A program made the position numbers and the translations under genes. A model generated the notes under the pieces. The model was not told the DNA's origin, searched no databases, and saw only the letters and a program-made list of their open reading frames with translations. A stretch of DNA of 54,902 bases from Actinomyces oris (GTDB lineage Bacteria; Actinomycetota; Actinomycetes; Actinomycetales; Actinomycetaceae), in assembly GCF_001929375.1 (NCBI RefSeq), contig NZ_MSGO01000019.1:1-54902 (forward strand), read 5' to 3'. The stretch's first letter is position 1. Each line of letters opens with the position of its first letter. Below, in pieces: positions 1 through 54,902 of this stretch.

Positions 1-227
1 AACTGGATGCGCGAGTGCGTTCCCTGAACGGTTGCCGCGATGGCCCGGGCCAGGGCGGTCTTGCCGGTGCCGGGGGCGTCCTCGAGCAGGAGGTGGCCCT
101 CGGCGAGCATGGTGGTCAGGGCCAGCCGAATGACCTCGGTCTTGCCCAGCAGCGCCTGCCCCACGTTGTTCACCATCCGGTCGAAGGTGTCGGCGAACCA
201 GGTCGCGTTCTCATTCGTCATCGCCAT
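1..227 (-). CDS. MoxR-family AAA+ ATPase, N-terminal part (cut by window edge)
   Basis: The reverse strand from the ATG at 227 encodes 75 residues that run off the window. A Walker A loop, DAPGTGKT, lies at about residues 50-57, preceded by a [10 protein letters not shown]-like helix typical of MoxR ATPases. MoxR proteins are cytoplasmic AAA+ chaperone-like ATPases, usually followed by a DUF58 protein and a transglutaminase-like membrane protein. Here the gene lies directly downstream of the giant Ig/FN3 protein on the same strand, an arrangement common in Actinobacteria. A short purine-rich stretch precedes the ATG; the second ATG at 221 is an alternative start. Walker B and the sensor motifs lie outside the window. 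Confidence 0.85.
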
Positions 228-354
228 GTTTCGCCCTCGTTCCTGGTGGGGTGCTGACTGCGGTGAAGGGAGCCGACCCGGTCAGGGGACTCGGCGGCTG
301 ATCGGTGTGGGGGCGAGCCCGGCGTCGAGGCTCGACGAGGGCGGGCGCCGGTTG

Positions 355-3300
355 CTACGTGCATGTGAACCAGGTCCCCCGATCCTCGTTGGACATCAGA
401 ATGGTGTTGTAACCGCCCTGCCACCTGGGGCGGCCGCTGTATCCGCCGGAGCCGTCGACCGTGAGCGTGGTGCTGACCTCCCGCCGGTTCCAGGTTCCGC
501 TGCAGGTCACGGTCGAGTTGGGGGGCCAGTCCGAGAGAGTCACCTCCTGGTACCGGGCGTTCTGTCCCGCACACCCTCCGACGTTGCACCGCCCCTGGCC
601 GCTGAGTGAGCCGGCGTAGTTCCTGGCGAAGGAGCGGGTCGTCGCCTCGGCGCAGTTCTCCTGGCCCTTGCGCGAGCCCAGCTCGGAGGAGGACTGCACG
701 GCACGGATGCACACCCGTGTCGTGCTGCCCTCCGCGACGCTCCACTGCTGGGAGCCTGAGGCACCGGCGTCGTCGTCGGAGGAGGGGCCGCTCAACCGGT
801 AGCGGGTGGATCGTCCGCCGTCGCCCCCTCCGGACCAGGAGCAGGAGACGGAGGTGGCGCTGCCGGCCGAGCAGCTGATGCTCGGTGAGGCGGGTGGGCC
901 GAAGGGGGTGACGCTGCCGGCGCTGACCGCCTCCGAGCAGGAGGTGCTCCCGGTCTTGGACCCGCAGACACGCACGTAGACGGTTGAGGCGCTGCCGTCA
1001 CTGAGCCCGTTGCCGCTCAGGTCGCTGATGGACTGCCAGGAGGAGCCGTCGGTGCTCCACTGGGTGGCCAGCTCCCCGGCGCTCCAGCCGTTGCCTGCGG
1101 AGGCGCCGGTGGACAGCGAGATCTGGCGGCTGGTACCGGTGGCACTGATGCCCCTGACGGTGGGCGCCGGTGGGCGCCCCACGACCCAGGTCGAGGTGGA
1201 CTGTCCCGCAGAGGTGTGGGTGGAGGCCTTGGCGGAGTCGTTGGTGGCCGTCACCGTGAAGGTCACCTGGCTCTGGGAGGCGCTCACCCCTTCCAGGGTG
1301 GCCGAGCGGTTGCCCGCGCCGGAGACCGTCTTGGAGGCCCCGGTCGAGGAGGTCACGGTGTAGTACTCGATCGGTCTGCCGTTGGTGTCGGACACCGGCC
1401 CCCAGGAGACGGTGACGGTGTCCGAGGAGCCGCCGGTGCCGAGATTGGCCGAGGCCGCCTGGACCGAGCCGACCGGTCCGGGCCTTCCGTAGGGGGAGAC
1501 CGCCAGGGAGGCGGAGGACCACTGCTGGCTCTCACCCTTGGCGTTGACGGCCTTGACCACCGCGGTGTAGGCCGTCCCGTTGCTCAGGCCGGAGAAGGTG
1601 GCGCTTGTTCCCGACACCGTCTGCTGCTGGCCACCCGGGCTGAGGGCGACGACGTATCCGGTGATGGCCGAGCCCTGGTTGGACGGGGCGGACCAGGACA
1701 CGCTCACCGAGCCGTCACCGGCGGTGGCCACCGGCTGGGGCACCGTGTCCGGGACGACGTCGATCGAGGTGGTGGCCGAGGCCGAGGCCTCGGAGTCACC
1801 GACCTCGTTGTGGGCCACCACGTGGAAGGTGTGGTCCTTGCCGTTGGTGCGGCCCTCCATGAGGCAGCTGGTGACCGTGCCGCAGTCCTGGGAGTCGCCC
1901 TGCGTCTCGTCATAGACGGTGAAACCACTGATCGGCGCGCCGTTCGCCGCCCCTGCGGTCCACGAGACCAGGGCCGTTGAGGCGCTGCTGGAGGAGGCCG
2001 CCACCGAGGTCGGTGGACTCGGCCGGTTGCGCACCGTCACCTGGAGCGTGCCCTCGACCTCGCGTCCGGCGTCACCGGTCTTGTCCCCGACCCGGTAGGT
2101 GATGACTCCTGTCCGGGCGCCGGCTGCGGGCGTGATCGTCAGGGTGGAGCCGGAGCCCGTGACCGTGATCCCCTCAGGGGCCGTGGGGGTCCCCACGAGG
2201 CGGAGGGGGGAGTCGGGGAAGGGGTTGACGGCGTAGGAGGAGATGTTCACGGTGGTGGACTGACCGGCGTCCGCGCTCACCGACGCCGGTGAGAGCATGA
2301 TGAGGGGCCGGGACGAGGAGACGATGCTCACCGGCACCGAGCCCGATCCCTGCGCCCCGGAGGCGTCCTTGACATCGATGGTGAGCGAGCCCAGGGAACC
2401 CTTCGAGGCTCCCGAAGGTGCTGTCACCGACAGGGTCCTGCCGCTGATCGAGGCCTCGACGCCGGTAGGGACGTTTCGCACCGAGTAGGACAGATCAGCC
2501 GGTTTCTCCCCGTCGGGGTCGGTGGCCCACAGCGATACGTCGACCGTCGCGGTCTCACCGGGGGCCACCTCGATGGCAGTGGGGGCGATGGTGGGCGGAC
2601 GGTTGTCCCCGGGGGTCACCGTGATGGGAAGCGTCAACCAGGCGGTCTTGCCACTGGAGTCGTTGAGGTCCTTGCCGTCGGTCACCTCCACGGTGACCGA
2701 TGAGGGGCCCGAGTAGTCGGGGCGTGAGGCGAAGGTCAGCGTGGTGGAGTCCTTGACCAGGCTGGAGCCGTTCCAGCCTGCGGCGGCTGTCACCTTGTTG
2801 CCGTCGGTCAGCTGCACGCTGCGGCCCTTACGGGTGAGCACGTAGTCGCGCAGCGCGATGGTCAGGGTCTGTCCGGAGCGCACGGTCAGGGGCATCTTGC
2901 CGGCGTCGACCTCGGGCTCGGTGACCACCGATCCGGGGACCTCGACCAGGGCGGAGGAGGCCAGCCCACTGGGATCGGTGACGGTGTAGAGCACGAAGCG
3001 GGGCTCCTCGCCCACCGTGATCGTCAGCTCCCCGTCCTGCCCGACGCTCACGCCCTCGTCCTTGGTGGTCACGGTGGCAGCGTCGATGTCGCCGTCCGGG
3101 TCCTCGTCGTTGTCCAGAACCGGGACCTTGACGCTCCGGTTGGATCGGGCCTGCTCCCTGCTGATGCGGTCGTCGCGGGCGATGGGGGCCTGGAGCGGCG
3201 CCGAGGCGGAGACCGCCAGGGTCACCATGCCGACGACGGGCTCGGAGCGGCCGTCCGTGACGCCGTACTGGACGGTGTAGCTCCCCTCGGTGCTGGGGGT

Positions 3301-6300
3301 CGTGAGTCTGAGCCGTGGGCCGTCGGCCGACGGGGACACTCCCGAGTCCTGGCCGGAGACGAGGGAGGACTCCAGGGACAGAGTGTCCCCGTCCGGGTCG
3401 ACGTCGTTGGCCAGTACCGGGACGGACAGGTCGACGCCGGGCCGTGCGGTGACGACATCGGCCACGGCGACGGGCTTCTGGTTCGTCGCCCCGGCGGGCG
3501 CCACACCGACCCGGACCACGGCCGAGGCCGTCTTGCCGAGGCGGTCCTGGACGGTGTAGCTGAAGACGTCCGTGCCTGATGCCTTCGGGGCGGCCGTGTA
3601 GGTCAGGGACGCCCCCTCCAGCTCCACTCCGCCCAGACGCGGTGAGGACATCAGCCCGCTGAGGCTGACCGAGTCGCCCTCGGAGTCCAGCCCCTCCATG
3701 GGGATCGGGATCGTCACCTTCTCCCCGGCCACGGCCCAGCCGGTGACGTCCTTGGGGTGCGGGGCCGTGTTGCGCTCGTCGTCGCGGGCCACGACGGTCA
3801 GGTTGACGCTGGCCGAGGCGACGTTGCCCTCCGAGTCTCGCACGCTGTAGATGATCCGTCCGCTGCCGGGCTGCTCCCCGGCGCGGAAGCGGACGACGTC
3901 GTCGGAGACGAAGGGCTCACCCATGGCAGGGTCGATCTCGTGCTGGAGGTCGGGCTGGACACTCATATCCAGTCCTGCGGGGGAGCGGTCGTTGTCCAGG
4001 ACGCTGATGGCGCCCACGTCCCCGGCCCGCACCACGAGCGTGTCATCGGTGAGCTCGGGAGGCGTGGTGCTGGGGGCCGCCGGGACCGGGATGACCTGGA
4101 GCGTGCCCTCAGCCGTCCCGGCCGCGTTGGCCAGCGTGTAGGTGACCGTGGTGGTCTCGGTCAGCCCGTTGGGAGCCGTGATGCGCAGGAGGTGGTGCTC
4201 CAGGAGCGCCACCACCAGGGGACTGCCCTCGGGGGTGCGCACGGACTGCACGGAGAGCACCCCGCCCTGCGGGTCGGAGTCGTTGTCCAGGACCGCCGAC
4301 AGCGCCTGTCCTCCCGCCGGCAGAGTGATGACGTCGTCCTGCGCCACGGGCAGCGCGGACTGGTCGACCTCGATGGCATCGACCCGGATCACGCCCTCGG
4401 TGGCGGAGGGGCCGTCACTGACCGTGTAGGTCAAGTAGAAGGTGCCCGCCTTGGACGGGTTGAGCGTGACGACCCCGGTACTGACGTCGGCCGTGGAGCT
4501 CAGCCCCTCGGGCGCCTCCCCCACGGAGGCCAGGCGCAGGGTGTCACCGTTGGCGTCGACGTCATTGGCCAGCGGCGAGACCTGACCGGACTGGCCCACC
4601 GGGACGACGACGTGGTCCGCGTTGGTCACCGGGGGCAGGTTCTCGTTGCCGTGCACCTTGACCGTCAGGCGGCCCTCAGTGTCCTCGTTGCCGTCGGAGT
4701 AGGTGACGGTCAGGTCCGTGCTGCCCGTCGCCTGCCCCATGTCCTTGACCGTGATGGTGCCGTCGGCCCGGTACGTGACGTCGAATCCTGAGGGGAAGGA
4801 GATGCTCTTGAGGTAGACGGGATCGCCGTCGGGGTCGAGCCAGTCGTCGGAGACGTTGAGAGTCGTGCTCGCTCCGGAGGCGAGGTCGAGCGAGGAGAGA
4901 CGTTTCTGCTCGGGGCCGGCGTTGACGGAGAAGGGGTGGACGTTGAGGGTGACGTTGGCGCTGGCCTGCGCCTGGCCGTCATCGAGGGTGTAGGCGAAGG
5001 ACGATGAACCCGTGGCGTTGTCGTCCACCTTCACCTGCAGGGCGGCGCCGGAGCGCACCCGGCCCACCTTTCCGAAGGACGGCTGCGAGGTCGCGGTGGC
5101 CACCAGGACGTCGCCGTCGGGATCGGTGTCGTTGGCGATGACCGGCAGGTAGGAGGTCCGCCCGGGCCGCACGCCGAAGGAGTCGTCCTGGGCCTGGGGA
5201 GGGGTGTTCTCCTTGGACCGCTCCTGAGTGGCCTCGTCCCGGGTCTCAGTGGACTCCTCGTCGGAGTACTCCTCGCTCTTCGTCTGGGAGCTGATCTGCT
5301 CCCAGTTGTCGACCTGGACCATGTTCTTGTCCGGCAGCCACACGCCGCCGGTGGGGATGTCGTTGAGGACGATGACGTCGCGGTTGGTACGGAAGACGGC
5401 TTTCGAGACGTTGTTGAGCGTGGGGACGGGGATGTCGACGTCGTCGCCGGTGCCCGCGCAGTCCCGCAGGAAGGAGCCCTTGACCCCCCAGGCCGCGTAG
5501 GCGCAGCCCGAGTGCTGCGCGGGCCGGGAGGGGCTGCCACCGGTGACGCCGGGGGAGACCGATGAGACCTTTCCGGACAGGCTCACGCGAAGCAGCCCGG
5601 AGGTCGAGGAGACCAGGACCTCGTTGGCCTGGGGGCCGGGAACCTGGAGCTGGAGGTCGTCCCCGGACAGTGATACCGCCCGGCCTCCCGGGAGCACGAG
5701 GGTGCCGCTGCGGCGGTCGAGGACCACGCTCTTGTCTCCCACCGCACTGACCTGCAGCTCGGCGTCGTCCGCCAGCTTCGGCAGCGAGGTGGTCGAGATG
5801 TCGTTGACGGAGCCGCGGGGCGTGACCGTCTTGACGGTGCCGGTCCTGATCGATGCGACGTGGGCCGAGCCGTCGGTGCCCATGGCCAGAACGGCGCCGG
5901 GCATGTCGGAGATGGTGGGAGGAGCTGCCGACTGGCTGAAGGTGGGGGCCTGCGAGACGTCGGCGACCCAGACCCGGCCCGTGGCCGGATCGGCCACCCC
6001 GATGCGGTCCCCGCCCAGCTCCATGGTGGATGAACCGGTCGAGCTGTTCGGCGGCATGAGGGTCGTGCGGGCCACGTCGATCTGCGTGTAGGTGTCCGAG
6101 GATGCGTCGGACATGAAGACCTGGGAACCGGACTGGTCGACGTCGAAGCTCGTCGAGGAGGTGCGCAGGCCCCCGTCGAGCGTCTGTGAGGGGTAGTTGA
6201 GGTGGGCGACCATCTTCATCTTCCCGTTGGTCACCCACACCCCGCCGTCATGAAGATCGACATCATGAGTGACCATCCCCGGGTGCAGGACGATGGCGAC

Positions 6301-6366
6301 CAGAGCCGCAGCGGTCAGTACCGCGATGACGCCGACACAGACGCGGCGCCTGGAGAACCGTTTCAC
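355..6366 (-). CDS. Giant membrane-anchored Ig-like/cadherin-like repeat protein with C-terminal FN3 domains
   Basis: About 2003 residues. A basic N-terminus (KRFSRRR) leads into one membrane segment at about 10-28. Next comes a region of about 350 residues that may be propeller-like (uncertain). From about 387 to 1440 there are some ten Ig/cadherin-like repeats recognisable by recurring NDxDPDGD motifs and a preceding PxAxDD. About three fibronectin type III domains follow (roughly 1440-1735), then a Cys-containing C-terminal module. There is no LPXTG motif or C-terminal anchor, so it is probably a type II membrane protein displayed outside the cell. It sits upstream of moxR, as in many Actinobacteria. 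I chose the GTG at 6366 because GGAG lies 9 nt upstream and a promoter at 6431-6459 starts transcription just before it. The frame stays open to 6600, but that part lies upstream of the promoter. The molecular role is unknown; adhesion or envelope assembly are guesses. Confidence 0.85.
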   Translation of the reverse strand: MKRFSRRRVCVGVIAVLTAAALVAIVLHPGMVTHDVDLHDGGVWVTNGKMKMVAHLNYPSQTLDGGLRTSSTSFDVDQSGSQVFMSDASSDTYTQIDVARTTLMPPNSSTGSSTMELGGDRIGVADPATGRVWVADVSQAPTFSQSAAPPTISDMPGAVLAMGTDGSAHVASIRTGTVKTVTPRGSVNDISTTSLPKLADDAELQVSAVGDKSVVLDRRSGTLVLPGGRAVSLSGDDLQLQVPGPQANEVLVSSTSGLLRVSLSGKVSSVSPGVTGGSPSRPAQHSGCAYAAWGVKGSFLRDCAGTGDDVDIPVPTLNNVSKAVFRTNRDVIVLNDIPTGGVWLPDKNMVQVDNWEQISSQTKSEEYSDEESTETRDEATQERSKENTPPQAQDDSFGVRPGRTSYLPVIANDTDPDGDVLVATATSQPSFGKVGRVRSGAALQVKVDDNATGSSSFAYTLDDGQAQASANVTLNVHPFSVNAGPEQKRLSSLDLASGASTTLNVSDDWLDPDGDPVYLKSISFPSGFDVTYRADGTITVKDMGQATGSTDLTVTYSDGNEDTEGRLTVKVHGNENLPPVTNADHVVVPVGQSGQVSPLANDVDANGDTLRLASVGEAPEGLSSTADVSTGVVTLNPSKAGTFYLTYTVSDGPSATEGVIRVDAIEVDQSALPVAQDDVITLPAGGQALSAVLDNDSDPQGGVLSVQSVRTPEGSPLVVALLEHHLLRITAPNGLTETTTVTYTLANAAGTAEGTLQVIPVPAAPSTTPPELTDDTLVVRAGDVGAISVLDNDRSPAGLDMSVQPDLQHEIDPAMGEPFVSDDVVRFRAGEQPGSGRIIYSVRDSEGNVASASVNLTVVARDDERNTAPHPKDVTGWAVAGEKVTIPIPMEGLDSEGDSVSLSGLMSSPRLGGVELEGASLTYTAAPKASGTDVFSYTVQDRLGKTASAVVRVGVAPAGATNQKPVAVADVVTARPGVDLSVPVLANDVDPDGDTLSLESSLVSGQDSGVSPSADGPRLRLTTPSTEGSYTVQYGVTDGRSEPVVGMVTLAVSASAPLQAPIARDDRISREQARSNRSVKVPVLDNDEDPDGDIDAATVTTKDEGVSVGQDGELTITVGEEPRFVLYTVTDPSGLASSALVEVPGSVVTEPEVDAGKMPLTVRSGQTLTIALRDYVLTRKGRSVQLTDGNKVTAAAGWNGSSLVKDSTTLTFASRPDYSGPSSVTVEVTDGKDLNDSSGKTAWLTLPITVTPGDNRPPTIAPTAIEVAPGETATVDVSLWATDPDGEKPADLSYSVRNVPTGVEASISGRTLSVTAPSGASKGSLGSLTIDVKDASGAQGSGSVPVSIVSSSRPLIMLSPASVSADAGQSTTVNISSYAVNPFPDSPLRLVGTPTAPEGITVTGSGSTLTITPAAGARTGVITYRVGDKTGDAGREVEGTLQVTVRNRPSPPTSVAASSSSASTALVSWTAGAANGAPISGFTVYDETQGDSQDCGTVTSCLMEGRTNGKDHTFHVVAHNEVGDSEASASATTSIDVVPDTVPQPVATAGDGSVSVSWSAPSNQGSAITGYVVALSPGGQQQTVSGTSATFSGLSNGTAYTAVVKAVNAKGESQQWSSASLAVSPYGRPGPVGSVQAASANLGTGGSSDTVTVSWGPVSDTNGRPIEYYTVTSSTGASKTVSGAGNRSATLEGVSASQSQVTFTVTATNDSAKASTHTSAGQSTSTWVVGRPPAPTVRGISATGTSRQISLSTGASAGNGWSAGELATQWSTDGSSWQSISDLSGNGLSDGSASTVYVRVCGSKTGSTSCSEAVSAGSVTPFGPPASPSISCSAGSATSVSCSWSGGGDGGRSTRYRLSGPSSDDDAGASGSQQWSVAEGSTTRVCIRAVQSSSELGSRKGQENCAEATTRSFARNYAGSLSGQGRCNVGGCAGQNARYQEVTLSDWPPNSTVTCSGTWNRREVSTTLTVDGSGGYSGRPRWQGGYNTILMSNEDRGTWFTCT

Positions 6367-6430
6367 AGTGCTGCGCTCCAGCAGAAATGAGGGATGGGCC
6401 AGGGGGATGGCGCTCGTAAGAACGACCAAG

Positions 6431-6459
6431 ATTTTAACTTCCTTGTTGGACGGCAACAA
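6431..6459 (-). promoter_or_regulatory. SigA-type promoter of the giant Ig/FN3 gene
   Basis: Read on the minus strand, TTGTTG (6454-6459) and TAAAAT (6431-6436) are separated by 17 nt. This predicts a transcript start near 6424, about 58 nt before the GTG at 6366. It sits in a locally AT-rich patch. The position argues against the upstream TTG at 6429 as a start codon. Confidence 0.6.
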
Positions 6460-6854
6460 ACGTTCCGAATGTGCGGAGACACAGAGGGGGAGCGGATTTT
6501 TCGTTGGGATCAAGGAGAAGGGATGGCCTGCATCCGCGATGCCGCCCGGGTGGTTGTTATGAACTTGTGATTCGACTGGTGAGGTTGTGCGTTGAATCAA
6601 GGTGCCCGCTTCTGTCCCAGGCGGAGATACTGCCGCGGGCGGTGCACTGTCGACGTCTGCGGCGCGCTCTCCACGGAGGGCCCGCCCCGGCGCCGTAGTC
6701 TTCAGCTGCTCGAGTCTTCAGCTGATCGTGCCGCCAGGCCTGCGCGGCTCCTCGCGCCGGCCTGCGCGAACCCGTTGGGTCAGGCTGATCGCCGTCAACT
6801 GTTCGTCATCTATCCGCCATCATTCGTCATCGCCGTCGTGGCAGGAGGGGAGTC
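6460..6854. other. Divergent intergenic region between the Ig/FN3 gene and xerC
   Basis: No coding sequence is convincing here. A 12-bp direct repeat, AGTCTTCAGCTG, occurs at 6697-6708 and 6713-6724 (16-bp period), and there are further short TTCGTCAT repeats near 6803 and 6825. The xerC ribosome binding site, GGAGGGGA, lies just before 6855. Confidence 0.5.
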
Positions 6855-7778
6855 ATGTCGAGGACACGTGCCGATCTGCTCGCCTCCTACCGCAGCTACC
6901 TGGCCCTGCAGCGGGACCTGTCCGGGCACACCGTGCGCGCCTATCTCATCGACCTCAACGACCTGCTGAGCTTCCTCGGCGTCGGTGAGGGGGACGCCGA
7001 GCCCGTCGACGCCGCCCTGGCCACCCTGGACCTGGCGGACCTGCGGGACTGGCTCGCCGCGATGGCCGCCAGCGGTCACTCGCGCGCCACCCTGGCCCGC
7101 CGCTCGGCCTCGGCGAGGACCTTCTCCTCCTGGGCCTTCGAGACGGGACTGCTCGCCTCCGACGTCGCCGCGCGCCTGCGTGCGCCCCGCGTCGACAACC
7201 GCCTGCCAGGGGTGCTGACGACCCAGCAGGCCTCGCAGCTGCTCAAGACCGCCGCGGACCTCGCCTCGGACGGGGACGTCCTGGCGGTGCGTGACCTGGC
7301 CATCATCGAGACGCTGTATGCGACCGGCGTGCGGGTCTCCGAGCTCGTCGGCCTGGATGTCGCCGACCTCGACCACTCCCAACGGACCCTGCGAGTCCTG
7401 GGGAAGGGCCGCAAGGAACGCACCGTTCCCTACGGGCTGCCCGCCGCCAAGGCACTGGAGGCATGGCTGCGTCGGCGCGGCGAGATCTGCGCCGACGACG
7501 CGGGAGGCGCCCTCTTCCTCGGGGCGCGGGGACGGCGTATCGATCCCCGGGCGGTGCGCGACGTCGTCCACCGCCTGTGCACGGCCGCCCGGGTCCCCGA
7601 CCTGGGACCGCACGGGCTGCGGCACAGCACCGCCACCCACGTCCTGGGCGGGGGAGCGGACCTGCGCAGCGTCCAGGAGCTCCTCGGGCACTCCTCACTG
7701 GCCACGACCCAGCGCTACACCCACGTCTCGGCCGAGCGCCTGCGCAGCGTCTACGAGCAGGCCTTCCCCAGAGCCTGA
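6855..7778 (+). CDS. xerC: Tyrosine recombinase XerC
   Basis: 307 residues. A SAM-like N-terminal core-binding domain spans about 5-90, and the C-terminal catalytic domain about 115-305. The catalytic set is complete: R160 in GVRVSEL, K184 in GKGRKER, H253 and R256 in HGLRH, H279 in LGHSS, and the nucleophile Y288 in QRYTH. With a partner Xer protein, such enzymes resolve chromosome dimers at dif. The length is normal for the family (about 300). The ATG follows GGAGGGGA. The position upstream of the M23 peptidase and rpsB matches the chromosomal xerC of Actinobacteria, so this is housekeeping rather than an integrase. XerC rather than XerD rests on gene context. Confidence 0.93.
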   Translation: MSRTRADLLASYRSYLALQRDLSGHTVRAYLIDLNDLLSFLGVGEGDAEPVDAALATLDLADLRDWLAAMAASGHSRATLARRSASARTFSSWAFETGLLASDVAARLRAPRVDNRLPGVLTTQQASQLLKTAADLASDGDVLAVRDLAIIETLYATGVRVSELVGLDVADLDHSQRTLRVLGKGRKERTVPYGLPAAKALEAWLRRRGEICADDAGGALFLGARGRRIDPRAVRDVVHRLCTAARVPDLGPHGLRHSTATHVLGGGADLRSVQELLGHSSLATTQRYTHVSAERLRSVYEQAFPRA

Positions 7779-7894
7779 GGCGGCGCGAGTCCGTCCGACG
7801 GCACCATGGTGGGCTGACCCCGGGTGAGTCCTGGACCTCAAGGACACCCCGAAGGCGTGCCGGACCCGAGGACCGGCCAGCGGGGGAGCGCAGC

Positions 7895-9010
7895 TCAGGA
7901 CAGACGGGCCAGACGGCGGGCGATCGCGATGTGCAGCGAGAAGCTGCGCTGCATCTGCGCGGTGCTGTGGAGGTTCATGACGACGTGGGCGCGCTGGCGC
8001 GGGTAGAAGAAGCTGTGTACCGCCCACAGGCCCAGGCCTCCCACCGGCTCGGGCAGGCCCCGCAGGATCAAGGGCATGAACTCGTTGAAGCGGATCGTGG
8101 CCAGGCCCGTCCCGTAGTGGAGGCCCGCGCGCAGGCGGGAGCGGGGCCGGGCCAGGCGCGCCAGCAGATCCCGGTCGAGCAGGTCTCCCTCATGCAGGGC
8201 CTCCTGGAAGCGCACCATGTCCTCCAGGGTGGTCACCGCGCCGCCGTCAGCAGACCCGGCGGACAGCGCCCTGGCATGGCTGATCTCCGCACCCTTGACC
8301 CAGGCCGGAGCGATCTTCAGGCCTGTGACCCAGACTGGAGCGATCTTCAGACCTGCCAGCTCCTCATCGGTGGCCGTGGAGTGCGGCTGACCCGTGCGCG
8401 TCATCCCCGCGGGCTGGAACACCTGGGTGCGCAGCACCTCGTGGGCGGACAAGCCGGTGACCTCCTGGAGCACGCACTGAGCCAGGGCGTAGTTGGCGTC
8501 CCCGTAGGCGAAGCGCTCACCGGGCCGGCCCTGGGGCGGCATCCCCGCGCACTGCGCCATCACCTCGGCCAGGTCCCACCGGCGGTCGGGCTGGCGCATG
8601 AGGCGGTCCAGCGAGCACTCGGTGGAGTGCCCGCGCGGAGGCTGCAACGGGTCGGGTAGTCCTGAGCGGTGGCTGAGCAGGTGACTCAGGGTCAGGTCCC
8701 GGGACAGAATGACGCCGGGAGCGGCGGGTAGCGCGGACAGATCGATGCCCGGGGCGAGCTCGCCGATCGGCGCATCCAGGGACAGCAGCCCCTGCTGGGC
8801 CAGGCGCGCCGCCGCGACCGCCACGAAGGGTTTTCCCGCGCTCGCGGTATGAAAAGGCCGGTCGACCTCACCGAAGGAGAGCCTCACCCCCGGGGCGACG
8901 ATGAGCACCTGCGGGGCCGGCAGCCGCGGGCGCCGCTTAGCGGCCATCCTCTCCAGCCTGGGACGCAGGGAGGAGCCGAACCAACGCTGAAGGGACTCGG
9001 AGGGCCTCAT
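7895..9010 (-). CDS. Serine beta-lactamase-fold (class C / DD-peptidase-like) hydrolase
   Basis: 371 residues. The nucleophile motif SxxK is S57-A-G-K60 in HTASAGKPF. A Y169-G-D171 stands where YxN is usual, and HYG at 298-300 replaces KTG. A SHLLSHRSGL segment (about 109-118) is typical of the beta-lactamase/EstB/LACTB family. No signal peptide is visible, so it is probably a cytoplasmic esterase or peptidase rather than an antibiotic-resistance enzyme; the substrate cannot be told. The ATG at 9010 follows AGAGG; the open frame upstream of it is low-complexity and unlikely to be translated. Residues 221-240 are two near-identical 10-residue copies from a recent 30-bp tandem duplication. The gene is convergent with xerC. 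Confidence 0.82.
   Translation of the reverse strand: MRPSESLQRWFGSSLRPRLERMAAKRRPRLPAPQVLIVAPGVRLSFGEVDRPFHTASAGKPFVAVAAARLAQQGLLSLDAPIGELAPGIDLSALPAAPGVILSRDLTLSHLLSHRSGLPDPLQPPRGHSTECSLDRLMRQPDRRWDLAEVMAQCAGMPPQGRPGERFAYGDANYALAQCVLQEVTGLSAHEVLRTQVFQPAGMTRTGQPHSTATDEELAGLKIAPVWVTGLKIAPAWVKGAEISHARALSAGSADGGAVTTLEDMVRFQEALHEGDLLDRDLLARLARPRSRLRAGLHYGTGLATIRFNEFMPLILRGLPEPVGGLGLWAVHSFFYPRQRAHVVMNLHSTAQMQRSFSLHIAIARRLARLS
8296..8355 (-). repeat. 30-bp in-frame tandem duplication inside the beta-lactamase-fold gene
   Basis: Two adjacent 30-bp units (8296-8325 and 8326-8355) differ at three bases. They encode two consecutive LKIAPxWVxG decapeptides. Confidence 0.9.
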
Positions 9011-9125
9011 GTCTCCACCTCTCAACAAGACGCCTTTGAAGGGGCTGTGCCCGAAAGCCCACCACGCTCCACGACCTCCCATCATCGGAAGGAATGCCGG
9101 CGAGATCAAGCGTCGATCACCGGCT

Positions 9126-9938
9126 CTACTGGACCGGCTTGAGGCGGATGACGGCCGGTTGCAGCAGGCGCAGCGGGTTGATGTAGGTCTTGGGACCGGT
9201 GCGCGCCCCCCAGTGCAGGGCGCAGACCCCGTCCGAGCGGTGCCCCGGCAGCAGGGTGCCGACGACCTGTCCCGCAGCCACCGCCTCACCCGCGCTGACG
9301 GCCGGTTCGACCGGCTCATAGGTGGTGCGGATCCCGTCGGCGTGATCGATGGACACCACGGGGCGCCCGGCCACCATGCCGGCGAAAGCGACCGTCCCCG
9401 CGGCGGCGCTGCGGATCTGAGCGCCCTCCGCGGCCGCGAGATCCACTCCCCGGTGCCCGCGTCCCCACACGACGGCGGGCGGGTCGAAGTCCTCCACCAC
9501 GGTGGCCGGCGCGCCGGTCGGCCACTGGTAACGGCCCCGCGGGCGACGGGTGCCCGCAGACCGGTCCGTTAGCGCCTGGTCGCCCGTCCCCGTCTCGTTG
9601 ACGAGTGGGGAGGAGGGGCTCAGGCTCGTCACGAGCGAGGTCGACGAGGTCAACCAGTGGGCGGCCTCGGCCGGCCCGGACACGCTGCCCGTCCGCTCGG
9701 GAAGCAACGGATCCTGGACCCACGGAGGCGGAACCGTGGTCACGGCAGTGCTGGTGGCCGGACTGGTGACTGCGCTCATGCCCTGAGCCGGTGGTGCACC
9801 GGGCAGTGCGGCCAGTGAGCCGCAGGTGATCACGGCCGTTGCCAGCGCCGCGAGGCGGCGGGGCGAGTGGTGGGGAGGAGAGGGCGGCGTGCGATGATCT
9901 CGGAGGTGGCGGCTTTGCCGGGGCTGCTGTGGGTGCAT
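9126..9938 (-). CDS. Secreted M23 (LytM) peptidoglycan endopeptidase
   Basis: 270 residues. An Arg/His-rich N-terminus and a hydrophobic stretch at about 28-48 look like a signal peptide. A Pro/Ser/Thr-rich linker follows, then the M23 domain at about 140-255. The zinc site is visible: H162 and D166 in GHRGVDLA, and H242 in ALHWGAR; H199 lies in the DHADGIRTTY motif. M23 enzymes cut peptide cross-links in the cell wall. The gene is divergent from rpsB, an arrangement frequent in Actinobacteria. The ATG at 9938 puts the signal sequence near the N-terminus, but its ribosome binding site (GAGGG) is very close, so an upstream GTG or TTG start is possible. Confidence 0.85.
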   Translation of the reverse strand: MHPQQPRQSRHLRDHRTPPSPPHHSPRRLAALATAVITCGSLAALPGAPPAQGMSAVTSPATSTAVTTVPPPWVQDPLLPERTGSVSGPAEAAHWLTSSTSLVTSLSPSSPLVNETGTGDQALTDRSAGTRRPRGRYQWPTGAPATVVEDFDPPAVVWGRGHRGVDLAAAEGAQIRSAAAGTVAFAGMVAGRPVVSIDHADGIRTTYEPVEPAVSAGEAVAAGQVVGTLLPGHRSDGVCALHWGARTGPKTYINPLRLLQPAVIRLKPVQ

Positions 9939-10436
9939 GCCCTCAGAGTGCGCGCCGAGCGGCCTTCGGTGCCGGGGGCGTCGTCGGCCCTGTGGAAAGC
10001 CCCTTGAGGAAGCGGCCTGTGGTGACTGGGACGACTCCGAATACCGCGGATTCGGCCTCGGCAGCCGGTCCAGTCCTGTGGTAGCCTCGCCCCCGCAGCA
10101 TTCTGCGGATCGCTCCGGCGTCAGCGGGAGACGGGCCCGGAATGCTGACTTCGCGTGCCTGTACCCGAGCACCTCGGGACGTCCCTCCGGGCGACACGGT
10201 CGCGGTCCCGGTCATCACGGTTCGCCACGGTGAACGGGTGGCCGTGCGTCGCAGGCACCAGGCCCCATCCGCGCCGGCTCCCAGCCGGTCACCGGCTTCG
10301 GTGCGCGTTCGCAAGCGTGCGGAACCACGGGGAAGAACCCAGAAGAAGAACCCCGGGACGTCCCCGAGCGCAGCTCGGCCGTCCCCCGAAATGATCGTGC
10401 GTCGAGCAACCTCTCGGCACACACGGAAGGACCGTC
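9939..10436. other. Divergent M23 peptidase / rpsB intergenic region with rpsB leader
   Basis: I see no gene in this stretch of about 500 bases. It must hold promoters for both flanking genes. A TAGCCT at 10082-10087 is a possible -10 box for rpsB, with no clear -35. A strong leader hairpin lies at 10355-10385. Confidence 0.5.
10355..10385 (+). promoter_or_regulatory. Hairpin in the rpsB 5' leader
   Basis: GGGACG pairs with CGTCCC on the outside, and CCGAGC pairs with GCTCGG around a GCA loop inside. It lies about 50 nt before the rpsB start. It could be an S2 autoregulatory structure, but this is inferred from position only. Confidence 0.45.
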
Positions 10437-11285
10437 ATGGCCGTCGTTACCATGCGCCAGCTCCTTGACAGCGGTGTCCACTTCGGGCACCAGACTCGTC
10501 GCTGGAACCCCAAGATGAAGCGCTTCATCCTCACCGAGCGCAACGGCATCTACATCATCGACCTCCAGCAGTCCATTGAGGGCATCAACACCGCCTACGA
10601 CTTCGTCAAGGAGATCGTCGCTCGCGGCGGCAACATCCTGTTCGTCGGAACCAAGAAGCAGGCTCAGTCCGCCGTGGCCGAGCAGGCCCAGCGCGTCGGC
10701 ATGCCCTACGTCAACCAGCGCTGGCTGGGCGGCATGCTCACCAACTTCTCCACCGTGCGCGCCCGCCTGGACCGCATGAAGGAGCTCGAGCAGATCGACT
10801 TCGACGACGTGGCCGGCTCCGGCCGCACCAAGAAGGAGCTGCTCATGATGCGCCGCGAGAAGGACAAGCTCCAGCGCACCCTGGGCGGTATCCGCGACAT
10901 GAGCAAGCTCCCCGCGGCCGTGTGGGTCGTGGACACCAAGAAGGAGCACCTGGCCATCTCCGAGGCCCAGAAGCTCGGGATCCCGGTCATCGCCATCCTG
11001 GACACCAACTGCGACCCGGACGAGGCCACCTACGGCATCCCCGGCAACGACGACGCCATCCGCGCCGTCACCCTGCTCACCCGCGTCGTCGCCGACGCCA
11101 CCGCCGAGGGCCTGCTGGCCCGCTCCGGCGGCCGCGTCCGCACCGGTGAGGAGGCCGAGGTCGCCCCCGCCGACGCCGAGCCGCTGCCCGAGTGGGAGGC
11201 CCAGCTCCTCGCCGGAGCCGAGGCCGACGCGCCGGCCGCTGAGACCGCCGAGGCCACCGAGGCCCCTGCCGCCGAGCAGGCCTGA
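10437..11285 (+). CDS. rpsB: 30S ribosomal protein S2
   Basis: 282 residues. It begins [19 protein letters not shown] and contains WNPKMKRFI and [11 protein letters not shown], all diagnostic of bacterial S2, a structural protein of the small subunit. The last 45 or so residues are an Ala/Glu/Pro-rich acidic tail, making it longer than the 241-residue E. coli protein; such tails are common in high-GC Gram-positives. The ATG follows AAGGA. tsf comes next in the classic rpsB-tsf order, with a strong hairpin between them. Confidence 0.98.
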
Positions 11286-11305
11286 GCGCACAGCCTCAGC
11301 TCCTC

Positions 11306-11336
11306 GCTCACAGCGCGGCATCCCCGCGCTGTGAGC
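11306..11336 (+). terminator. Hairpin between rpsB and tsf (terminator or attenuator)
   Basis: A perfect 13-bp stem, GCTCACAGCGCGG with its complement, closes a 5-nt loop; CTTTTTC follows about 15 nt later. It lies 20 nt after the rpsB stop and could lower tsf expression relative to rpsB. Confidence 0.7.
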
Positions 11337-11395
11337 ACCTCTTCACTCGTCCTTTTTCACACGTCTATTAGTCACTGACTGACCAGGAGACATTC

Positions 11396-12235
11396 ATGGC
11401 GAACTACACCACCGCTGACATCAAGGCGCTGCGCGAGAAGACCGGCGCCGGCATGCTCGACGTCAAGAAGGCCCTCGACGAGGCCAATGGCGACACCGAG
11501 AAGGCCATCGAGATCATTCGCGTCAAGGGCCTCAAGGGCATTGCCAAGCGCGAGGGGCGCGCCGCCTCCGCCGGCCTCATCGCCGCCAAGGTCGTCGACT
11601 CCGGCAACGGCCAGGTCGGCGTCCTCGTCGAGATCAACGCCGAGACCGACTTCGTGGCCAAGAACCAGAAGTTCCTCGACTACGCCGAGCAGGTCCTCAC
11701 CGCCGCCCTCGACTCCGGCGCCACCGACGCCGAGGCCCTGGCCGAGGTCGAGGTCGACGGCTCCACCGTCAAGGAGCTCACCGACGGCATGCAGGCCGTC
11801 ATCGGCGAGAAGATCGTCGTGCGTCGCGTCGGTCGTCTTGAGGCCGACAAGATCGAGCTCTACCTGCACCGCACCAACCCCGACCTGCCCGCTCAGGTCG
11901 GCGTCCTGGTGGGCACCGACGCCAAGGCCGCCGAGGCGGCTCACGACGTCGCCATGCACATCGCCGCGTACTCCCCGGCCTACGCCACCCGCGACGACGT
12001 GCCGGCCGAGGTCGTGGACAAGGAGCGCGCCATCGCCGAGGAGACCACCCGCGCCGAGGGCAAGCCCGAGAAGGCCATCCCCAAGATCGTCGAGGGTCGC
12101 CTCAACGGCTTCTTCAAGGAGAACGTCCTGGTCGACCAGGCCTTCGCCAAGGACCCCAAGACCACGGTCGGCAAGGTCGTCGAGGCCACCGGCGGCGAGC
12201 TGACCGGCTTCGTGCGCTTCCGCGTCGGCGCCTGA
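11396..12235 (+). CDS. tsf: Translation elongation factor Ts
   Basis: 279 residues. The N-terminal UBA-like segment reads DIKALREKTGAGMLDVKKAL, and the TDFVAKN motif that contacts EF-Tu is at 84-90. EF-Ts exchanges GDP for GTP on EF-Tu in the cytoplasm. The length is normal for the family. The ATG follows CCAGGAGA at good spacing. A GC-rich terminator hairpin at 12309-12347 closes the rpsB-tsf unit. Confidence 0.98.
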   Translation: MANYTTADIKALREKTGAGMLDVKKALDEANGDTEKAIEIIRVKGLKGIAKREGRAASAGLIAAKVVDSGNGQVGVLVEINAETDFVAKNQKFLDYAEQVLTAALDSGATDAEALAEVEVDGSTVKELTDGMQAVIGEKIVVRRVGRLEADKIELYLHRTNPDLPAQVGVLVGTDAKAAEAAHDVAMHIAAYSPAYATRDDVPAEVVDKERAIAEETTRAEGKPEKAIPKIVEGRLNGFFKENVLVDQAFAKDPKTTVGKVVEATGGELTGFVRFRVGA

Positions 12236-12308
12236 TCCGTTCACTGTTCGGGTCGGTTCGGCCAGCCGCTGGCGAGGTCGGCTCGACCGGTGATGTCTGA
12301 AGACATCC

Positions 12309-12347
12309 GGGGCGGGGGTGCGAGCACCATGCTCGTGCCCCCGCCCC
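12309..12347 (+). terminator. Rho-independent-type terminator after tsf
   Basis: A 17-bp stem beginning GGGGCGGGGG and ending CCCCCGCCCC, with two weak internal pairs, closes an ACCAT loop. It is followed by the pyrimidine-rich GTCCTGTTCCCC. No other gene feature was seen between tsf and pyrH. Confidence 0.8.
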
Positions 12348-12498
12348 GTCCTGTTCCCCTCTCACTCATCGACGTCCCTCACCGTCTGCTCCCCGGGGCG
12401 CCTTCCTCAAGCACGCCTCATGCGTGGTCCTCGTCCCATGGCATGCCTGACCACCCGGGTTGACGCTCATCGTGGCCCGGTGCCCGCCCGGGACGGGG

Positions 12499-12504
12499 TA
12501 GGCT
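12499..12504 (+). promoter_or_regulatory. Possible -10 box of the pyrH promoter
   Basis: TAGGCT lies 39 nt upstream of the pyrH ATG. No good -35 box sits 17 nt before it (a TTGACG at 12460 is too far), so this is tentative. Confidence 0.35.
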
Positions 12505-12543
12505 GTGCCAAGCCTGCCCACCGAACCCAGGAGACATAGCGCA

Positions 12544-13296
12544 ATGAGTCAGGAACCGGCTCGTGACGACCGCGTCGCCCACGGCACGCACCCCCGACGT
12601 GTTCTACTCAAGCTCTCCGGTGAGGTCTTCGGCGGCGGATCGATAGGGCTGGACTCCGACGTCGTCTTCGACGCCGCCCGCCAGATCGCCGAGGCCGTAC
12701 GCGCCGGAGTCCAGGTCTCCGTCGTCGTCGGAGGCGGGAACTTCTTCCGCGGCGCCGAGCTCTCCTCACGCGGCATGGACCGCGCCCGCGCCGACTACAT
12801 GGGCATGCTGGGGACCGTCATGAACGCCCTGGCCCTTCAGGACTTCATCGAGAAGGCGGGGGTGCCCGCCCGCGTCCAGACGGCCATCGCCATGGGGCAG
12901 GTCGCCGAGTCCTACATCCCCCTGCGGGCCATCCGCCACATGGAGAAGAACCGCGTCGTCGTCTTCGGCGCCGGTGCCGGCCTGCCCTACTTCTCCACGG
13001 ACACCGTCTCGGCCCAGCGCGCCCTGGAGACCCACTGCGACGAGCTGCTCGTGGGCAAGAACGGGGTCGACGGCGTCTACACCGCCGACCCCCGCAAGAA
13101 CCCCGAGGCCCGGCGCCTGGACCGGCTCACCTATGAGCGTGCCCTGGCCGACGGCCTCCAGGTGGTCGACGCCTCCGCCTTCGCCCTGTGCCGCGACAAC
13201 GGCCTGACCATGCGGGTCTTCGGCATGGGGGAGCCCGGTAACATCACCCGCGCCCTGCTGGGTGAGAGAATCGGGACACTCGTCAGCTGCGACTGA
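12544..13296 (+). CDS. pyrH: Uridylate (UMP) kinase
   Basis: 250 residues from the ATG at 12544, which follows AGGAGA; the open frame begins earlier but has no ribosome binding site. An amino-acid-kinase fold is evident from KLSGE (23-27) and GGGNFFRG (63-70), followed by the [14 protein letters not shown] segment and a DGVYTADP nucleotide-binding motif. The enzyme phosphorylates UMP to UDP in pyrimidine nucleotide synthesis. It is followed by frr, as in most Actinobacteria. Confidence 0.97.
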
Positions 13297-13456
13297 CCCG
13301 GCTGCGGGCTCCGACGGACCGCCGACGGTCCCGTCCGAGCTCCGTGGCCGCCCCGGCGCAGACGGCCAGCACACCCTCCCAACCCGCAGCCATCCCCACG
13401 ATGACCGACCCGACCACTACCTGACGAACCCACGACCGCCCAGTAAAGGAAGCACC

Positions 13457-14014
13457 ATGATCGACGACGTCATGCTCGAGGCCGAGGACAAGATGGACAA
13501 GGCCCTCCAGGCCGCCAAGAGCGAGCTGGCCACCATCCGCACCGGCCGCGCCAACCCCTCGATGTTCAACGGGATCGTCGTGGACTACTACGGCGCCCCC
13601 ACCCCGCTCCAGCAGCTCGCCTCCCTGACGATCCCCGAGGCCCGCACCGTCCTGGTCAGCCCCTTCGACCGCTCCGCCATGAAGGACATCGTCACCGCCA
13701 TCCGCGAGTCCGACCTCGGCGTCAACCCCACCGATGACGGCGCCGTCATCCGCGTCACCCTGCCGGCCCTGACCGAGGAGCGCCGTAAGGACTACGTCAA
13801 GCTCGCCCGCTCCCGCGCCGAGGACTCCCGCGTCCAGGTGCGCGGTATCCGCGGCAAGGCCAAGAAGGAGCTCGAGGCCATCAAGAAGGACGGCGAGGCC
13901 GGCGAGGACGACGTCAAGCGTGCCGAGCACGAGCTCGACGGCCTCACCAAGCGCTTCGTCGAGCAGATCGACGCCGCCCTGAGCGCCAAGGAGGCCGAGC
14001 TGCTCGAGGTCTGA
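13457..14014 (+). CDS. frr: Ribosome recycling factor
   Basis: 185 residues, the normal RRF length. It starts MIDDVMLEAEDKM and contains the TIRTGRANPSMF motif and the Lys/Glu-rich C-terminal helices of domain I. With EF-G it splits post-termination ribosomes. The ATG has AAAGGA 6 nt upstream. An upstream open frame overlapping the end of pyrH is not part of the protein. pyrH lies 160 nt upstream, and no terminator is visible between them. Confidence 0.97.
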   Translation: MIDDVMLEAEDKMDKALQAAKSELATIRTGRANPSMFNGIVVDYYGAPTPLQQLASLTIPEARTVLVSPFDRSAMKDIVTAIRESDLGVNPTDDGAVIRVTLPALTEERRKDYVKLARSRAEDSRVQVRGIRGKAKKELEAIKKDGEAGEDDVKRAEHELDGLTKRFVEQIDAALSAKEAELLEV

Positions 14015-14079
14015 GCCGCCTCGTCCCGGGATCGGCCGCGCCTCCCGCCCGGCCTCCCGCCCCTGTCCCGTCAACCCCT

Positions 14080-15018
14080 GTGAGCCCCGTGTCGCCTCTG
14101 CTGAACCCGCGTCCCACGCGCAACCACGACCCCCTGCCCGCCACCGGGCGGGCGGGACGCAACCTGCCCGCCGCCATCGGGGTGGCGGTCGTGCTCATCT
14201 CCGTGGTCCTGGGCTCTCTGGCCTTCTACAAGGTCATCTTCGTGGGCGTCGTCGTGCTGGCCGTCTGCGGGGCGCTGTGGGAGCTGGCGGCGGCCTTCGC
14301 CCGCAAGCGCATCCGCCTGCCCCTGGCGCCGCTGTGGCTGGGGACCCTGGGAATCTCCGTGTGCGCCTGGGAGGTGGGAGCGGAGGCGGCCTTCGGGGCC
14401 TACGTCGCCACCGTCGGCGCCTGCGTCCTGTGGAGCTTCATGGACCAGGCCGAGGCGGAGGTCGGCACCGTCCTGGAGCAGGCCGGTCACGACATCCCCC
14501 GCACCGAGGCCCACGACGAGGTCCGCCGCTCGCGCTCCAGCGCGGCGGCCGCCTCGGTCTTCGCCGCCACCTACCTGCCCTTCCTGGCCGGTTTCGCCGT
14601 ACTGCTCCTCGTGCAGGAGCACGGCGTGGGGAAAGTCATGATGCTCATCGCCCTGGCGGCAGCCAACGACACCGGCGGGTGGATGGCCGGCATCACCTTC
14701 GGCCGTCACCCCCTGGCGCCCTCGGTCTCACCCAAGAAGTCCTGGGAGGGGCTCATGGGCTCCCTGCTGGCGACGGTGGCGACCGGGGCCGGCTGCGTCT
14801 GGGCCATCGGCGGTCCCTGGTGGGCCGGGGCCGCACTGGGCGCCTGCACCGTGGTCGTCTCCACCCTGGGCGACCTGGGAGAGTCCCTGCTCAAGCGCGA
14901 CCTGGGACTCAAGGACATGGGCACGCTCCTGCCCGGACACGGGGGAATCATGGACCGGCTCGACTCGATCCTCGTGGCCGCTCCACTTGTCTACGCCTTC
15001 ACCCTCCTGGTGAAATAG
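14080..15018 (+). CDS. cdsA: Phosphatidate cytidylyltransferase
   Basis: 312 residues with about seven to eight hydrophobic segments. The CDP-diglyceride synthase signature is complete near the C-terminus: KRDLGLKD (272-279), PGHGG (285-289) and DRLD (292-295). The enzyme makes CDP-diacylglycerol for membrane phospholipids. GTG at 14080 is used as the start; a second GTG lies at 14089, and neither has a strong ribosome binding site, which suggests coupling to frr 65 nt upstream. uppS, often found between frr and cdsA elsewhere, is absent here. Confidence 0.95.
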   Translation: MSPVSPLLNPRPTRNHDPLPATGRAGRNLPAAIGVAVVLISVVLGSLAFYKVIFVGVVVLAVCGALWELAAAFARKRIRLPLAPLWLGTLGISVCAWEVGAEAAFGAYVATVGACVLWSFMDQAEAEVGTVLEQAGHDIPRTEAHDEVRRSRSSAAAASVFAATYLPFLAGFAVLLLVQEHGVGKVMMLIALAAANDTGGWMAGITFGRHPLAPSVSPKKSWEGLMGSLLATVATGAGCVWAIGGPWWAGAALGACTVVVSTLGDLGESLLKRDLGLKDMGTLLPGHGGIMDRLDSILVAAPLVYAFTLLVK

Positions 15019-15090
15019 GGACGGCATGCCGCACCCATCCCTATCGACCAGCCCGGCCCTCCCCAGCCCCGGGACACGAGGAGCACGAGC

Positions 15091-16353
15091 GTGAGTCCAT
15101 CGCGAGTACAGCAGCGCCCCCGGCGCCCACAACCCGTCAGCATCACCGGGCGGCCGCGTGACGGCCAGGTCCAGGTCATGCCCACCGACCAGCCCCCGGA
15201 GGGCGCCTCCAACCCGGACGCCAAACCGCGCCTGTCCTTCGCGGTGCCGCCGGCGCGCGGAAAGGCCCCCCATCACCTGGCCGACCTCGACCTGGCCGGC
15301 CGTAAGGCCGCCTGCAAGGACTCGGGCCTGCCCTCCTTCCGGGCCGACCAGCTCTCACGCCACTACTTCACGCACTTCACCCGCGACAGCGCGGACATGA
15401 CCGACCTGCCCGCCGCCCAGCGCGAGCAGCTGTGCGCCGAGCTGCTGCCCGAGCTCATCACCCCGGTGCGCGCCCTGCGCGCCGACGGCGGACGCACCAT
15501 CAAGCACCTGTGGGAGCTGCACGACGGCGTGCGCGTCGAGAGCGTCCTCATGCGCTACAAGGAGCGCACCACCCTGTGCGTCTCCTCCCAGGCCGGCTGC
15601 GGCATGGCCTGCCCCTTCTGCGCCACCGGTCAGATGGGCCTGACCCGCAACCTGTCCACCGGGGAGATCGTGGAGCAGGTGCGCCACGCCGCCCAGGCCT
15701 CGGCCGCCGGGGAGCTGAGCGGGGGACCGGCCCGACTGTCCAACGTGGTCTTCATGGGCATGGGCGAGCCGATGGTCAACTACAAGAACGTCGTCGGCGC
15801 CCTCCACCGGCTCATCGACCCGGCCCCGGAGGGCTTCGGCCTGTCGGCCCGCGGTATCACCGTCTCCACCGTGGGACTCGTCCCCCTCATCCGCCGGCTC
15901 GCCGGCGAGGGGCTGCCGGTGACCCTGGCCGTCTCCCTGCACGCCCCCGACGACGAGCTGCGCGACGAGCTCATCCCCGTCAACTCCAAGTGGAAGGTCG
16001 GTGAGCTGCTCGACGCCGCCCACGACTACTTCCTGGCCACCGGCCGGCGCGTGTCCATCGAGTACGCGCTCATCAAGAACATGAACGACCACGCCTGGCG
16101 TGCCCAGCTGCTCGCTGACGAGCTCAACCGCAGGGACACCGGATGGGCCCATGTCAACCCCATCCCGCTCAACCCCACCCCGGGGTCCATCTGGACCTGC
16201 TCGGAGGTTGCGGTTCAGGATATGTTCGTTGACACGCTCCGGCGTGCCGGAATTACCACGACAGTGCGAGACACTCGAGGCAGCGACATCGACGGTGCCT
16301 GCGGTCAGCTCGCGACCGAGGTACTCAACCAGGAGAGGGCCAAGACGACATGA
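15091..16353 (+). CDS. rlmN: 23S rRNA (adenine(2503)-C(2))-methyltransferase RlmN
   Basis: 420 residues. The radical-SAM CxxxCxxC cluster motif is C170, C174 and C177 in CGMACPFCATG. The methyl-carrying cysteine is C404 in DGACGQLATE. The GMGEPMVNYKNV segment is typical. The enzyme methylates A2503 of 23S rRNA. A Pro/Arg-rich N-terminal extension of about 60 residues precedes the conserved part. GTG at 15091 follows GAGGAG; an ATG at 15178 would give a shorter form. The stop overlaps the next ATG by 4 nt, so the two genes are translationally coupled. Confidence 0.96.
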   Translation: MSPSRVQQRPRRPQPVSITGRPRDGQVQVMPTDQPPEGASNPDAKPRLSFAVPPARGKAPHHLADLDLAGRKAACKDSGLPSFRADQLSRHYFTHFTRDSADMTDLPAAQREQLCAELLPELITPVRALRADGGRTIKHLWELHDGVRVESVLMRYKERTTLCVSSQAGCGMACPFCATGQMGLTRNLSTGEIVEQVRHAAQASAAGELSGGPARLSNVVFMGMGEPMVNYKNVVGALHRLIDPAPEGFGLSARGITVSTVGLVPLIRRLAGEGLPVTLAVSLHAPDDELRDELIPVNSKWKVGELLDAAHDYFLATGRRVSIEYALIKNMNDHAWRAQLLADELNRRDTGWAHVNPIPLNPTPGSIWTCSEVAVQDMFVDTLRRAGITTTVRDTRGSDIDGACGQLATEVLNQERAKTT

Positions 16354-16895
16354 GCGACATGTTCCCCAAGGCAGCGCTCCTGCGACCGGGCTACCGCCCC
16401 GAGCAGGTGGACCGCTACTTCGAGACGGCTCACGAAATCTACGACGCCGGTGAGCTCGACGAGATGGACTCCGAGGGCGTACGCACCGTCGCCTTCGACG
16501 TCGTCCTGCGCGGCTACCAGCCCCAGGCCGTGGACGCGGCCCTCGACCGGCTCGAGGCCGCCTTCCTCCAGCGCCGGCGGGCGGCCTTCGTGGCCAAGAA
16601 GGGCCGCCAGGCCTGGATGGACCAGGTCACCCAGCTCGCCACCACCCTCTACCCGCGTCTGCTGCGCCCGGCCGGCGAGCGCTTCGCCCCAGCCTCCGGG
16701 CAGGGGTATGACAAGACCGACGTCGACGCCCTCATGGACCGTATCGCCGGCTACTTCGACTCCGACACCACCCTGACCTCCAGCGAGGTGCGCGGAGCGG
16801 TCTTCCGCCGGGCCCGGGGGAACAAGGCCTACGGGGAGCCCAGCGTCGACCGCTACCTGGCGCGCGTCGTCGAGGTCCTCCTGTCCGTCGAGTGA
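16350..16895 (+). CDS. DivIVA-domain protein
   Basis: 181 residues. It contains repeats of the short DivIVA-type motif in which a Tyr-containing turn precedes a helix: GYRPEQVDRYFETA (about 14-27), GYQPQAVDAALDRLE (about 55-69) and GYDKTDVDALMDRI (about 118-131). DivIVA proteins bind curved membrane and scaffold polar growth or septation, but this one lacks the long coiled coil, so its role is unclear. It overlaps rlmN by 4 nt (ATGA) and precedes dxr. This small gene is often present between rlmN and dxr in Actinobacteria. Confidence 0.8.
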   Translation: MSDMFPKAALLRPGYRPEQVDRYFETAHEIYDAGELDEMDSEGVRTVAFDVVLRGYQPQAVDAALDRLEAAFLQRRRAAFVAKKGRQAWMDQVTQLATTLYPRLLRPAGERFAPASGQGYDKTDVDALMDRIAGYFDSDTTLTSSEVRGAVFRRARGNKAYGEPSVDRYLARVVEVLLSVE

Positions 16896-16927
16896 GTCGA
16901 GTACATCCTGAGGAAACCCGCCACCCC

Positions 16928-18220
16928 ATGACCAGCCACGCACCAGCGCCCTGCCATCACCCACCGCGACTGGTCCTCCTGGGATCCACCGGGTCGATCG
17001 GCACCCAGACCCTCGAGGTCCTCACCCGCCTGGGGACGGCCGCTCCGCAGGTGGTCGCCCTGGCCGCCGGCGGATCGCGCCTGGAGCTCCTGGCCCGCCA
17101 GGCCATCACCTGGGAGGTTCCCGTCCTGGCCGTCACCGGCGGGGGAGAGGACCTCGCCGACCGCCTGCGCCAGGCCCTGAGGGCCGCAGCCTCCCAGGCG
17201 GGCCGACCCGACCCGGTCACCACCATCCTCACCGGCCCCGATGCCGCCACCACGGCGGTCCAGGCCGCCGAGCTCGGGGTCTGCGACACGGTCGTCAACG
17301 GCATCACCGGCTCGGTGGGACTGCTGCCCACACTGGCCGCCCTGGCCGGCGGAGCCCGCCTGGCCCTGGCCAACAAGGAGTCCCTCGTCGTCGGGGGCGC
17401 CCTGGTCCGCCAGGCGCTCACCCGACCCGGCCAGATCGTTCCCGTGGACTCCGAGCACTCCGCCATCGCCCAGGCCCTGGCCTGCGGCCGCCACGAGAAG
17501 GGACTGACCAGCCCCGTCCTCAGCGGGCGCAGTGAGGTCAGGCGGCTGGTCCTGACCGCCTCCGGCGGTCCCTTCCGCGGGCGCAGCCGCGCCGAGCTCA
17601 CCGGGATCAGTGCCGCCGCCGCCCTCAAGCACCCCACCTGGGACATGGGGCCGGTGGTGACCATCAACTCCTCGACCCTCATCAACAAGGGGCTCGAGCT
17701 CATCGAGGCCCACCTCCTGTTCGACATGGCCCCCGAGCAGATCGACGTCGTCGTCCACCCCCAGTCCGTCATCCACTCCATGGTGGAGTTCACCGACGGC
17801 GCCACCATCGCCCAGGCCTCCCCGCCCGACATGCGCCTGCCCATCGCCCTGGGCCTGACCTGGCCCGAGCGCCCCGACCTGTCGGGGCTGGTGACTCCCA
17901 ACGACTGGCACCAACTGGTCAGCTGGACCTTCGAGCCGCTGGACAGTGCCGCCTTCCCCGCCGTCGACCTGGCCCGCAGCGCCGTGGCGGCCTCGGACAC
18001 CCACCCGGCCGTGCTCAACGCGGCCAACGAGCAGGCCGTCGCCGCCTTCCTCGCCGGCGGCCTGGAGTGGCTGGACATCATCGAGATCGATGCGGCCGTC
18101 ATCGGCGAGCACGAGGGCCTGACCGGCCCGGGCCTCGACGACGTCCTGGCCGTGGAGACCTGGGCACGCGCCCGCGCCGACGAGCTCATCGCGGCACGAA
18201 ACGGAGGAACGCACTCGTGA
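16928..18220 (+). CDS. dxr: 1-deoxy-D-xylulose 5-phosphate reductoisomerase
   Basis: 430 residues. The NADPH-binding motif GSTGSIG is at 19-25, followed by LANKESLVVGG, VDSEHSAI, the SGGPFR loop, and HPTWDMG with NKGLELIEA. These are the hallmarks of IspC/Dxr. It converts DXP to MEP, the first committed step of the non-mevalonate isoprenoid pathway. ATG at 16928 is chosen; AGGAAA lies about 12 nt upstream. A GTG at 16892 overlapping the previous stop is possible. The stop overlaps the start of the M50 protease gene. Its co-presence with a mevalonate operon in this window is unusual. Confidence 0.96.
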   Translation: MTSHAPAPCHHPPRLVLLGSTGSIGTQTLEVLTRLGTAAPQVVALAAGGSRLELLARQAITWEVPVLAVTGGGEDLADRLRQALRAAASQAGRPDPVTTILTGPDAATTAVQAAELGVCDTVVNGITGSVGLLPTLAALAGGARLALANKESLVVGGALVRQALTRPGQIVPVDSEHSAIAQALACGRHEKGLTSPVLSGRSEVRRLVLTASGGPFRGRSRAELTGISAAAALKHPTWDMGPVVTINSSTLINKGLELIEAHLLFDMAPEQIDVVVHPQSVIHSMVEFTDGATIAQASPPDMRLPIALGLTWPERPDLSGLVTPNDWHQLVSWTFEPLDSAAFPAVDLARSAVAASDTHPAVLNAANEQAVAAFLAGGLEWLDIIEIDAAVIGEHEGLTGPGLDDVLAVETWARARADELIAARNGGTHS

Positions 18221-19551
18221 GCACCACCCTGGCCTACATCCTGGGCATCGTCATCCTCATCATCGGGATCGGTGTCTCGGTGGCCCTTCACGAGCTCGGG
18301 CACATGATCCCCGCCAAGCGGTTCGGCGTGAAGGTCCCCGAGTACTTCATCGGCTTCGGCCCCAAGATCTGGTCGTTCAAGCGCGGAGAGACCGAGTACG
18401 GTGTCAAGGCCATCTGGCTGGGCGGCTACGTCAAGCTCGTCGGCATGCTGCCGCCCGCCAAGCCCGGCAGGCCGGACCGCCGGCGCAAGGACGGAAGCCT
18501 GGGCATGGTGGGCGAGGCGCGCGCCGAGGCCCTGGAGGAGATCCGGCCCGGAGAGGCGCACCGGGCCTTCTACCACCTCAGCGTCCCCAAGAAGCTCGTC
18601 GTCATGGCCGGGGGAATCCTCACCAACCTGGTCCTGGGGATCGTGCTGCTGGCTGTGGCCGTCGGCGTGGTCGGCATCCCCGGACGCACGACGACACTGT
18701 CGACCGTGACGCCCTGCGTGTCATCCAACATCGACGCGAACGCCCCCTGCCAGGACTCCGACCCGGTCGGCCCCGCCAGCGCCGCCGGCATCCGAGTCGG
18801 CGACAGGATCGTCTCCTGGGGCGGGGTGAAGGTCTCCTCCTGGGAGGAGCTTCAGGCTCGGATCACCGCCGGCGGCACCAGCCCCACCGAGGTCGTCATC
18901 GAGCGCGACGGAGCTGAGCGCACCGTGAGCGTCACCGCGGTCGAGGTCCAGCGCACCGTTCGCGACGCGCAGGGCGCCCCGGTCAAGGACGCCTCCGGGG
19001 CCGTGCGCACCCAGGCCCGCCCCTATGTCGGCATCTCCCCGTCGCTGGGAACCATTCCCCTGAGCCCCGCCAAGATCCCGGGCGTCATCGGGCAGGCCAT
19101 CGGAGGGACGGTCAAGGCCATCGCCACCCTGCCGGTCGGCCTCTATCACGCCGTCCAGGCGGCTCTGGGCATTGAGCAGCGCAGCGCCGACAGCGGCGTC
19201 GTGGGCCTGGTGGGCATGGGGCGGATGGCCGGAAACGCCACCAGCGGCGGTGTGGCCGGAGGCGGAGAGGTCCCCCTGTCGATGCGGGTGAGCACCATGC
19301 TCATGCTGCTGGGCAGCCTCAACCTGGCGCTGTTCGCCTTCAACCTGGTACCCCTGCTGCCCCTGGACGGCGGGCACGTGGCCGGAGCCTGCTGGGAGGG
19401 CATCCGGCGCTCGATCGCCAAGGCGCAGGGCAAGCCCGATCCGGGGCCGGTGGACACGGCCAGGATGCTGCCGGTCGGTCAGGTCGTCTTCGGTCTGCTC
19501 ATCGTCATGGCCCTGGTCCTGGTCTGGGTGGATATCGCTGCGCCGCTGTGA
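18217..19551 (+). CDS. M50 site-2 intramembrane metalloprotease (RseP/Rip1-like)
   Basis: 444 residues. The zinc motif HELGH is at 25-29 inside the first membrane segment, a PDZ domain lies at about 180-270, and the second active-site motif NLVPLLPLDGG puts D384 in a C-terminal membrane helix. Family members cut membrane-bound anti-sigma factors and other transmembrane proteins. The GTG start at 18217 follows GGAGGA and overlaps the dxr stop by 4 nt. The order dxr-rip-ispG matches Mycobacterium tuberculosis Rv2870c-Rv2869c-Rv2868c, so this is the Rip1 equivalent by context. Confidence 0.94.
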   Translation: MSTTLAYILGIVILIIGIGVSVALHELGHMIPAKRFGVKVPEYFIGFGPKIWSFKRGETEYGVKAIWLGGYVKLVGMLPPAKPGRPDRRRKDGSLGMVGEARAEALEEIRPGEAHRAFYHLSVPKKLVVMAGGILTNLVLGIVLLAVAVGVVGIPGRTTTLSTVTPCVSSNIDANAPCQDSDPVGPASAAGIRVGDRIVSWGGVKVSSWEELQARITAGGTSPTEVVIERDGAERTVSVTAVEVQRTVRDAQGAPVKDASGAVRTQARPYVGISPSLGTIPLSPAKIPGVIGQAIGGTVKAIATLPVGLYHAVQAALGIEQRSADSGVVGLVGMGRMAGNATSGGVAGGGEVPLSMRVSTMLMLLGSLNLALFAFNLVPLLPLDGGHVAGACWEGIRRSIAKAQGKPDPGPVDTARMLPVGQVVFGLLIVMALVLVWVDIAAPL

Positions 19552-19652
19552 GGCCCGCAGGGTCGGCGGGGCGTGAGCAAATCGGTACCGGCGGGAGCGA
19601 TGCCACACACCTGAGGCGCGGGGCCGGGCAGGGCGGGTGACATACTGGTCGG

Positions 19653-20834
<1,182 letters not shown>

Positions 20835-20848
20835 GGACCGGTGAGGGC

Positions 20849-20867
20849 CGGGCGCCTCCAGCGCCCG
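20849..20867 (+). terminator. Small hairpin after ispG
   Basis: CGGGCGC and GCGCCCG form a perfect 7-bp stem around a 5-nt loop. It begins 14 nt after the ispG stop and ends just before the GNAT start. There is no U-run, so termination is uncertain. Confidence 0.45.
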
Positions 20868-20883
20868 CCTGGGCCTGACGGGT

Positions 20884-21874
20884 ATGAGCTTCCTGCGGCA
20901 CCGCGAGACGAGACGCGCTCAGCGTCACGCCGACCGCCTGACACCGGTTCCCTCCGATCAGGTGTCGGGAGTCATGTCGCTGTGCGCTCTGGATCCGGTG
21001 TGCGCCGTGAGCCTGGTCCAGCAGATGCAACGCTGGACCCGCTGGGGACGCGGCGACGTGGTCGCCCTGGGGGGGACTGGTGCAGCCCGTCGCCGTGGCC
21101 TGGTCGGTCGGCTCCCTCATGCCCTTCGGTCTGGACGGTCGCCCCGAGCACGGTCTGCGGGCGGCGGACACCGGCGAGATCCGGGCGCTGGCCGAGCACT
21201 CCAGACCCCGCCTGTCCAGGCACGGTTCCGTCTGCGGGCCGGCCCGGGACGTCGCGGCGGTCTGGGGGGCGCTGAGCGAGCAGGGAGTATGTGCCCGCCA
21301 GGAGCGCTGGAAGCAGCCGGTCCTGGCCGCACCTCGCGCGGCTGCGGGACTGGGCGGCGCGCACCGGCCCCGTCACCCGTCCCTGTCCTGGGTGGGGCAG
21401 GCGGTCCGTCGGGCGCATCCGAATGAGACGGAGATGGTCCTTCCGGCCTCGGTGGACATGTTCGTCGGCGAGCTCGGTTACGACCCCACGACCGATGGTC
21501 CCGGATACCGGCGCCACGTCGGCTGGCTCGTCGAGCAGGGGCGCAGCTATGTCGTCCTCGACGACGGCGCCGGTGGGCCGGTCCAGCCCGGATCGCCCCG
21601 GGCGGTGGCCTTCAAGGCCGACGTCGGGGCCCTGTGGCACTGCCCGACAGGCGGCATCGCCCAGCTGACCGGTGTGTGGACCCGCCCCGACCTGCGTGGG
21701 CGGGGAGTCGGGGCGGCGGCCCTGGCCGGTGTGGTGGACGCCGTGCGCCGGGACCACGTCGGTGCCGACGGCGTCGTGAGCCTCTACGTCAACGACTACA
21801 ACACCCCCGCCATGGCGCTCTACCGCTCCCTGGGCTTCGAGCAGGTGGGCCTGTTCGCCACCGTGCTGCTGTGA
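20884..21874 (+). pseudogene. GNAT acetyltransferase gene broken by a +1 frameshift in a G7 run
   Basis: The N-terminal part (ATG at 20884) reads in one frame up to a run of seven G at 21069-21075. The C-terminal part continues in the +1 frame to the stop at 21874. Removing one G gives a continuous 329-residue protein with no other break. The second half has the GNAT acetyl-CoA loop RPDLRGRGVGAAAL and the C-terminal YVNDYNTPAMALYRSLGF segment. The first half resembles the DUF4081-type domain that precedes GNAT domains in Actinobacteria (family assigned from memory). The place after ispG matches Rv2867c in Mycobacterium. This could be a true pseudogene, a phase-variable gene or a sequencing error. 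A GTG at 21080 could start a shorter protein. Confidence 0.8.
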
Positions 21875-21961
21875 GGCGGAGCGTCAAGACGATGCCGTTT
21901 CGTTACAGGGTGCCTGCAAAGTCATGGTGAACAACATATGGAGCACCTCAGCCGACTCGTC

Positions 21962-21967
21962 TACGAT
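21962..21967 (+). promoter_or_regulatory. -10 box for a probably leaderless transcript
   Basis: TACGAT ends 8 nt before the GTG at 21976. A transcript starting at the usual distance would begin at or next to the start codon, and there is no ribosome binding site. No clear -35 box was found. Confidence 0.45.
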
Positions 21968-21975
21968 CACCGACC

Positions 21976-22266
21976 GTGCGCAATACGGTCGAAGTCGACT
22001 CCGAGAGCACGGAGCGTCAGAATAATATCGAGGTCTGGAATGACCTCGTTTCACCCAGAGACCTGCTCATCTGTCTCCTGATATCGGTGATATGCATCGT
22101 TGCGGCGGTACTTTTCTCCTCCTTTTTCGGGGGTAAGCCGCTGTTCTGGGGACTGGGAGCCTCCACTGCAGGTTTTATCGCCTGCTGCTTCCTCGTGAGT
22201 CCCAAGCGAGAGGTCGTCATTGTCGATGAGCCGAGCGCCGGCGCGAGTGGAGGTGAGGATCAGTGA
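21976..22266 (+). CDS. Small two-helix membrane protein coupled to the TctA-like permease
   Basis: 96 residues with two hydrophobic segments (about 30-50 and 56-75), a polar acidic N-terminus and an acidic C-terminus. I do not recognise the family. It overlaps the permease gene by 4 nt (GTGA). Its position suggests it replaces TctB, the small subunit of tripartite tricarboxylate transporters, but TctB is usually longer with four or five helices. A GTG start is used with a -10 box immediately upstream. Base composition is somewhat less GC-rich than in its neighbours. Confidence 0.75.
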   Translation: MRNTVEVDSESTERQNNIEVWNDLVSPRDLLICLLISVICIVAAVLFSSFFGGKPLFWGLGASTAGFIACCFLVSPKREVVIVDEPSAGASGGEDQ

Positions 22267-23639
22267 CTGTGAGCCTTCTCCTCATGATGGTGGTCGCCAT
22301 CCTGGCGGCCGTGGTCCTTTACACCTTCATCGGTTTCATCCCCGGTACCGACGAGACGGGGGTGCTCGCACCCGTCACCCTGGCGATCATCCTCGCGGGA
22401 GCGCCGCCGCACGTGGTACTCGCATTCTTCGTCTCCGCCGTTGTCACGCTCAACCTCATGAACGGAATCCCGACGGCACTGGTCGGTCTTCCCGGCGGAG
22501 TGATGTCCGCTCCGCTCATGGATCATGCCATGGTGCTGCGCGACAAGGGCCTGGCCTCGGACACGATCCGGAAGATGGCCGTGGGCTCTGCCGTCGGAAC
22601 CCTCATCTCCATTCCCCTGAGCTTCCTCCTTGCTAGTCTGCTGCTGCCCATGGCCGGCTGGATCAAGTCCAACTCCGATATCGTTCTGGCTGCCGGTGCC
22701 GTGGTTCTGGCCCTGCTCGGGAAGAACCGCATTCTCTCCCTGGTGTCGATTCTTCCCATGGCGCTGCTGTTCCAGGCGCTTCCGGCGCTTTATCGGGGCG
22801 CGGGTATCATTCCGGAGAAGGCCAGTGTCAACACCTCCTTCTTCCTCGGGATCACCGTGGGTCCCATGCTCCTGACCCTCCTTGAGCTCCTCAACGCCAA
22901 GCGCCGGGAGGCGCTGCCGCACGGCAGCCGCACCAAGGCGGAGCTGCTGCGCTCCGGGTTCGGCCGGCAGGCGCTGTGGCCGGGCCGCCTCATCACGAGG
23001 TCCGAGGGCTGGTGGAGTGCCGCGATGGCCGCCGTGTCCACCCCGCTGTTCATCCTCAGCCCGGTGGGCCTGACCTTCCTGCTGGGGGAGGCCTCCGTGG
23101 CCCGTCAGAACGAGGACCGAGTACCCCGCGCGCAGCGTGCGGTGACGGTCATGAGCGCCCTGACCCACTCGACCTACCTGGCGGGTGTCATCATCCCGCT
23201 GGTAGCGCTCGGGGTCCCGATCTCCGGGGTCTCCGCCGGCCCCGCCGGGCCGCTTTTCAATGCCGGGTCGGTCTACACCAAGCAGCACAATCTGCACCAC
23301 CTGCTGGATCTGCCCTGGTTCATCATCACCGTGTCCCTCGGCGCCCTCGTCGCGGTCGCGATCACGTACATCATCGCTGTGCGCTGGTCCTCGCAGATCA
23401 CCTGCTTCGTCATGCGTCGCATCCCCCACGAGGCGGTGCTGGCGCTGTTCGTCGCCTTCGTCATCCTGCTGGCCTACATCGATGCCGACCAGAAGGCGGG
23501 TCTGGCCAATGTCTTCGGGGTCCTGCTCGTCGGGGTCGCATGCGGGTCGTTCAACCGCCTGGGCGTCTCCTACGGAGTGCAGTTCATGTCCCTCTACGCC
23601 GCCCCCGGCATCGTCAAGGCGCTGGCGGCCCTGGCCTGA
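22263..23639 (+). CDS. TctA-family tripartite tricarboxylate transporter permease
   Basis: 458 residues with about eleven membrane segments. The family motif is seen early as GFIPGTDETG, followed by the GIPTALVGLPGG loop. TctA is the large permease of secondary transporters that take up citrate or other carboxylates with a periplasmic or lipoprotein binding protein, TctC. No TctC gene is seen nearby, so the substrate is unknown. The GTG at 22263 overlaps the preceding small gene. The gene ends convergently with idi2, with a hairpin between them. Confidence 0.85.
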   Translation: MTVSLLLMMVVAILAAVVLYTFIGFIPGTDETGVLAPVTLAIILAGAPPHVVLAFFVSAVVTLNLMNGIPTALVGLPGGVMSAPLMDHAMVLRDKGLASDTIRKMAVGSAVGTLISIPLSFLLASLLLPMAGWIKSNSDIVLAAGAVVLALLGKNRILSLVSILPMALLFQALPALYRGAGIIPEKASVNTSFFLGITVGPMLLTLLELLNAKRREALPHGSRTKAELLRSGFGRQALWPGRLITRSEGWWSAAMAAVSTPLFILSPVGLTFLLGEASVARQNEDRVPRAQRAVTVMSALTHSTYLAGVIIPLVALGVPISGVSAGPAGPLFNAGSVYTKQHNLHHLLDLPWFIITVSLGALVAVAITYIIAVRWSSQITCFVMRRIPHEAVLALFVAFVILLAYIDADQKAGLANVFGVLLVGVACGSFNRLGVSYGVQFMSLYAAPGIVKALAALA

Positions 23640-23675
23640 GGCCGTCCAACGGGGAGGCGGCGAAGGCCGGGGACG

Positions 23676-23691
23676 GGCCCCTGACGGGGCC
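23676..23691. terminator. Bidirectional hairpin between tctA-like gene and idi2
   Basis: GGCCCC, TGAC and GGGGCC form a perfect 6-bp stem with a 4-nt loop, weakly extended outward. It lies between two convergent stop codons. Confidence 0.5.
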
Positions 23692-23703
23692 GCCCGTGGG
23701 CGG

Positions 23704-24792
23704 TTAGTGCTCGCGGCGGTGCGTGAGCCCGCCCAGGTCGACGCCGAGCGCACGCGCCTGCTCGGCGGTGCGCCCAGTGACCAGCACGTCGGTGCGGCGC
23801 AACTGCGACACATCGGGAGACCCCAGCAGGGTCATCAGCGTGCGCACGTGCTCGCTCCAGGTACACAGCTCTTGCCGCAGCGCCTCGGGGCCCTCTTTGA
23901 CCAGGGTTCGCAGGAAGTGCCCGGAGGCCCCGACGGCGCACGCCCCCAGGGCCAGCGACCGCACGACGTCGAGAGGGTTGCGCACACCCCCGGAGGCCAG
24001 TACCGGCAGGTCGACCGGATCGTCGCCCGCCAGCGACTCCAACAGGCACAGCGCCGTCGACTGCCCCCAGCCGACCAGGTAGGACAGGTCGCGCCGTGGG
24101 CGGCGCTCGTTCTCGATGGCGATGAAGTCCGTGCCGCCCGACCCGGCCACGTCGACGGCCGCGACGCCGGTGTGAGCCAGCGCCTCGATGGTCCGGCGCG
24201 AGAGCCCGAAGCCCACCTCCTTGACAACCACCGGGACGGTCACGGCTGCGGCGATGGCGGAGATCGCCTCGTTCCAACCGGTGAAGTCGCGGTCGCCCTC
24301 GGGCATGACCATCTCCTGGGCCGCATTGAGGTGGATCTGCAGGGCGTCGGCCTGAAGCATCTCCACGGCCCGCATCGCCTCCTCGGGGCCGGCCGTCGGA
24401 CCGACGTTGGCCAGAACGAAGGCCCCCGGGGCCCGACGACGGATGACAGTGAAGCCGTCAACCCGCTCGGGATCGTGCAGGGCGACGTGCTGGGAGCCGC
24501 AGGCGATCGCGACACCGGCATCGGCGGCCGCCTCGGCCAGGTCGGAGTTGATCGCCGTCGTCGCCCGCGTGCCACCGGTCATGGCGTTGATGTAGAAAGG
24601 GACTTCCCAGCGGGAGCCCAGGACGGTGGTGCCGATGTCGACCTGCTCGGCGCTGATGCCCGGCAGGCCGTGGTGGATGAAGGAGACGTCGTCGAAGGCT
24701 CCCGTACGATCCTGACCGTGCAGGCGAATCGCCAGGTCCAGGTGCTCGTCCTTGCGGGAGGCCCGCTGCGAGGCGGTGGGCTCATGACTCAT
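23704..24792 (-). CDS. fni: Type II (FMN-dependent) isopentenyl-diphosphate isomerase
   Basis: 362 residues. It opens with RKDEHLDLA, typical of IDI-2, and has the MTGG motif, GSQHVAL, VKEVGFG, DVAGSGGTDF and ASGGVRN flavin and phosphate-binding elements of the TIM barrel. It interconverts IPP and DMAPP using reduced FMN. It is the last gene of the mevalonate operon, with its ATG overlapping the pmk stop (ATGA). In Streptomyces mevalonate clusters this gene is followed by mvaA and mvaS; here it is followed by a convergent transporter gene instead. Confidence 0.95.
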   Translation of the reverse strand: MSHEPTASQRASRKDEHLDLAIRLHGQDRTGAFDDVSFIHHGLPGISAEQVDIGTTVLGSRWEVPFYINAMTGGTRATTAINSDLAEAAADAGVAIACGSQHVALHDPERVDGFTVIRRRAPGAFVLANVGPTAGPEEAMRAVEMLQADALQIHLNAAQEMVMPEGDRDFTGWNEAISAIAAAVTVPVVVKEVGFGLSRRTIEALAHTGVAAVDVAGSGGTDFIAIENERRPRRDLSYLVGWGQSTALCLLESLAGDDPVDLPVLASGGVRNPLDVVRSLALGACAVGASGHFLRTLVKEGPEALRQELCTWSEHVRTLMTLLGSPDVSQLRRTDVLVTGRTAEQARALGVDLGGLTHRREH

Positions 24793-25967
24793 GAGGTGAC
24801 CCTAACGGGGGAGTCGGTGGGAGAACCGGTGGGGGAGCCGGCGGACGGGCCCCGGTTGTGGACCGATAGTTCCAGTGGTCGGACACCGGCCGCCTCCCAG
24901 GCGGCGCGCATGGCGGCAGTATCCGTGGCCGGTGGGCACAGGGCGATCCCGCAGTCCCCGCCGCCGGCGCCCGAGCTCTTGGCGGCGGCCCCGTGCCCGC
25001 GAGCGATCTCGACCAGGCGCGTCAGCTCGGCAGTCTCAATGACCCGGCCGCTGATTCGGCTGAGCCCGGTCAGAAGAACCCGGTTCTGCTCGATGCCGGC
25101 CATGACCCGGCAAGCGTCGTCGTCCTCGATGGCGGCGATCAAGGAGGCCAGGCAGTCCTGACTGTCTTGCAGGAAGGCGGCGTAGGAGCCGCCGGAGTCC
25201 TGCGAGCCCGTCTGGACGCCGGCAACCAGGGCGGGAGTGGAGGCCGGGGCCCCGGTCCACCCCACCTGAAGCCGTAAGGAGGGAGGCGCCAAGCGGCGGA
25301 TGCTCAGACCGGGCCAGTCGGCTTCCACCAGGCCGCTCACGCAGCCGCCGGCCCCCGCCCGCTGCCGGGCCCGGCGCAGCCACGAGCGGTCGGGGGAGGT
25401 GTAGGCCACCCAACCGGTCACGGCGCTGGCGGCGATGTCACCTCCCGAGCCGATCGGCTCGATCGCATCACTGGCCAGCATCGCCAGCTTGTACACGCTC
25501 AGGTCGTCGAGGTCCAGCTCGTAGAGTCCCGCAACGGCTCGCACCGTCGCCACGGTCACCGCCGAGGACGAGCCCAGGCCCAGCTTGCGCCCGCTTGCGT
25601 CGTCCAGCTCGCTGGAGATGTCCAGGTCGAAGGCCCGCAGCCGGCCGCCGCCCTGGGCCACCAGCGCCTCGACGACGCGGATCGCCGAGATCACGTAGTC
25701 GTCATCCTCCCCGACCGCCTCGGCCAGGCCGTCCTGCGGGCGACGGCGCCAGGGCCGGGAGCCGGTGGCGTACAGCACCGAGCGGATCGTTCCCGCCCGC
25801 TCGCCGGCGGGGGAGCCGGTCGAGGCGCGAGGCGTGAGACGGATCGTGATGAACCGGTCGACGGCGACCAGGACCGCTCGGTGACCGGGCTCGACGACGG
25901 CATACTCGCCGGCGATGTAGAGCTTGCCCGGCGCCCTGCGCACCACGCCGTCGGCGTCCGGGGTCAT
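24789..25967 (-). CDS. Phosphomevalonate kinase (GHMP family)
   Basis: 392 residues. The GHMP motifs are APGKLYIAGEY (12-22), GLGSSSAV (130-137, ATP loop) and a C-terminal KSSGAGGGDCG. The combination with EYAVVEPG and the operon position between mvaD and idi2 points to phosphomevalonate kinase, which makes mevalonate diphosphate. It shares 4 nt with mvaD (ATGA) and 4 nt with idi2. A low-complexity Gly/Ser/Pro/Thr tail ends the protein. An open frame extends far upstream, but that part is an antisense-like shadow of mvaD. Confidence 0.92.
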   Translation of the reverse strand: MTPDADGVVRRAPGKLYIAGEYAVVEPGHRAVLVAVDRFITIRLTPRASTGSPAGERAGTIRSVLYATGSRPWRRRPQDGLAEAVGEDDDYVISAIRVVEALVAQGGGRLRAFDLDISSELDDASGRKLGLGSSSAVTVATVRAVAGLYELDLDDLSVYKLAMLASDAIEPIGSGGDIAASAVTGWVAYTSPDRSWLRRARQRAGAGGCVSGLVEADWPGLSIRRLAPPSLRLQVGWTGAPASTPALVAGVQTGSQDSGGSYAAFLQDSQDCLASLIAAIEDDDACRVMAGIEQNRVLLTGLSRISGRVIETAELTRLVEIARGHGAAAKSSGAGGGDCGIALCPPATDTAAMRAAWEAAGVRPLELSVHNRGPSAGSPTGSPTDSPVRVTS

Positions 25968-26989
25968 GGGCCGTCCTCGATGCGCGCCCCGTCGCCGGGG
26001 CGCCTCACCAAGACGGCGGCTGCGGGAAGCCGGTCCCGCAGCGCGGCGGCGACCTCCTCGGCGCGGGCGCCCTCGGTGAGGACCTTGACGTTGGGGCCGG
26101 CGTCGATCGTCGCCCAGACGGGCAGGCCCTCCTGGCGCATGGCGCGGATCTCGTGCAGTGCCGCAACGGTCTGCGGCAGCCAGTAGATGATGCCCGGGCG
26201 GGCCGCCATCATCGTGGCGTGCATGCCCAGGGCGTTGCCCTCGACGACCTCTCCGAGCCGCTCCAGGTCGCCCACCCGGACCGCCTCCAGAGCCACCTGA
26301 AGGTCCTTCCCACTGGCCTCGGCCCAGGCGGGGAAGAGGGGGGAGGTGCTCATCGTGGCTCGCATGGCCCGGGTCGAGCTGATGAGCTTGTCGTGCTTCG
26401 AGAGCACGACGACGACCATCGCCAGGTCCATCTCGCAGGCGACCGGCTCGGCGTAGGAGGAGGCGTCGTCGTGGCCCGCGTTCCACCGGACCAGCCCGCC
26501 GAAGATGGAGCGGGTCGCCGAGCCCGACCCGCGTCTGGCCAGCCGGGAGAGCTCCCGGTCGTCGAGGTCCATACCCGCTGCGCGTGAGGCGGCCGTCGCA
26601 AGCGCCGCGAAGCCCGCGGCCGAGCTCGCCAGTCCGGCCGCCAGGGGCACCGAGGCCCGGGAGGTGACGGTCGCCGCTGCCGTGATCCCCGAACGGGAAC
26701 GCACCAGGTCGAGGAAACGGCTCACCCGCGTCAGCTCCGCGCCGCTGGAGGCGGAGCCGTTGATCGTCACCGAGTCTGCGGTGCCGTCCCCGCCGTCGAA
26801 GGAGACCGTTGTCGTCGTCCGGGTCCCTGCGAGGGTGAGGGACAGGCTCGAGGTGGCCGGAATGGCCTGCACCTCGTCGACTTTTCCCCAGTACTTGATG
26901 AGCGCGATGTTGGTGTTCGCGCTGGCCGTCGCAGTCGGAATGACGGTGGGGGAGGATCCGGCGGCGGCTTCAGGGGGCACGGCGGTCAC
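25964..26989 (-). CDS. mvaD: Diphosphomevalonate decarboxylase
   Basis: 341 residues. The substrate-binding motif NIALIKYWGK is at 27-36, the phosphate loop LAAGLASSAAGFAAL at about 116-130, and ATIDAGPNVK, bearing the catalytic Asp, near the C-terminus. It decarboxylates mevalonate diphosphate to IPP with ATP. The start is the GTG at 26989, which overlaps the mvk stop as GTGA; an earlier ATG at 27025 would lie inside mvk and has no support. Coupled 4-nt overlaps on both sides indicate one tightly co-translated operon. Confidence 0.95.
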   Translation of the reverse strand: MTAVPPEAAAGSSPTVIPTATASANTNIALIKYWGKVDEVQAIPATSSLSLTLAGTRTTTTVSFDGGDGTADSVTINGSASSGAELTRVSRFLDLVRSRSGITAAATVTSRASVPLAAGLASSAAGFAALATAASRAAGMDLDDRELSRLARRGSGSATRSIFGGLVRWNAGHDDASSYAEPVACEMDLAMVVVVLSKHDKLISSTRAMRATMSTSPLFPAWAEASGKDLQVALEAVRVGDLERLGEVVEGNALGMHATMMAARPGIIYWLPQTVAALHEIRAMRQEGLPVWATIDAGPNVKVLTEGARAEEVAAALRDRLPAAAVLVRRPGDGARIEDGP

Positions 26990-27948
26990 TCGTCCACCTC
27001 GCTGATACGCATCCGGTAGTTCCATGTCGCCGGCGCCCCCGCCCGTTCCAGAGCGGCGCGTACCCGGCGCGCGGCCGGCTCGCCGGTCACCAGGGCGATG
27101 ACGCAGCCGCCGAGCCCCCCGCCGGTGAGCTTGGCGCCCAGTGCCCCGGCGGCGCGGGCGGTCTCGACGAGATCATCGAGGACCGGCAGGCTCAGGCTGA
27201 GCTCGGCCAGGACCGTGTGCGCCTCATTCATGGCGGCTCCGAGAGCGGGGGCGTCGGCCTGGTCCAGCGCCGTGATCGCGTTCTGGGTGAGTGTCCCCAG
27301 GCGGTTGATGCGCGGACCGATGTTGTCCGGATCGTTCTCGTAGCGCCGGCGCAGCCCGCCGACGGCCTCCCGGGTGGAGCCGTGGACGCCGGAGTCGGCG
27401 ATGATCAGGGAGGCGTTGCTCATGCGCTGGCTCAGGGGACGCATCTGCCCGCCCTGGAACCGGATCGGGCACGGGGAGCAGGTGGCGGCGGCGTCGAGCC
27501 CGGAGGGCTTGCCGTGCGCGATCTGCTCGGCCATCTGCGTCAGTGCGAACAGCTCATCTGCGCCGGCCCGGCGTCCGCAGGAGTCCAGGACAGCGCGAAT
27601 GATCGCCCCGGCCGCCGCAGCCGATGAGCCGAGCCCGCGCTCGTGGGGGAAGTCGCTCACAGTGGTGATCTCGAAGGCCTGGTCCAGACACCCGGAGAAC
27701 TCACGGGCCACCTCGAAGGCCCGGGTCACACTGGCGAACCGGGTCCCGGCCCGATCCAGGGCCCCCGAGTAGTCCAGGCTGCGCAACATGGAGGGGCCCG
27801 GAACCGGGCTCGCCGTGGCTCGCATCCGCAGGTCCTGCAACGGCACGGCGACGGCGGGGTGCCCGTAGACCACCGAGTGCTCGCCCAGGAGAATGGCCTT
27901 AGCCCACGTCTGGCCGTGTCCCTCGCGGATGGAGGAGTGCCTGTCCAT
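26986..27948 (-). CDS. mvk: Mevalonate kinase
   Basis: 320 residues. GHMP motifs are KAILLGEHSVVYG (17-29) and ERGLGSSAA (103-111), with the catalytic aspartate D152 in GKPSGLDAA and a C-terminal KLTGGGLGGC. It phosphorylates mevalonate with ATP. The ATG at 27948 has AAGGAAG close upstream; the longer open frame runs through the divergent promoter region and is rejected. First gene of mvk-mvaD-pmk-idi2. A possible promoter lies at 28041-28070. No HMG-CoA synthase or reductase gene is in the window. Confidence 0.95.
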   Translation of the reverse strand: MDRHSSIREGHGQTWAKAILLGEHSVVYGHPAVAVPLQDLRMRATASPVPGPSMLRSLDYSGALDRAGTRFASVTRAFEVAREFSGCLDQAFEITTVSDFPHERGLGSSAAAAGAIIRAVLDSCGRRAGADELFALTQMAEQIAHGKPSGLDAAATCSPCPIRFQGGQMRPLSQRMSNASLIIADSGVHGSTREAVGGLRRRYENDPDNIGPRINRLGTLTQNAITALDQADAPALGAAMNEAHTVLAELSLSLPVLDDLVETARAAGALGAKLTGGGLGGCVIALVTGEPAARRVRAALERAGAPATWNYRMRISEVDE

Positions 27949-28040
27949 ATGCTTCCTTGCCTGTGGCCCGCACACGGGGGAGCGCGTGGAGCGGGTCGAG
28001 TTCAGGGATGAAGAGGGCCGACGAACCCTCAATGGGATCG

Positions 28041-28070
28041 AGCGTATCGGGCGCTTCTCCGAGGTCGCAA
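28041..28070 (-). promoter_or_regulatory. Possible promoter of the mevalonate operon
   Basis: On the minus strand TTGCGA (28065-28070) and TACGCT (28041-28046) are 18 nt apart. The predicted transcript start is near 28034, giving a leader of about 86 nt before mvk. Confidence 0.45.
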
Positions 28071-28170
28071 GTCCCACCTGACCGGCCAGGGGACGGTTCT
28101 GGAGCCCCCGTGGGCGCCAGCGGGGTGCGCCGCCCCGTTTCCGTGATCTCGCGCGGCCCGGAGGGCTCCA

Positions 28171-28200
28171 TTGGGGCGGCGGCGCCACACCCCGTAGGAT
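28171..28200 (+). promoter_or_regulatory. Promoter giving a probably leaderless proS mRNA
   Basis: TTGGGG (28171-28176) and TAGGAT (28195-28200) are 18 nt apart. The GTG start of proS at 28208 coincides with the predicted transcript start, and no ribosome binding site is present. Confidence 0.55.
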
Positions 28201-28207
28201 CACCCCC

Positions 28208-30043
28208 GTGCTGCACAGACTCTCCACCTCCTTCATCCGAACCCTGCGCGAGGACCCGGCTGACGCCGAGGTCGCCAGCCACCGGCTGCTCGTACGCGCC
28301 TGCTACGTCCGCCGGGCCGCCCCCGGGGTGTACACCTGGTTGCCGCTGGGTCTGCGGACGCTGCGCAAGATCGAGAACATCGTGCGCCAGGAGATGGACG
28401 CCATGGGCGGCCAGGAGGTCCACTTCCCGGCTCTCCTGCCGGCCGAGCCCTACCAGGCCACCGGGCGCTGGGACGACTACGGCCCCACCCTGTTCAAGCT
28501 CCGCGACCGCAAGGACGGGGACTACCTGCTGGCTCCCACCCACGAGGAGATGTTCACCCTCGCGGTCAAGGACCTCTACTCCTCCTACAAGGACCTGCCG
28601 GCCGTGGTCTACCAGATCCAGACCAAGTACCGTGACGAGGCCCGCCCTCGCGCCGGCATCATCCGCGGCCGAGAGTTCGTCATGAAGGACTCCTACTCCT
28701 TCGACATCGACGACGCCGGCCTGGCCGCCGCCTACCAGGCCCACCGGGACACCTACGAGCGGATCTTCACCCGTCTGGGCCTGGACTACGTCATCGTCAA
28801 CGCCATGGCCGGCGCCATGGGCGGATCCCACTCCGAGGAGTTCCTCCACCCCTGCGAGATCGGTGAGGACACCTTCGTGCGCTCCTCGAGCGGTTACGCG
28901 GCCAACGCCGAGGCCGTCACCACCGTGGCCCCCGAGCCCGTGGACGCCTCCGGGGTCGGCGCGGCGCGCGTGGTGGACACCCCCAACACCCCCACCATCG
29001 ACTCCCTGGTCGAGCTGTGCAACCGGGCCTACCCGCGCTCCGACGGGCGGGCCTGGACGGCCGCCGACACTCTCAAGAACATCGTCGTCACCCTCACCCA
29101 CCCCGGTGGCGAGCGCGAGCTGCTGGTCGTCGGCGTGCCCGGGGACCGCGACGTCGACATGAAGCGTCTGGAGGCCGCCGTCGCCCCCGCCGAGGTCGAG
29201 ATGGCCGGCGACACCGACTTCGAGACCCACCCCGAGCTCGTGCGCGGCTACATCGGCCCCACCGCCATCGGCCCCAACTCCCCGCTGCGGCGCGTGGAGA
29301 GGCTCGAGGACGGCACCGAGGTCCTCACCGGCTCCGTGCGCTACCTCGTCGACCCCCGGATCGTGGAGGGAACCAGCTGGGTCACCGGCGCCAACACTGA
29401 CAAGAAGCACGTCCTCGACCTGGTCATGGGTCGCGACTTCACCGCCGACGGCACCATCGAGGCCGCCGAGGTCCGCGAGGGCGACCCCGCCCCCGACGGC
29501 TCCGGCCCCCTCCACCTGGCCCGCGGCATCGAGGTCGGTCACATCTTCGAGCTGGGACGCAAGTACTCCCAGGCCCTGGGGCTGACGGTCCTGGATGAGA
29601 ACGGCAAGGCCCGCGTGGTCACCATGGGCTCCTACGGCATCGGCGTCAGCCGCGTCATGGCCGCCCTGGCCGAGGCCAATCACGATGACAAGGGATTGTC
29701 CTGGCCCGTCCAGATCGCCCCCTTCCACGTGCAGGTCCTGGCCACCGGCAAGGACCAGGCCGTCTTCGATGTCGCCGAGCGGATCGCCTCGTCCCTGGAC
29801 GTCGACGGCGTCGAGGTTCTCTACGACGACCGTCGCAAGGTCTCCGCCGGCGTGAAGTTCGCCGACGCCGAGCTCCTCGGCCTGCCCTACACGCTCGTCG
29901 TCGGCCGGGATCTGGCCAAGGAGGGGACCGTGGAGATCCGCGACCGCCGCACCGGCGAGCGCCGCTCCGTGCCCGCCGACGCCGCGGCGGCCGAGCTCAG
30001 CGCCACCGTCCGCGCCGCCCTGGAGGCCGCCCGGAGCCTGTGA
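28208..30043 (+). CDS. proS: Prolyl-tRNA synthetase (bacterial type)
   Basis: 611 residues, longer than the archaeal/eukaryal type and fitting the bacterial type with an editing insertion. It starts [21 protein letters not shown]. Class II motif 1 lies around [16 protein letters not shown], motif 2 around [16 protein letters not shown], and motif 3 near [11 protein letters not shown]. The YbaK-like editing domain spans about residues 240-390. An anticodon-binding domain fills the C-terminus. It charges tRNA-Pro. The gene is divergent from mvk. Context before rimP-nusA fits the actinobacterial order. Confidence 0.97.
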
Positions 30044-30172
30044 CGGACGGCGCCGGTATCGGCGCGAGGCGAACGTCTCGAACTCGGCTGTTCCCCTCCT
30101 GGCTCCTGTGCTGGGTTCCGGTGGCGCCGCCTCAACGCCGGCTCTGGCCTGGTCCCCTTCCTCGGGACGGCC

Positions 30173-30284
30173 TACTGCACGAGGGGCGGGTGCTACTGGG
30201 GGAGGGGCGGGGGTACTCCACGAAGGCCCGGCCCTCGTGCAGTACGTATGACCCCTGGCCAGTAGATCCCCACTCTCGTGGAGC
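30173..30284. repeat. Array of short TACT-CACGA-type repeats, three direct then three inverted
   Basis: Units beginning TACT start at 30173 (TACTGCACGAGG), 30194 (TACTGGGGGAGG) and 30214 (TACTCCACGAAGG). Opposite-orientation copies follow: CCTCGTGCAGTA at 30233-30244, a CCAGTAG copy at 30259-30265, and CTCGTGGAG at 30276-30284. Spacing is 20-21 bp, two helical turns. Nothing in this stretch between proS and the next gene (30044-30439) looks coding. Confidence 0.65.
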
Positions 30285-30322
30285 GGGCCGGCTAGAGGCG
30301 GGGGCGGGCTTTCTCACCCCCC

Positions 30323-30337
30323 GGGGCCGGAGGCCCC
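30323..30337. terminator. GC-rich hairpin downstream of proS
   Basis: GGGGCC, GGA and GGCCCC form a perfect 6-bp stem with a 3-nt loop. It sits between convergent proS and the small membrane gene, but 280 nt after the proS stop. Confidence 0.4.
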
Positions 30338-30439
30338 AACGATCCGGCGCCGCTGGTGGAGCGTTGCCCCTACATGCGAGGCGACGAGTCCTCCGGGGAT
30401 CTCCATCGCAGTGGGGTGCGCTGGTACTGCCGTTCGAGC

Positions 30440-30694
30440 TCACTCGACGTCGCGGTTGCGTCTTGGGGCCGCGGCTGCCTGGATATCGGCCAGGCGCTCC
30501 TCGGTCTCCTGCTGCTCAACCACGTGCTCGTGGGCCGGGTTGAAGACGTTGTCGATGGGCCCCAGGAGGGCGCCACGTGGGTCGCGCTTGCGGCGCCGCC
30601 AGTAGAGCCAGCCACGGCGCTCCATCCACAAGAAGAGCTGGTCCACGGCCGCCAGGGCGGCGATGGCGCCTACGGCCGCCACGAGAAGACGCAT
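30440..30694 (-). CDS. Small single-pass membrane protein
   Basis: 84 residues. One hydrophobic N-terminal segment (about 2-20) is followed by a basic stretch, RRGWLYWRRRKRDP, and an acidic/Gln-rich tail. The tail pattern (WRRRKR, then VFNPAHEHVVEQQ) resembles DUF6191-type actinobacterial proteins, but I am not sure. It starts one base after the stop of the lipoprotein gene, so the two are probably co-translated. In Mycobacterium a comparable pair (Rv2843/Rv2844) sits between proS and rimP. Function unknown. Confidence 0.65.
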   Translation of the reverse strand: MRLLVAAVGAIAALAAVDQLFLWMERRGWLYWRRRKRDPRGALLGPIDNVFNPAHEHVVEQQETEERLADIQAAAAPRRNRDVE

Positions 30695-30695
30695 G

Positions 30696-31745
30696 TCAGG
30701 CGGCGTAGCCGGGCAGGGAGGAGAAGTCAGCGCCCCAGGCGGTGGCGCGCCGGGCGGCGTCGACCGCACCGGTGACGGCCGCTTCACGGGCCGGGCTGGA
30801 GGCCTTGGCGGAACCGGCCTCCTGAACCTCCGACGACACGACGTTGGACCACACCTGCCGGGCCCAGAGCACCTGGGTGCTCACGTTGGGGTCGGTGGAC
30901 TCACTCGGTGCGGCGTAGGCGCCCAGCCGCTTGTCCTCGGATCCGGCGGCCACCGCGGCGTTGACGACGGAGGTGGCGGCCTTGGCGTCGGCGGCCGCCC
31001 GAGTGCGCTGGGAGTCGTCACTGCGTGCAGCGAGCTCCTCCATGGCGTAGCGGGCCGCGTCATAGGAGGTCAGCAGGCCGGAGCTGATCTTGCTGCCCTG
31101 CGCCACCTCCACCCGTGGCTTGTCCGCCGAGCTCTGCGGCTTGAAGAGATCGTGCTGGAGACTCCAGGCCACCGTCAGCGAGGTGAAGAGCCGGGCATCC
31201 TGCTCCGAGGCGGCGGCGATCGCCGCCCGGCGGGCCATCGTCGATCCATCGGCCAGGGCCGCGGCCAGGTCTTGTGCGGAGGCGCCCGCCGAGGCCGACG
31301 GCACCGGGGCAACCGTGGGGTAGGCGGACGGAGCCTGCGAGGGCCAGGGCTGCCATACCCCGCCCAGGGTCTCGAGCTGGGCGTCAGCCGTCTGCTTGAC
31401 CCCCTCGGCCAGGGCCGCGGTCGTGGCATCCACGCCGCCGGACTGCGCGACCACGCCGGCGGTGGAGGAGATGAGCGCGGTCTGCCTGGCCAGGCCGTCA
31501 CGAGCGGCCTCCGCCGCCGAGGCCGACGGCAGGGATGCCGGGGAACCCTTCCCCAGGCGCAGCCCGCAACCGCTCAGTGCCGCGCTCAGAGCCGTTCCCA
31601 CCGCGAGCACTGCGGTGCGGCGCGTCAGGCCGTGGCCCGCCGCACCGGTGTCGCTACTGGTACGAGGCCCGGCGCCGACCCGGTGACCGTAGGGTGGCTG
31701 GGAGCCGTTCGACTGGGCGGGGAGGGGAGTGCGGCGAGTGTTCAC
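30696..31745 (-). CDS. Ala-rich lipoprotein, DUF4439-like (ferritin-like helical)
   Basis: 349 residues. After about 40 polar residues a twin-arginine TRRTAVL (41-47) precedes a hydrophobic stretch and the lipobox LSGC with C60, so it is probably an exported lipoprotein, possibly by Tat. The rest is Ala-rich and helical: it contains AWSLQHDLFKPQ, SYDAARYAMEELAAR and a C-terminal RRATAWGADFSSLPGYAA. The layout and position between proS and rimP match Rv2844/DUF4439 proteins. GTG at 31745 follows GGGAGGA at 7 nt. Function unknown. Confidence 0.75.
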   Translation of the reverse strand: MNTRRTPLPAQSNGSQPPYGHRVGAGPRTSSDTGAAGHGLTRRTAVLAVGTALSAALSGCGLRLGKGSPASLPSASAAEAARDGLARQTALISSTAGVVAQSGGVDATTAALAEGVKQTADAQLETLGGVWQPWPSQAPSAYPTVAPVPSASAGASAQDLAAALADGSTMARRAAIAAASEQDARLFTSLTVAWSLQHDLFKPQSSADKPRVEVAQGSKISSGLLTSYDAARYAMEELAARSDDSQRTRAAADAKAATSVVNAAVAAGSEDKRLGAYAAPSESTDPNVSTQVLWARQVWSNVVSSEVQEAGSAKASSPAREAAVTGAVDAARRATAWGADFSSLPGYAA

Positions 31746-31860
31746 CGGGGAATCCTCCCACAGACGGCAGGTAGCATGATCCCGACCTCGACCACCTTGA
31801 CCATGTTGACCACGTCCGCCCGGGCCTCCGGCTCGGGCCAGTACGGGAGGAAGAACGACC

Positions 31861-32379
31861 ATGGCAGCCCATGAGCCGCGCAAGGATCCGCGCAAGCGCG
31901 CTGACGCGCTGGCCCGCAGTCTCACCGATCTGCTCGTTCCCGTCGTCAACGATGCCGGGCTTCATCTCGAGAGCGTGGAGACCACCCGGGCGGGCAAGTA
32001 CTCAGTCGTGCGCGTCTTCGTGGATCTGGTCGATGGTCCCGGAGACCTGGATCTCGACGCCCTGGGGCCCGTGACCGCGGCCGTCTCCCAGGCCCTCGAC
32101 GAGGCCGACCCCGTTAAGGGTCAGTACACTCTCGAGGTCTCCACCCCCGGAGCCGAGCGGGAGCTGACCACCCTGCGTCACTTCCGGCGTGCCGTTGGTC
32201 ATAGTGCCCGGGTGCGCACGGCCGACGACGAGCTCACCGGCCTCGTCACCGCGGCCGATAAGGAGGACGACGCCAGTGAGCACAACGGCGGCATGGTCGG
32301 GATCGAGGTCGACGGCGTCGAGCACCGCATCGCGCTGGGGGACATCACCGAGGCGCGGATGGTGGTGGCCGGGCTCTAG
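31861..32379 (+). CDS. rimP: Ribosome maturation factor RimP
   Basis: 172 residues. The N-terminal alpha/beta domain contains DLLVPVVNDAGLHLESVE and VRVFVDLVDGPGDLDLDALGPVTAAVS, and LEVSTPGAEREL is the diagnostic RimP motif (usually VSSPGLDRPL). The C-terminal SH3-like domain is short with an acidic loop. RimP helps assemble the 30S subunit. The ATG has GGAGGAA 8 nt upstream. It precedes nusA as in most bacteria, with a gap of about 190 nt containing an AT-richer patch near 32435-32465 that could hold a separate promoter. Confidence 0.95.
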   Translation: MAAHEPRKDPRKRADALARSLTDLLVPVVNDAGLHLESVETTRAGKYSVVRVFVDLVDGPGDLDLDALGPVTAAVSQALDEADPVKGQYTLEVSTPGAERELTTLRHFRRAVGHSARVRTADDELTGLVTAADKEDDASEHNGGMVGIEVDGVEHRIALGDITEARMVVAGL

Positions 32380-32573
32380 AGCCGGGCAACAGGCCGAAGA
32401 TCCATAGGATGCTCCCCTCGGATAGTGACCGGGAATAATGTATGTCCTGATAACTGATAGGTTGACGGACCGGCCCGGGAAAGACGCGATGGACCATCCG
32501 GCCCGTCACGGGCTACCGTCGACGGGAACCCAGTGCACACCCGCTCAGCGGACCAGAGAGGACCCAAGGACCC

Positions 32574-33614
32574 ATGGACATCAATATGCCGGAGCTGCGA
32601 GGCGCTGCCGACGAGCTCGGCATTGACCTGGACAACCTGCTGCCCGCTATCGAGGACGCCATTCTGGGGGCCTACTCCAAGGTGCCCGGGGCCATCCGTG
32701 GCGCCCACGTCGAGATCGACCGTCGCACCGGGCACATGAGCGTCCTGGCCCCGGAGGTCGACGAGGACGACCAGCCCACGGGGGAGTACTTCGATGACAC
32801 CCCCGACGACTTCGGCCGTATCGCCCAGGCCACGGCCCGCAGCGTCATCGTCCAGCGCATCCAGGACCGCCGCGACTTCGAGGTCCTGGGGGCCTTCAAG
32901 GACAAGACCGGCGAGCTGATCTCCGGCTCCGTGGAGCAGGGGCGCGACCCCCGCCTCGTCTACGTGCGCCTGGACGAGGAGCACGAGGGCATCATGCCTC
33001 CCCACGAGCAGGTCCCCGGCGAGCGCTACCGCCACGGCGACCGCGTGCGCGCCTACGTCACCGATGTCTCCCGCGGTACCCGCGGGGCTCAGATCATCCT
33101 GTCGCGCACCCATCCCGGTCTGGTTCGCAAGCTCTTCGAGCGGGAGGTCCCCGAGATCTCCTCGGGTGACGTCGAGATCGTCTCCGTCGCCCGAGAGGCC
33201 GGTCACCGCACCAAGATGGCCGTGCGCTCCAAGGTCCGCGGCGTCAACGCCAAAGGGGCCTGCATCGGCCCCATGGGGCAGCGGGTGCGCGCGGTCATGA
33301 CCGAGCTCGGTGGAGAGAAGATCGACATCGTGGACTACTCGGAGGACCCGGCGCGCTTCATCGCCAACGCCCTGTCTCCGGCCCGCGTGGCCGCCGTGGG
33401 CGTCATCGACGCTGAGGAGCGCACTGCGCGCGCCATCGTCCCCGACTTCCAGCTCTCCCTGGCCATCGGCAAGGAGGGGCAGAACGCCCGTCTGGCTGCT
33501 CGCCTGACCGGGTGGAAGATCGACATCCACGCCGATGCCGAGTCCGGTGAGATCACCCCCGGCCAGGGCTCCCAGTCCGACGACGTGACAGGTCCCTCAG
33601 AGCTGGGCGACTGA
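32574..33614 (+). CDS. nusA: Transcription termination/antitermination factor NusA
   Basis: 346 residues, the short actinobacterial form without the C-terminal AR repeats of E. coli. It has the N-terminal RNA-polymerase-binding domain (starts MDINMPELRGAADELG), an S1 domain at about 115-185 (EQVPGERYRHGDRVRAYV), and two KH domains (VRGVNAKGACIGPMGQRVRAV and LAIGKEGQNARLAARLTGW). NusA binds RNA polymerase and nascent RNA. It is followed by ylxR and infB in the conserved order. Confidence 0.97.
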   Translation: MDINMPELRGAADELGIDLDNLLPAIEDAILGAYSKVPGAIRGAHVEIDRRTGHMSVLAPEVDEDDQPTGEYFDDTPDDFGRIAQATARSVIVQRIQDRRDFEVLGAFKDKTGELISGSVEQGRDPRLVYVRLDEEHEGIMPPHEQVPGERYRHGDRVRAYVTDVSRGTRGAQIILSRTHPGLVRKLFEREVPEISSGDVEIVSVAREAGHRTKMAVRSKVRGVNAKGACIGPMGQRVRAVMTELGGEKIDIVDYSEDPARFIANALSPARVAAVGVIDAEERTARAIVPDFQLSLAIGKEGQNARLAARLTGWKIDIHADAESGEITPGQGSQSDDVTGPSELGD

Positions 33615-33633
33615 ACCGCCCTGCGGGGCGATG

Positions 33634-33639
33634 TAGACT
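33634..33639 (+). promoter_or_regulatory. Possible -10 box for ylxR-infB
   Basis: TAGACT preceded directly by TG lies 20 nt after the nusA stop, just after a short CGCCC/GGGCG hairpin (33617-33630). This would allow ylxR-infB transcription independent of nusA. Confidence 0.4.
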
Positions 33640-33732
33640 TTCCGGCGGACCTTTGCGGGTCCTGCACCGGGATTCCTCGGCTGCGGTGCCCGCGTCAGCG
33701 GTTGCAGAGCAGCGGAAGGACGCCGACGGACG

Positions 33733-34065
33733 GTGGTCACCATCCCCCACGTGCCCGAGCGCACCTGTATCGGCTGTCGACAAAGGGCCCCGCGGACGCA
33801 GCTGCTGCGTCTCGTACTGACGTCGAGCGGTGAGCTCGACGTCGATGCCCGGGCCGTCAGACCCGGGCGCGGCGCCTGGATCCACCCGGATCCGGCGTGC
33901 CTCGACCTTGCTGAGCGACGACGCGCCGCTCCACGCGCTCTGCGCACCGGCGGGCCACTGGATGCGGCCCGAGTGCGGGGGTTCCTGGAGCGGGGAGTGG
34001 TTGACGACGGCGAGGTCCCCGCTGCCCGACCGGGTGAGCGGACCACCGATAGCGAAGGCGGGTAG
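33733..34065 (+). CDS. ylxR: YlxR-family RNA-binding/nucleoid protein
   Basis: 110 residues. It has the ERTCIGCR motif at 9-16 and GRGAWIHPDPACLDLA, both typical of YlxR (DUF448). The family lies between nusA and infB almost universally and has been linked to transcription regulation and RNase P. GTG at 33733 is used. The C-terminus is a polar tail specific to this gene. Confidence 0.9.
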   Translation: MVTIPHVPERTCIGCRQRAPRTQLLRLVLTSSGELDVDARAVRPGRGAWIHPDPACLDLAERRRAAPRALRTGGPLDAARVRGFLERGVVDDGEVPAARPGERTTDSEGG

Positions 34066-34117
34066 GAAGCCGATGGGCACCCGATGAGTACCCAGCGATG
34101 AGCTGCCTCTAGAAGCA

Positions 34118-34150
34118 CCCACCCCTGTCCGGGGTGGGAAACCGGACAGG
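34118..34150 (+). promoter_or_regulatory. Two overlapping alternative hairpins at the infB ribosome binding site
   Basis: Hairpin 1: CCCACCCC (34118-34125) pairs with GGGGTGGG (34131-34138). Hairpin 2: CCTGTCCGG (34124-34132) pairs perfectly with CCGGACAGG (34142-34150). The two share bases and cannot form together. Hairpin 2 covers the first bases of the AGGAG Shine-Dalgarno (34148-34152) before GTG 34157. Confidence 0.6.
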
Positions 34151-34156
34151 AGAAAT

Positions 34157-37102
34157 GTGGCTAAACCACGCGTTCATGAGCTCGCTAAAGAGCTCGACCC
34201 CACTGGCAAGAAGGTCACCTCGAAGGTGATCCTGGCCTGGCTCAAGGACCAGGGAGAGTTCGTCAAGGCGGCCTCCTCCGCCGTTGAGCCGCCCGTCGCT
34301 CGCCGGGTTCGCGAGCACTTCGCCGCCCAGGTGCAGGAAGCGCCGACGGACACCCAGGCCGACAAGCCGGCCAAGACCGCCTCTCAGGCCCCCAAGCCCG
34401 GAGGCGGCGCTCCCAAGCCGGGAGCTCCGGCCGTCAAGCCGGGACCCGCCGGGGCTCAGGACCAGGCCCCGAGCCCCGTCGTCAAGCCGGCTGCCCCCAA
34501 GCCGGGTGCCGGCGTTCCCAAGCCAGGGGCTCAGGCCGCCAAGCCGAGTGAGGGAGCCCAGGCCCCGGCGGCTGCCGCCAAGCCGGCTCCCCAGCCGGGC
34601 CCCGCCGGCGAGGCGTCCAAGGCCCCCAAGCCAGGAGCCGACGCTCCCAAGCCGGCGGCTGCGGCCTCCGGTGCGCCGACGCCCGGCTCGCGCCGCAGCG
34701 CCCCGACCCCGGGGCCTCGCCCCAGTGCGCCGCGCCCCGGCAACAACCCCTTCGCCACCTCCCAGGGCATGCCCCGTCAGGGCGGTCAGACAGGCCGAGG
34801 AGGCCAGCGCTCGGGCCAGTCGCGCTCGGGTGCGCCGCGCCCCGGCAACAACCCCTTCGCCACCTCCCAGGGCATGCCCCGCCCGGGTGGCTCCGGTGGC
34901 CCCCGTCCTCAGGGCGGCCCGCGTCCCGGTGGCCCCCGTCCTCAGGGCGGTGCACGGCCTCAGGGAACCGGCCGCTCCGGTGCTCCGCGTCCGGGCGGTC
35001 CGCGTCCCAACCCGGGCATGATGCCCGGCCAGTCCTCCATCGGGCGCCCCGGTGCTCCCGCACGAGGCGGAGCCGGCGGCGGTCGTGGCTCGCGCCCCGG
35101 CGGCGGAGGCCGACCCGGTGGTGGCGGCCGTCCCGGTGGCGGCTTCGGCGGACCCCGCGGTGGCCGCGGTGGCCGCGGTTCCACCCAGGGCGCCTTCGGG
35201 CGTGGTGGCGGCGCCCCGCGGGGACGCAAGTCCAAGCGGGCCAAGCGCCAGGAGTTCGAGCAGCAGAGCGCGCCGTCGATCGGCGGGGTCATCGTCCCGC
35301 GCGGTGACGGCTCCACCCCGGTGCGCGTGCGCCAGGGCGCCACGCTCACGGACCTGGCCGAGAAGATCAACGCCAACCCCGCGGCCCTGGTGACCGTCCT
35401 GTTCCACCTCGGTGAGATGGCCACGGCCACCCAGTCCCTCGACGAGGACACCTTCGCCCTCCTGGGGGCCGAGCTGGGCTACAACGTCCAGATCGTCTCG
35501 CCCGAGGACGAGGACCGCGAGCTCCTGGAGTCCTTCGACATCGACCTCGAGCCCGACGAGGACGACGCCAACCTCATGCCCAGGCCCCCGGTGGTCACGG
35601 TCATGGGCCACGTCGACCACGGTAAGACCAAGCTGCTGGACGCCATCCGCTCCACCGACGTCGTCGCCGGTGAGGCCGGGGGCATCACCCAGTCCATCGG
35701 CGCCTACCAGGTGCGCGTCAACCTGAACGACGAGGAGCGTCCGATCACCTTCATCGACACCCCGGGTCACGAGGCCTTCACGGCCATGCGTGCCCGCGGT
35801 GCCGAGGTGACCGACATCGCCATCCTCGTCGTGGCTGCCGACGACGGCGTCATGCCCCAGACCGTCGAGGCCCTCAACCACGCCCAGGCGGCCAATGTGC
35901 CGATCGTCGTGGCGGTCAACAAGATCGACAAGGAGGGCGCCAACCCGGACAAGATCCGCGGCCAGCTCACCGAGTACGGTCTGGTCCCCGAGGAGTACGG
36001 AGGCGACACGATGTTCGTGGACATCTCCGCCAAGCAGCGTCTCCACATCGACGAGCTCCTCGAGGCCGTCCTGCTCACCGCGGACGCCGCCCTGGACCTG
36101 CGGGCCAACCCGGACACCGAGGCCCGCGGCGTCACCATCGAGGCCAAGCTCGACAAGGGGCGCGGCGCCGTGAGCACCATCCTGGTCGAGCGCGGCACGC
36201 TGCGGGTCGGCGACCCGATCGTGGCCGGAAGCGCCTACGGGCGCGTGCGCGCCATGTTCAATGAGCACGGGGAGAACCTCACCGAGGCCGGACCCGCACG
36301 CCCGGCCCTGGTCCTGGGACTGACCAACGTGCCCAGCGCCGGAGACTCCTTCATCGTCGCCCCGGACGACCGCACGGCCCGCCAGATCGCCGACAAGCGT
36401 GAGGCCGCCGAGCGCGCCGCCATGCTGGCCAAGCGCCGCAAGCGGGTCTCCCTGGAGAACCTCACCGACGTCCTCAAGGAGGGCAAGGTCGATACCCTCA
36501 ACCTCATCCTCAAGGGCGACAGCTCGGGTGCGGTCGAGGCCCTGGAGGACTCCCTGCTCAAGATCGACGTCGGCGAGGAGGTCGCCCTGCGCGTCATCCA
36601 CCGCGGTGTGGGTGCCATCACGCAGAACGACGTCAACCTGGCCACGGTGGACTCCGCCGTCATCATCGGCTTCAACGTCCGGCCCGCCGAGCGCGTCTCG
36701 GAGATCGCCGACCGTGAGGGCGTCGACATGAAGTTCTACTCGGTCATCTACAACGCGATCGAGGACGTCGAGGCCGCCATGAAGGGCATGCTCAAGCCCG
36801 TCTACGAGGAGGTCGAGCTCGGCACCGCCGAGATCCGGCAGGTCTTCCGCTCCTCGAAGTTCGGCTCCATCGCCGGCTCCATCGTCCGCTCGGGCATCAT
36901 CAAGCGGGGCACCAAGGCCCGCCTGGTGCGCGACGGCGTCGTCATCAACGGCGAGCTGTCCATCGAGACGCTGCGCCGTGAGAAGGACGACGTCACCGAG
37001 GTCCGCGAGGGCTACGAGTGCGGTATCAACCTGGGCTTCAAGGACCTCGCCGAGGGCGATGTCATCGAGACCTGGGAGATGCGCGAGAAGCCTCGCGACT
37101 GA
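34157..37102 (+). CDS. infB: Translation initiation factor IF-2
   Basis: 981 residues. An IF2_N domain ([20 protein letters not shown]) is followed by a long low-complexity linker: Ala/Pro/Lys-rich at about 60-190, then Gly/Arg/Pro-rich to about 370. The GTPase domain has G1 GHVDHGKT at 484-491, DTPGHEAF and [13 protein letters not shown]-terminal domains bind fMet-tRNA. The large size and Gly-rich linker are typical of high-GC Actinobacteria. Start GTG with AGGAG. The linker contains a perfect 52-bp direct repeat. A strong terminator follows. Confidence 0.98.
34725..34881 (+). repeat. Perfect 52-bp direct repeat in the infB linker
   Basis: Copies at 34725-34776 and 34830-34881 are identical, 105 bp apart. 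Both encode [17 protein letters not shown]. The spacing is a multiple of three, so the frame is preserved. Confidence 0.9.
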
Positions 37103-37122
37103 GCGCTCTTCGCTGCTGCCTC

Positions 37123-37165
37123 ACGAGGAGGGGCCCCGCCATCCGACGGCGGGGCCCCTCCTCGT
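37123..37165. terminator. Strong bidirectional terminator between infB and rarD
   Basis: An 18-bp perfect stem (ACGAGGAGGGGCCCCGCC with its complement) closes a 7-nt loop, between convergent stop codons at 37102 and 37180. Confidence 0.9.
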
Positions 37166-37179
37166 TCTCCGGCGGTGGT

Positions 37180-38202
37180 CTACCTGGGAAGCCTCAGCCC
37201 AGAATGAGGACGAGGACGGCGAAGGAGCTGGCGCAGCGCGTCACCGATGAAGACCGCGACCGCCGCCCACACCAGCACCATGGCGGCCCAGCGGGCCGGC
37301 GGGATCGGCTCATGGAAGGCGCCCCAGGCCAGCAGGAACTGGATGGTCGGCGCGATGTACTGACTCATCCCCACCACCGACAACGGCACGCGCCTGGTCC
37401 CTGCGGCGAAGAGCAGCAGGGGCACGGCCGTCACCGGACCGGCCACCACGAGCAGCGCCAGGATCTGCCAGCCCTGATCGGGGGCCTGCCAGGCCGACTG
37501 ACCCTGCCAGGCCATGCGCCCCAAGTAGGCGAGTGCAGCGGGAGCCACGACGGCGCTCTCCACCGTCAGCCCGGTCAGAGCGTCCACGTCGGGCCCGATC
37601 TGCTTCTTGACCAGCCCGTACAGGGCGAAGGAGAACGCCAGCGCCAGGGAGATCCACGGCAGCGAGCCCTGGAGCACCACCAGGAGGGCCACGGCGGCAC
37701 CCGCCAGCGCGATCGACACCCGGTGCGCGGGGCGCAACCGCTCATGCAGCACCAGTGAGGCCAGCGCCACTGTCACCAACGGGTTGATGAAGTATCCCAG
37801 GGCCGCGTCGGCCGTGCGAGCACTGTTGACGCCGTAGACGTAGACGAGCCAGTTGACTGAGACCAGCAGCCCGCACACGGCCAGCATCCTCAGCAGACGC
37901 GGTGAGCGCACCACGTGGACCAGCTGGGCCCAGCGGCGCCGCAGGACGATGAGCGTCAGGCAGGTGATGAGCGTCCAGAGAATCCGGTGACCGATGATCT
38001 CCACGCTGCCGGCGGCCGTGAGCAACCGGAAGTAGAGGGGGAAGACGCCCCACAGGAAGTAGCAGCCGATGACCAGCGCCATCCCGGTGCCATCGAGCGC
38101 CCCTGACGTTGAGCCCGCTGCGGTGGCTGCCACGGCGGCCGGAGGGGCCGGCGCGGCGGCGGGCTCGTGCTTCCAGGAGGATGCGTCGGGCGAGGAGGCC
38201 AT
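37180..38202 (-). CDS. rarD: RarD/EamA-family drug-metabolite transporter
   Basis: 340 residues with about ten membrane helices after an Ala-rich polar N-terminus of about 40. RarD features are YFLWGVFPLYFRLL, GHRILWTL, NWLVYVYGVN, ALGYFINPLV and GMSQYIAPTIQFLLAW. RarD proteins were named for chloramphenicol sensitivity, but their substrate is not settled. The gene is divergent from rbfA and convergent with infB, interrupting the usual infB-rbfA adjacency. Confidence 0.88.
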   Translation of the reverse strand: MASSPDASSWKHEPAAAPAPPAAVAATAAGSTSGALDGTGMALVIGCYFLWGVFPLYFRLLTAAGSVEIIGHRILWTLITCLTLIVLRRRWAQLVHVVRSPRLLRMLAVCGLLVSVNWLVYVYGVNSARTADAALGYFINPLVTVALASLVLHERLRPAHRVSIALAGAAVALLVVLQGSLPWISLALAFSFALYGLVKKQIGPDVDALTGLTVESAVVAPAALAYLGRMAWQGQSAWQAPDQGWQILALLVVAGPVTAVPLLLFAAGTRRVPLSVVGMSQYIAPTIQFLLAWGAFHEPIPPARWAAMVLVWAAVAVFIGDALRQLLRRPRPHSGLRLPR

Positions 38203-38392
38203 CGTGATCTGTTCTCAGTCTGTTCGCGCTCGGGGATGGCTGCGCTATCCGCACCACCGCTGCACGTAGCATAATCAGGCGCGCAGATCCGCCTGGGAAG
38301 GGAACCTATGAGTACGCTCCCGGCCGTGGACGGCACGCATTGATCCACCACGATCACGACCACCCGGACCCCGCACCTGAAGGAGCCCCGCC

Positions 38393-38881
38393 ATGGCTGA
38401 TACCGCCCGCGCCCGCAAGGTCGCCGACCGTATTCACGAGACGGTGGCCCGCCTCCTTCAAGGGCGCATCAAGGACCCGCGCCTGGGCTTCGTCACCGTC
38501 ACCGACGTCCGCGTCACCGGGGACCTTCAGCAGGCCACCGTCTTCTACACCGTCTACGGCAGCGATGAGGAGCGGGAGGGGACGGCCAAGGCGCTGCGCT
38601 CAGCCAAGGGACTCATCCGCTCCGAGGTCGGCAAGGCACTGGGTATCCGCCTGACCCCCTCACTGTCCTTCCAGCTCGACGCCCTCCCCACCACCGCCAA
38701 GACCCTGGAGGACGCCCTGGCCCAGGCCCGGGTGCGCGACGCCCAGATCGCCAAGGTCGCCGAGGGCGCCACCTACGCCGGTGACGCCGACCCCTACCGC
38801 CATGACGAGGAGACCGAGGACGGCGACCCGCAGGCCGAGGAGACCGACCAGGAATCCGCCACGGACGCCGAGGACCTGTGA
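38393..38881 (+). CDS. rbfA: Ribosome-binding factor A
   Basis: 162 residues. It begins [22 protein letters not shown] and has [18 protein letters not shown] and a [11 protein letters not shown] strand, as expected for the KH-like RbfA fold. It has an acidic C-terminal tail rich in Glu/Asp. RbfA assists 30S maturation and 16S processing. Its stop overlaps the truB GTG by 4 nt (GTGA). TAGCAT at 38267-38272 may be part of its promoter. Confidence 0.95.
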
Positions 38882-39993
38882 AGGCCTCCCAGCGGACTGA
38901 GCCGACGGAGCGGACAGGCCTCGATAGCGGCCACGACCGCGTGCGTCGTCGCCCGGACGTCCCCCGTGGCGCGGTCACGGCCGCCGACGGGATCCTCGTG
39001 GTGGACAAGCCCCAGGGACTGACCAGCCACGACGTCGTCGGCGCCGCCCGCCGCCTGGCCGCCACCCGCAAGGTGGGGCACGCCGGCACCCTCGACCCCA
39101 TGGCCACCGGCCTGCTGCTGCTGGGCATCGGGCGCGCCACCCGCTTCCTCACCTACCTGGTGGGGGCCGACAAGACCTACGAGGCCACCGCTCGCCTCGG
39201 GGCGGAGACCACGACGGAGGACGCCGACGGGGAGATCACCGCAGCCCGCGGCTGTCGGATCGAGGACCTGCCCGAGGACCGCCTCCAGGAGGCGCTCACA
39301 GCCCTGACCGGACAGATCCAGCAGGTGCCCAGCGCGGTCTCCGCCATCAAGGTCGACGGCGTTCGCGCCTACAAACGCATCCGTGACGGGCAGGACGTCG
39401 AGCTGCAGGCCAGGCCCGTCACCATCCACGAGCTGCGCCTGACCGGAGAGCCCCGCAAGGCGATCGCCGACGCCGACATCGCCCGGAGCGGCGGCTCAGG
39501 CACGGCGCAGGTCGTCGATATCGACATCCTCGTCTCCTGCTCCTCAGGCACCTACGTGCGCGCCCTGGCCCGCGACCTGGGGCGGGCACTGGGCTGCGGG
39601 GCTCATCTGACCAGGCTGCGGCGCACCGCAGTCGGCCCCTTCGACATCGACGAGGCCCGCACCCCGGCGGACCTGTCCGCGCAGGTCGAGACCGACGCCT
39701 CCAGCCCAGAGCCTCGCGGGGTCGCCACGATCCCGCTGGAGGAGGTCGCTCGGCGCTGCTTCGAGCAGCTGGCCCTCAGTGAGGATGAGGCGCGCGCGCT
39801 GCGCTACGGCCGGCCTCTCGACGCCGCGGTCCTGGAACGGGCCGGGGCACCCGAGACCCGACGGCCGCAGGCCTCCCCCGGGGCGGCTGAACAGCGCGTC
39901 GTGGCCGGATTCGCCCCCGGTGGGCGCCTCGTGGCACTGTTGAGGCACCAGGGTCCACACGCGCGCCCGGTGCTGGTCCTGGACCCGGCCTGA
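38878..39993 (+). CDS. truB: tRNA pseudouridine(55) synthase
   Basis: 371 residues. The catalytic aspartate is D73 in [28 protein letters not shown] and the [15 protein letters not shown] motif confirm TruB. It makes pseudouridine 55 in tRNA. The N-terminal 35 residues form a polar extension, and the C-terminal region after about 250 is a PUA-like domain. Translationally coupled to rbfA by a GTGA overlap. Confidence 0.96.
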
Positions 39994-40062
39994 GACGCGC
40001 ATCACGGGCCGCCGGCCCGTCCGGCGCGAGCACACCCGATGAGCACCTTTGCATGAGGAGAC

Positions 40063-40362
40063 ATGATGAGCCAGACCGGTGGATGCCGCTGCGGATGCGG
40101 CGGGCACGGCAAGCGCAGCGAGCAGGACGAGCGGGCCGCCGCTCCCGCAGCCACCCAGCCGGTGGGCGAGGGCTACCGGCCCGAGCCAGCGCAGACCTCC
40201 CCGGAGGCCGTTGACGCCGTCGCCATCGCCTCGGCGGTGACGACAGCGCTGGGGGCGGGAGCACCGCAGGGCATCACCCCCGGGCACAAGGCCGGCAACC
40301 TGCTGGGCCTGCGCGACGTCTCCGCCTCCGCCTCGAGCGGCTGCGGCTGCGGAGGCCACTGA
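40063..40362 (+). CDS. Small protein with CGCGGH motifs at both ends
   Basis: 99 residues. The N-terminus contains C8-R-C10-G-C12-G-G-H, and the protein ends with C94-G-C96-G-G-H. Between them lies an Ala/Pro-rich stretch with a short helical segment (EAVDAVAIASAVTTALGAG). I do not recognise the function; the paired Cys/His clusters suggest metal binding. AGGAG precedes two adjacent ATG codons (40063 and 40066). It follows truB by about 70 nt and is convergent with the ABC ATPase gene (10 nt between stops). Confidence 0.7.
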   Translation: MMSQTGGCRCGCGGHGKRSEQDERAAAPAATQPVGEGYRPEPAQTSPEAVDAVAIASAVTTALGAGAPQGITPGHKAGNLLGLRDVSASASSGCGCGGH

Positions 40363-40372
40363 CCCGGCCCCG

Positions 40373-41194
40373 TCACACGCTGCGGCGCTGGAGGGCCTCG
40401 GTGACCGTCGTCAGGCGTGAGGGCCCCTCAGCCCCCTCGTACCCGCCCAGGGACAGGTCCTCCATGATCTGCCCGTCCACCAGCACCAGGACCCGGTCGG
40501 CCCGGGCCGCCACCTGGGCGTCGTGGGTGACCATGACCAGGGTCGTCCCTGAGGCGTGAATCTCCCCGAGCAGGTCGAGGATCTGCAGCGCAGTGGCGGA
40601 GTTGAGCGCTCCGGTGGGCTCGTCGGCGAAGACGATCCCGGGGTCGTTGATGAGGGCCCGGCAGATGCCGGCGCGCTGCAGCTGGCCTCCGGAGACCTCG
40701 GTGACGCCGCTGGTGGCCAGCTCGGCGATCCCCATGCGCTCCATCAGCTCCTCCCCACGCGCCGTGACCTCGGGGCGCGGGCGCAGACCCGCCAGGAACC
40801 CGGGCAGGACGATGTTGTCCAACAGGCACAGGGTGGTCATGAAGTGCGCCTGCTGGAAGACGAATCCGAAGCGCGTCAGCCGTAGTGCCGCCAGCTCCTT
40901 CTCACTCAGGCTCGTGATGTCCTGGCCGCCCAGGAGCACCGAGCCGGCATCGGGTCGGTCCATGCCGCTCAGGCAGTGCAGGAGGGTGGACTTCCCGGAC
41001 CCGGAGGGCCCCATGATGGCGACGAACTGCCCCTGCTCGACCTCCAGGTCGAGGTCTCGCAGAACGGGTGAGTGGTAGCTCTTGGACAGGTGCTGGGCCC
41101 GCAGAGCCGGTTGTCCGTCTCCCGCGGGGACGGCCGGTCCCGCGGCTGCTGAGCCGGTGCGCAATGAGGAGCCCGATGGGGTGGAGGCGCGCAT
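40373..41194 (-). CDS. ABC transporter ATP-binding protein (MacB/LolD type)
   Basis: 273 residues. Walker A GPSGSGKST at 62-70, Q-loop in FVFQQAHF, signature VSGGQLQRAG (one change from LSGGQxQR), Walker B IVFADEPTG and switch VTHD. About 30 extra N-terminal residues are low complexity. The GALNSATALQILDLL segment is typical of ATPases paired with FtsX-like permeases. The ATG at 41194 follows AAGGAGA, 11 nt after the permease stop, so the two genes form an operon. Likely an export or lipoprotein/peptide efflux system; substrate unknown. Confidence 0.93.
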   Translation of the reverse strand: MRASTPSGSSLRTGSAAAGPAVPAGDGQPALRAQHLSKSYHSPVLRDLDLEVEQGQFVAIMGPSGSGKSTLLHCLSGMDRPDAGSVLLGGQDITSLSEKELAALRLTRFGFVFQQAHFMTTLCLLDNIVLPGFLAGLRPRPEVTARGEELMERMGIAELATSGVTEVSGGQLQRAGICRALINDPGIVFADEPTGALNSATALQILDLLGEIHASGTTLVMVTHDAQVAARADRVLVLVDGQIMEDLSLGGYEGAEGPSRLTTVTEALQRRSV

Positions 41195-41205
41195 TCTGTC
41201 TCTCC

Positions 41206-43536
41206 TTACTCGCCGGTGGTCAGGGTCGTGGTCGAAGGCATGGTGCGCAGGCGTCTGAGGCCCAGGGCGACGGCGCCGACGACGGTGGCCAGCAGTGCCC
41301 CCGGCAGGACGAGTCCCACCAGCCACGGATTGGGCAGGAGCTTGAGGGAGGGGGCTCCGCGCGAGGCCATGACCGTCCCGAGCGCGGGGCCGCCCAGGGT
41401 ACTGGCCACCAGAAGCCCCAGAGCGATCCCCGCCAGCGCCAGGAGGCCGAAACGGATGAGGTACTGCCCCGCAACGGCCCGCCTGGTGCAACCCAGTGCC
41501 ATCAGGACACCGATCTGAGGCCGTTCCCGGGAGACGATGAGCACGGTGAACAGGACGGTGATGAGGAAGGACAGCCCCAGTGCGATGGCGCAGGCCATCG
41601 TGGTGATGAGGCGGACCTGGGAGCCGGTGGCCCCGAAGAACTGGGCGGCGTACTGATTCATGCTGATCGCCTGGATCCCCGGGTACTCGCCGCTCAGCTG
41701 CGTGGCGAGGACGCTGGCCTGCTGGGTGGAGCGGGCGTCGGCGTAGATGATCTGCCACAGCGCGGGGGCGCCGTCGTCGAAGACGGCCTTGGCGGTAAGC
41801 CCGTTGTTGGTGATGTCCTGGTAGACGCCCGTGACCGTGAGACCCTTGTCGCCGTCAGCGGTCTGGACGGTGACCGTGGATCCCTCTTTGGCTCCCGTGG
41901 CCCGGGCCTGGCTGTAGGACAGGGAGACCTCGTCGTCGGTGGTGGGGGCGCGCCCGGAGAGGTACTCCATGGGGAAGGCCTCATGGTCCCCGATATCGAT
42001 GAGCGTCGTCTCCCAGCCGCCGGCGGCCGTGGACATCTTGTAGCTGCGGCGCAGCATCGTGGCGTGCCGGGTGACGCGAGGGTCGGAGTCGACGGCCTTC
42101 TCCACGGCGGCCAGGTCCTGGACCCCGGCGCGCACGTCGATGCGCAGATCGGCCCGCCCCGTCCCCAGGTAGGTGGCGATGCGTGGATCGCTCAGGGTGG
42201 TGGAGACATTCGTCGGCAGCACCATGGTGAAGGTGCACAGCGCCAGGACGCCGAGCAGCAGAGCGTTGGAGGGGCGCAGCGCCTCGCGCGCCCCGAGCCA
42301 TCCCTGAACCGGGAGACGGCGAAGGGTGGTCAGCCTCCAGCGCTGTCGGCGCGGGCGCAGGGAGGCGCTGGTGCCGCTGCGCAGAGCCTCAATGGCCGAG
42401 ATGCGGCCGATGCGCCGCAGGGCCAACCAGGTGAAGCCGATGACTCCGAGCGTCAGGACCAGTACCGTGAGGATCGGCAGCCCCACGCTCCACAGGGTTG
42501 TTGCGGGCCGACCCAGGTAGAGGGTCGTCGGGGCCTCCAGGGCGGTGGCCAGGGGCTGGCCTGCCACGTAGCCCAGGGCCGCCCCCAGCGCTGACAGAGC
42601 CAGGTACTTGGCCACGTAGAGGAGGCGTATCCGCCTCAGTGGCGCCCCGATGGCCTTGAGTACGGCGATCTGGGCCAGGTCCGTCTCGATGGCCGCGAGC
42701 ACCGTGTAGCGCAGGGCAAGGACGGCGACAACCGCCAGAATGATCGCCACCACCAGGGCCACGGCCACGATGAGCATGGCGTTGAGTGAGTTCATGAACT
42801 GGATCATCGAGGCGCTGACGTTGATGCCGTTACTGGGCAGGCCAGCCTCCTTGTAGGCGTCGATGACGCCACCCGGACGGGCGGAGTCGGTCAGGGTCAT
42901 CTCAATGAGGTACTCGGGCTCGGTGATCTGCTGCTCCAGGGCGGAGAAGTCCTCGGGCGAGACCACCAGGCGCTTGGAGGGGATCATGGCGGCATTCATC
43001 TGAGCGTCGCGCGCGAATCCCACGACGGTCAGGGTCGTTGTCCGACCGGCGCTGCTGACGGTCACGGTGTCGCCGACATCGGCGCTCTTGATCGCCCGGT
43101 AGTGGATCGGCAGGACCACCTCCCCCGGCCCCGGGTCCACGGGGTCGCCATCGTCGTCGAGCAGGAGGTCGAAACGCTTGGGGGAGGTGACGAAGGCGGG
43201 CTCGTTGTAGGACTCGGACTGGTTGACGCCGTTGATGGACAGCTCCTGGCGCGCCACCGGCAGGGTCTTGATGACCTCGTGGTCGGTGACGTCGCTGCGC
43301 GCCTCAGCCCAGTGGTCGATGGCCTGCAAGGTGTTGTCGTCGATCCGGCCGGAGTGCATCTGCACCAGGTCCGGCAGCTTGGCCCGCTGCGAGAGCCGGT
43401 GCGTCGCCGACAGGCTGTCCACCACCAGGGACGTCCCGGCCGACATCAGTGTGGCCGCCAGGGCGATGAGGGCGGTCAGGGTGGCGGCCACAACGGCGCC
43501 GCGCGCCAGGTCCGCCTTGAGAAGTCTCATCAGCAT
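41206..43536 (-). CDS. FtsX-like ABC transporter permease (duplicated MacB-type)
   Basis: 776 residues. An N-terminal membrane helix (about 15-35), a large extracytoplasmic domain (about 40-240), an FtsX domain with three helices around 255-390, a further extracytoplasmic segment (about 450-640) and a second FtsX domain at about 655-765. This layout fits single-chain FtsX-type permeases that work with one ATPase. The ATG at 43536 follows AGGAGG at 8-9 nt; an ATG at 43530 is an alternative. A near-consensus promoter and a palindromic operator lie upstream. Confidence 0.9.
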   Translation of the reverse strand: MLMRLLKADLARGAVVAATLTALIALAATLMSAGTSLVVDSLSATHRLSQRAKLPDLVQMHSGRIDDNTLQAIDHWAEARSDVTDHEVIKTLPVARQELSINGVNQSESYNEPAFVTSPKRFDLLLDDDGDPVDPGPGEVVLPIHYRAIKSADVGDTVTVSSAGRTTTLTVVGFARDAQMNAAMIPSKRLVVSPEDFSALEQQITEPEYLIEMTLTDSARPGGVIDAYKEAGLPSNGINVSASMIQFMNSLNAMLIVAVALVVAIILAVVAVLALRYTVLAAIETDLAQIAVLKAIGAPLRRIRLLYVAKYLALSALGAALGYVAGQPLATALEAPTTLYLGRPATTLWSVGLPILTVLVLTLGVIGFTWLALRRIGRISAIEALRSGTSASLRPRRQRWRLTTLRRLPVQGWLGAREALRPSNALLLGVLALCTFTMVLPTNVSTTLSDPRIATYLGTGRADLRIDVRAGVQDLAAVEKAVDSDPRVTRHATMLRRSYKMSTAAGGWETTLIDIGDHEAFPMEYLSGRAPTTDDEVSLSYSQARATGAKEGSTVTVQTADGDKGLTVTGVYQDITNNGLTAKAVFDDGAPALWQIIYADARSTQQASVLATQLSGEYPGIQAISMNQYAAQFFGATGSQVRLITTMACAIALGLSFLITVLFTVLIVSRERPQIGVLMALGCTRRAVAGQYLIRFGLLALAGIALGLLVASTLGGPALGTVMASRGAPSLKLLPNPWLVGLVLPGALLATVVGAVALGLRRLRTMPSTTTLTTGE

Positions 43537-43612
43537 GACAGCAGCCTCCTTGGAGTCTGTCCTCGGTCTTGCGGGCTCTTTCCCAGGTGAGGGAACGGTT
43601 CTCGGCATTAAT

Positions 43613-43625
43613 CGACTGACAGTCG
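43613..43625. promoter_or_regulatory. 13-bp palindromic operator at the ABC transporter transcript start
   Basis: CGACTG-A-CAGTCG is a perfect 6+6 palindrome with one central base. It lies at the predicted transcript start (about 43625), just downstream of the -10 box, as expected for a repressor such as TetR. No regulator gene is adjacent. Confidence 0.65.
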
Positions 43626-43631
43626 GTATTG

Positions 43632-43660
43632 AGAATAGACCGCGGGTCGAAACACGTCAA
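43632..43660 (-). promoter_or_regulatory. Near-consensus SigA promoter of the ABC transporter operon
   Basis: On the minus strand TTGACG (43655-43660) and TATTCT (43632-43637) are exactly 17 nt apart. The leader to the permease ATG is about 90 nt. Confidence 0.75.
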
Positions 43661-43824
43661 GGCGTGTCGACGGCGGCCGGGTCGCATCCGGTGGCGCCCC
43701 CGTGGCAGGGTTATCCCGCACAAGCGCCTCTCCCGGCCCGACGGGGCGGGCAGGGGCGTGCGGATGCGGATGCAGACAGGGGCGCGGTGCGCCCCGTGGG
43801 CCGATGAGAGCAGGGGCAGCGACA

Positions 43825-44850
43825 GTGGAGGTCTGGTACGGCGCCGAGCAGGTGCCAGCGAGCCTGAGCGCTCCAAGAGGACCGGGTTGCGTGGTCACGA
43901 TGGGCATCTTCGACGGTGTCCACCGCGGGCATCAGGCGGTCCTGGGGCGCGTCGTCGAGCTGGCCGACGAGCTCGCCGGCGACGGTCGGCGGCCCCTGGC
44001 CGTCGCGGTCACCTTCGACCCCCACCCTCGTAGCGTCCACCAGCCGGAGGCCGACCTCCCCCTCATCGCCTCCCTGACCGACCGCCTGGCCTCCCTGGAG
44101 GACCTCGGCCTCGACGCCGTCCTGGTCATCACCTACACCCTCGACTTCGCCTCCCAGAGCCCGCAGGACTTCGTGCGTACCTGGCTGGAGGGGCTGCTCG
44201 GTGCCCGTGCGGTCGTCGTCGGCGACGACGTCCGCTTCGGTTGGCGCAACTCCGGGGACGCCGCCACCCTGGAGCAGATCGGGCGGGCTGATGGCTTCGA
44301 GGTGGAGATCGTCTCCACGATCCGCTCCGACGAGGGGCGGCGCTGGTCCTCGACATGGATCCGCCAGTGCCTCAAGGACGGGGACATGGGGCAGGTCAGC
44401 CGGGTCCTGGGCCGTCCCCACCGGCTGCGCGGCGTCGTCGTGCGGGGCCTGCGCCGCGGCCGCGAGCTCGGGTTCCCCACCGCCAACCTGGAGGCCGCCA
44501 CCGCCGGCGTCGTGCCGCCCGACGGGGTCTACGCCGGCTGGCTGATTCGCGGTGGTGGAGACGGGGACGGCGTCCAGCGGCTGCCCGCCGCGATCTCGAT
44601 CGGCACCAATCCCACCTTCGACGACGTCCCCCAGCGCACCGTCGAGGCCCACGTCCTGGGGCGAGCCGACCTCAACCTCTACGGCGAGGAGATCGGGATC
44701 GAGCTCGTCGAGCGCCTGCGCCCCATGCTCGCCTTCGACGGGCTGGACCCGCTCCTGGTCCAGATGCGCGCCGACATCGAGGACACCGCCCGCATCCTGG
44801 ACGTCCCGGTCCCCGAGCCGATCCGTCCCGAGGACGTCACCGCGCAGTAG
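43825..44850 (+). CDS. ribF: Bifunctional riboflavin kinase / FAD synthetase
   Basis: 341 residues from GTG 43825. The FAD synthetase (nucleotidyl transferase) motif [11 protein letters not shown] is at 27-37 and the kinase motif [11 protein letters not shown] lies in the second domain, followed by GTNPTFDD and AHVLG. It makes FMN and FAD from riboflavin. AGGGGC lies 8 nt before the GTG; ATG 43804 is in frame but has no ribosome binding site. Its place between truB and rpsO matches Actinobacteria, apart from the inserted ABC transporter operon. Confidence 0.95.
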
Positions 44851-45070
44851 CTCCGGTGGGTGGGCCGAGCCCTCGGGGAGGTGCTCGCCGTCGGAGCCCG
44901 ACCGCCGCATCCCGCTTCAGGCCTGTCACTGTGCCGGTTCACACAGCCTCTGGCGTGATCGGGGGGATGCGGCGCTGGTAGGGTTGGCGGGCCGTCGATC
45001 GGCCACGGATACCTCATGCCCGGGAGAACCTGCCCCGGCGCTCCGTGCAACGAGACCCGAAGGAGTCCGC

Positions 45071-45340
45071 ATGTCGGTTACCGCAGAGCGCAAGCAAGAG
45101 ATCATCGCCGAGTACGCCACCCACGAGGGTGACACGGGCTCCCCGGAGGTCCAGGTCGCCATCCTCACCGAGCGCATCTTCAACCTCACCGAGCACTTCA
45201 AGGGCCACACCCACGACCACCACTCGCGTCGCGGCCTCTACCTGCTCATCGGTAAGCGCCGTCGCCTGCTCGACTACCTCATGAAGGAGGACATCGAGCG
45301 CTACCGTGCCCTCATCGCCCGCCTCGGCATCCGCCGCTGA
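45071..45340 (+). CDS. rpsO: 30S ribosomal protein S15
   Basis: 89 residues, the normal S15 length. It has [17 protein letters not shown], the [11 protein letters not shown] motif and RRRLLDYL. S15 binds 16S rRNA early in 30S assembly. The ATG follows AAGGAG. A long hairpin terminator lies after the stop. Unlike in most genomes, pnp does not follow directly; fucO lies between on the other strand. Confidence 0.98.
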
Positions 45341-45353
45341 GCGCGCCGACAGC

Positions 45354-45409
45354 CTCGAGCCGTGCGGCCCGGCCCCCTGTGAGGGGAGCCGGGCCGCACG
45401 GCGTTCGAG
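45354..45409. terminator. Long hairpin between convergent rpsO and fucO
   Basis: GCCGTGCGGCCCGGC (45359-45373) pairs perfectly with 45388-45402; CCCCT/AGGGG extends the stem inside and CTCGAG/TTCGAG outside. It serves both convergent genes. Confidence 0.85.
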
Positions 45410-45434
45410 TGTGAGGGCGGAGCTTCGCCCGCGC

Positions 45435-46586
45435 TCAGAGCAGTGAGGTGTAGAGCGCCCTGATGTCCTTGCGGGTCGCGGGGCGCGGGTTGCCCGGCGT
45501 GCACACGTCGGCGAAGGCGTCATCGGTCAGGGCCTCGATGCCGTCGGCCTCCACACCGACCTCGGAGATCCGGGTGGGGTTGCCCAGGTCCCGCGTCAGC
45601 TGGGCCACGGCCTCCACGGCCGCGGCGCGCGCCTCCTCCAGAGGCATCGTCGCGGCTCCCTCGACCCCGAAGGCCTCGGCGATGTCACGGTACTTCTCCC
45701 CGGTGTGCTCGGCGTTGAAGGCCATGACCGGCGCCAGGAGGATCCCGTTGGCGACCCCGTGCGGGGCGTTGTAGCGCCCGCCCAGCGGGTGGGCCATGCC
45801 GTGGACCAGGCCGAGCCCGACATTGGAGTAGGCCATGCCATTGATATAGGCGGCCAGACCCATCTGCTCCACGGCGTCGGCGTCCCCGTCGGCGGCGGCG
45901 CGCAGGTTGGCCGCGATCATCTGGATAGAGCGCAGGCACAGGGCGTCGGAGAGCTCCCACGCGCCCGGCGTGATGTAGCCCTCGATGGCGTGGGTCAGGG
46001 CGTCCAGGCCGGTGGCGACCTTCAGCGAGCGGGGCATGCCGTCCATGAGGTCGGGGTCCACGATGGCCAGGACCGGGATGTCATGGGGGTCGACGCACAC
46101 GAACTTGCGCTGCTTGGAGGCGTCAGTGATGACGTAGTTGATGGTGGTCTCGCTGGCCGTGCCCGCAGTGGTGGGCACGCCGATGATCGGCACGCCCGGC
46201 CGGGTCGTGGGGGACAGGCCCTCCAGGCTCAGCACGTCCTCGAAGTCGGGGTTGGTGGCGATCACCGAGATCGCCTTGCAGGTGTCCTGGGGCGAGCCCC
46301 CGCCCAGGCCGATGAGCACGTCGGCGCCCGAGGCGCGGAAGGCGGCCAGGCCGGCCTGGACCTTCTCGATCGGCGGGTTGGGGACGACGTCGGAGAAGAC
46401 CTCCCAGCTGATGCCTGCCTCATCGAGCAGGTCGGTGATGCGGGCGGCGGTGCCGTTGTCGGCCAGGACCGGGTCGGTGACGATGAAGGCCCTGGTCAGG
46501 CCCCGGCGGGTGATCTCGGGGGCGATATGGGCGATCGCGCCCCTGCCGAAGTAGCCGGTCTGGTTGAAGATCATGCGGTGGGTCAT
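45435..46586 (-). CDS. fucO: Iron-dependent lactaldehyde reductase / 1,2-propanediol oxidoreductase
   Basis: 383 residues. It matches FucO throughout: [23 protein letters not shown] (NAD-binding), [57 protein letters not shown] (iron-ligand His) and [15 protein letters not shown] (two further His ligands). It interconverts lactaldehyde and propanediol with NADH and is also active on small diols and alcohols. The ATG at 46586 follows AGGAG at 8 nt; GTG 46595 is less likely. A palindrome lies in its leader. Confidence 0.93.
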
Positions 46587-46611
46587 CGTTGACACTCCTG
46601 AGACGAGAGGG

Positions 46612-46633
46612 GGCAGGACCGCTTCGTCCTGCC
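46612..46633. promoter_or_regulatory. Palindrome in the fucO leader
   Basis: GGCAGGAC and GTCCTGCC form a perfect 8-bp inverted repeat around CGCTTC, 26 nt upstream of the fucO ATG. It could be an operator or a leader hairpin. Confidence 0.5.
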
Positions 46634-46749
46634 GTTGGTCACCACTTTGTCACGATCAGGCGAGCCCGGTCCAGGAAGTCATCGGTTCCGCGCGTCCCAT
46701 CTCACGTGGCACCCGGCGGCGCTGATCGGCATCATGAGGCCGCGCACGA

Positions 46750-46755
46750 TAGAAT
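46750..46755 (+). promoter_or_regulatory. -10 box of pnp
   Basis: TAGAAT matches the consensus closely; no good -35 box was found. It predicts a pnp leader of roughly 250 nt. No protein-coding gene is convincing in this leader. Confidence 0.5.
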
Positions 46756-46775
46756 CTGCGCGGCTGTGCCCTCGT

Positions 46776-46865
46776 GTACTCGCCGGCTCTTCGATGCTCT
46801 CCCAGCGTGCGAGCCGGCCAGGAGTACGCAGGCGGCGCAGTCCGCCCCCGGGAAGAGACCCGGGG
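46776..46865 (+). promoter_or_regulatory. Structured pnp 5' leader with two hairpins
   Basis: Hairpin A: GTACTC plus GCCGGCTC (46776-46789) pairs with GAGCCGGC plus GAGTAC (46811-46827), with a 3-nt bulge. Hairpin B: CCCCGGG (46846-46852) pairs perfectly with CCCGGGG (46859-46865) around AAGAGA. In E. coli, pnp is autoregulated through an RNase III-cleaved leader stem, so a similar role is plausible here. Confidence 0.5.
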
Positions 46866-47014
46866 AGCGGCCGGCCCCGTCGGTTTTCGGTGGTGGCCTC
46901 CGGAACCGCGCTCGCGCCGTCGGATCATGGAGATCTGCGTGTGGCAGGACTCGGCTCCGTGGGCCTCGATCGAAGGCCACGGACCCGGCACGACGATCGC
47001 GAGAAAGAGACTTC

Positions 47015-49372
47015 ATGTTCATTGACGACCCCGAGGTCACCGCCGCCGAGGCAGTGATCGACAACGGCTCCTTCGGCAAGCGCGTGGTGCGCTTCGAGAC
47101 GGGCCGCCTGGCCAAGCAGGCCGCTGGAAGCGCCATGGCCTACCTCGACGGTGAGACCGCGGTCCTGTCCGCCACCACCGTGGGCAAGCACCCCAAGGAC
47201 CAGTTCGACTTCTTCCCCCTGACCGTCGACGTCGAGGAGCGCCAGTACGCCGCCGGCCGCATCCCCGGCTCCTTCTTCCGCCGTGAGGGCCGCGCCGGAA
47301 CCGCCGCCATCCTGGCCTGCCGCCTCATCGACCGTCCGCTGCGCCCCTCCTTCGTCAAGGGCCTGCGCAACGAGGTCCAGGTCGTTGAGACCGTCCTGGC
47401 CATCCACCCCGACGACGACTACGACGTCCTGGCCATCAACGCCGCCTCGATGTCCACCCAGATCGCCGGCCTGCCCTTCTCCGGGCCCGTGGCCGGTACC
47501 CGCCTGGCCCTCATCGACGGGCACTGGGTGGCCTTCCCCCGCTACTCCGAGCAGCAGCGCGCCACCTTCCAGATGGTGGTGGCCGGCCGCGTCCTGGAGT
47601 CCGGCGACGTCGCCATCATGATGGTCGAGGCCGGCGCCACCGAGCACGCCTGGGAGCTCATCAACGCCGGGGCCGTGGCCCCCACCGAGGCCGTCGTCGC
47701 CGAGGGCCTGGAGGCCGCCAAGCCCCACATCAAGGCCCTGTGCGAGGCCCAGCTCGAGGTCGCCCAGCACGCCTCGAAGCCCACCGCCGAGTTCCCCCTC
47801 TACCTGGACTACTCCGACGAGCAGTACGACGCCGTCGAGAAGGCCGCCGAGGCCCACGGCCTGGCCGCCGCCATCGCCACCGAGGGCAAGCAGGCCCGCG
47901 ACCTGGCCACCGACGCCGTGCGCGACGAGGTCCTGGCCGAGCTCGCCGAGTCCTTCCCCACCGAGGAGGACACCAAGGCCCTCAAGGCCGCCTTCCGCTC
48001 CGTGACCAAGAAGATCGTGCGCCACCGCACCCTCACCGAGGGCGTGCGCATGGACGGTCGCGGCCTGAAGGACATCCGCACCCTGGCCGCCGAGGTCGAG
48101 GTCCTGCCCCGCGTGCACGGCTCGGCCATCTTCGAGCGCGGCGAGACCCAGATCCTAGGCGTGACCACCCTCAACATGCTGCGCATGGAGCAGCAGGTGG
48201 ACGACCTCTCCCCGGTCACCCACAAGCGCTATATGCACAACTACAACTTCCCGCCCTTCTCCACCGGCGAGACCGGCCGCGTGGGCGCCCCCAAGCGCCG
48301 CGAGATCGGCCACGGCAACCTGGCCGAGCGGGCCCTCGTGCCCGTCCTGCCCACCCGCGAGGACTTCCCCTACGCGATCCGCCAGGTCTCCGAGGCCCTG
48401 GGCTCCAACGGCTCGACCTCCATGGGTTCGGTGTGCGCCTCCACCCTGTCCCTGCTCAACGCCGGTGTGCCGCTGCGCGCGCCCGTGGCCGGTATCGCCA
48501 TGGGCCTCATGCACGAGGTCATCGACGGCGAGACCAAGTGGGCCACCCTCACCGACATCCTCGGCTCCGAGGACGCCTTCGGGGACATGGACTTCAAGGT
48601 CGCCGGAACCCGCGACTTCATCACTGCCCTCCAGCTGGACACCAAGCTCGACGGCCTGCCCTCCGAGGTGCTGGCCGGCGCGCTCGGCCAGGCCCGTGAC
48701 GCCCGCCTGTTCATCCTCGACGTCCTGGCCCAGGCCATCGACGCCCCCGACGAGATGGCCCCCACGGCCCCGCGCGTCCTGGCCGTGCGCATCCCGGTGG
48801 ACAAGATCGGTGAGGTCATCGGCCCCAAGGGCAAGATGATCAACCAGATCCAGGAGGACACCGGCGCGGACCTGACGGTCGAGGACGACGGCACCGTCTA
48901 CATCGGCGCCTCCGACGGCCCCTCGGCCGAGGCCGCCCGCGACGCCGTCAACGCCATCGCCAACCCGCAGATGCCCGAGATCGGCGAGCGCTTCGTGGGC
49001 ACCGTGGTCAAGACCACGACCTTCGGCGCCTTCGTCTCGCTGACCCCCGGCAAGGACGGTCTGCTCCACATCTCCCAGATCCGCCGGCTCGTCGGTGGCA
49101 AGCGCGTGGAGAACGTCGAGGACGTCCTGAACGTGGGGGACAAGGTCCAGGTCGAGCTGGCCGAGATCGATCAGCGCGGCAAGCTGAGCCTGCACGCGGT
49201 CCTCACCGACGAGCAGCTCGCCGCCGAGGCCGAGGGCGAGGCCGCCCGCAAGGCCTCCCGTGAGGGCGGCCCGCGCCGCGAGGCCAAGAACGAGGACGGC
49301 GAGCAGCCGCGCCGCGAGCGCCGTCCGCGCCGTCGCCGCATGCGCAGCGCCGAGTCCTCCGAGGAGGAGTGA
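47015..49372 (+). CDS. pnp: Polyribonucleotide nucleotidyltransferase (PNPase)
   Basis: 785 residues from ATG 47015. Two RNase PH-like domains (first with [12 protein letters not shown] and FFRREGR, second with [20 protein letters not shown] and [12 protein letters not shown]) are followed by a KH domain ([17 protein letters not shown]) and an S1 domain ([15 protein letters not shown]). The Arg/Glu-rich C-terminal tail is typical of actinobacterial PNPase. It degrades RNA from the 3' end with phosphate. The longer open frame upstream covers the leader and is not translated in my reading. A terminator follows. Confidence 0.97.
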
Positions 49373-49410
49373 GACCCGTTCAGCGGCCCTAGCCGACTGA
49401 CGCATCTCTC

Positions 49411-49451
49411 CGGTGTCCCCGTTCGGTCCCCTGGACCGGGCGGGGACACCG
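49411..49451 (+). terminator. Terminator after pnp
   Basis: CGGTGTCCCCG (49411-49421) pairs perfectly with CGGGGACACCG (49441-49451); CGGTCC/GGACCG extends the stem inside. Confidence 0.8.
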
Positions 49452-49528
49452 CAGTCACCGGGCAAGGCGTTCGCTGCGCGCGGCAGGGGTGGCCGGGTGC
49501 GGGAACGACACTGGGCCCGCTAGCCCGC

Positions 49529-49534
49529 TAGTCT
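49529..49534 (+). promoter_or_regulatory. -10 box giving a probably leaderless M16 peptidase mRNA
   Basis: TAGTCT ends 7 nt before the GTG at 49541, and there is no ribosome binding site. The predicted transcript start coincides with the start codon. Confidence 0.55.
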
Positions 49535-49540
49535 TCGCGG

Positions 49541-50962
49541 GTGACCAACCCAGACATGCGCGCCGGCTCAGCCCGGCCGGCGGCCTCTCAGCCCTCCTCG
49601 ACCCCCGCGACCGGGGAGTCCTCGAGCCCGACCGACCACGCCGAGGTGGATCTCGGGCGCGGGCGGCCCGGCCGCGACGGCACCGAACTGACCCTGCACG
49701 ATGACGGTGCGCTCACTCGCCGCTCCGTCCTGCCCGGTGGGGTGCGTGTCATCACCGAGTCCGTGCCGGGGCTGCGCTCGGCCTCGATCGGTATGTGGTT
49801 CGGTGTCGGGAGCCGTGACGAGGTGCTGGGACAGGAGGGCTCCACCCACTTCCTGGAGCACCTGCTGTTCAAGGGCACCGCCACGCGCGACGCCCACGAC
49901 ATCGCCGAGGCCTTCGACATGATCGGCGGGGAGTCCAACGCCGCCACCTCCAAGGAGCACACCTCCTACTACGCCCGCGTGCTCGCCCCCGACAGCATGG
50001 CGGCCCTCGATGTGCTCGCCGACATGGTGACCTCCTCCCTCCTGGAGCCGACCGACGTCGAGACCGAGCGCGGCGTCATCGTCTCCGAGCTGGCCGACGC
50101 CGCCGACGACCCCGCCGACGTCGCCCAGGAGGCCTTCGCCCGCGCCGCCTTCGGTGAGGACACTCCGCTGGGCCGACCCATCGGCGGCACCAACGAGACC
50201 GTCACCGCGGTTCCGCGCGACGCCGTGTGGGAGCACTACAAGCGCACCTACGCCTCCGACACCCTCGTGGTGGCGGCCGCCGGCGCCGTCGACCACGACG
50301 AGGTCTGCGAGCGGGTCCTGGCCGACCTGGCCACGGCCGGCTGGGACGCCTCGCCCGATGCCGTCCCGCGCGAGCGCCGCTTCGAGACCGAGCCCTTCGC
50401 GGCCTTAAATGTCCACGACATCACCGTCCCGCGCGAGAGCGAGCAGAGCCACCTGTACCTGACCTGCCAGGGCATCGCCGTGCGCGACGAGCGGCGCTGG
50501 GCCATGAGCGTGCTGACCACCATCCTGGGCGGGGGCATGTCCTCGCGTCTGTTCCAGGAGGTGCGCGAGAAACGGGGCCTGGCGTACACCACCTACGCCT
50601 TCGACACCTCCTACGCCGGTGCTGGCGCCTTCGGGCTCTACGCGGGCTGTGCCCCCGGCGACGTCGATGAGGTGTGTGCGGTCATGATCGGTGAGTTCGA
50701 GAAGCTCGCCGAGCACGGCGTCACCGAGCGGGAGATGATGCGCGCCCGTGGCCAGCTGCGTGGGGCCATGGTGCTCGGGGGAGAGGACTCCTTGGCGCGC
50801 ATGGGTCGCCTGGGGCGGGCCGAGGTCGTCACCGGGCGCCTGCGCTCCATGGGGGAGAACCTGCACCGCTTGGAGGCCGTCACCCCCGAGGAGGTCCGGG
50901 AGATGGCCGCCTGGCTGGTGGGGCAGAAGCGCGCCCGCATCCTCGTGGGCCCGGTCGACTGA
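49541..50962 (+). CDS. M16-family zinc metalloprotease (PepR-like)
   Basis: 473 residues. The inverted zinc motif HxxEH is H103-F-L-E106-H107, with the third ligand E183, 76 residues further on, in VSELADAADD. The FKGT motif and the C-terminal GGGMSSRLFQEVREKRGLAY are typical of mitochondrial-processing-peptidase-like proteins. About 50 low-complexity residues precede the domain. The pnp-M16 pair matches Rv2783c-Rv2782c (gpsI-pepR). No signal peptide is seen. Probably a cytoplasmic peptidase. A perfect hairpin at 50981-51022 terminates it. Confidence 0.92.
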   Translation: MTNPDMRAGSARPAASQPSSTPATGESSSPTDHAEVDLGRGRPGRDGTELTLHDDGALTRRSVLPGGVRVITESVPGLRSASIGMWFGVGSRDEVLGQEGSTHFLEHLLFKGTATRDAHDIAEAFDMIGGESNAATSKEHTSYYARVLAPDSMAALDVLADMVTSSLLEPTDVETERGVIVSELADAADDPADVAQEAFARAAFGEDTPLGRPIGGTNETVTAVPRDAVWEHYKRTYASDTLVVAAAGAVDHDEVCERVLADLATAGWDASPDAVPRERRFETEPFAALNVHDITVPRESEQSHLYLTCQGIAVRDERRWAMSVLTTILGGGMSSRLFQEVREKRGLAYTTYAFDTSYAGAGAFGLYAGCAPGDVDEVCAVMIGEFEKLAEHGVTEREMMRARGQLRGAMVLGGEDSLARMGRLGRAEVVTGRLRSMGENLHRLEAVTPEEVREMAAWLVGQKRARILVGPVD

Positions 50963-50980
50963 CGGCTGCCGACGACTGGT

Positions 50981-51022
50981 GGGGCCGACGACGACTGCCT
51001 GGTGCAGTGCGTCGTCGGCCCC
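50981..51022 (+). terminator. Terminator after the M16 protease
   Basis: GGGGCCGACGACG (50981-50993) pairs perfectly with 51010-51022, and CTGC/GCAG extends the stem inside. It marks the end of the core-genome block. Confidence 0.85.
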
Positions 51023-51256
51023 TGGTGCTACTGGTCCGCGTGGGCCTGAGCGTCGCTCAGCGACGGAAGCCGAAGGTGGTACTGGCGTCGGTGGTCGATG
51101 CGCACATGGACTCCACATGCCTGCTGGCGATTTCAGTGCTGGCCTGCATCAGCCAACTCACTTCCCACATCCGGCGCGGTCCACGGATCTTGAAGACAGC
51201 CCTATCTGAGGTACTGAGTCCCCTTCGCAGCATCCTTGGTAAGTCTCGTCGCACGG
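51023..51256. other. Non-coding junction between core genome and AT-rich island
   Basis: No convincing gene is present. GC content drops visibly from about 51250 onward. An open frame across 51007-51306 has no family features and no ribosome binding site. Confidence 0.5.
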
Positions 51257-51285
51257 TTGACATGCTCAGAAAATATATCTACCAT
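51257..51285 (+). promoter_or_regulatory. Near-consensus SigA promoter of the MauE/Cys-rich cassette
   Basis: TTGACA (51257-51262) and TACCAT (51280-51285) are exactly 17 nt apart, in AT-rich DNA. The predicted start is near 51292, about 29 nt before the first ATG. It is the best-matching promoter in the window. Confidence 0.75.
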
Positions 51286-51320
51286 ATAAAAAGTAGTCGG
51301 GTCTAGCGAAGGGTGCGGCG

Positions 51321-51815
51321 ATGGTGTTGTCGGTTTTTGTCAATGTGTTTCGATTTGCAGTAGGTTGCTATTTCGTAAAATCCGGATCAGATAAGTTGGG
51401 GAAACCGTCATTATTTTGGAAATCAATCATGAATTATGATTTAGTTAATGCTCGAACGGCCCGCGTTCTTTCGTCCGTCATTCCTCCGCTTGAGTTTTTT
51501 GGAGGTTTACTCCTTGCTGCAAATATTATACCTTTTGCTTTTTCTGTTCTCCTTGTTTTCCTTCTGTCTATTTTTAGCTTCGCCATGGTTGCGGCCATGA
51601 TGCGCGGAAATGTGCCGGACTGTGGTTGTGGTGTCGTGAAAAATGCCGTCTCACCACTTCTTGTGGTGCGTAACATAGTTCTTGCTCTCATGTTGCTCCC
51701 CACGATCTTCAAAGGGCTCGAGGCGCCGAAAGGAGAGGAGGTTTCTATTGCTGTCATCACTATGATTGTCGTCGTCATTGTCGCGATCATGCGCGGCAGG
51801 GCGTTGGTCAGATAG
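51321..51815 (+). CDS. MauE/DoxX-like membrane protein
   Basis: 164 residues with about four membrane helices (roughly 5-20, 52-92, 112-130 and 142-158). It begins with a FRFAVGCYFVKSGSDKL segment like MauE and DoxX proteins, and has C101-G-C103-G in a loop (PDCGCG), matching the CGCxG motif of the MauE family. In methylamine dehydrogenase systems MauE is needed, with MauD, to form the many disulfides of the small subunit. Here it lies 43 nt upstream of a 12-Cys secreted protein, suggesting the same kind of service. AAGGG lies 8 nt before the ATG. Codon usage is much more AT-rich than that of neighbouring genes, pointing to transfer. Confidence 0.78.
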   Translation: MVLSVFVNVFRFAVGCYFVKSGSDKLGKPSLFWKSIMNYDLVNARTARVLSSVIPPLEFFGGLLLAANIIPFAFSVLLVFLLSIFSFAMVAAMMRGNVPDCGCGVVKNAVSPLLVVRNIVLALMLLPTIFKGLEAPKGEEVSIAVITMIVVVIVAIMRGRALVR

Positions 51816-51858
51816 TTTGGTGAGTTGGTCGTCAGTATGCGATAGGAGGTAGATTGCA

Positions 51859-52542
51859 ATGGCGATGCGCAGGTCTGTTGTCAAAGGAATTCTGGTGACT
51901 ATAGGTGGTTTTGTGGGTTCCGCCTTCATGGGTCTTGGTGAGCGTGCTCATGCTTTGACTGCGGGGGGTGATCTCGGAAATCAATGGTTCGAGGATGAAC
52001 TCGCTGACACTCGGGAGGCGAATAGTGTGGAGGCATCCCAAATTCTTCCCGACATTAGAAAAAGGGTTGTGGATATTGGGTACCCGCAGGATGTTGTCGA
52101 AACCGCTGCCTTCGGAGTGACTTCCTCGGTCTCGCCTCGTGGGACTACTGTACTTAAAGCCGGCCTTCGACTCAATGAGGAGCTGTTCTTTACCGAGATC
52201 AAGGAGTTACTCGAGGCTGGTGATGATCGAGCCGCTTTTATGGCGTATAGAACCGATGGGCAGACTTATCTCCAGCGACTGTCTGGGCGTCAAACGACCC
52301 CAGAGGGTTTTGCGGAGTTGCAGCAGGAAAATCCTGATGGGTTTCTGCCGGTCGCGTCTTCTGAGTGTTGCGGCGCCTTTGGTACGCCCCCGGCCACCTG
52401 CTGTCGTTATGAGCTCAAGGCGATGTTTGAGTGTTGTACCCCTTGCATCTTCGGTGGCATACCACTTGGTGTCATGTGTGTCATGATCTGGTGCAATTAT
52501 TGCGCTGTCTCCCATTGTAAGGAGTATTATCACGTTTGCTGA
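51859..52542 (+). CDS. Secreted precursor with a 12-cysteine C-terminal domain (bacteriocin-like candidate)
   Basis: 227 residues. An N-terminal signal peptide (RR at 4-5, hydrophobic 9-27, probable cut after AHA at 30-32) is followed by a Cys-free region of about 135 residues. The last 58 residues hold all 12 cysteines: 170, 171, 181, 182, 192, 193, 196, 207, 212, 215, 220 and 227. The first six form CC-x9-CC-x9-CC. The layout, exported precursor plus Cys-dense C-terminus, recalls halocin C8-type bacteriocin precursors; MauA is another 12-Cys secreted protein dependent on MauE, but its Trp cofactor residues and Cys pattern are not seen. AGGAGG lies 9 nt before the ATG. AT-rich, like the upstream gene. 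The assignment as an antimicrobial is inference. Confidence 0.8.
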   Translation: MAMRRSVVKGILVTIGGFVGSAFMGLGERAHALTAGGDLGNQWFEDELADTREANSVEASQILPDIRKRVVDIGYPQDVVETAAFGVTSSVSPRGTTVLKAGLRLNEELFFTEIKELLEAGDDRAAFMAYRTDGQTYLQRLSGRQTTPEGFAELQQENPDGFLPVASSECCGAFGTPPATCCRYELKAMFECCTPCIFGGIPLGVMCVMIWCNYCAVSHCKEYYHVC

Positions 52543-52679
52543 TTTCGGTATGGATGGTTATGGGGTTTTGGGGTTGGTATAACGTTCTTGAGGTAAACAG
52601 AGGTTTATTCACAGAACGAGGAAAGTGACTGCTTGGGAAAACGCGGGTGGCTGGCGTGTCTGTAAGTAGTCCTTGTGGT

Positions 52680-53960
52680 CTCCACCCATGTCGACTCAGG
52701 GGGGTGCCCCTATGTGGTGTGTCAAGCGGCTGCGGGTAGTTTCGTGGCTGGTTGGGGGTCGTAGAGGGCTCCATCTCGGATCATGGCGTGCAGGGTCAGG
52801 ATGCGGCGGTGGGCCAGGGCGAGAACGGCCTGGCCCAAGGCGGTTTGCCTTGGTCTCGTTTGCGCTGGTAGTAGGCCCGGGAGACGGGGGCGGAGCGCAG
52901 GGAGGCGAAGGCGGACAGGAACATGGCGCGCTTGAGCCTCTTGTTGCCGCCGTGGGAGACGCACCTCACCACGGATCGATGAGCCGGAGCGGCGTGTGAC
53001 GGGAGCGAGCCCGGCGTAGGAGGCCAGCTGGGCGCCGGTGCCTGGAGGTCTTGCCCAGGGTCTCGGCCAGGAAGACGGCTGCGGTCCTGACCCCGATCCC
53101 GGGCATGGAGGTCAGGACCTGGTAAAGAGGGTGGGCCTGCACCAGGGTCACCGGCCTGGGCGGCGACATCGGCCCGCTGAGCGTGCAGGGAGATGAGCTG
53201 CCTGGCCAGGTGGGGCAGCACCGTTGCGGCGGCGTCGGTGCCGGCGACCACCACGGTCTGGTGCTTCAGGGCCGAGACGATCTGGCCCGCCCAGGCGGCA
53301 TGCCGCCTGCACCCGTGCTTCTTGAGCCTGGCGTCAATCCTTGTCCTGCCTGCGCGCTTCAGATCGGCTGGAGTGGGCCAGGCGGCGATGACCTCCAGGA
53401 CGGCGTCGTGCGCCCGGCCAGGGCCCCACCACGGCCTCGAGGGCGGGGTGGATCTGGGTGTACAGGCCCCGGATCCGGTTGGCGGTCTGGTTGACCTGGC
53501 GGGCCAGGTCCAGGTCGAATCCCGTGAGCATCGACAAGGCGGCCGCGTCCTCGTCCGAGGCGCTGACGGCTCTTAGGGTGTGAGGCATGCTCCTGGCAGC
53601 GCCAGCGATGACGGCCGCGTCCTTGGCGTCGGTCTTGGCGCTGCCCGGCGTCAGGTCAGCGATGCGGCGCATCGACAGCCCGGGCAGGTAGCCCACGGTG
53701 ATGCCCATGTCCTGAGCCACCGCCACCGCCAGGGCCCCGATGGTAGCGGGCTGATCGACCACCACCAGCAGGCTCCCGTGGTCGGCCAGCTTGCCGTAAA
53801 GGGAACGCAGACGTGCTTCGTCGTTGGGAAGGGGCTTGTCAAAGACCTTCTGCCCGTCCCGGCTCAGGGCCGTGGCCCAGTGATCCGTCTTGCCGACGCC
53901 CGGTACCGATGAAGACCTCGATGTCCTCGATATCCATCTCTCCTGCCACCTCTCGCTGCA
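52680..53960 (-). mobile_element. IS110-type insertion sequence remnant
   Basis: This is the extent covered by the decayed transposase plus a few flanking bases. IS110 elements usually lack terminal inverted repeats, and I could not define exact ends. An AGGGG/CCCCT mini-hairpin near 52697-52712 lies at the downstream side. Boundaries are approximate. Confidence 0.55.
52722..53937 (-). pseudogene. Decayed IS110-family transposase
   Basis: Pieces of one IS110/IS116-type DEDD transposase can be followed on the minus strand across at least three alternating frames. From ATG 53937: MDIEDIEVFIG; then VGKTDHWATALSRDG to QIHPALEAVVG; then RAHDAVLEVIAAWPTP to QRADVAAQ; then PLYQVLTSMPGIGVRTAA (Transposase_20 region); then QLASYAGLAPVTRRSGSS; then VSHGGNKRLKRAMFLSAFASLR; then ALAHRRILTLHAMIRDG, ending at 52722. 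At least six frameshifts make an active enzyme impossible. Confidence 0.85.
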
Positions 53961-54902
53961 TGGGTGCAGGGCCAGCAGGTGGACGACCGGTTCCGCACCC
54001 ACGTTACGAAAGACCTCATACCGATTTGCGGTGGGTCGTTCCCCTTATCAGCGGTCACCAGCGCCCGGCTGCTGCGGGTGACAACACCCCCCGGATCATT
54101 AGAAGACAGGGGCAAGACATCATGCCCGCAGCAACTGGCCCGGCCCCGGACCACCCGGGACCACCAACAAGGTAACGGGCTTATTCACGGGACTAGCCGA
54201 CGCTGGCATCTGCGCAGGTCACAGCACCCTCGACGGATGCTGTGAATAAGCCTCAGTGGCTCGCTCGACGACCCGGCGGCGGTGCAGGACCTGGAATTTC
54301 TTGGTCTCTGGGCGCATTTGACGATCTCGGCTCCCAGTCCCGGTACTCTCGTTCGGTCGAGGTCGCCGGGCGGCGGGCCCAGCCGCTGGCGGCCCAGACC
54401 TTGGTGATTCGGGAGAGTCTGTTCTTCGGGTCGGTCGGGAGCCAGATGGCGTCGTCGCGGTCCTGTATGCCGGCGGCTGCGGGCCAGCGCGGGGCGGTAT
54501 CGGCCCGTTGGTGCCCTGCGGCGATGCTGCGCCTTGCGTCTGCTGGTTCTCCTGGCGGTGTCGCGGCCCTGCGGGTCACCCTGCGCGATCCCTGCGTGCA
54601 CCGGGAACAACCGGCGGCTGCGGAGTTTTACAGTCGCGGCCTACTCGTTCCTGCTCACGTAGGCCGCCGTGCGCCAGACGGTGTGACCACTTCGCGGGCT
54701 GCTCGCCCCGCCTAACGCTGCTGGCTGGTGCTGGCAGTTGCGGGGCGATCATCTCCCACCGGTGTAGCTCGGTGATGAGGGGTAGGTGCGGATGGCTAGG
54801 TCCTTGAGCACCTGGGAGTGATCCGGACATGACAAGCACGAGCAGTTATGGTGCGGACGGCATCCGAAGGGCCCCTCGACTTCTAGGGCCTGTTGCGGAA
54901 GG
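53938..54902. other. Unresolved accessory sequence
   Basis: No intact gene is supported. Short open frames occur on both strands (for example 54253-54579 minus, with a WLPTDPKNRLSRITKVWAAS-like stretch), but none has a recognisable domain or ribosome binding site, and the plausible protein-like stretches switch frame, as in decayed mobile DNA. A nested inverted repeat lies at 54178-54252. Confidence 0.5.
54178..54252. repeat. Nested inverted repeats in accessory DNA
   Basis: GGCTTATTCAC (54178-54188) is the exact complement of GTGAATAAGCC (54242-54252), 53 bp apart. Inside, CACAGCA (54220-54226) pairs with TGCTGTG (54238-54244). A related TTTATTCAC occurs near 52604. Confidence 0.75.

Follow-up and report, generated by a model that had tools for sequence, protein, structure and literature searches.

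Why should a gene for a MauE-family membrane protein lie directly beside one encoding a putatively exported protein with a dozen cysteines crowded into its tail, and do the two act together? The question is raised by a locus in Actinomyces oris, on a 54,902-nt stretch of contig NZ_MSGO01000019.1 (the window, here meaning the whole stretch analysed) from a 3.11 Mb genome assembled in 95 contigs (G000). MauA, the client of MauE in methylamine dehydrogenase maturation, holds six disulfides, and a first-pass annotation made from the sequence alone proposed that the A. oris genes form a stand-alone pair in which the membrane protein supports disulfide formation in a secreted, possibly antimicrobial, mini-protein.

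The locus and its two products

The features of the locus, in window coordinates, are as follows.

51201–52800, no strand assigned: low-G+C stretch containing the pair, 41–58% per 200 bases against 65–74% on both flanks
51257–51285, forward strand: promoter-like site TTGACA-17-TACCAT, a consensus match only (10/12)
51321–51815, forward strand: MauE gene, encoding a 164-aa MauE-family membrane protein that matches PF07291
51621–51629, forward strand: CGC motif, MauE residues 101–103, in the loop between predicted helices 72–94 and 112–131
51844–51849, forward strand: putative AGGAGG ribosome-binding site, identified by sequence, 9 nt upstream of the precursor ATG
51859–52542, forward strand: precursor gene, encoding a 227-aa exported-type precursor with relatives in eight genomes, including this one
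51868–51873, forward strand: twin arginine, precursor residues 4–5, recognised in the leader alignment and followed by a hydrophobic stretch and A-x-A (residues 30–32)
51991–52338, forward strand: middle (pro) region, residues 45–160, with a predicted helix (56–72) and five predicted strands (84–140)
52366–52539, forward strand: cysteine-rich C-terminus, residues 170–227, with 12 cysteines, 10 of them invariant in seven relatives

The near-consensus promoter originally described ahead of MauE is present as a 10/12 match (six of six positions at −35, four of six at −10) and no other site on the two strands of the window scores 10/12 or better. Also present, as described, are the perfect AGGAGG sequence and the 43-nt spacing before the precursor, the latter measured between the ORF coordinates. 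Both frames are real genes, since they are conserved in three other species, where the precursor shows 45–51% and MauE 41–45% identity to the respective counterparts.

The base composition of the pair is foreign to its surroundings. The G+C content of the MauE and precursor genes is 0.46 and 0.53, respectively, against 0.70 for the window, and their GC3 values are 0.48 and 0.52, two genes upstream having values of 0.93 and 0.96. The gene upstream of the cassette (GC3 0.93), which we take to encode an M16 peptidase, resembles core genes in this respect. Judged by composition, the low-G+C stretch is probably acquired DNA, transfer being the natural reading. Downstream of the pair lies an IS110 transposase gene (PF01548; 52722–54002, reverse strand), whose frame seems to be interrupted; IS110-type genes occur near the pair in three genomes, in the window (by Pfam) and at L122 7035–8012 and L123 2952–4222 (both by eye). 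Inspection by eye of the listed ORFs that are flanked by the upstream peptidase gene and the IS110 gene revealed no transporter, peptidase or regulator gene that could be part of the cassette, nor does the pair have an evident gene for immunity or transport.

The assignment of the 164-residue protein to the MauE family is borne out by a strong match to PF07291 (E 3.4e-21, 76.3 bits against a curated cut-off of 27). Its predicted model (mean pLDDT 73.1) has five long helices and suggests the helical membrane bundle with a CxC loop that characterises the family, the CGC loop itself being modelled at a pLDDT below 50. CGC is invariant among the six paired MauE proteins aligned. A charge count over six MauE proteins found that the side with loop 1, loop 3 and the C-terminus, which is also the CGC-bearing side, is the more positively charged in five; the exception (L119) is accounted for by a long basic N-terminus. 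By the positive-inside rule, this pattern suggests that the CGC loop would lie in the cytoplasm, and a cytoplasmic CGC is hard to reconcile with a simple disulfide enzyme that works outside the cytoplasm. Elsewhere in the A. oris genome, a second MauE match that falls below the cut-off (C51:11337–11681, L063) is apparently fused to a thioredoxin-like domain.

An exact count confirms that all 12 precursor cysteines (residues 170, 171, 181, 182, 192, 193, 196, 207, 212, 215, 220 and 227) lie within the final 58 residues, an arrangement that random placement would produce with a chance of 3e-8. The precursor also has the highest number of cysteines per 60 residues (12) among the 422 ORFs examined in the window that are 60 amino acids or longer, the runner-up (11) being an ORF of 80 amino acids. 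At the other end of the protein, the exported-type leader noted earlier turns out to be a conserved twin-arginine, Tat-like leader, to judge from the alignment. The aligned leaders start MRRSVVKG (window), TRRTILRG (two precursors), TRRSALRT, KRRQALLTG, KRRSAVGF and NRRSFLRL; RR is found in the leader of seven of the eight aligned precursors. In the eighth, from A. gerencseriae (L005, near 2100–2130), RR codons are present upstream in a different frame from the body of the protein, so that the leader is broken as sequenced, either because the gene has decayed or through a sequencing error. Several leaders close with FPE or VPE and then A-x-A, the window leader being without the PE. Seven long precursors (L002 left out) were scanned with the TAT profile TIGR01409, which L017 alone passes (20.6 bits, cut-off 16.7); a TAT signal model is the sole NCBIfam match among the six long precursors other than that of the window (P0002), which itself reaches no TAT model and no NCBIfam model at E 10. 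TatC and VKOR are both encoded in the A. oris genome, and Tat export of the precursor appears likely from its leader.

AlphaFold2, run with six sequences, predicts a helix and strand meander for residues 51–120 (block-mean pLDDT 73–87); for residues 161–227, the cysteine-rich part, the block means are below 60 and the prediction is of low confidence. The precursor is unnamed by Pfam, NCBIfam and PADLOC. The first-pass annotation had named a confident match of the C-terminus to a known family as evidence against its reading; in the precursors scanned, any Pfam or NCBIfam matches to the C-terminus were weak and fell below the model cut-offs (for example PF06193, E 0.48, at L006 residues 171–215).

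Pairing of MauE and precursor across the family

Relatives of the precursor were found in eight of the 213 family genomes searched: seven within the genus, for which 49 genomes were sampled, and one in another genus (G206, L017). Two weaker candidates, an eighth genus match at a looser limit (G007, E 0.008, with three internal stops) and a second place in the A. oris genome (E 0.008), were dropped as noise. A public collection yielded 37 pattern matches, five of which were relatives, all from Actinomyces (A. bowdenii, A. israelii, A. massiliensis, A. gerencseriae and A. sp. AC-20-1); these coincide with five of the seven genus genomes. Ten cysteines are invariant across the seven genus precursors, though whole-protein identity to P0002 drops to 20%, and nine are invariant once L017 is added to the alignment. 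As a general claim, the six disulfides originally envisaged go too far: with just 10 cysteines invariant, six could apply at most to the sub-group to which the A. oris protein belongs.

MauE is the immediate, same-strand neighbour of the precursor in all eight genomes, intact in seven and in pieces in one (G024), where the broken MauE lies beside an intact precursor, yet two other intact MauE genes are found in the same genome. The tabulation proposed at the outset, of homologues with and without a MauE neighbour, thus gives none without one among the eight, and the stand-alone pair is kept in every precursor-bearing genome. The conserved two-gene unit is real. MauE comes first in six cases (the window, A. 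bowdenii, A. israelii, A. massiliensis, G206 and G024) and the precursor in two (A. gerencseriae and A. sp. AC-20-1), the two genes being 21–104 nt apart in the window and in the five relatives named above. The flanks of the pair vary between clades: they presumably comprise succinyl-CoA ligase and phosphofructokinase-like genes in A. bowdenii, a release-factor-like gene in A. israelii and A. massiliensis, and thiamine-type genes, an IS110 gene and a ParE/GyrB-like gene in A. gerencseriae. Since the flanking genes differ from clade to clade, MauE and precursor appear to move or persist together.

Passive co-inheritance of two functionally unconnected genes on a mobile segment would also bring them together, and the low G+C content and nearby IS110-type transposase genes are what such a segment might be expected to display. 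Passive linkage sits poorly, however, with the occurrence of both gene orders, with the shared strand in eight of eight genomes and with the different chromosomal neighbourhoods, as well as with the independent association of MauE with unrelated cysteine-rich peptides in other families (below), and we consider it highly improbable.

The converse relationship is much looser. PF07291 matches were found in 24 of the 49 genus genomes, above the cut-off in 20, and 30 loci were examined of the 32 MauE matches listed, the G024 MauE fragment lying outside these 30. An intact precursor ORF was present at six of the 30 (L035–L040), that of A. gerencseriae having its RR in another frame. Directly beside two further MauE genes are shortened RR-leader ORFs (L041 1896–2294 and L059 1930–2259) that stop before the cysteine-rich part; L059 matches the precursor profile at E 0.003, L041 at merely 0.2. 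No precursor was found with six MauE genes whose products lack C-x-C (L042, L044–L047 and L049), the three that were read having CGYFG instead. The MauE gene of G004 (L052) has the succinyl-CoA-ligase flank seen in A. bowdenii but neither precursor nor CGC, having GGYGSG in its place, and at L060 and L061 MauE retains CGC, with no precursor found within ~1.5 kb. Most of the remaining genus MauE proteins resemble, by eye, MauE–thioredoxin fusions; two apparent fusions resembling L063 (L054 and L057) adjoin an ABC transporter gene. In this set, then, the precursor is always accompanied by MauE, MauE is often alone and several of the orphans have lost their cysteines. Such decay of orphan MauE fits a partnership with the precursor.

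What the pair might do

The explanation that we prefer, and think just about probable on sequence grounds, is that of a two-gene maturation cassette, in which MauE would aid disulfide bonding of an exported precursor that frees a cysteine-rich mini-protein. The twin-arginine leader suggests that the precursor is exported, probably via Tat. The leader, and then the folded pro-region of ~120 residues, would be removed to leave a C-terminal mini-protein of ~58–65 residues, processing that the domain layout makes fairly probable. The 10 conserved cysteines of the mini-protein (12 in this sub-group) would form disulfides, which MauE, acting through its CGC loop, would make or correct alongside VKOR-type machinery. 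It is because MauE is so strictly paired with the precursor that we propose this assistance, and we rate it about as highly as the processing step. In the weakest step of the scheme, the hydrophobic, cysteine-rich product might act against other bacteria, which we regard as plausible, though short of probable.

The hydrophobicity of the cysteine-rich tail could, however, also allow it to remain in the membrane. The cargo of Tat-like leaders is often a folded or cofactor protein, and MauA, the best-known client of MauE, is an example. The precursor might accordingly be an exported redox or metal-binding protein that serves its own envelope, in metal or thiol buffering or as a cofactor protein like the methylamine dehydrogenase beta subunit, and release no peptide at all. 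A comparison of the C-terminus with one MauA sequence detected no similarity (hhalign probability 0.3–0.4%), and no convincing match to solved chains was found (best E 1.4). The patchy spread (seven of 49 genus genomes), foreign base composition and decayed copies are a better fit to an accessory trait, and on this evidence an envelope role seems unlikely.

MauE is widespread beyond the genus, being found in 160 of the 296 class genomes sampled (E 1e-10), and in one genome (G608) there are up to nine matches. We looked for short cysteine-rich peptides at 60 hand-picked MauE places in the class: nine additional copies, six best-scoring copies from the same kind of genomes, five copies from family f37 and 40 best-scoring copies. 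Leader-type cysteine-rich peptides were found near eight of the nine additional copies and three of the five f37 copies, and near none of the six or the 40 best-scoring copies. Ten of the peptide loci (L095, L096, L100–L103, L105, L107–L109 and L114 in all) were picked out by a rule that was drawn up after the first matches were known, and L107 by eye. There were 17 matches to the rule, four of them low-complexity frames that were discarded (L136, L160, L164 and one in L108); for six of the 17 the distance to MauE exceeds 1.2 kb, so that distance is no clean control. A cruder rule applied to 30 top-scoring loci (L065–L094) gave nothing convincing.

The peptides, from other actinobacterial families, are 54–86 amino acids in length with at least six cysteines and are encoded within ~3.5 kb of MauE, three of them in tandem in L108. 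Their leaders mostly end in hydrophobic-Pro-(x)n-A-x-A, for example xADRLLxxLVPxxxAxA and ..DRxLxRLVPxxxAxA, and none of the 10 scanned reached a Pfam cut-off. At three of the four loci checked, the next gene encodes a redoxin/AhpC-TSA protein, which we take to be MauD-like. The short peptides share with the Actinomyces precursor a nearby MauE and a cysteine-rich part that follows a leader; they differ in their length and in mostly being without the twin arginine, and by eye there is no resemblance between the two.

These loci bear on a further reading of the pair. In bacteriocin operons, the peptide is often accompanied by a small immunity protein of the membrane, and MauE might be such a protein, or a target-site protein, that guards the membrane of the producer from its own peptide and plays no part in maturation. 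Adjacency in eight of eight genomes would then look identical, and no other immunity gene is evident. Immunity would have no need of the invariant CGC of the paired MauE proteins, however, and the redoxin/AhpC-TSA neighbours in other actinobacteria fit thiol chemistry; an immunity function strikes us as decidedly unlikely. A much bolder extension of the maturation cassette, and one that we think improbable as it stands, is that a wide class of exported, disulfide-packed mini-proteins of the Tat type have MauE proteins as their dedicated folding factors, methylamine dehydrogenase beta being the enzyme branch of this class and the Actinomyces peptides a bacteriocin branch. The CGC motif would perhaps be cytoplasmic, oxidation taking place before the folded cargo passes through Tat, an idea that stems from the charge pattern described above.

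With two genes and a small client whose cysteine pattern is fixed, such a system would allow a disulfide role for MauE to be tested directly. Were the product a bacteriocin, its disulfide-rich class would be an undescribed one, from a genus with oral species among its members, and MauE plus leader would provide a handle for finding many more. In the decRiPPter report, the disulfide role of MauE is still presented as speculation from methylamine dehydrogenase, with citation of a 1997 study (PMC7794033).

Comparison with known systems

The Actinomyces pair shares with methylamine dehydrogenase maturation the MauE family itself and a client leader with a twin arginine (seen in 3c75_L). It differs in that the methylamine dehydrogenase light chain was not found in the A. 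oris genome and in that MauA, the client, has no detectable similarity to the precursor. The first-pass statement that no mau genes are present holds as regards the light chain, with no PF02975 match in this genome at E 0.01; across 148 genomes, there were four sub-threshold PF02975 matches and none above the cut-off.

The layout of the precursor is like that of the halocin C8 precursor. Halocin C8 is reported to derive from a single precursor that is exported by Tat and loses its N-terminal part to give a 76-aa C-terminal mature peptide, HalI being reported as the immunity part (PMC11509114). A cysteine-rich C-terminus is common to both, as is a twin-arginine leader in the case of a Haloferax relative. 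Beyond the leader, no sequence similarity was detected: hhalign against two halocin C8-like precursors gave 2.3%, over 22 leader columns only. No annotated MauE or DoxX neighbour was seen in the two halocin C8-like loci viewed. The resemblance is an analogy of layout and implies no membership.

The closest parallel lies in Streptomyces. In the decRiPPter study, three candidate RiPP families combine mauE with precursors of at least eight cysteines, one of them also having mauD; its authors detected no further mau genes in those genomes and suggest a part in precursor modification (Kloosterman et al. 2020; PMC7794033). The short MauE-linked peptides of other actinobacterial families resemble these candidates. 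In the light of that report, the first-pass remark that no described system has this composition was too strong (PMC7794033). Among the papers listed by our search of one open-access library, we saw no further report of MauE with a cysteine-rich precursor, nor any characterised member. In common with the Streptomyces families, the Actinomyces cassette has mauE beside a precursor with at least eight cysteines (12 in this case). The decRiPPter clusters had been retained by a strict filter that called for modifying enzymes, a transporter, a peptidase and a regulator (PMC7794033), whereas the Actinomyces cassette is without the last three, consisting of two genes only, and differs further in its 227-aa precursor, Tat-like leader and predicted structured pro-region. 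The Actinomyces pair is set apart by its minimal two-gene form and its long Tat-like precursor; the kind itself had already been flagged computationally.
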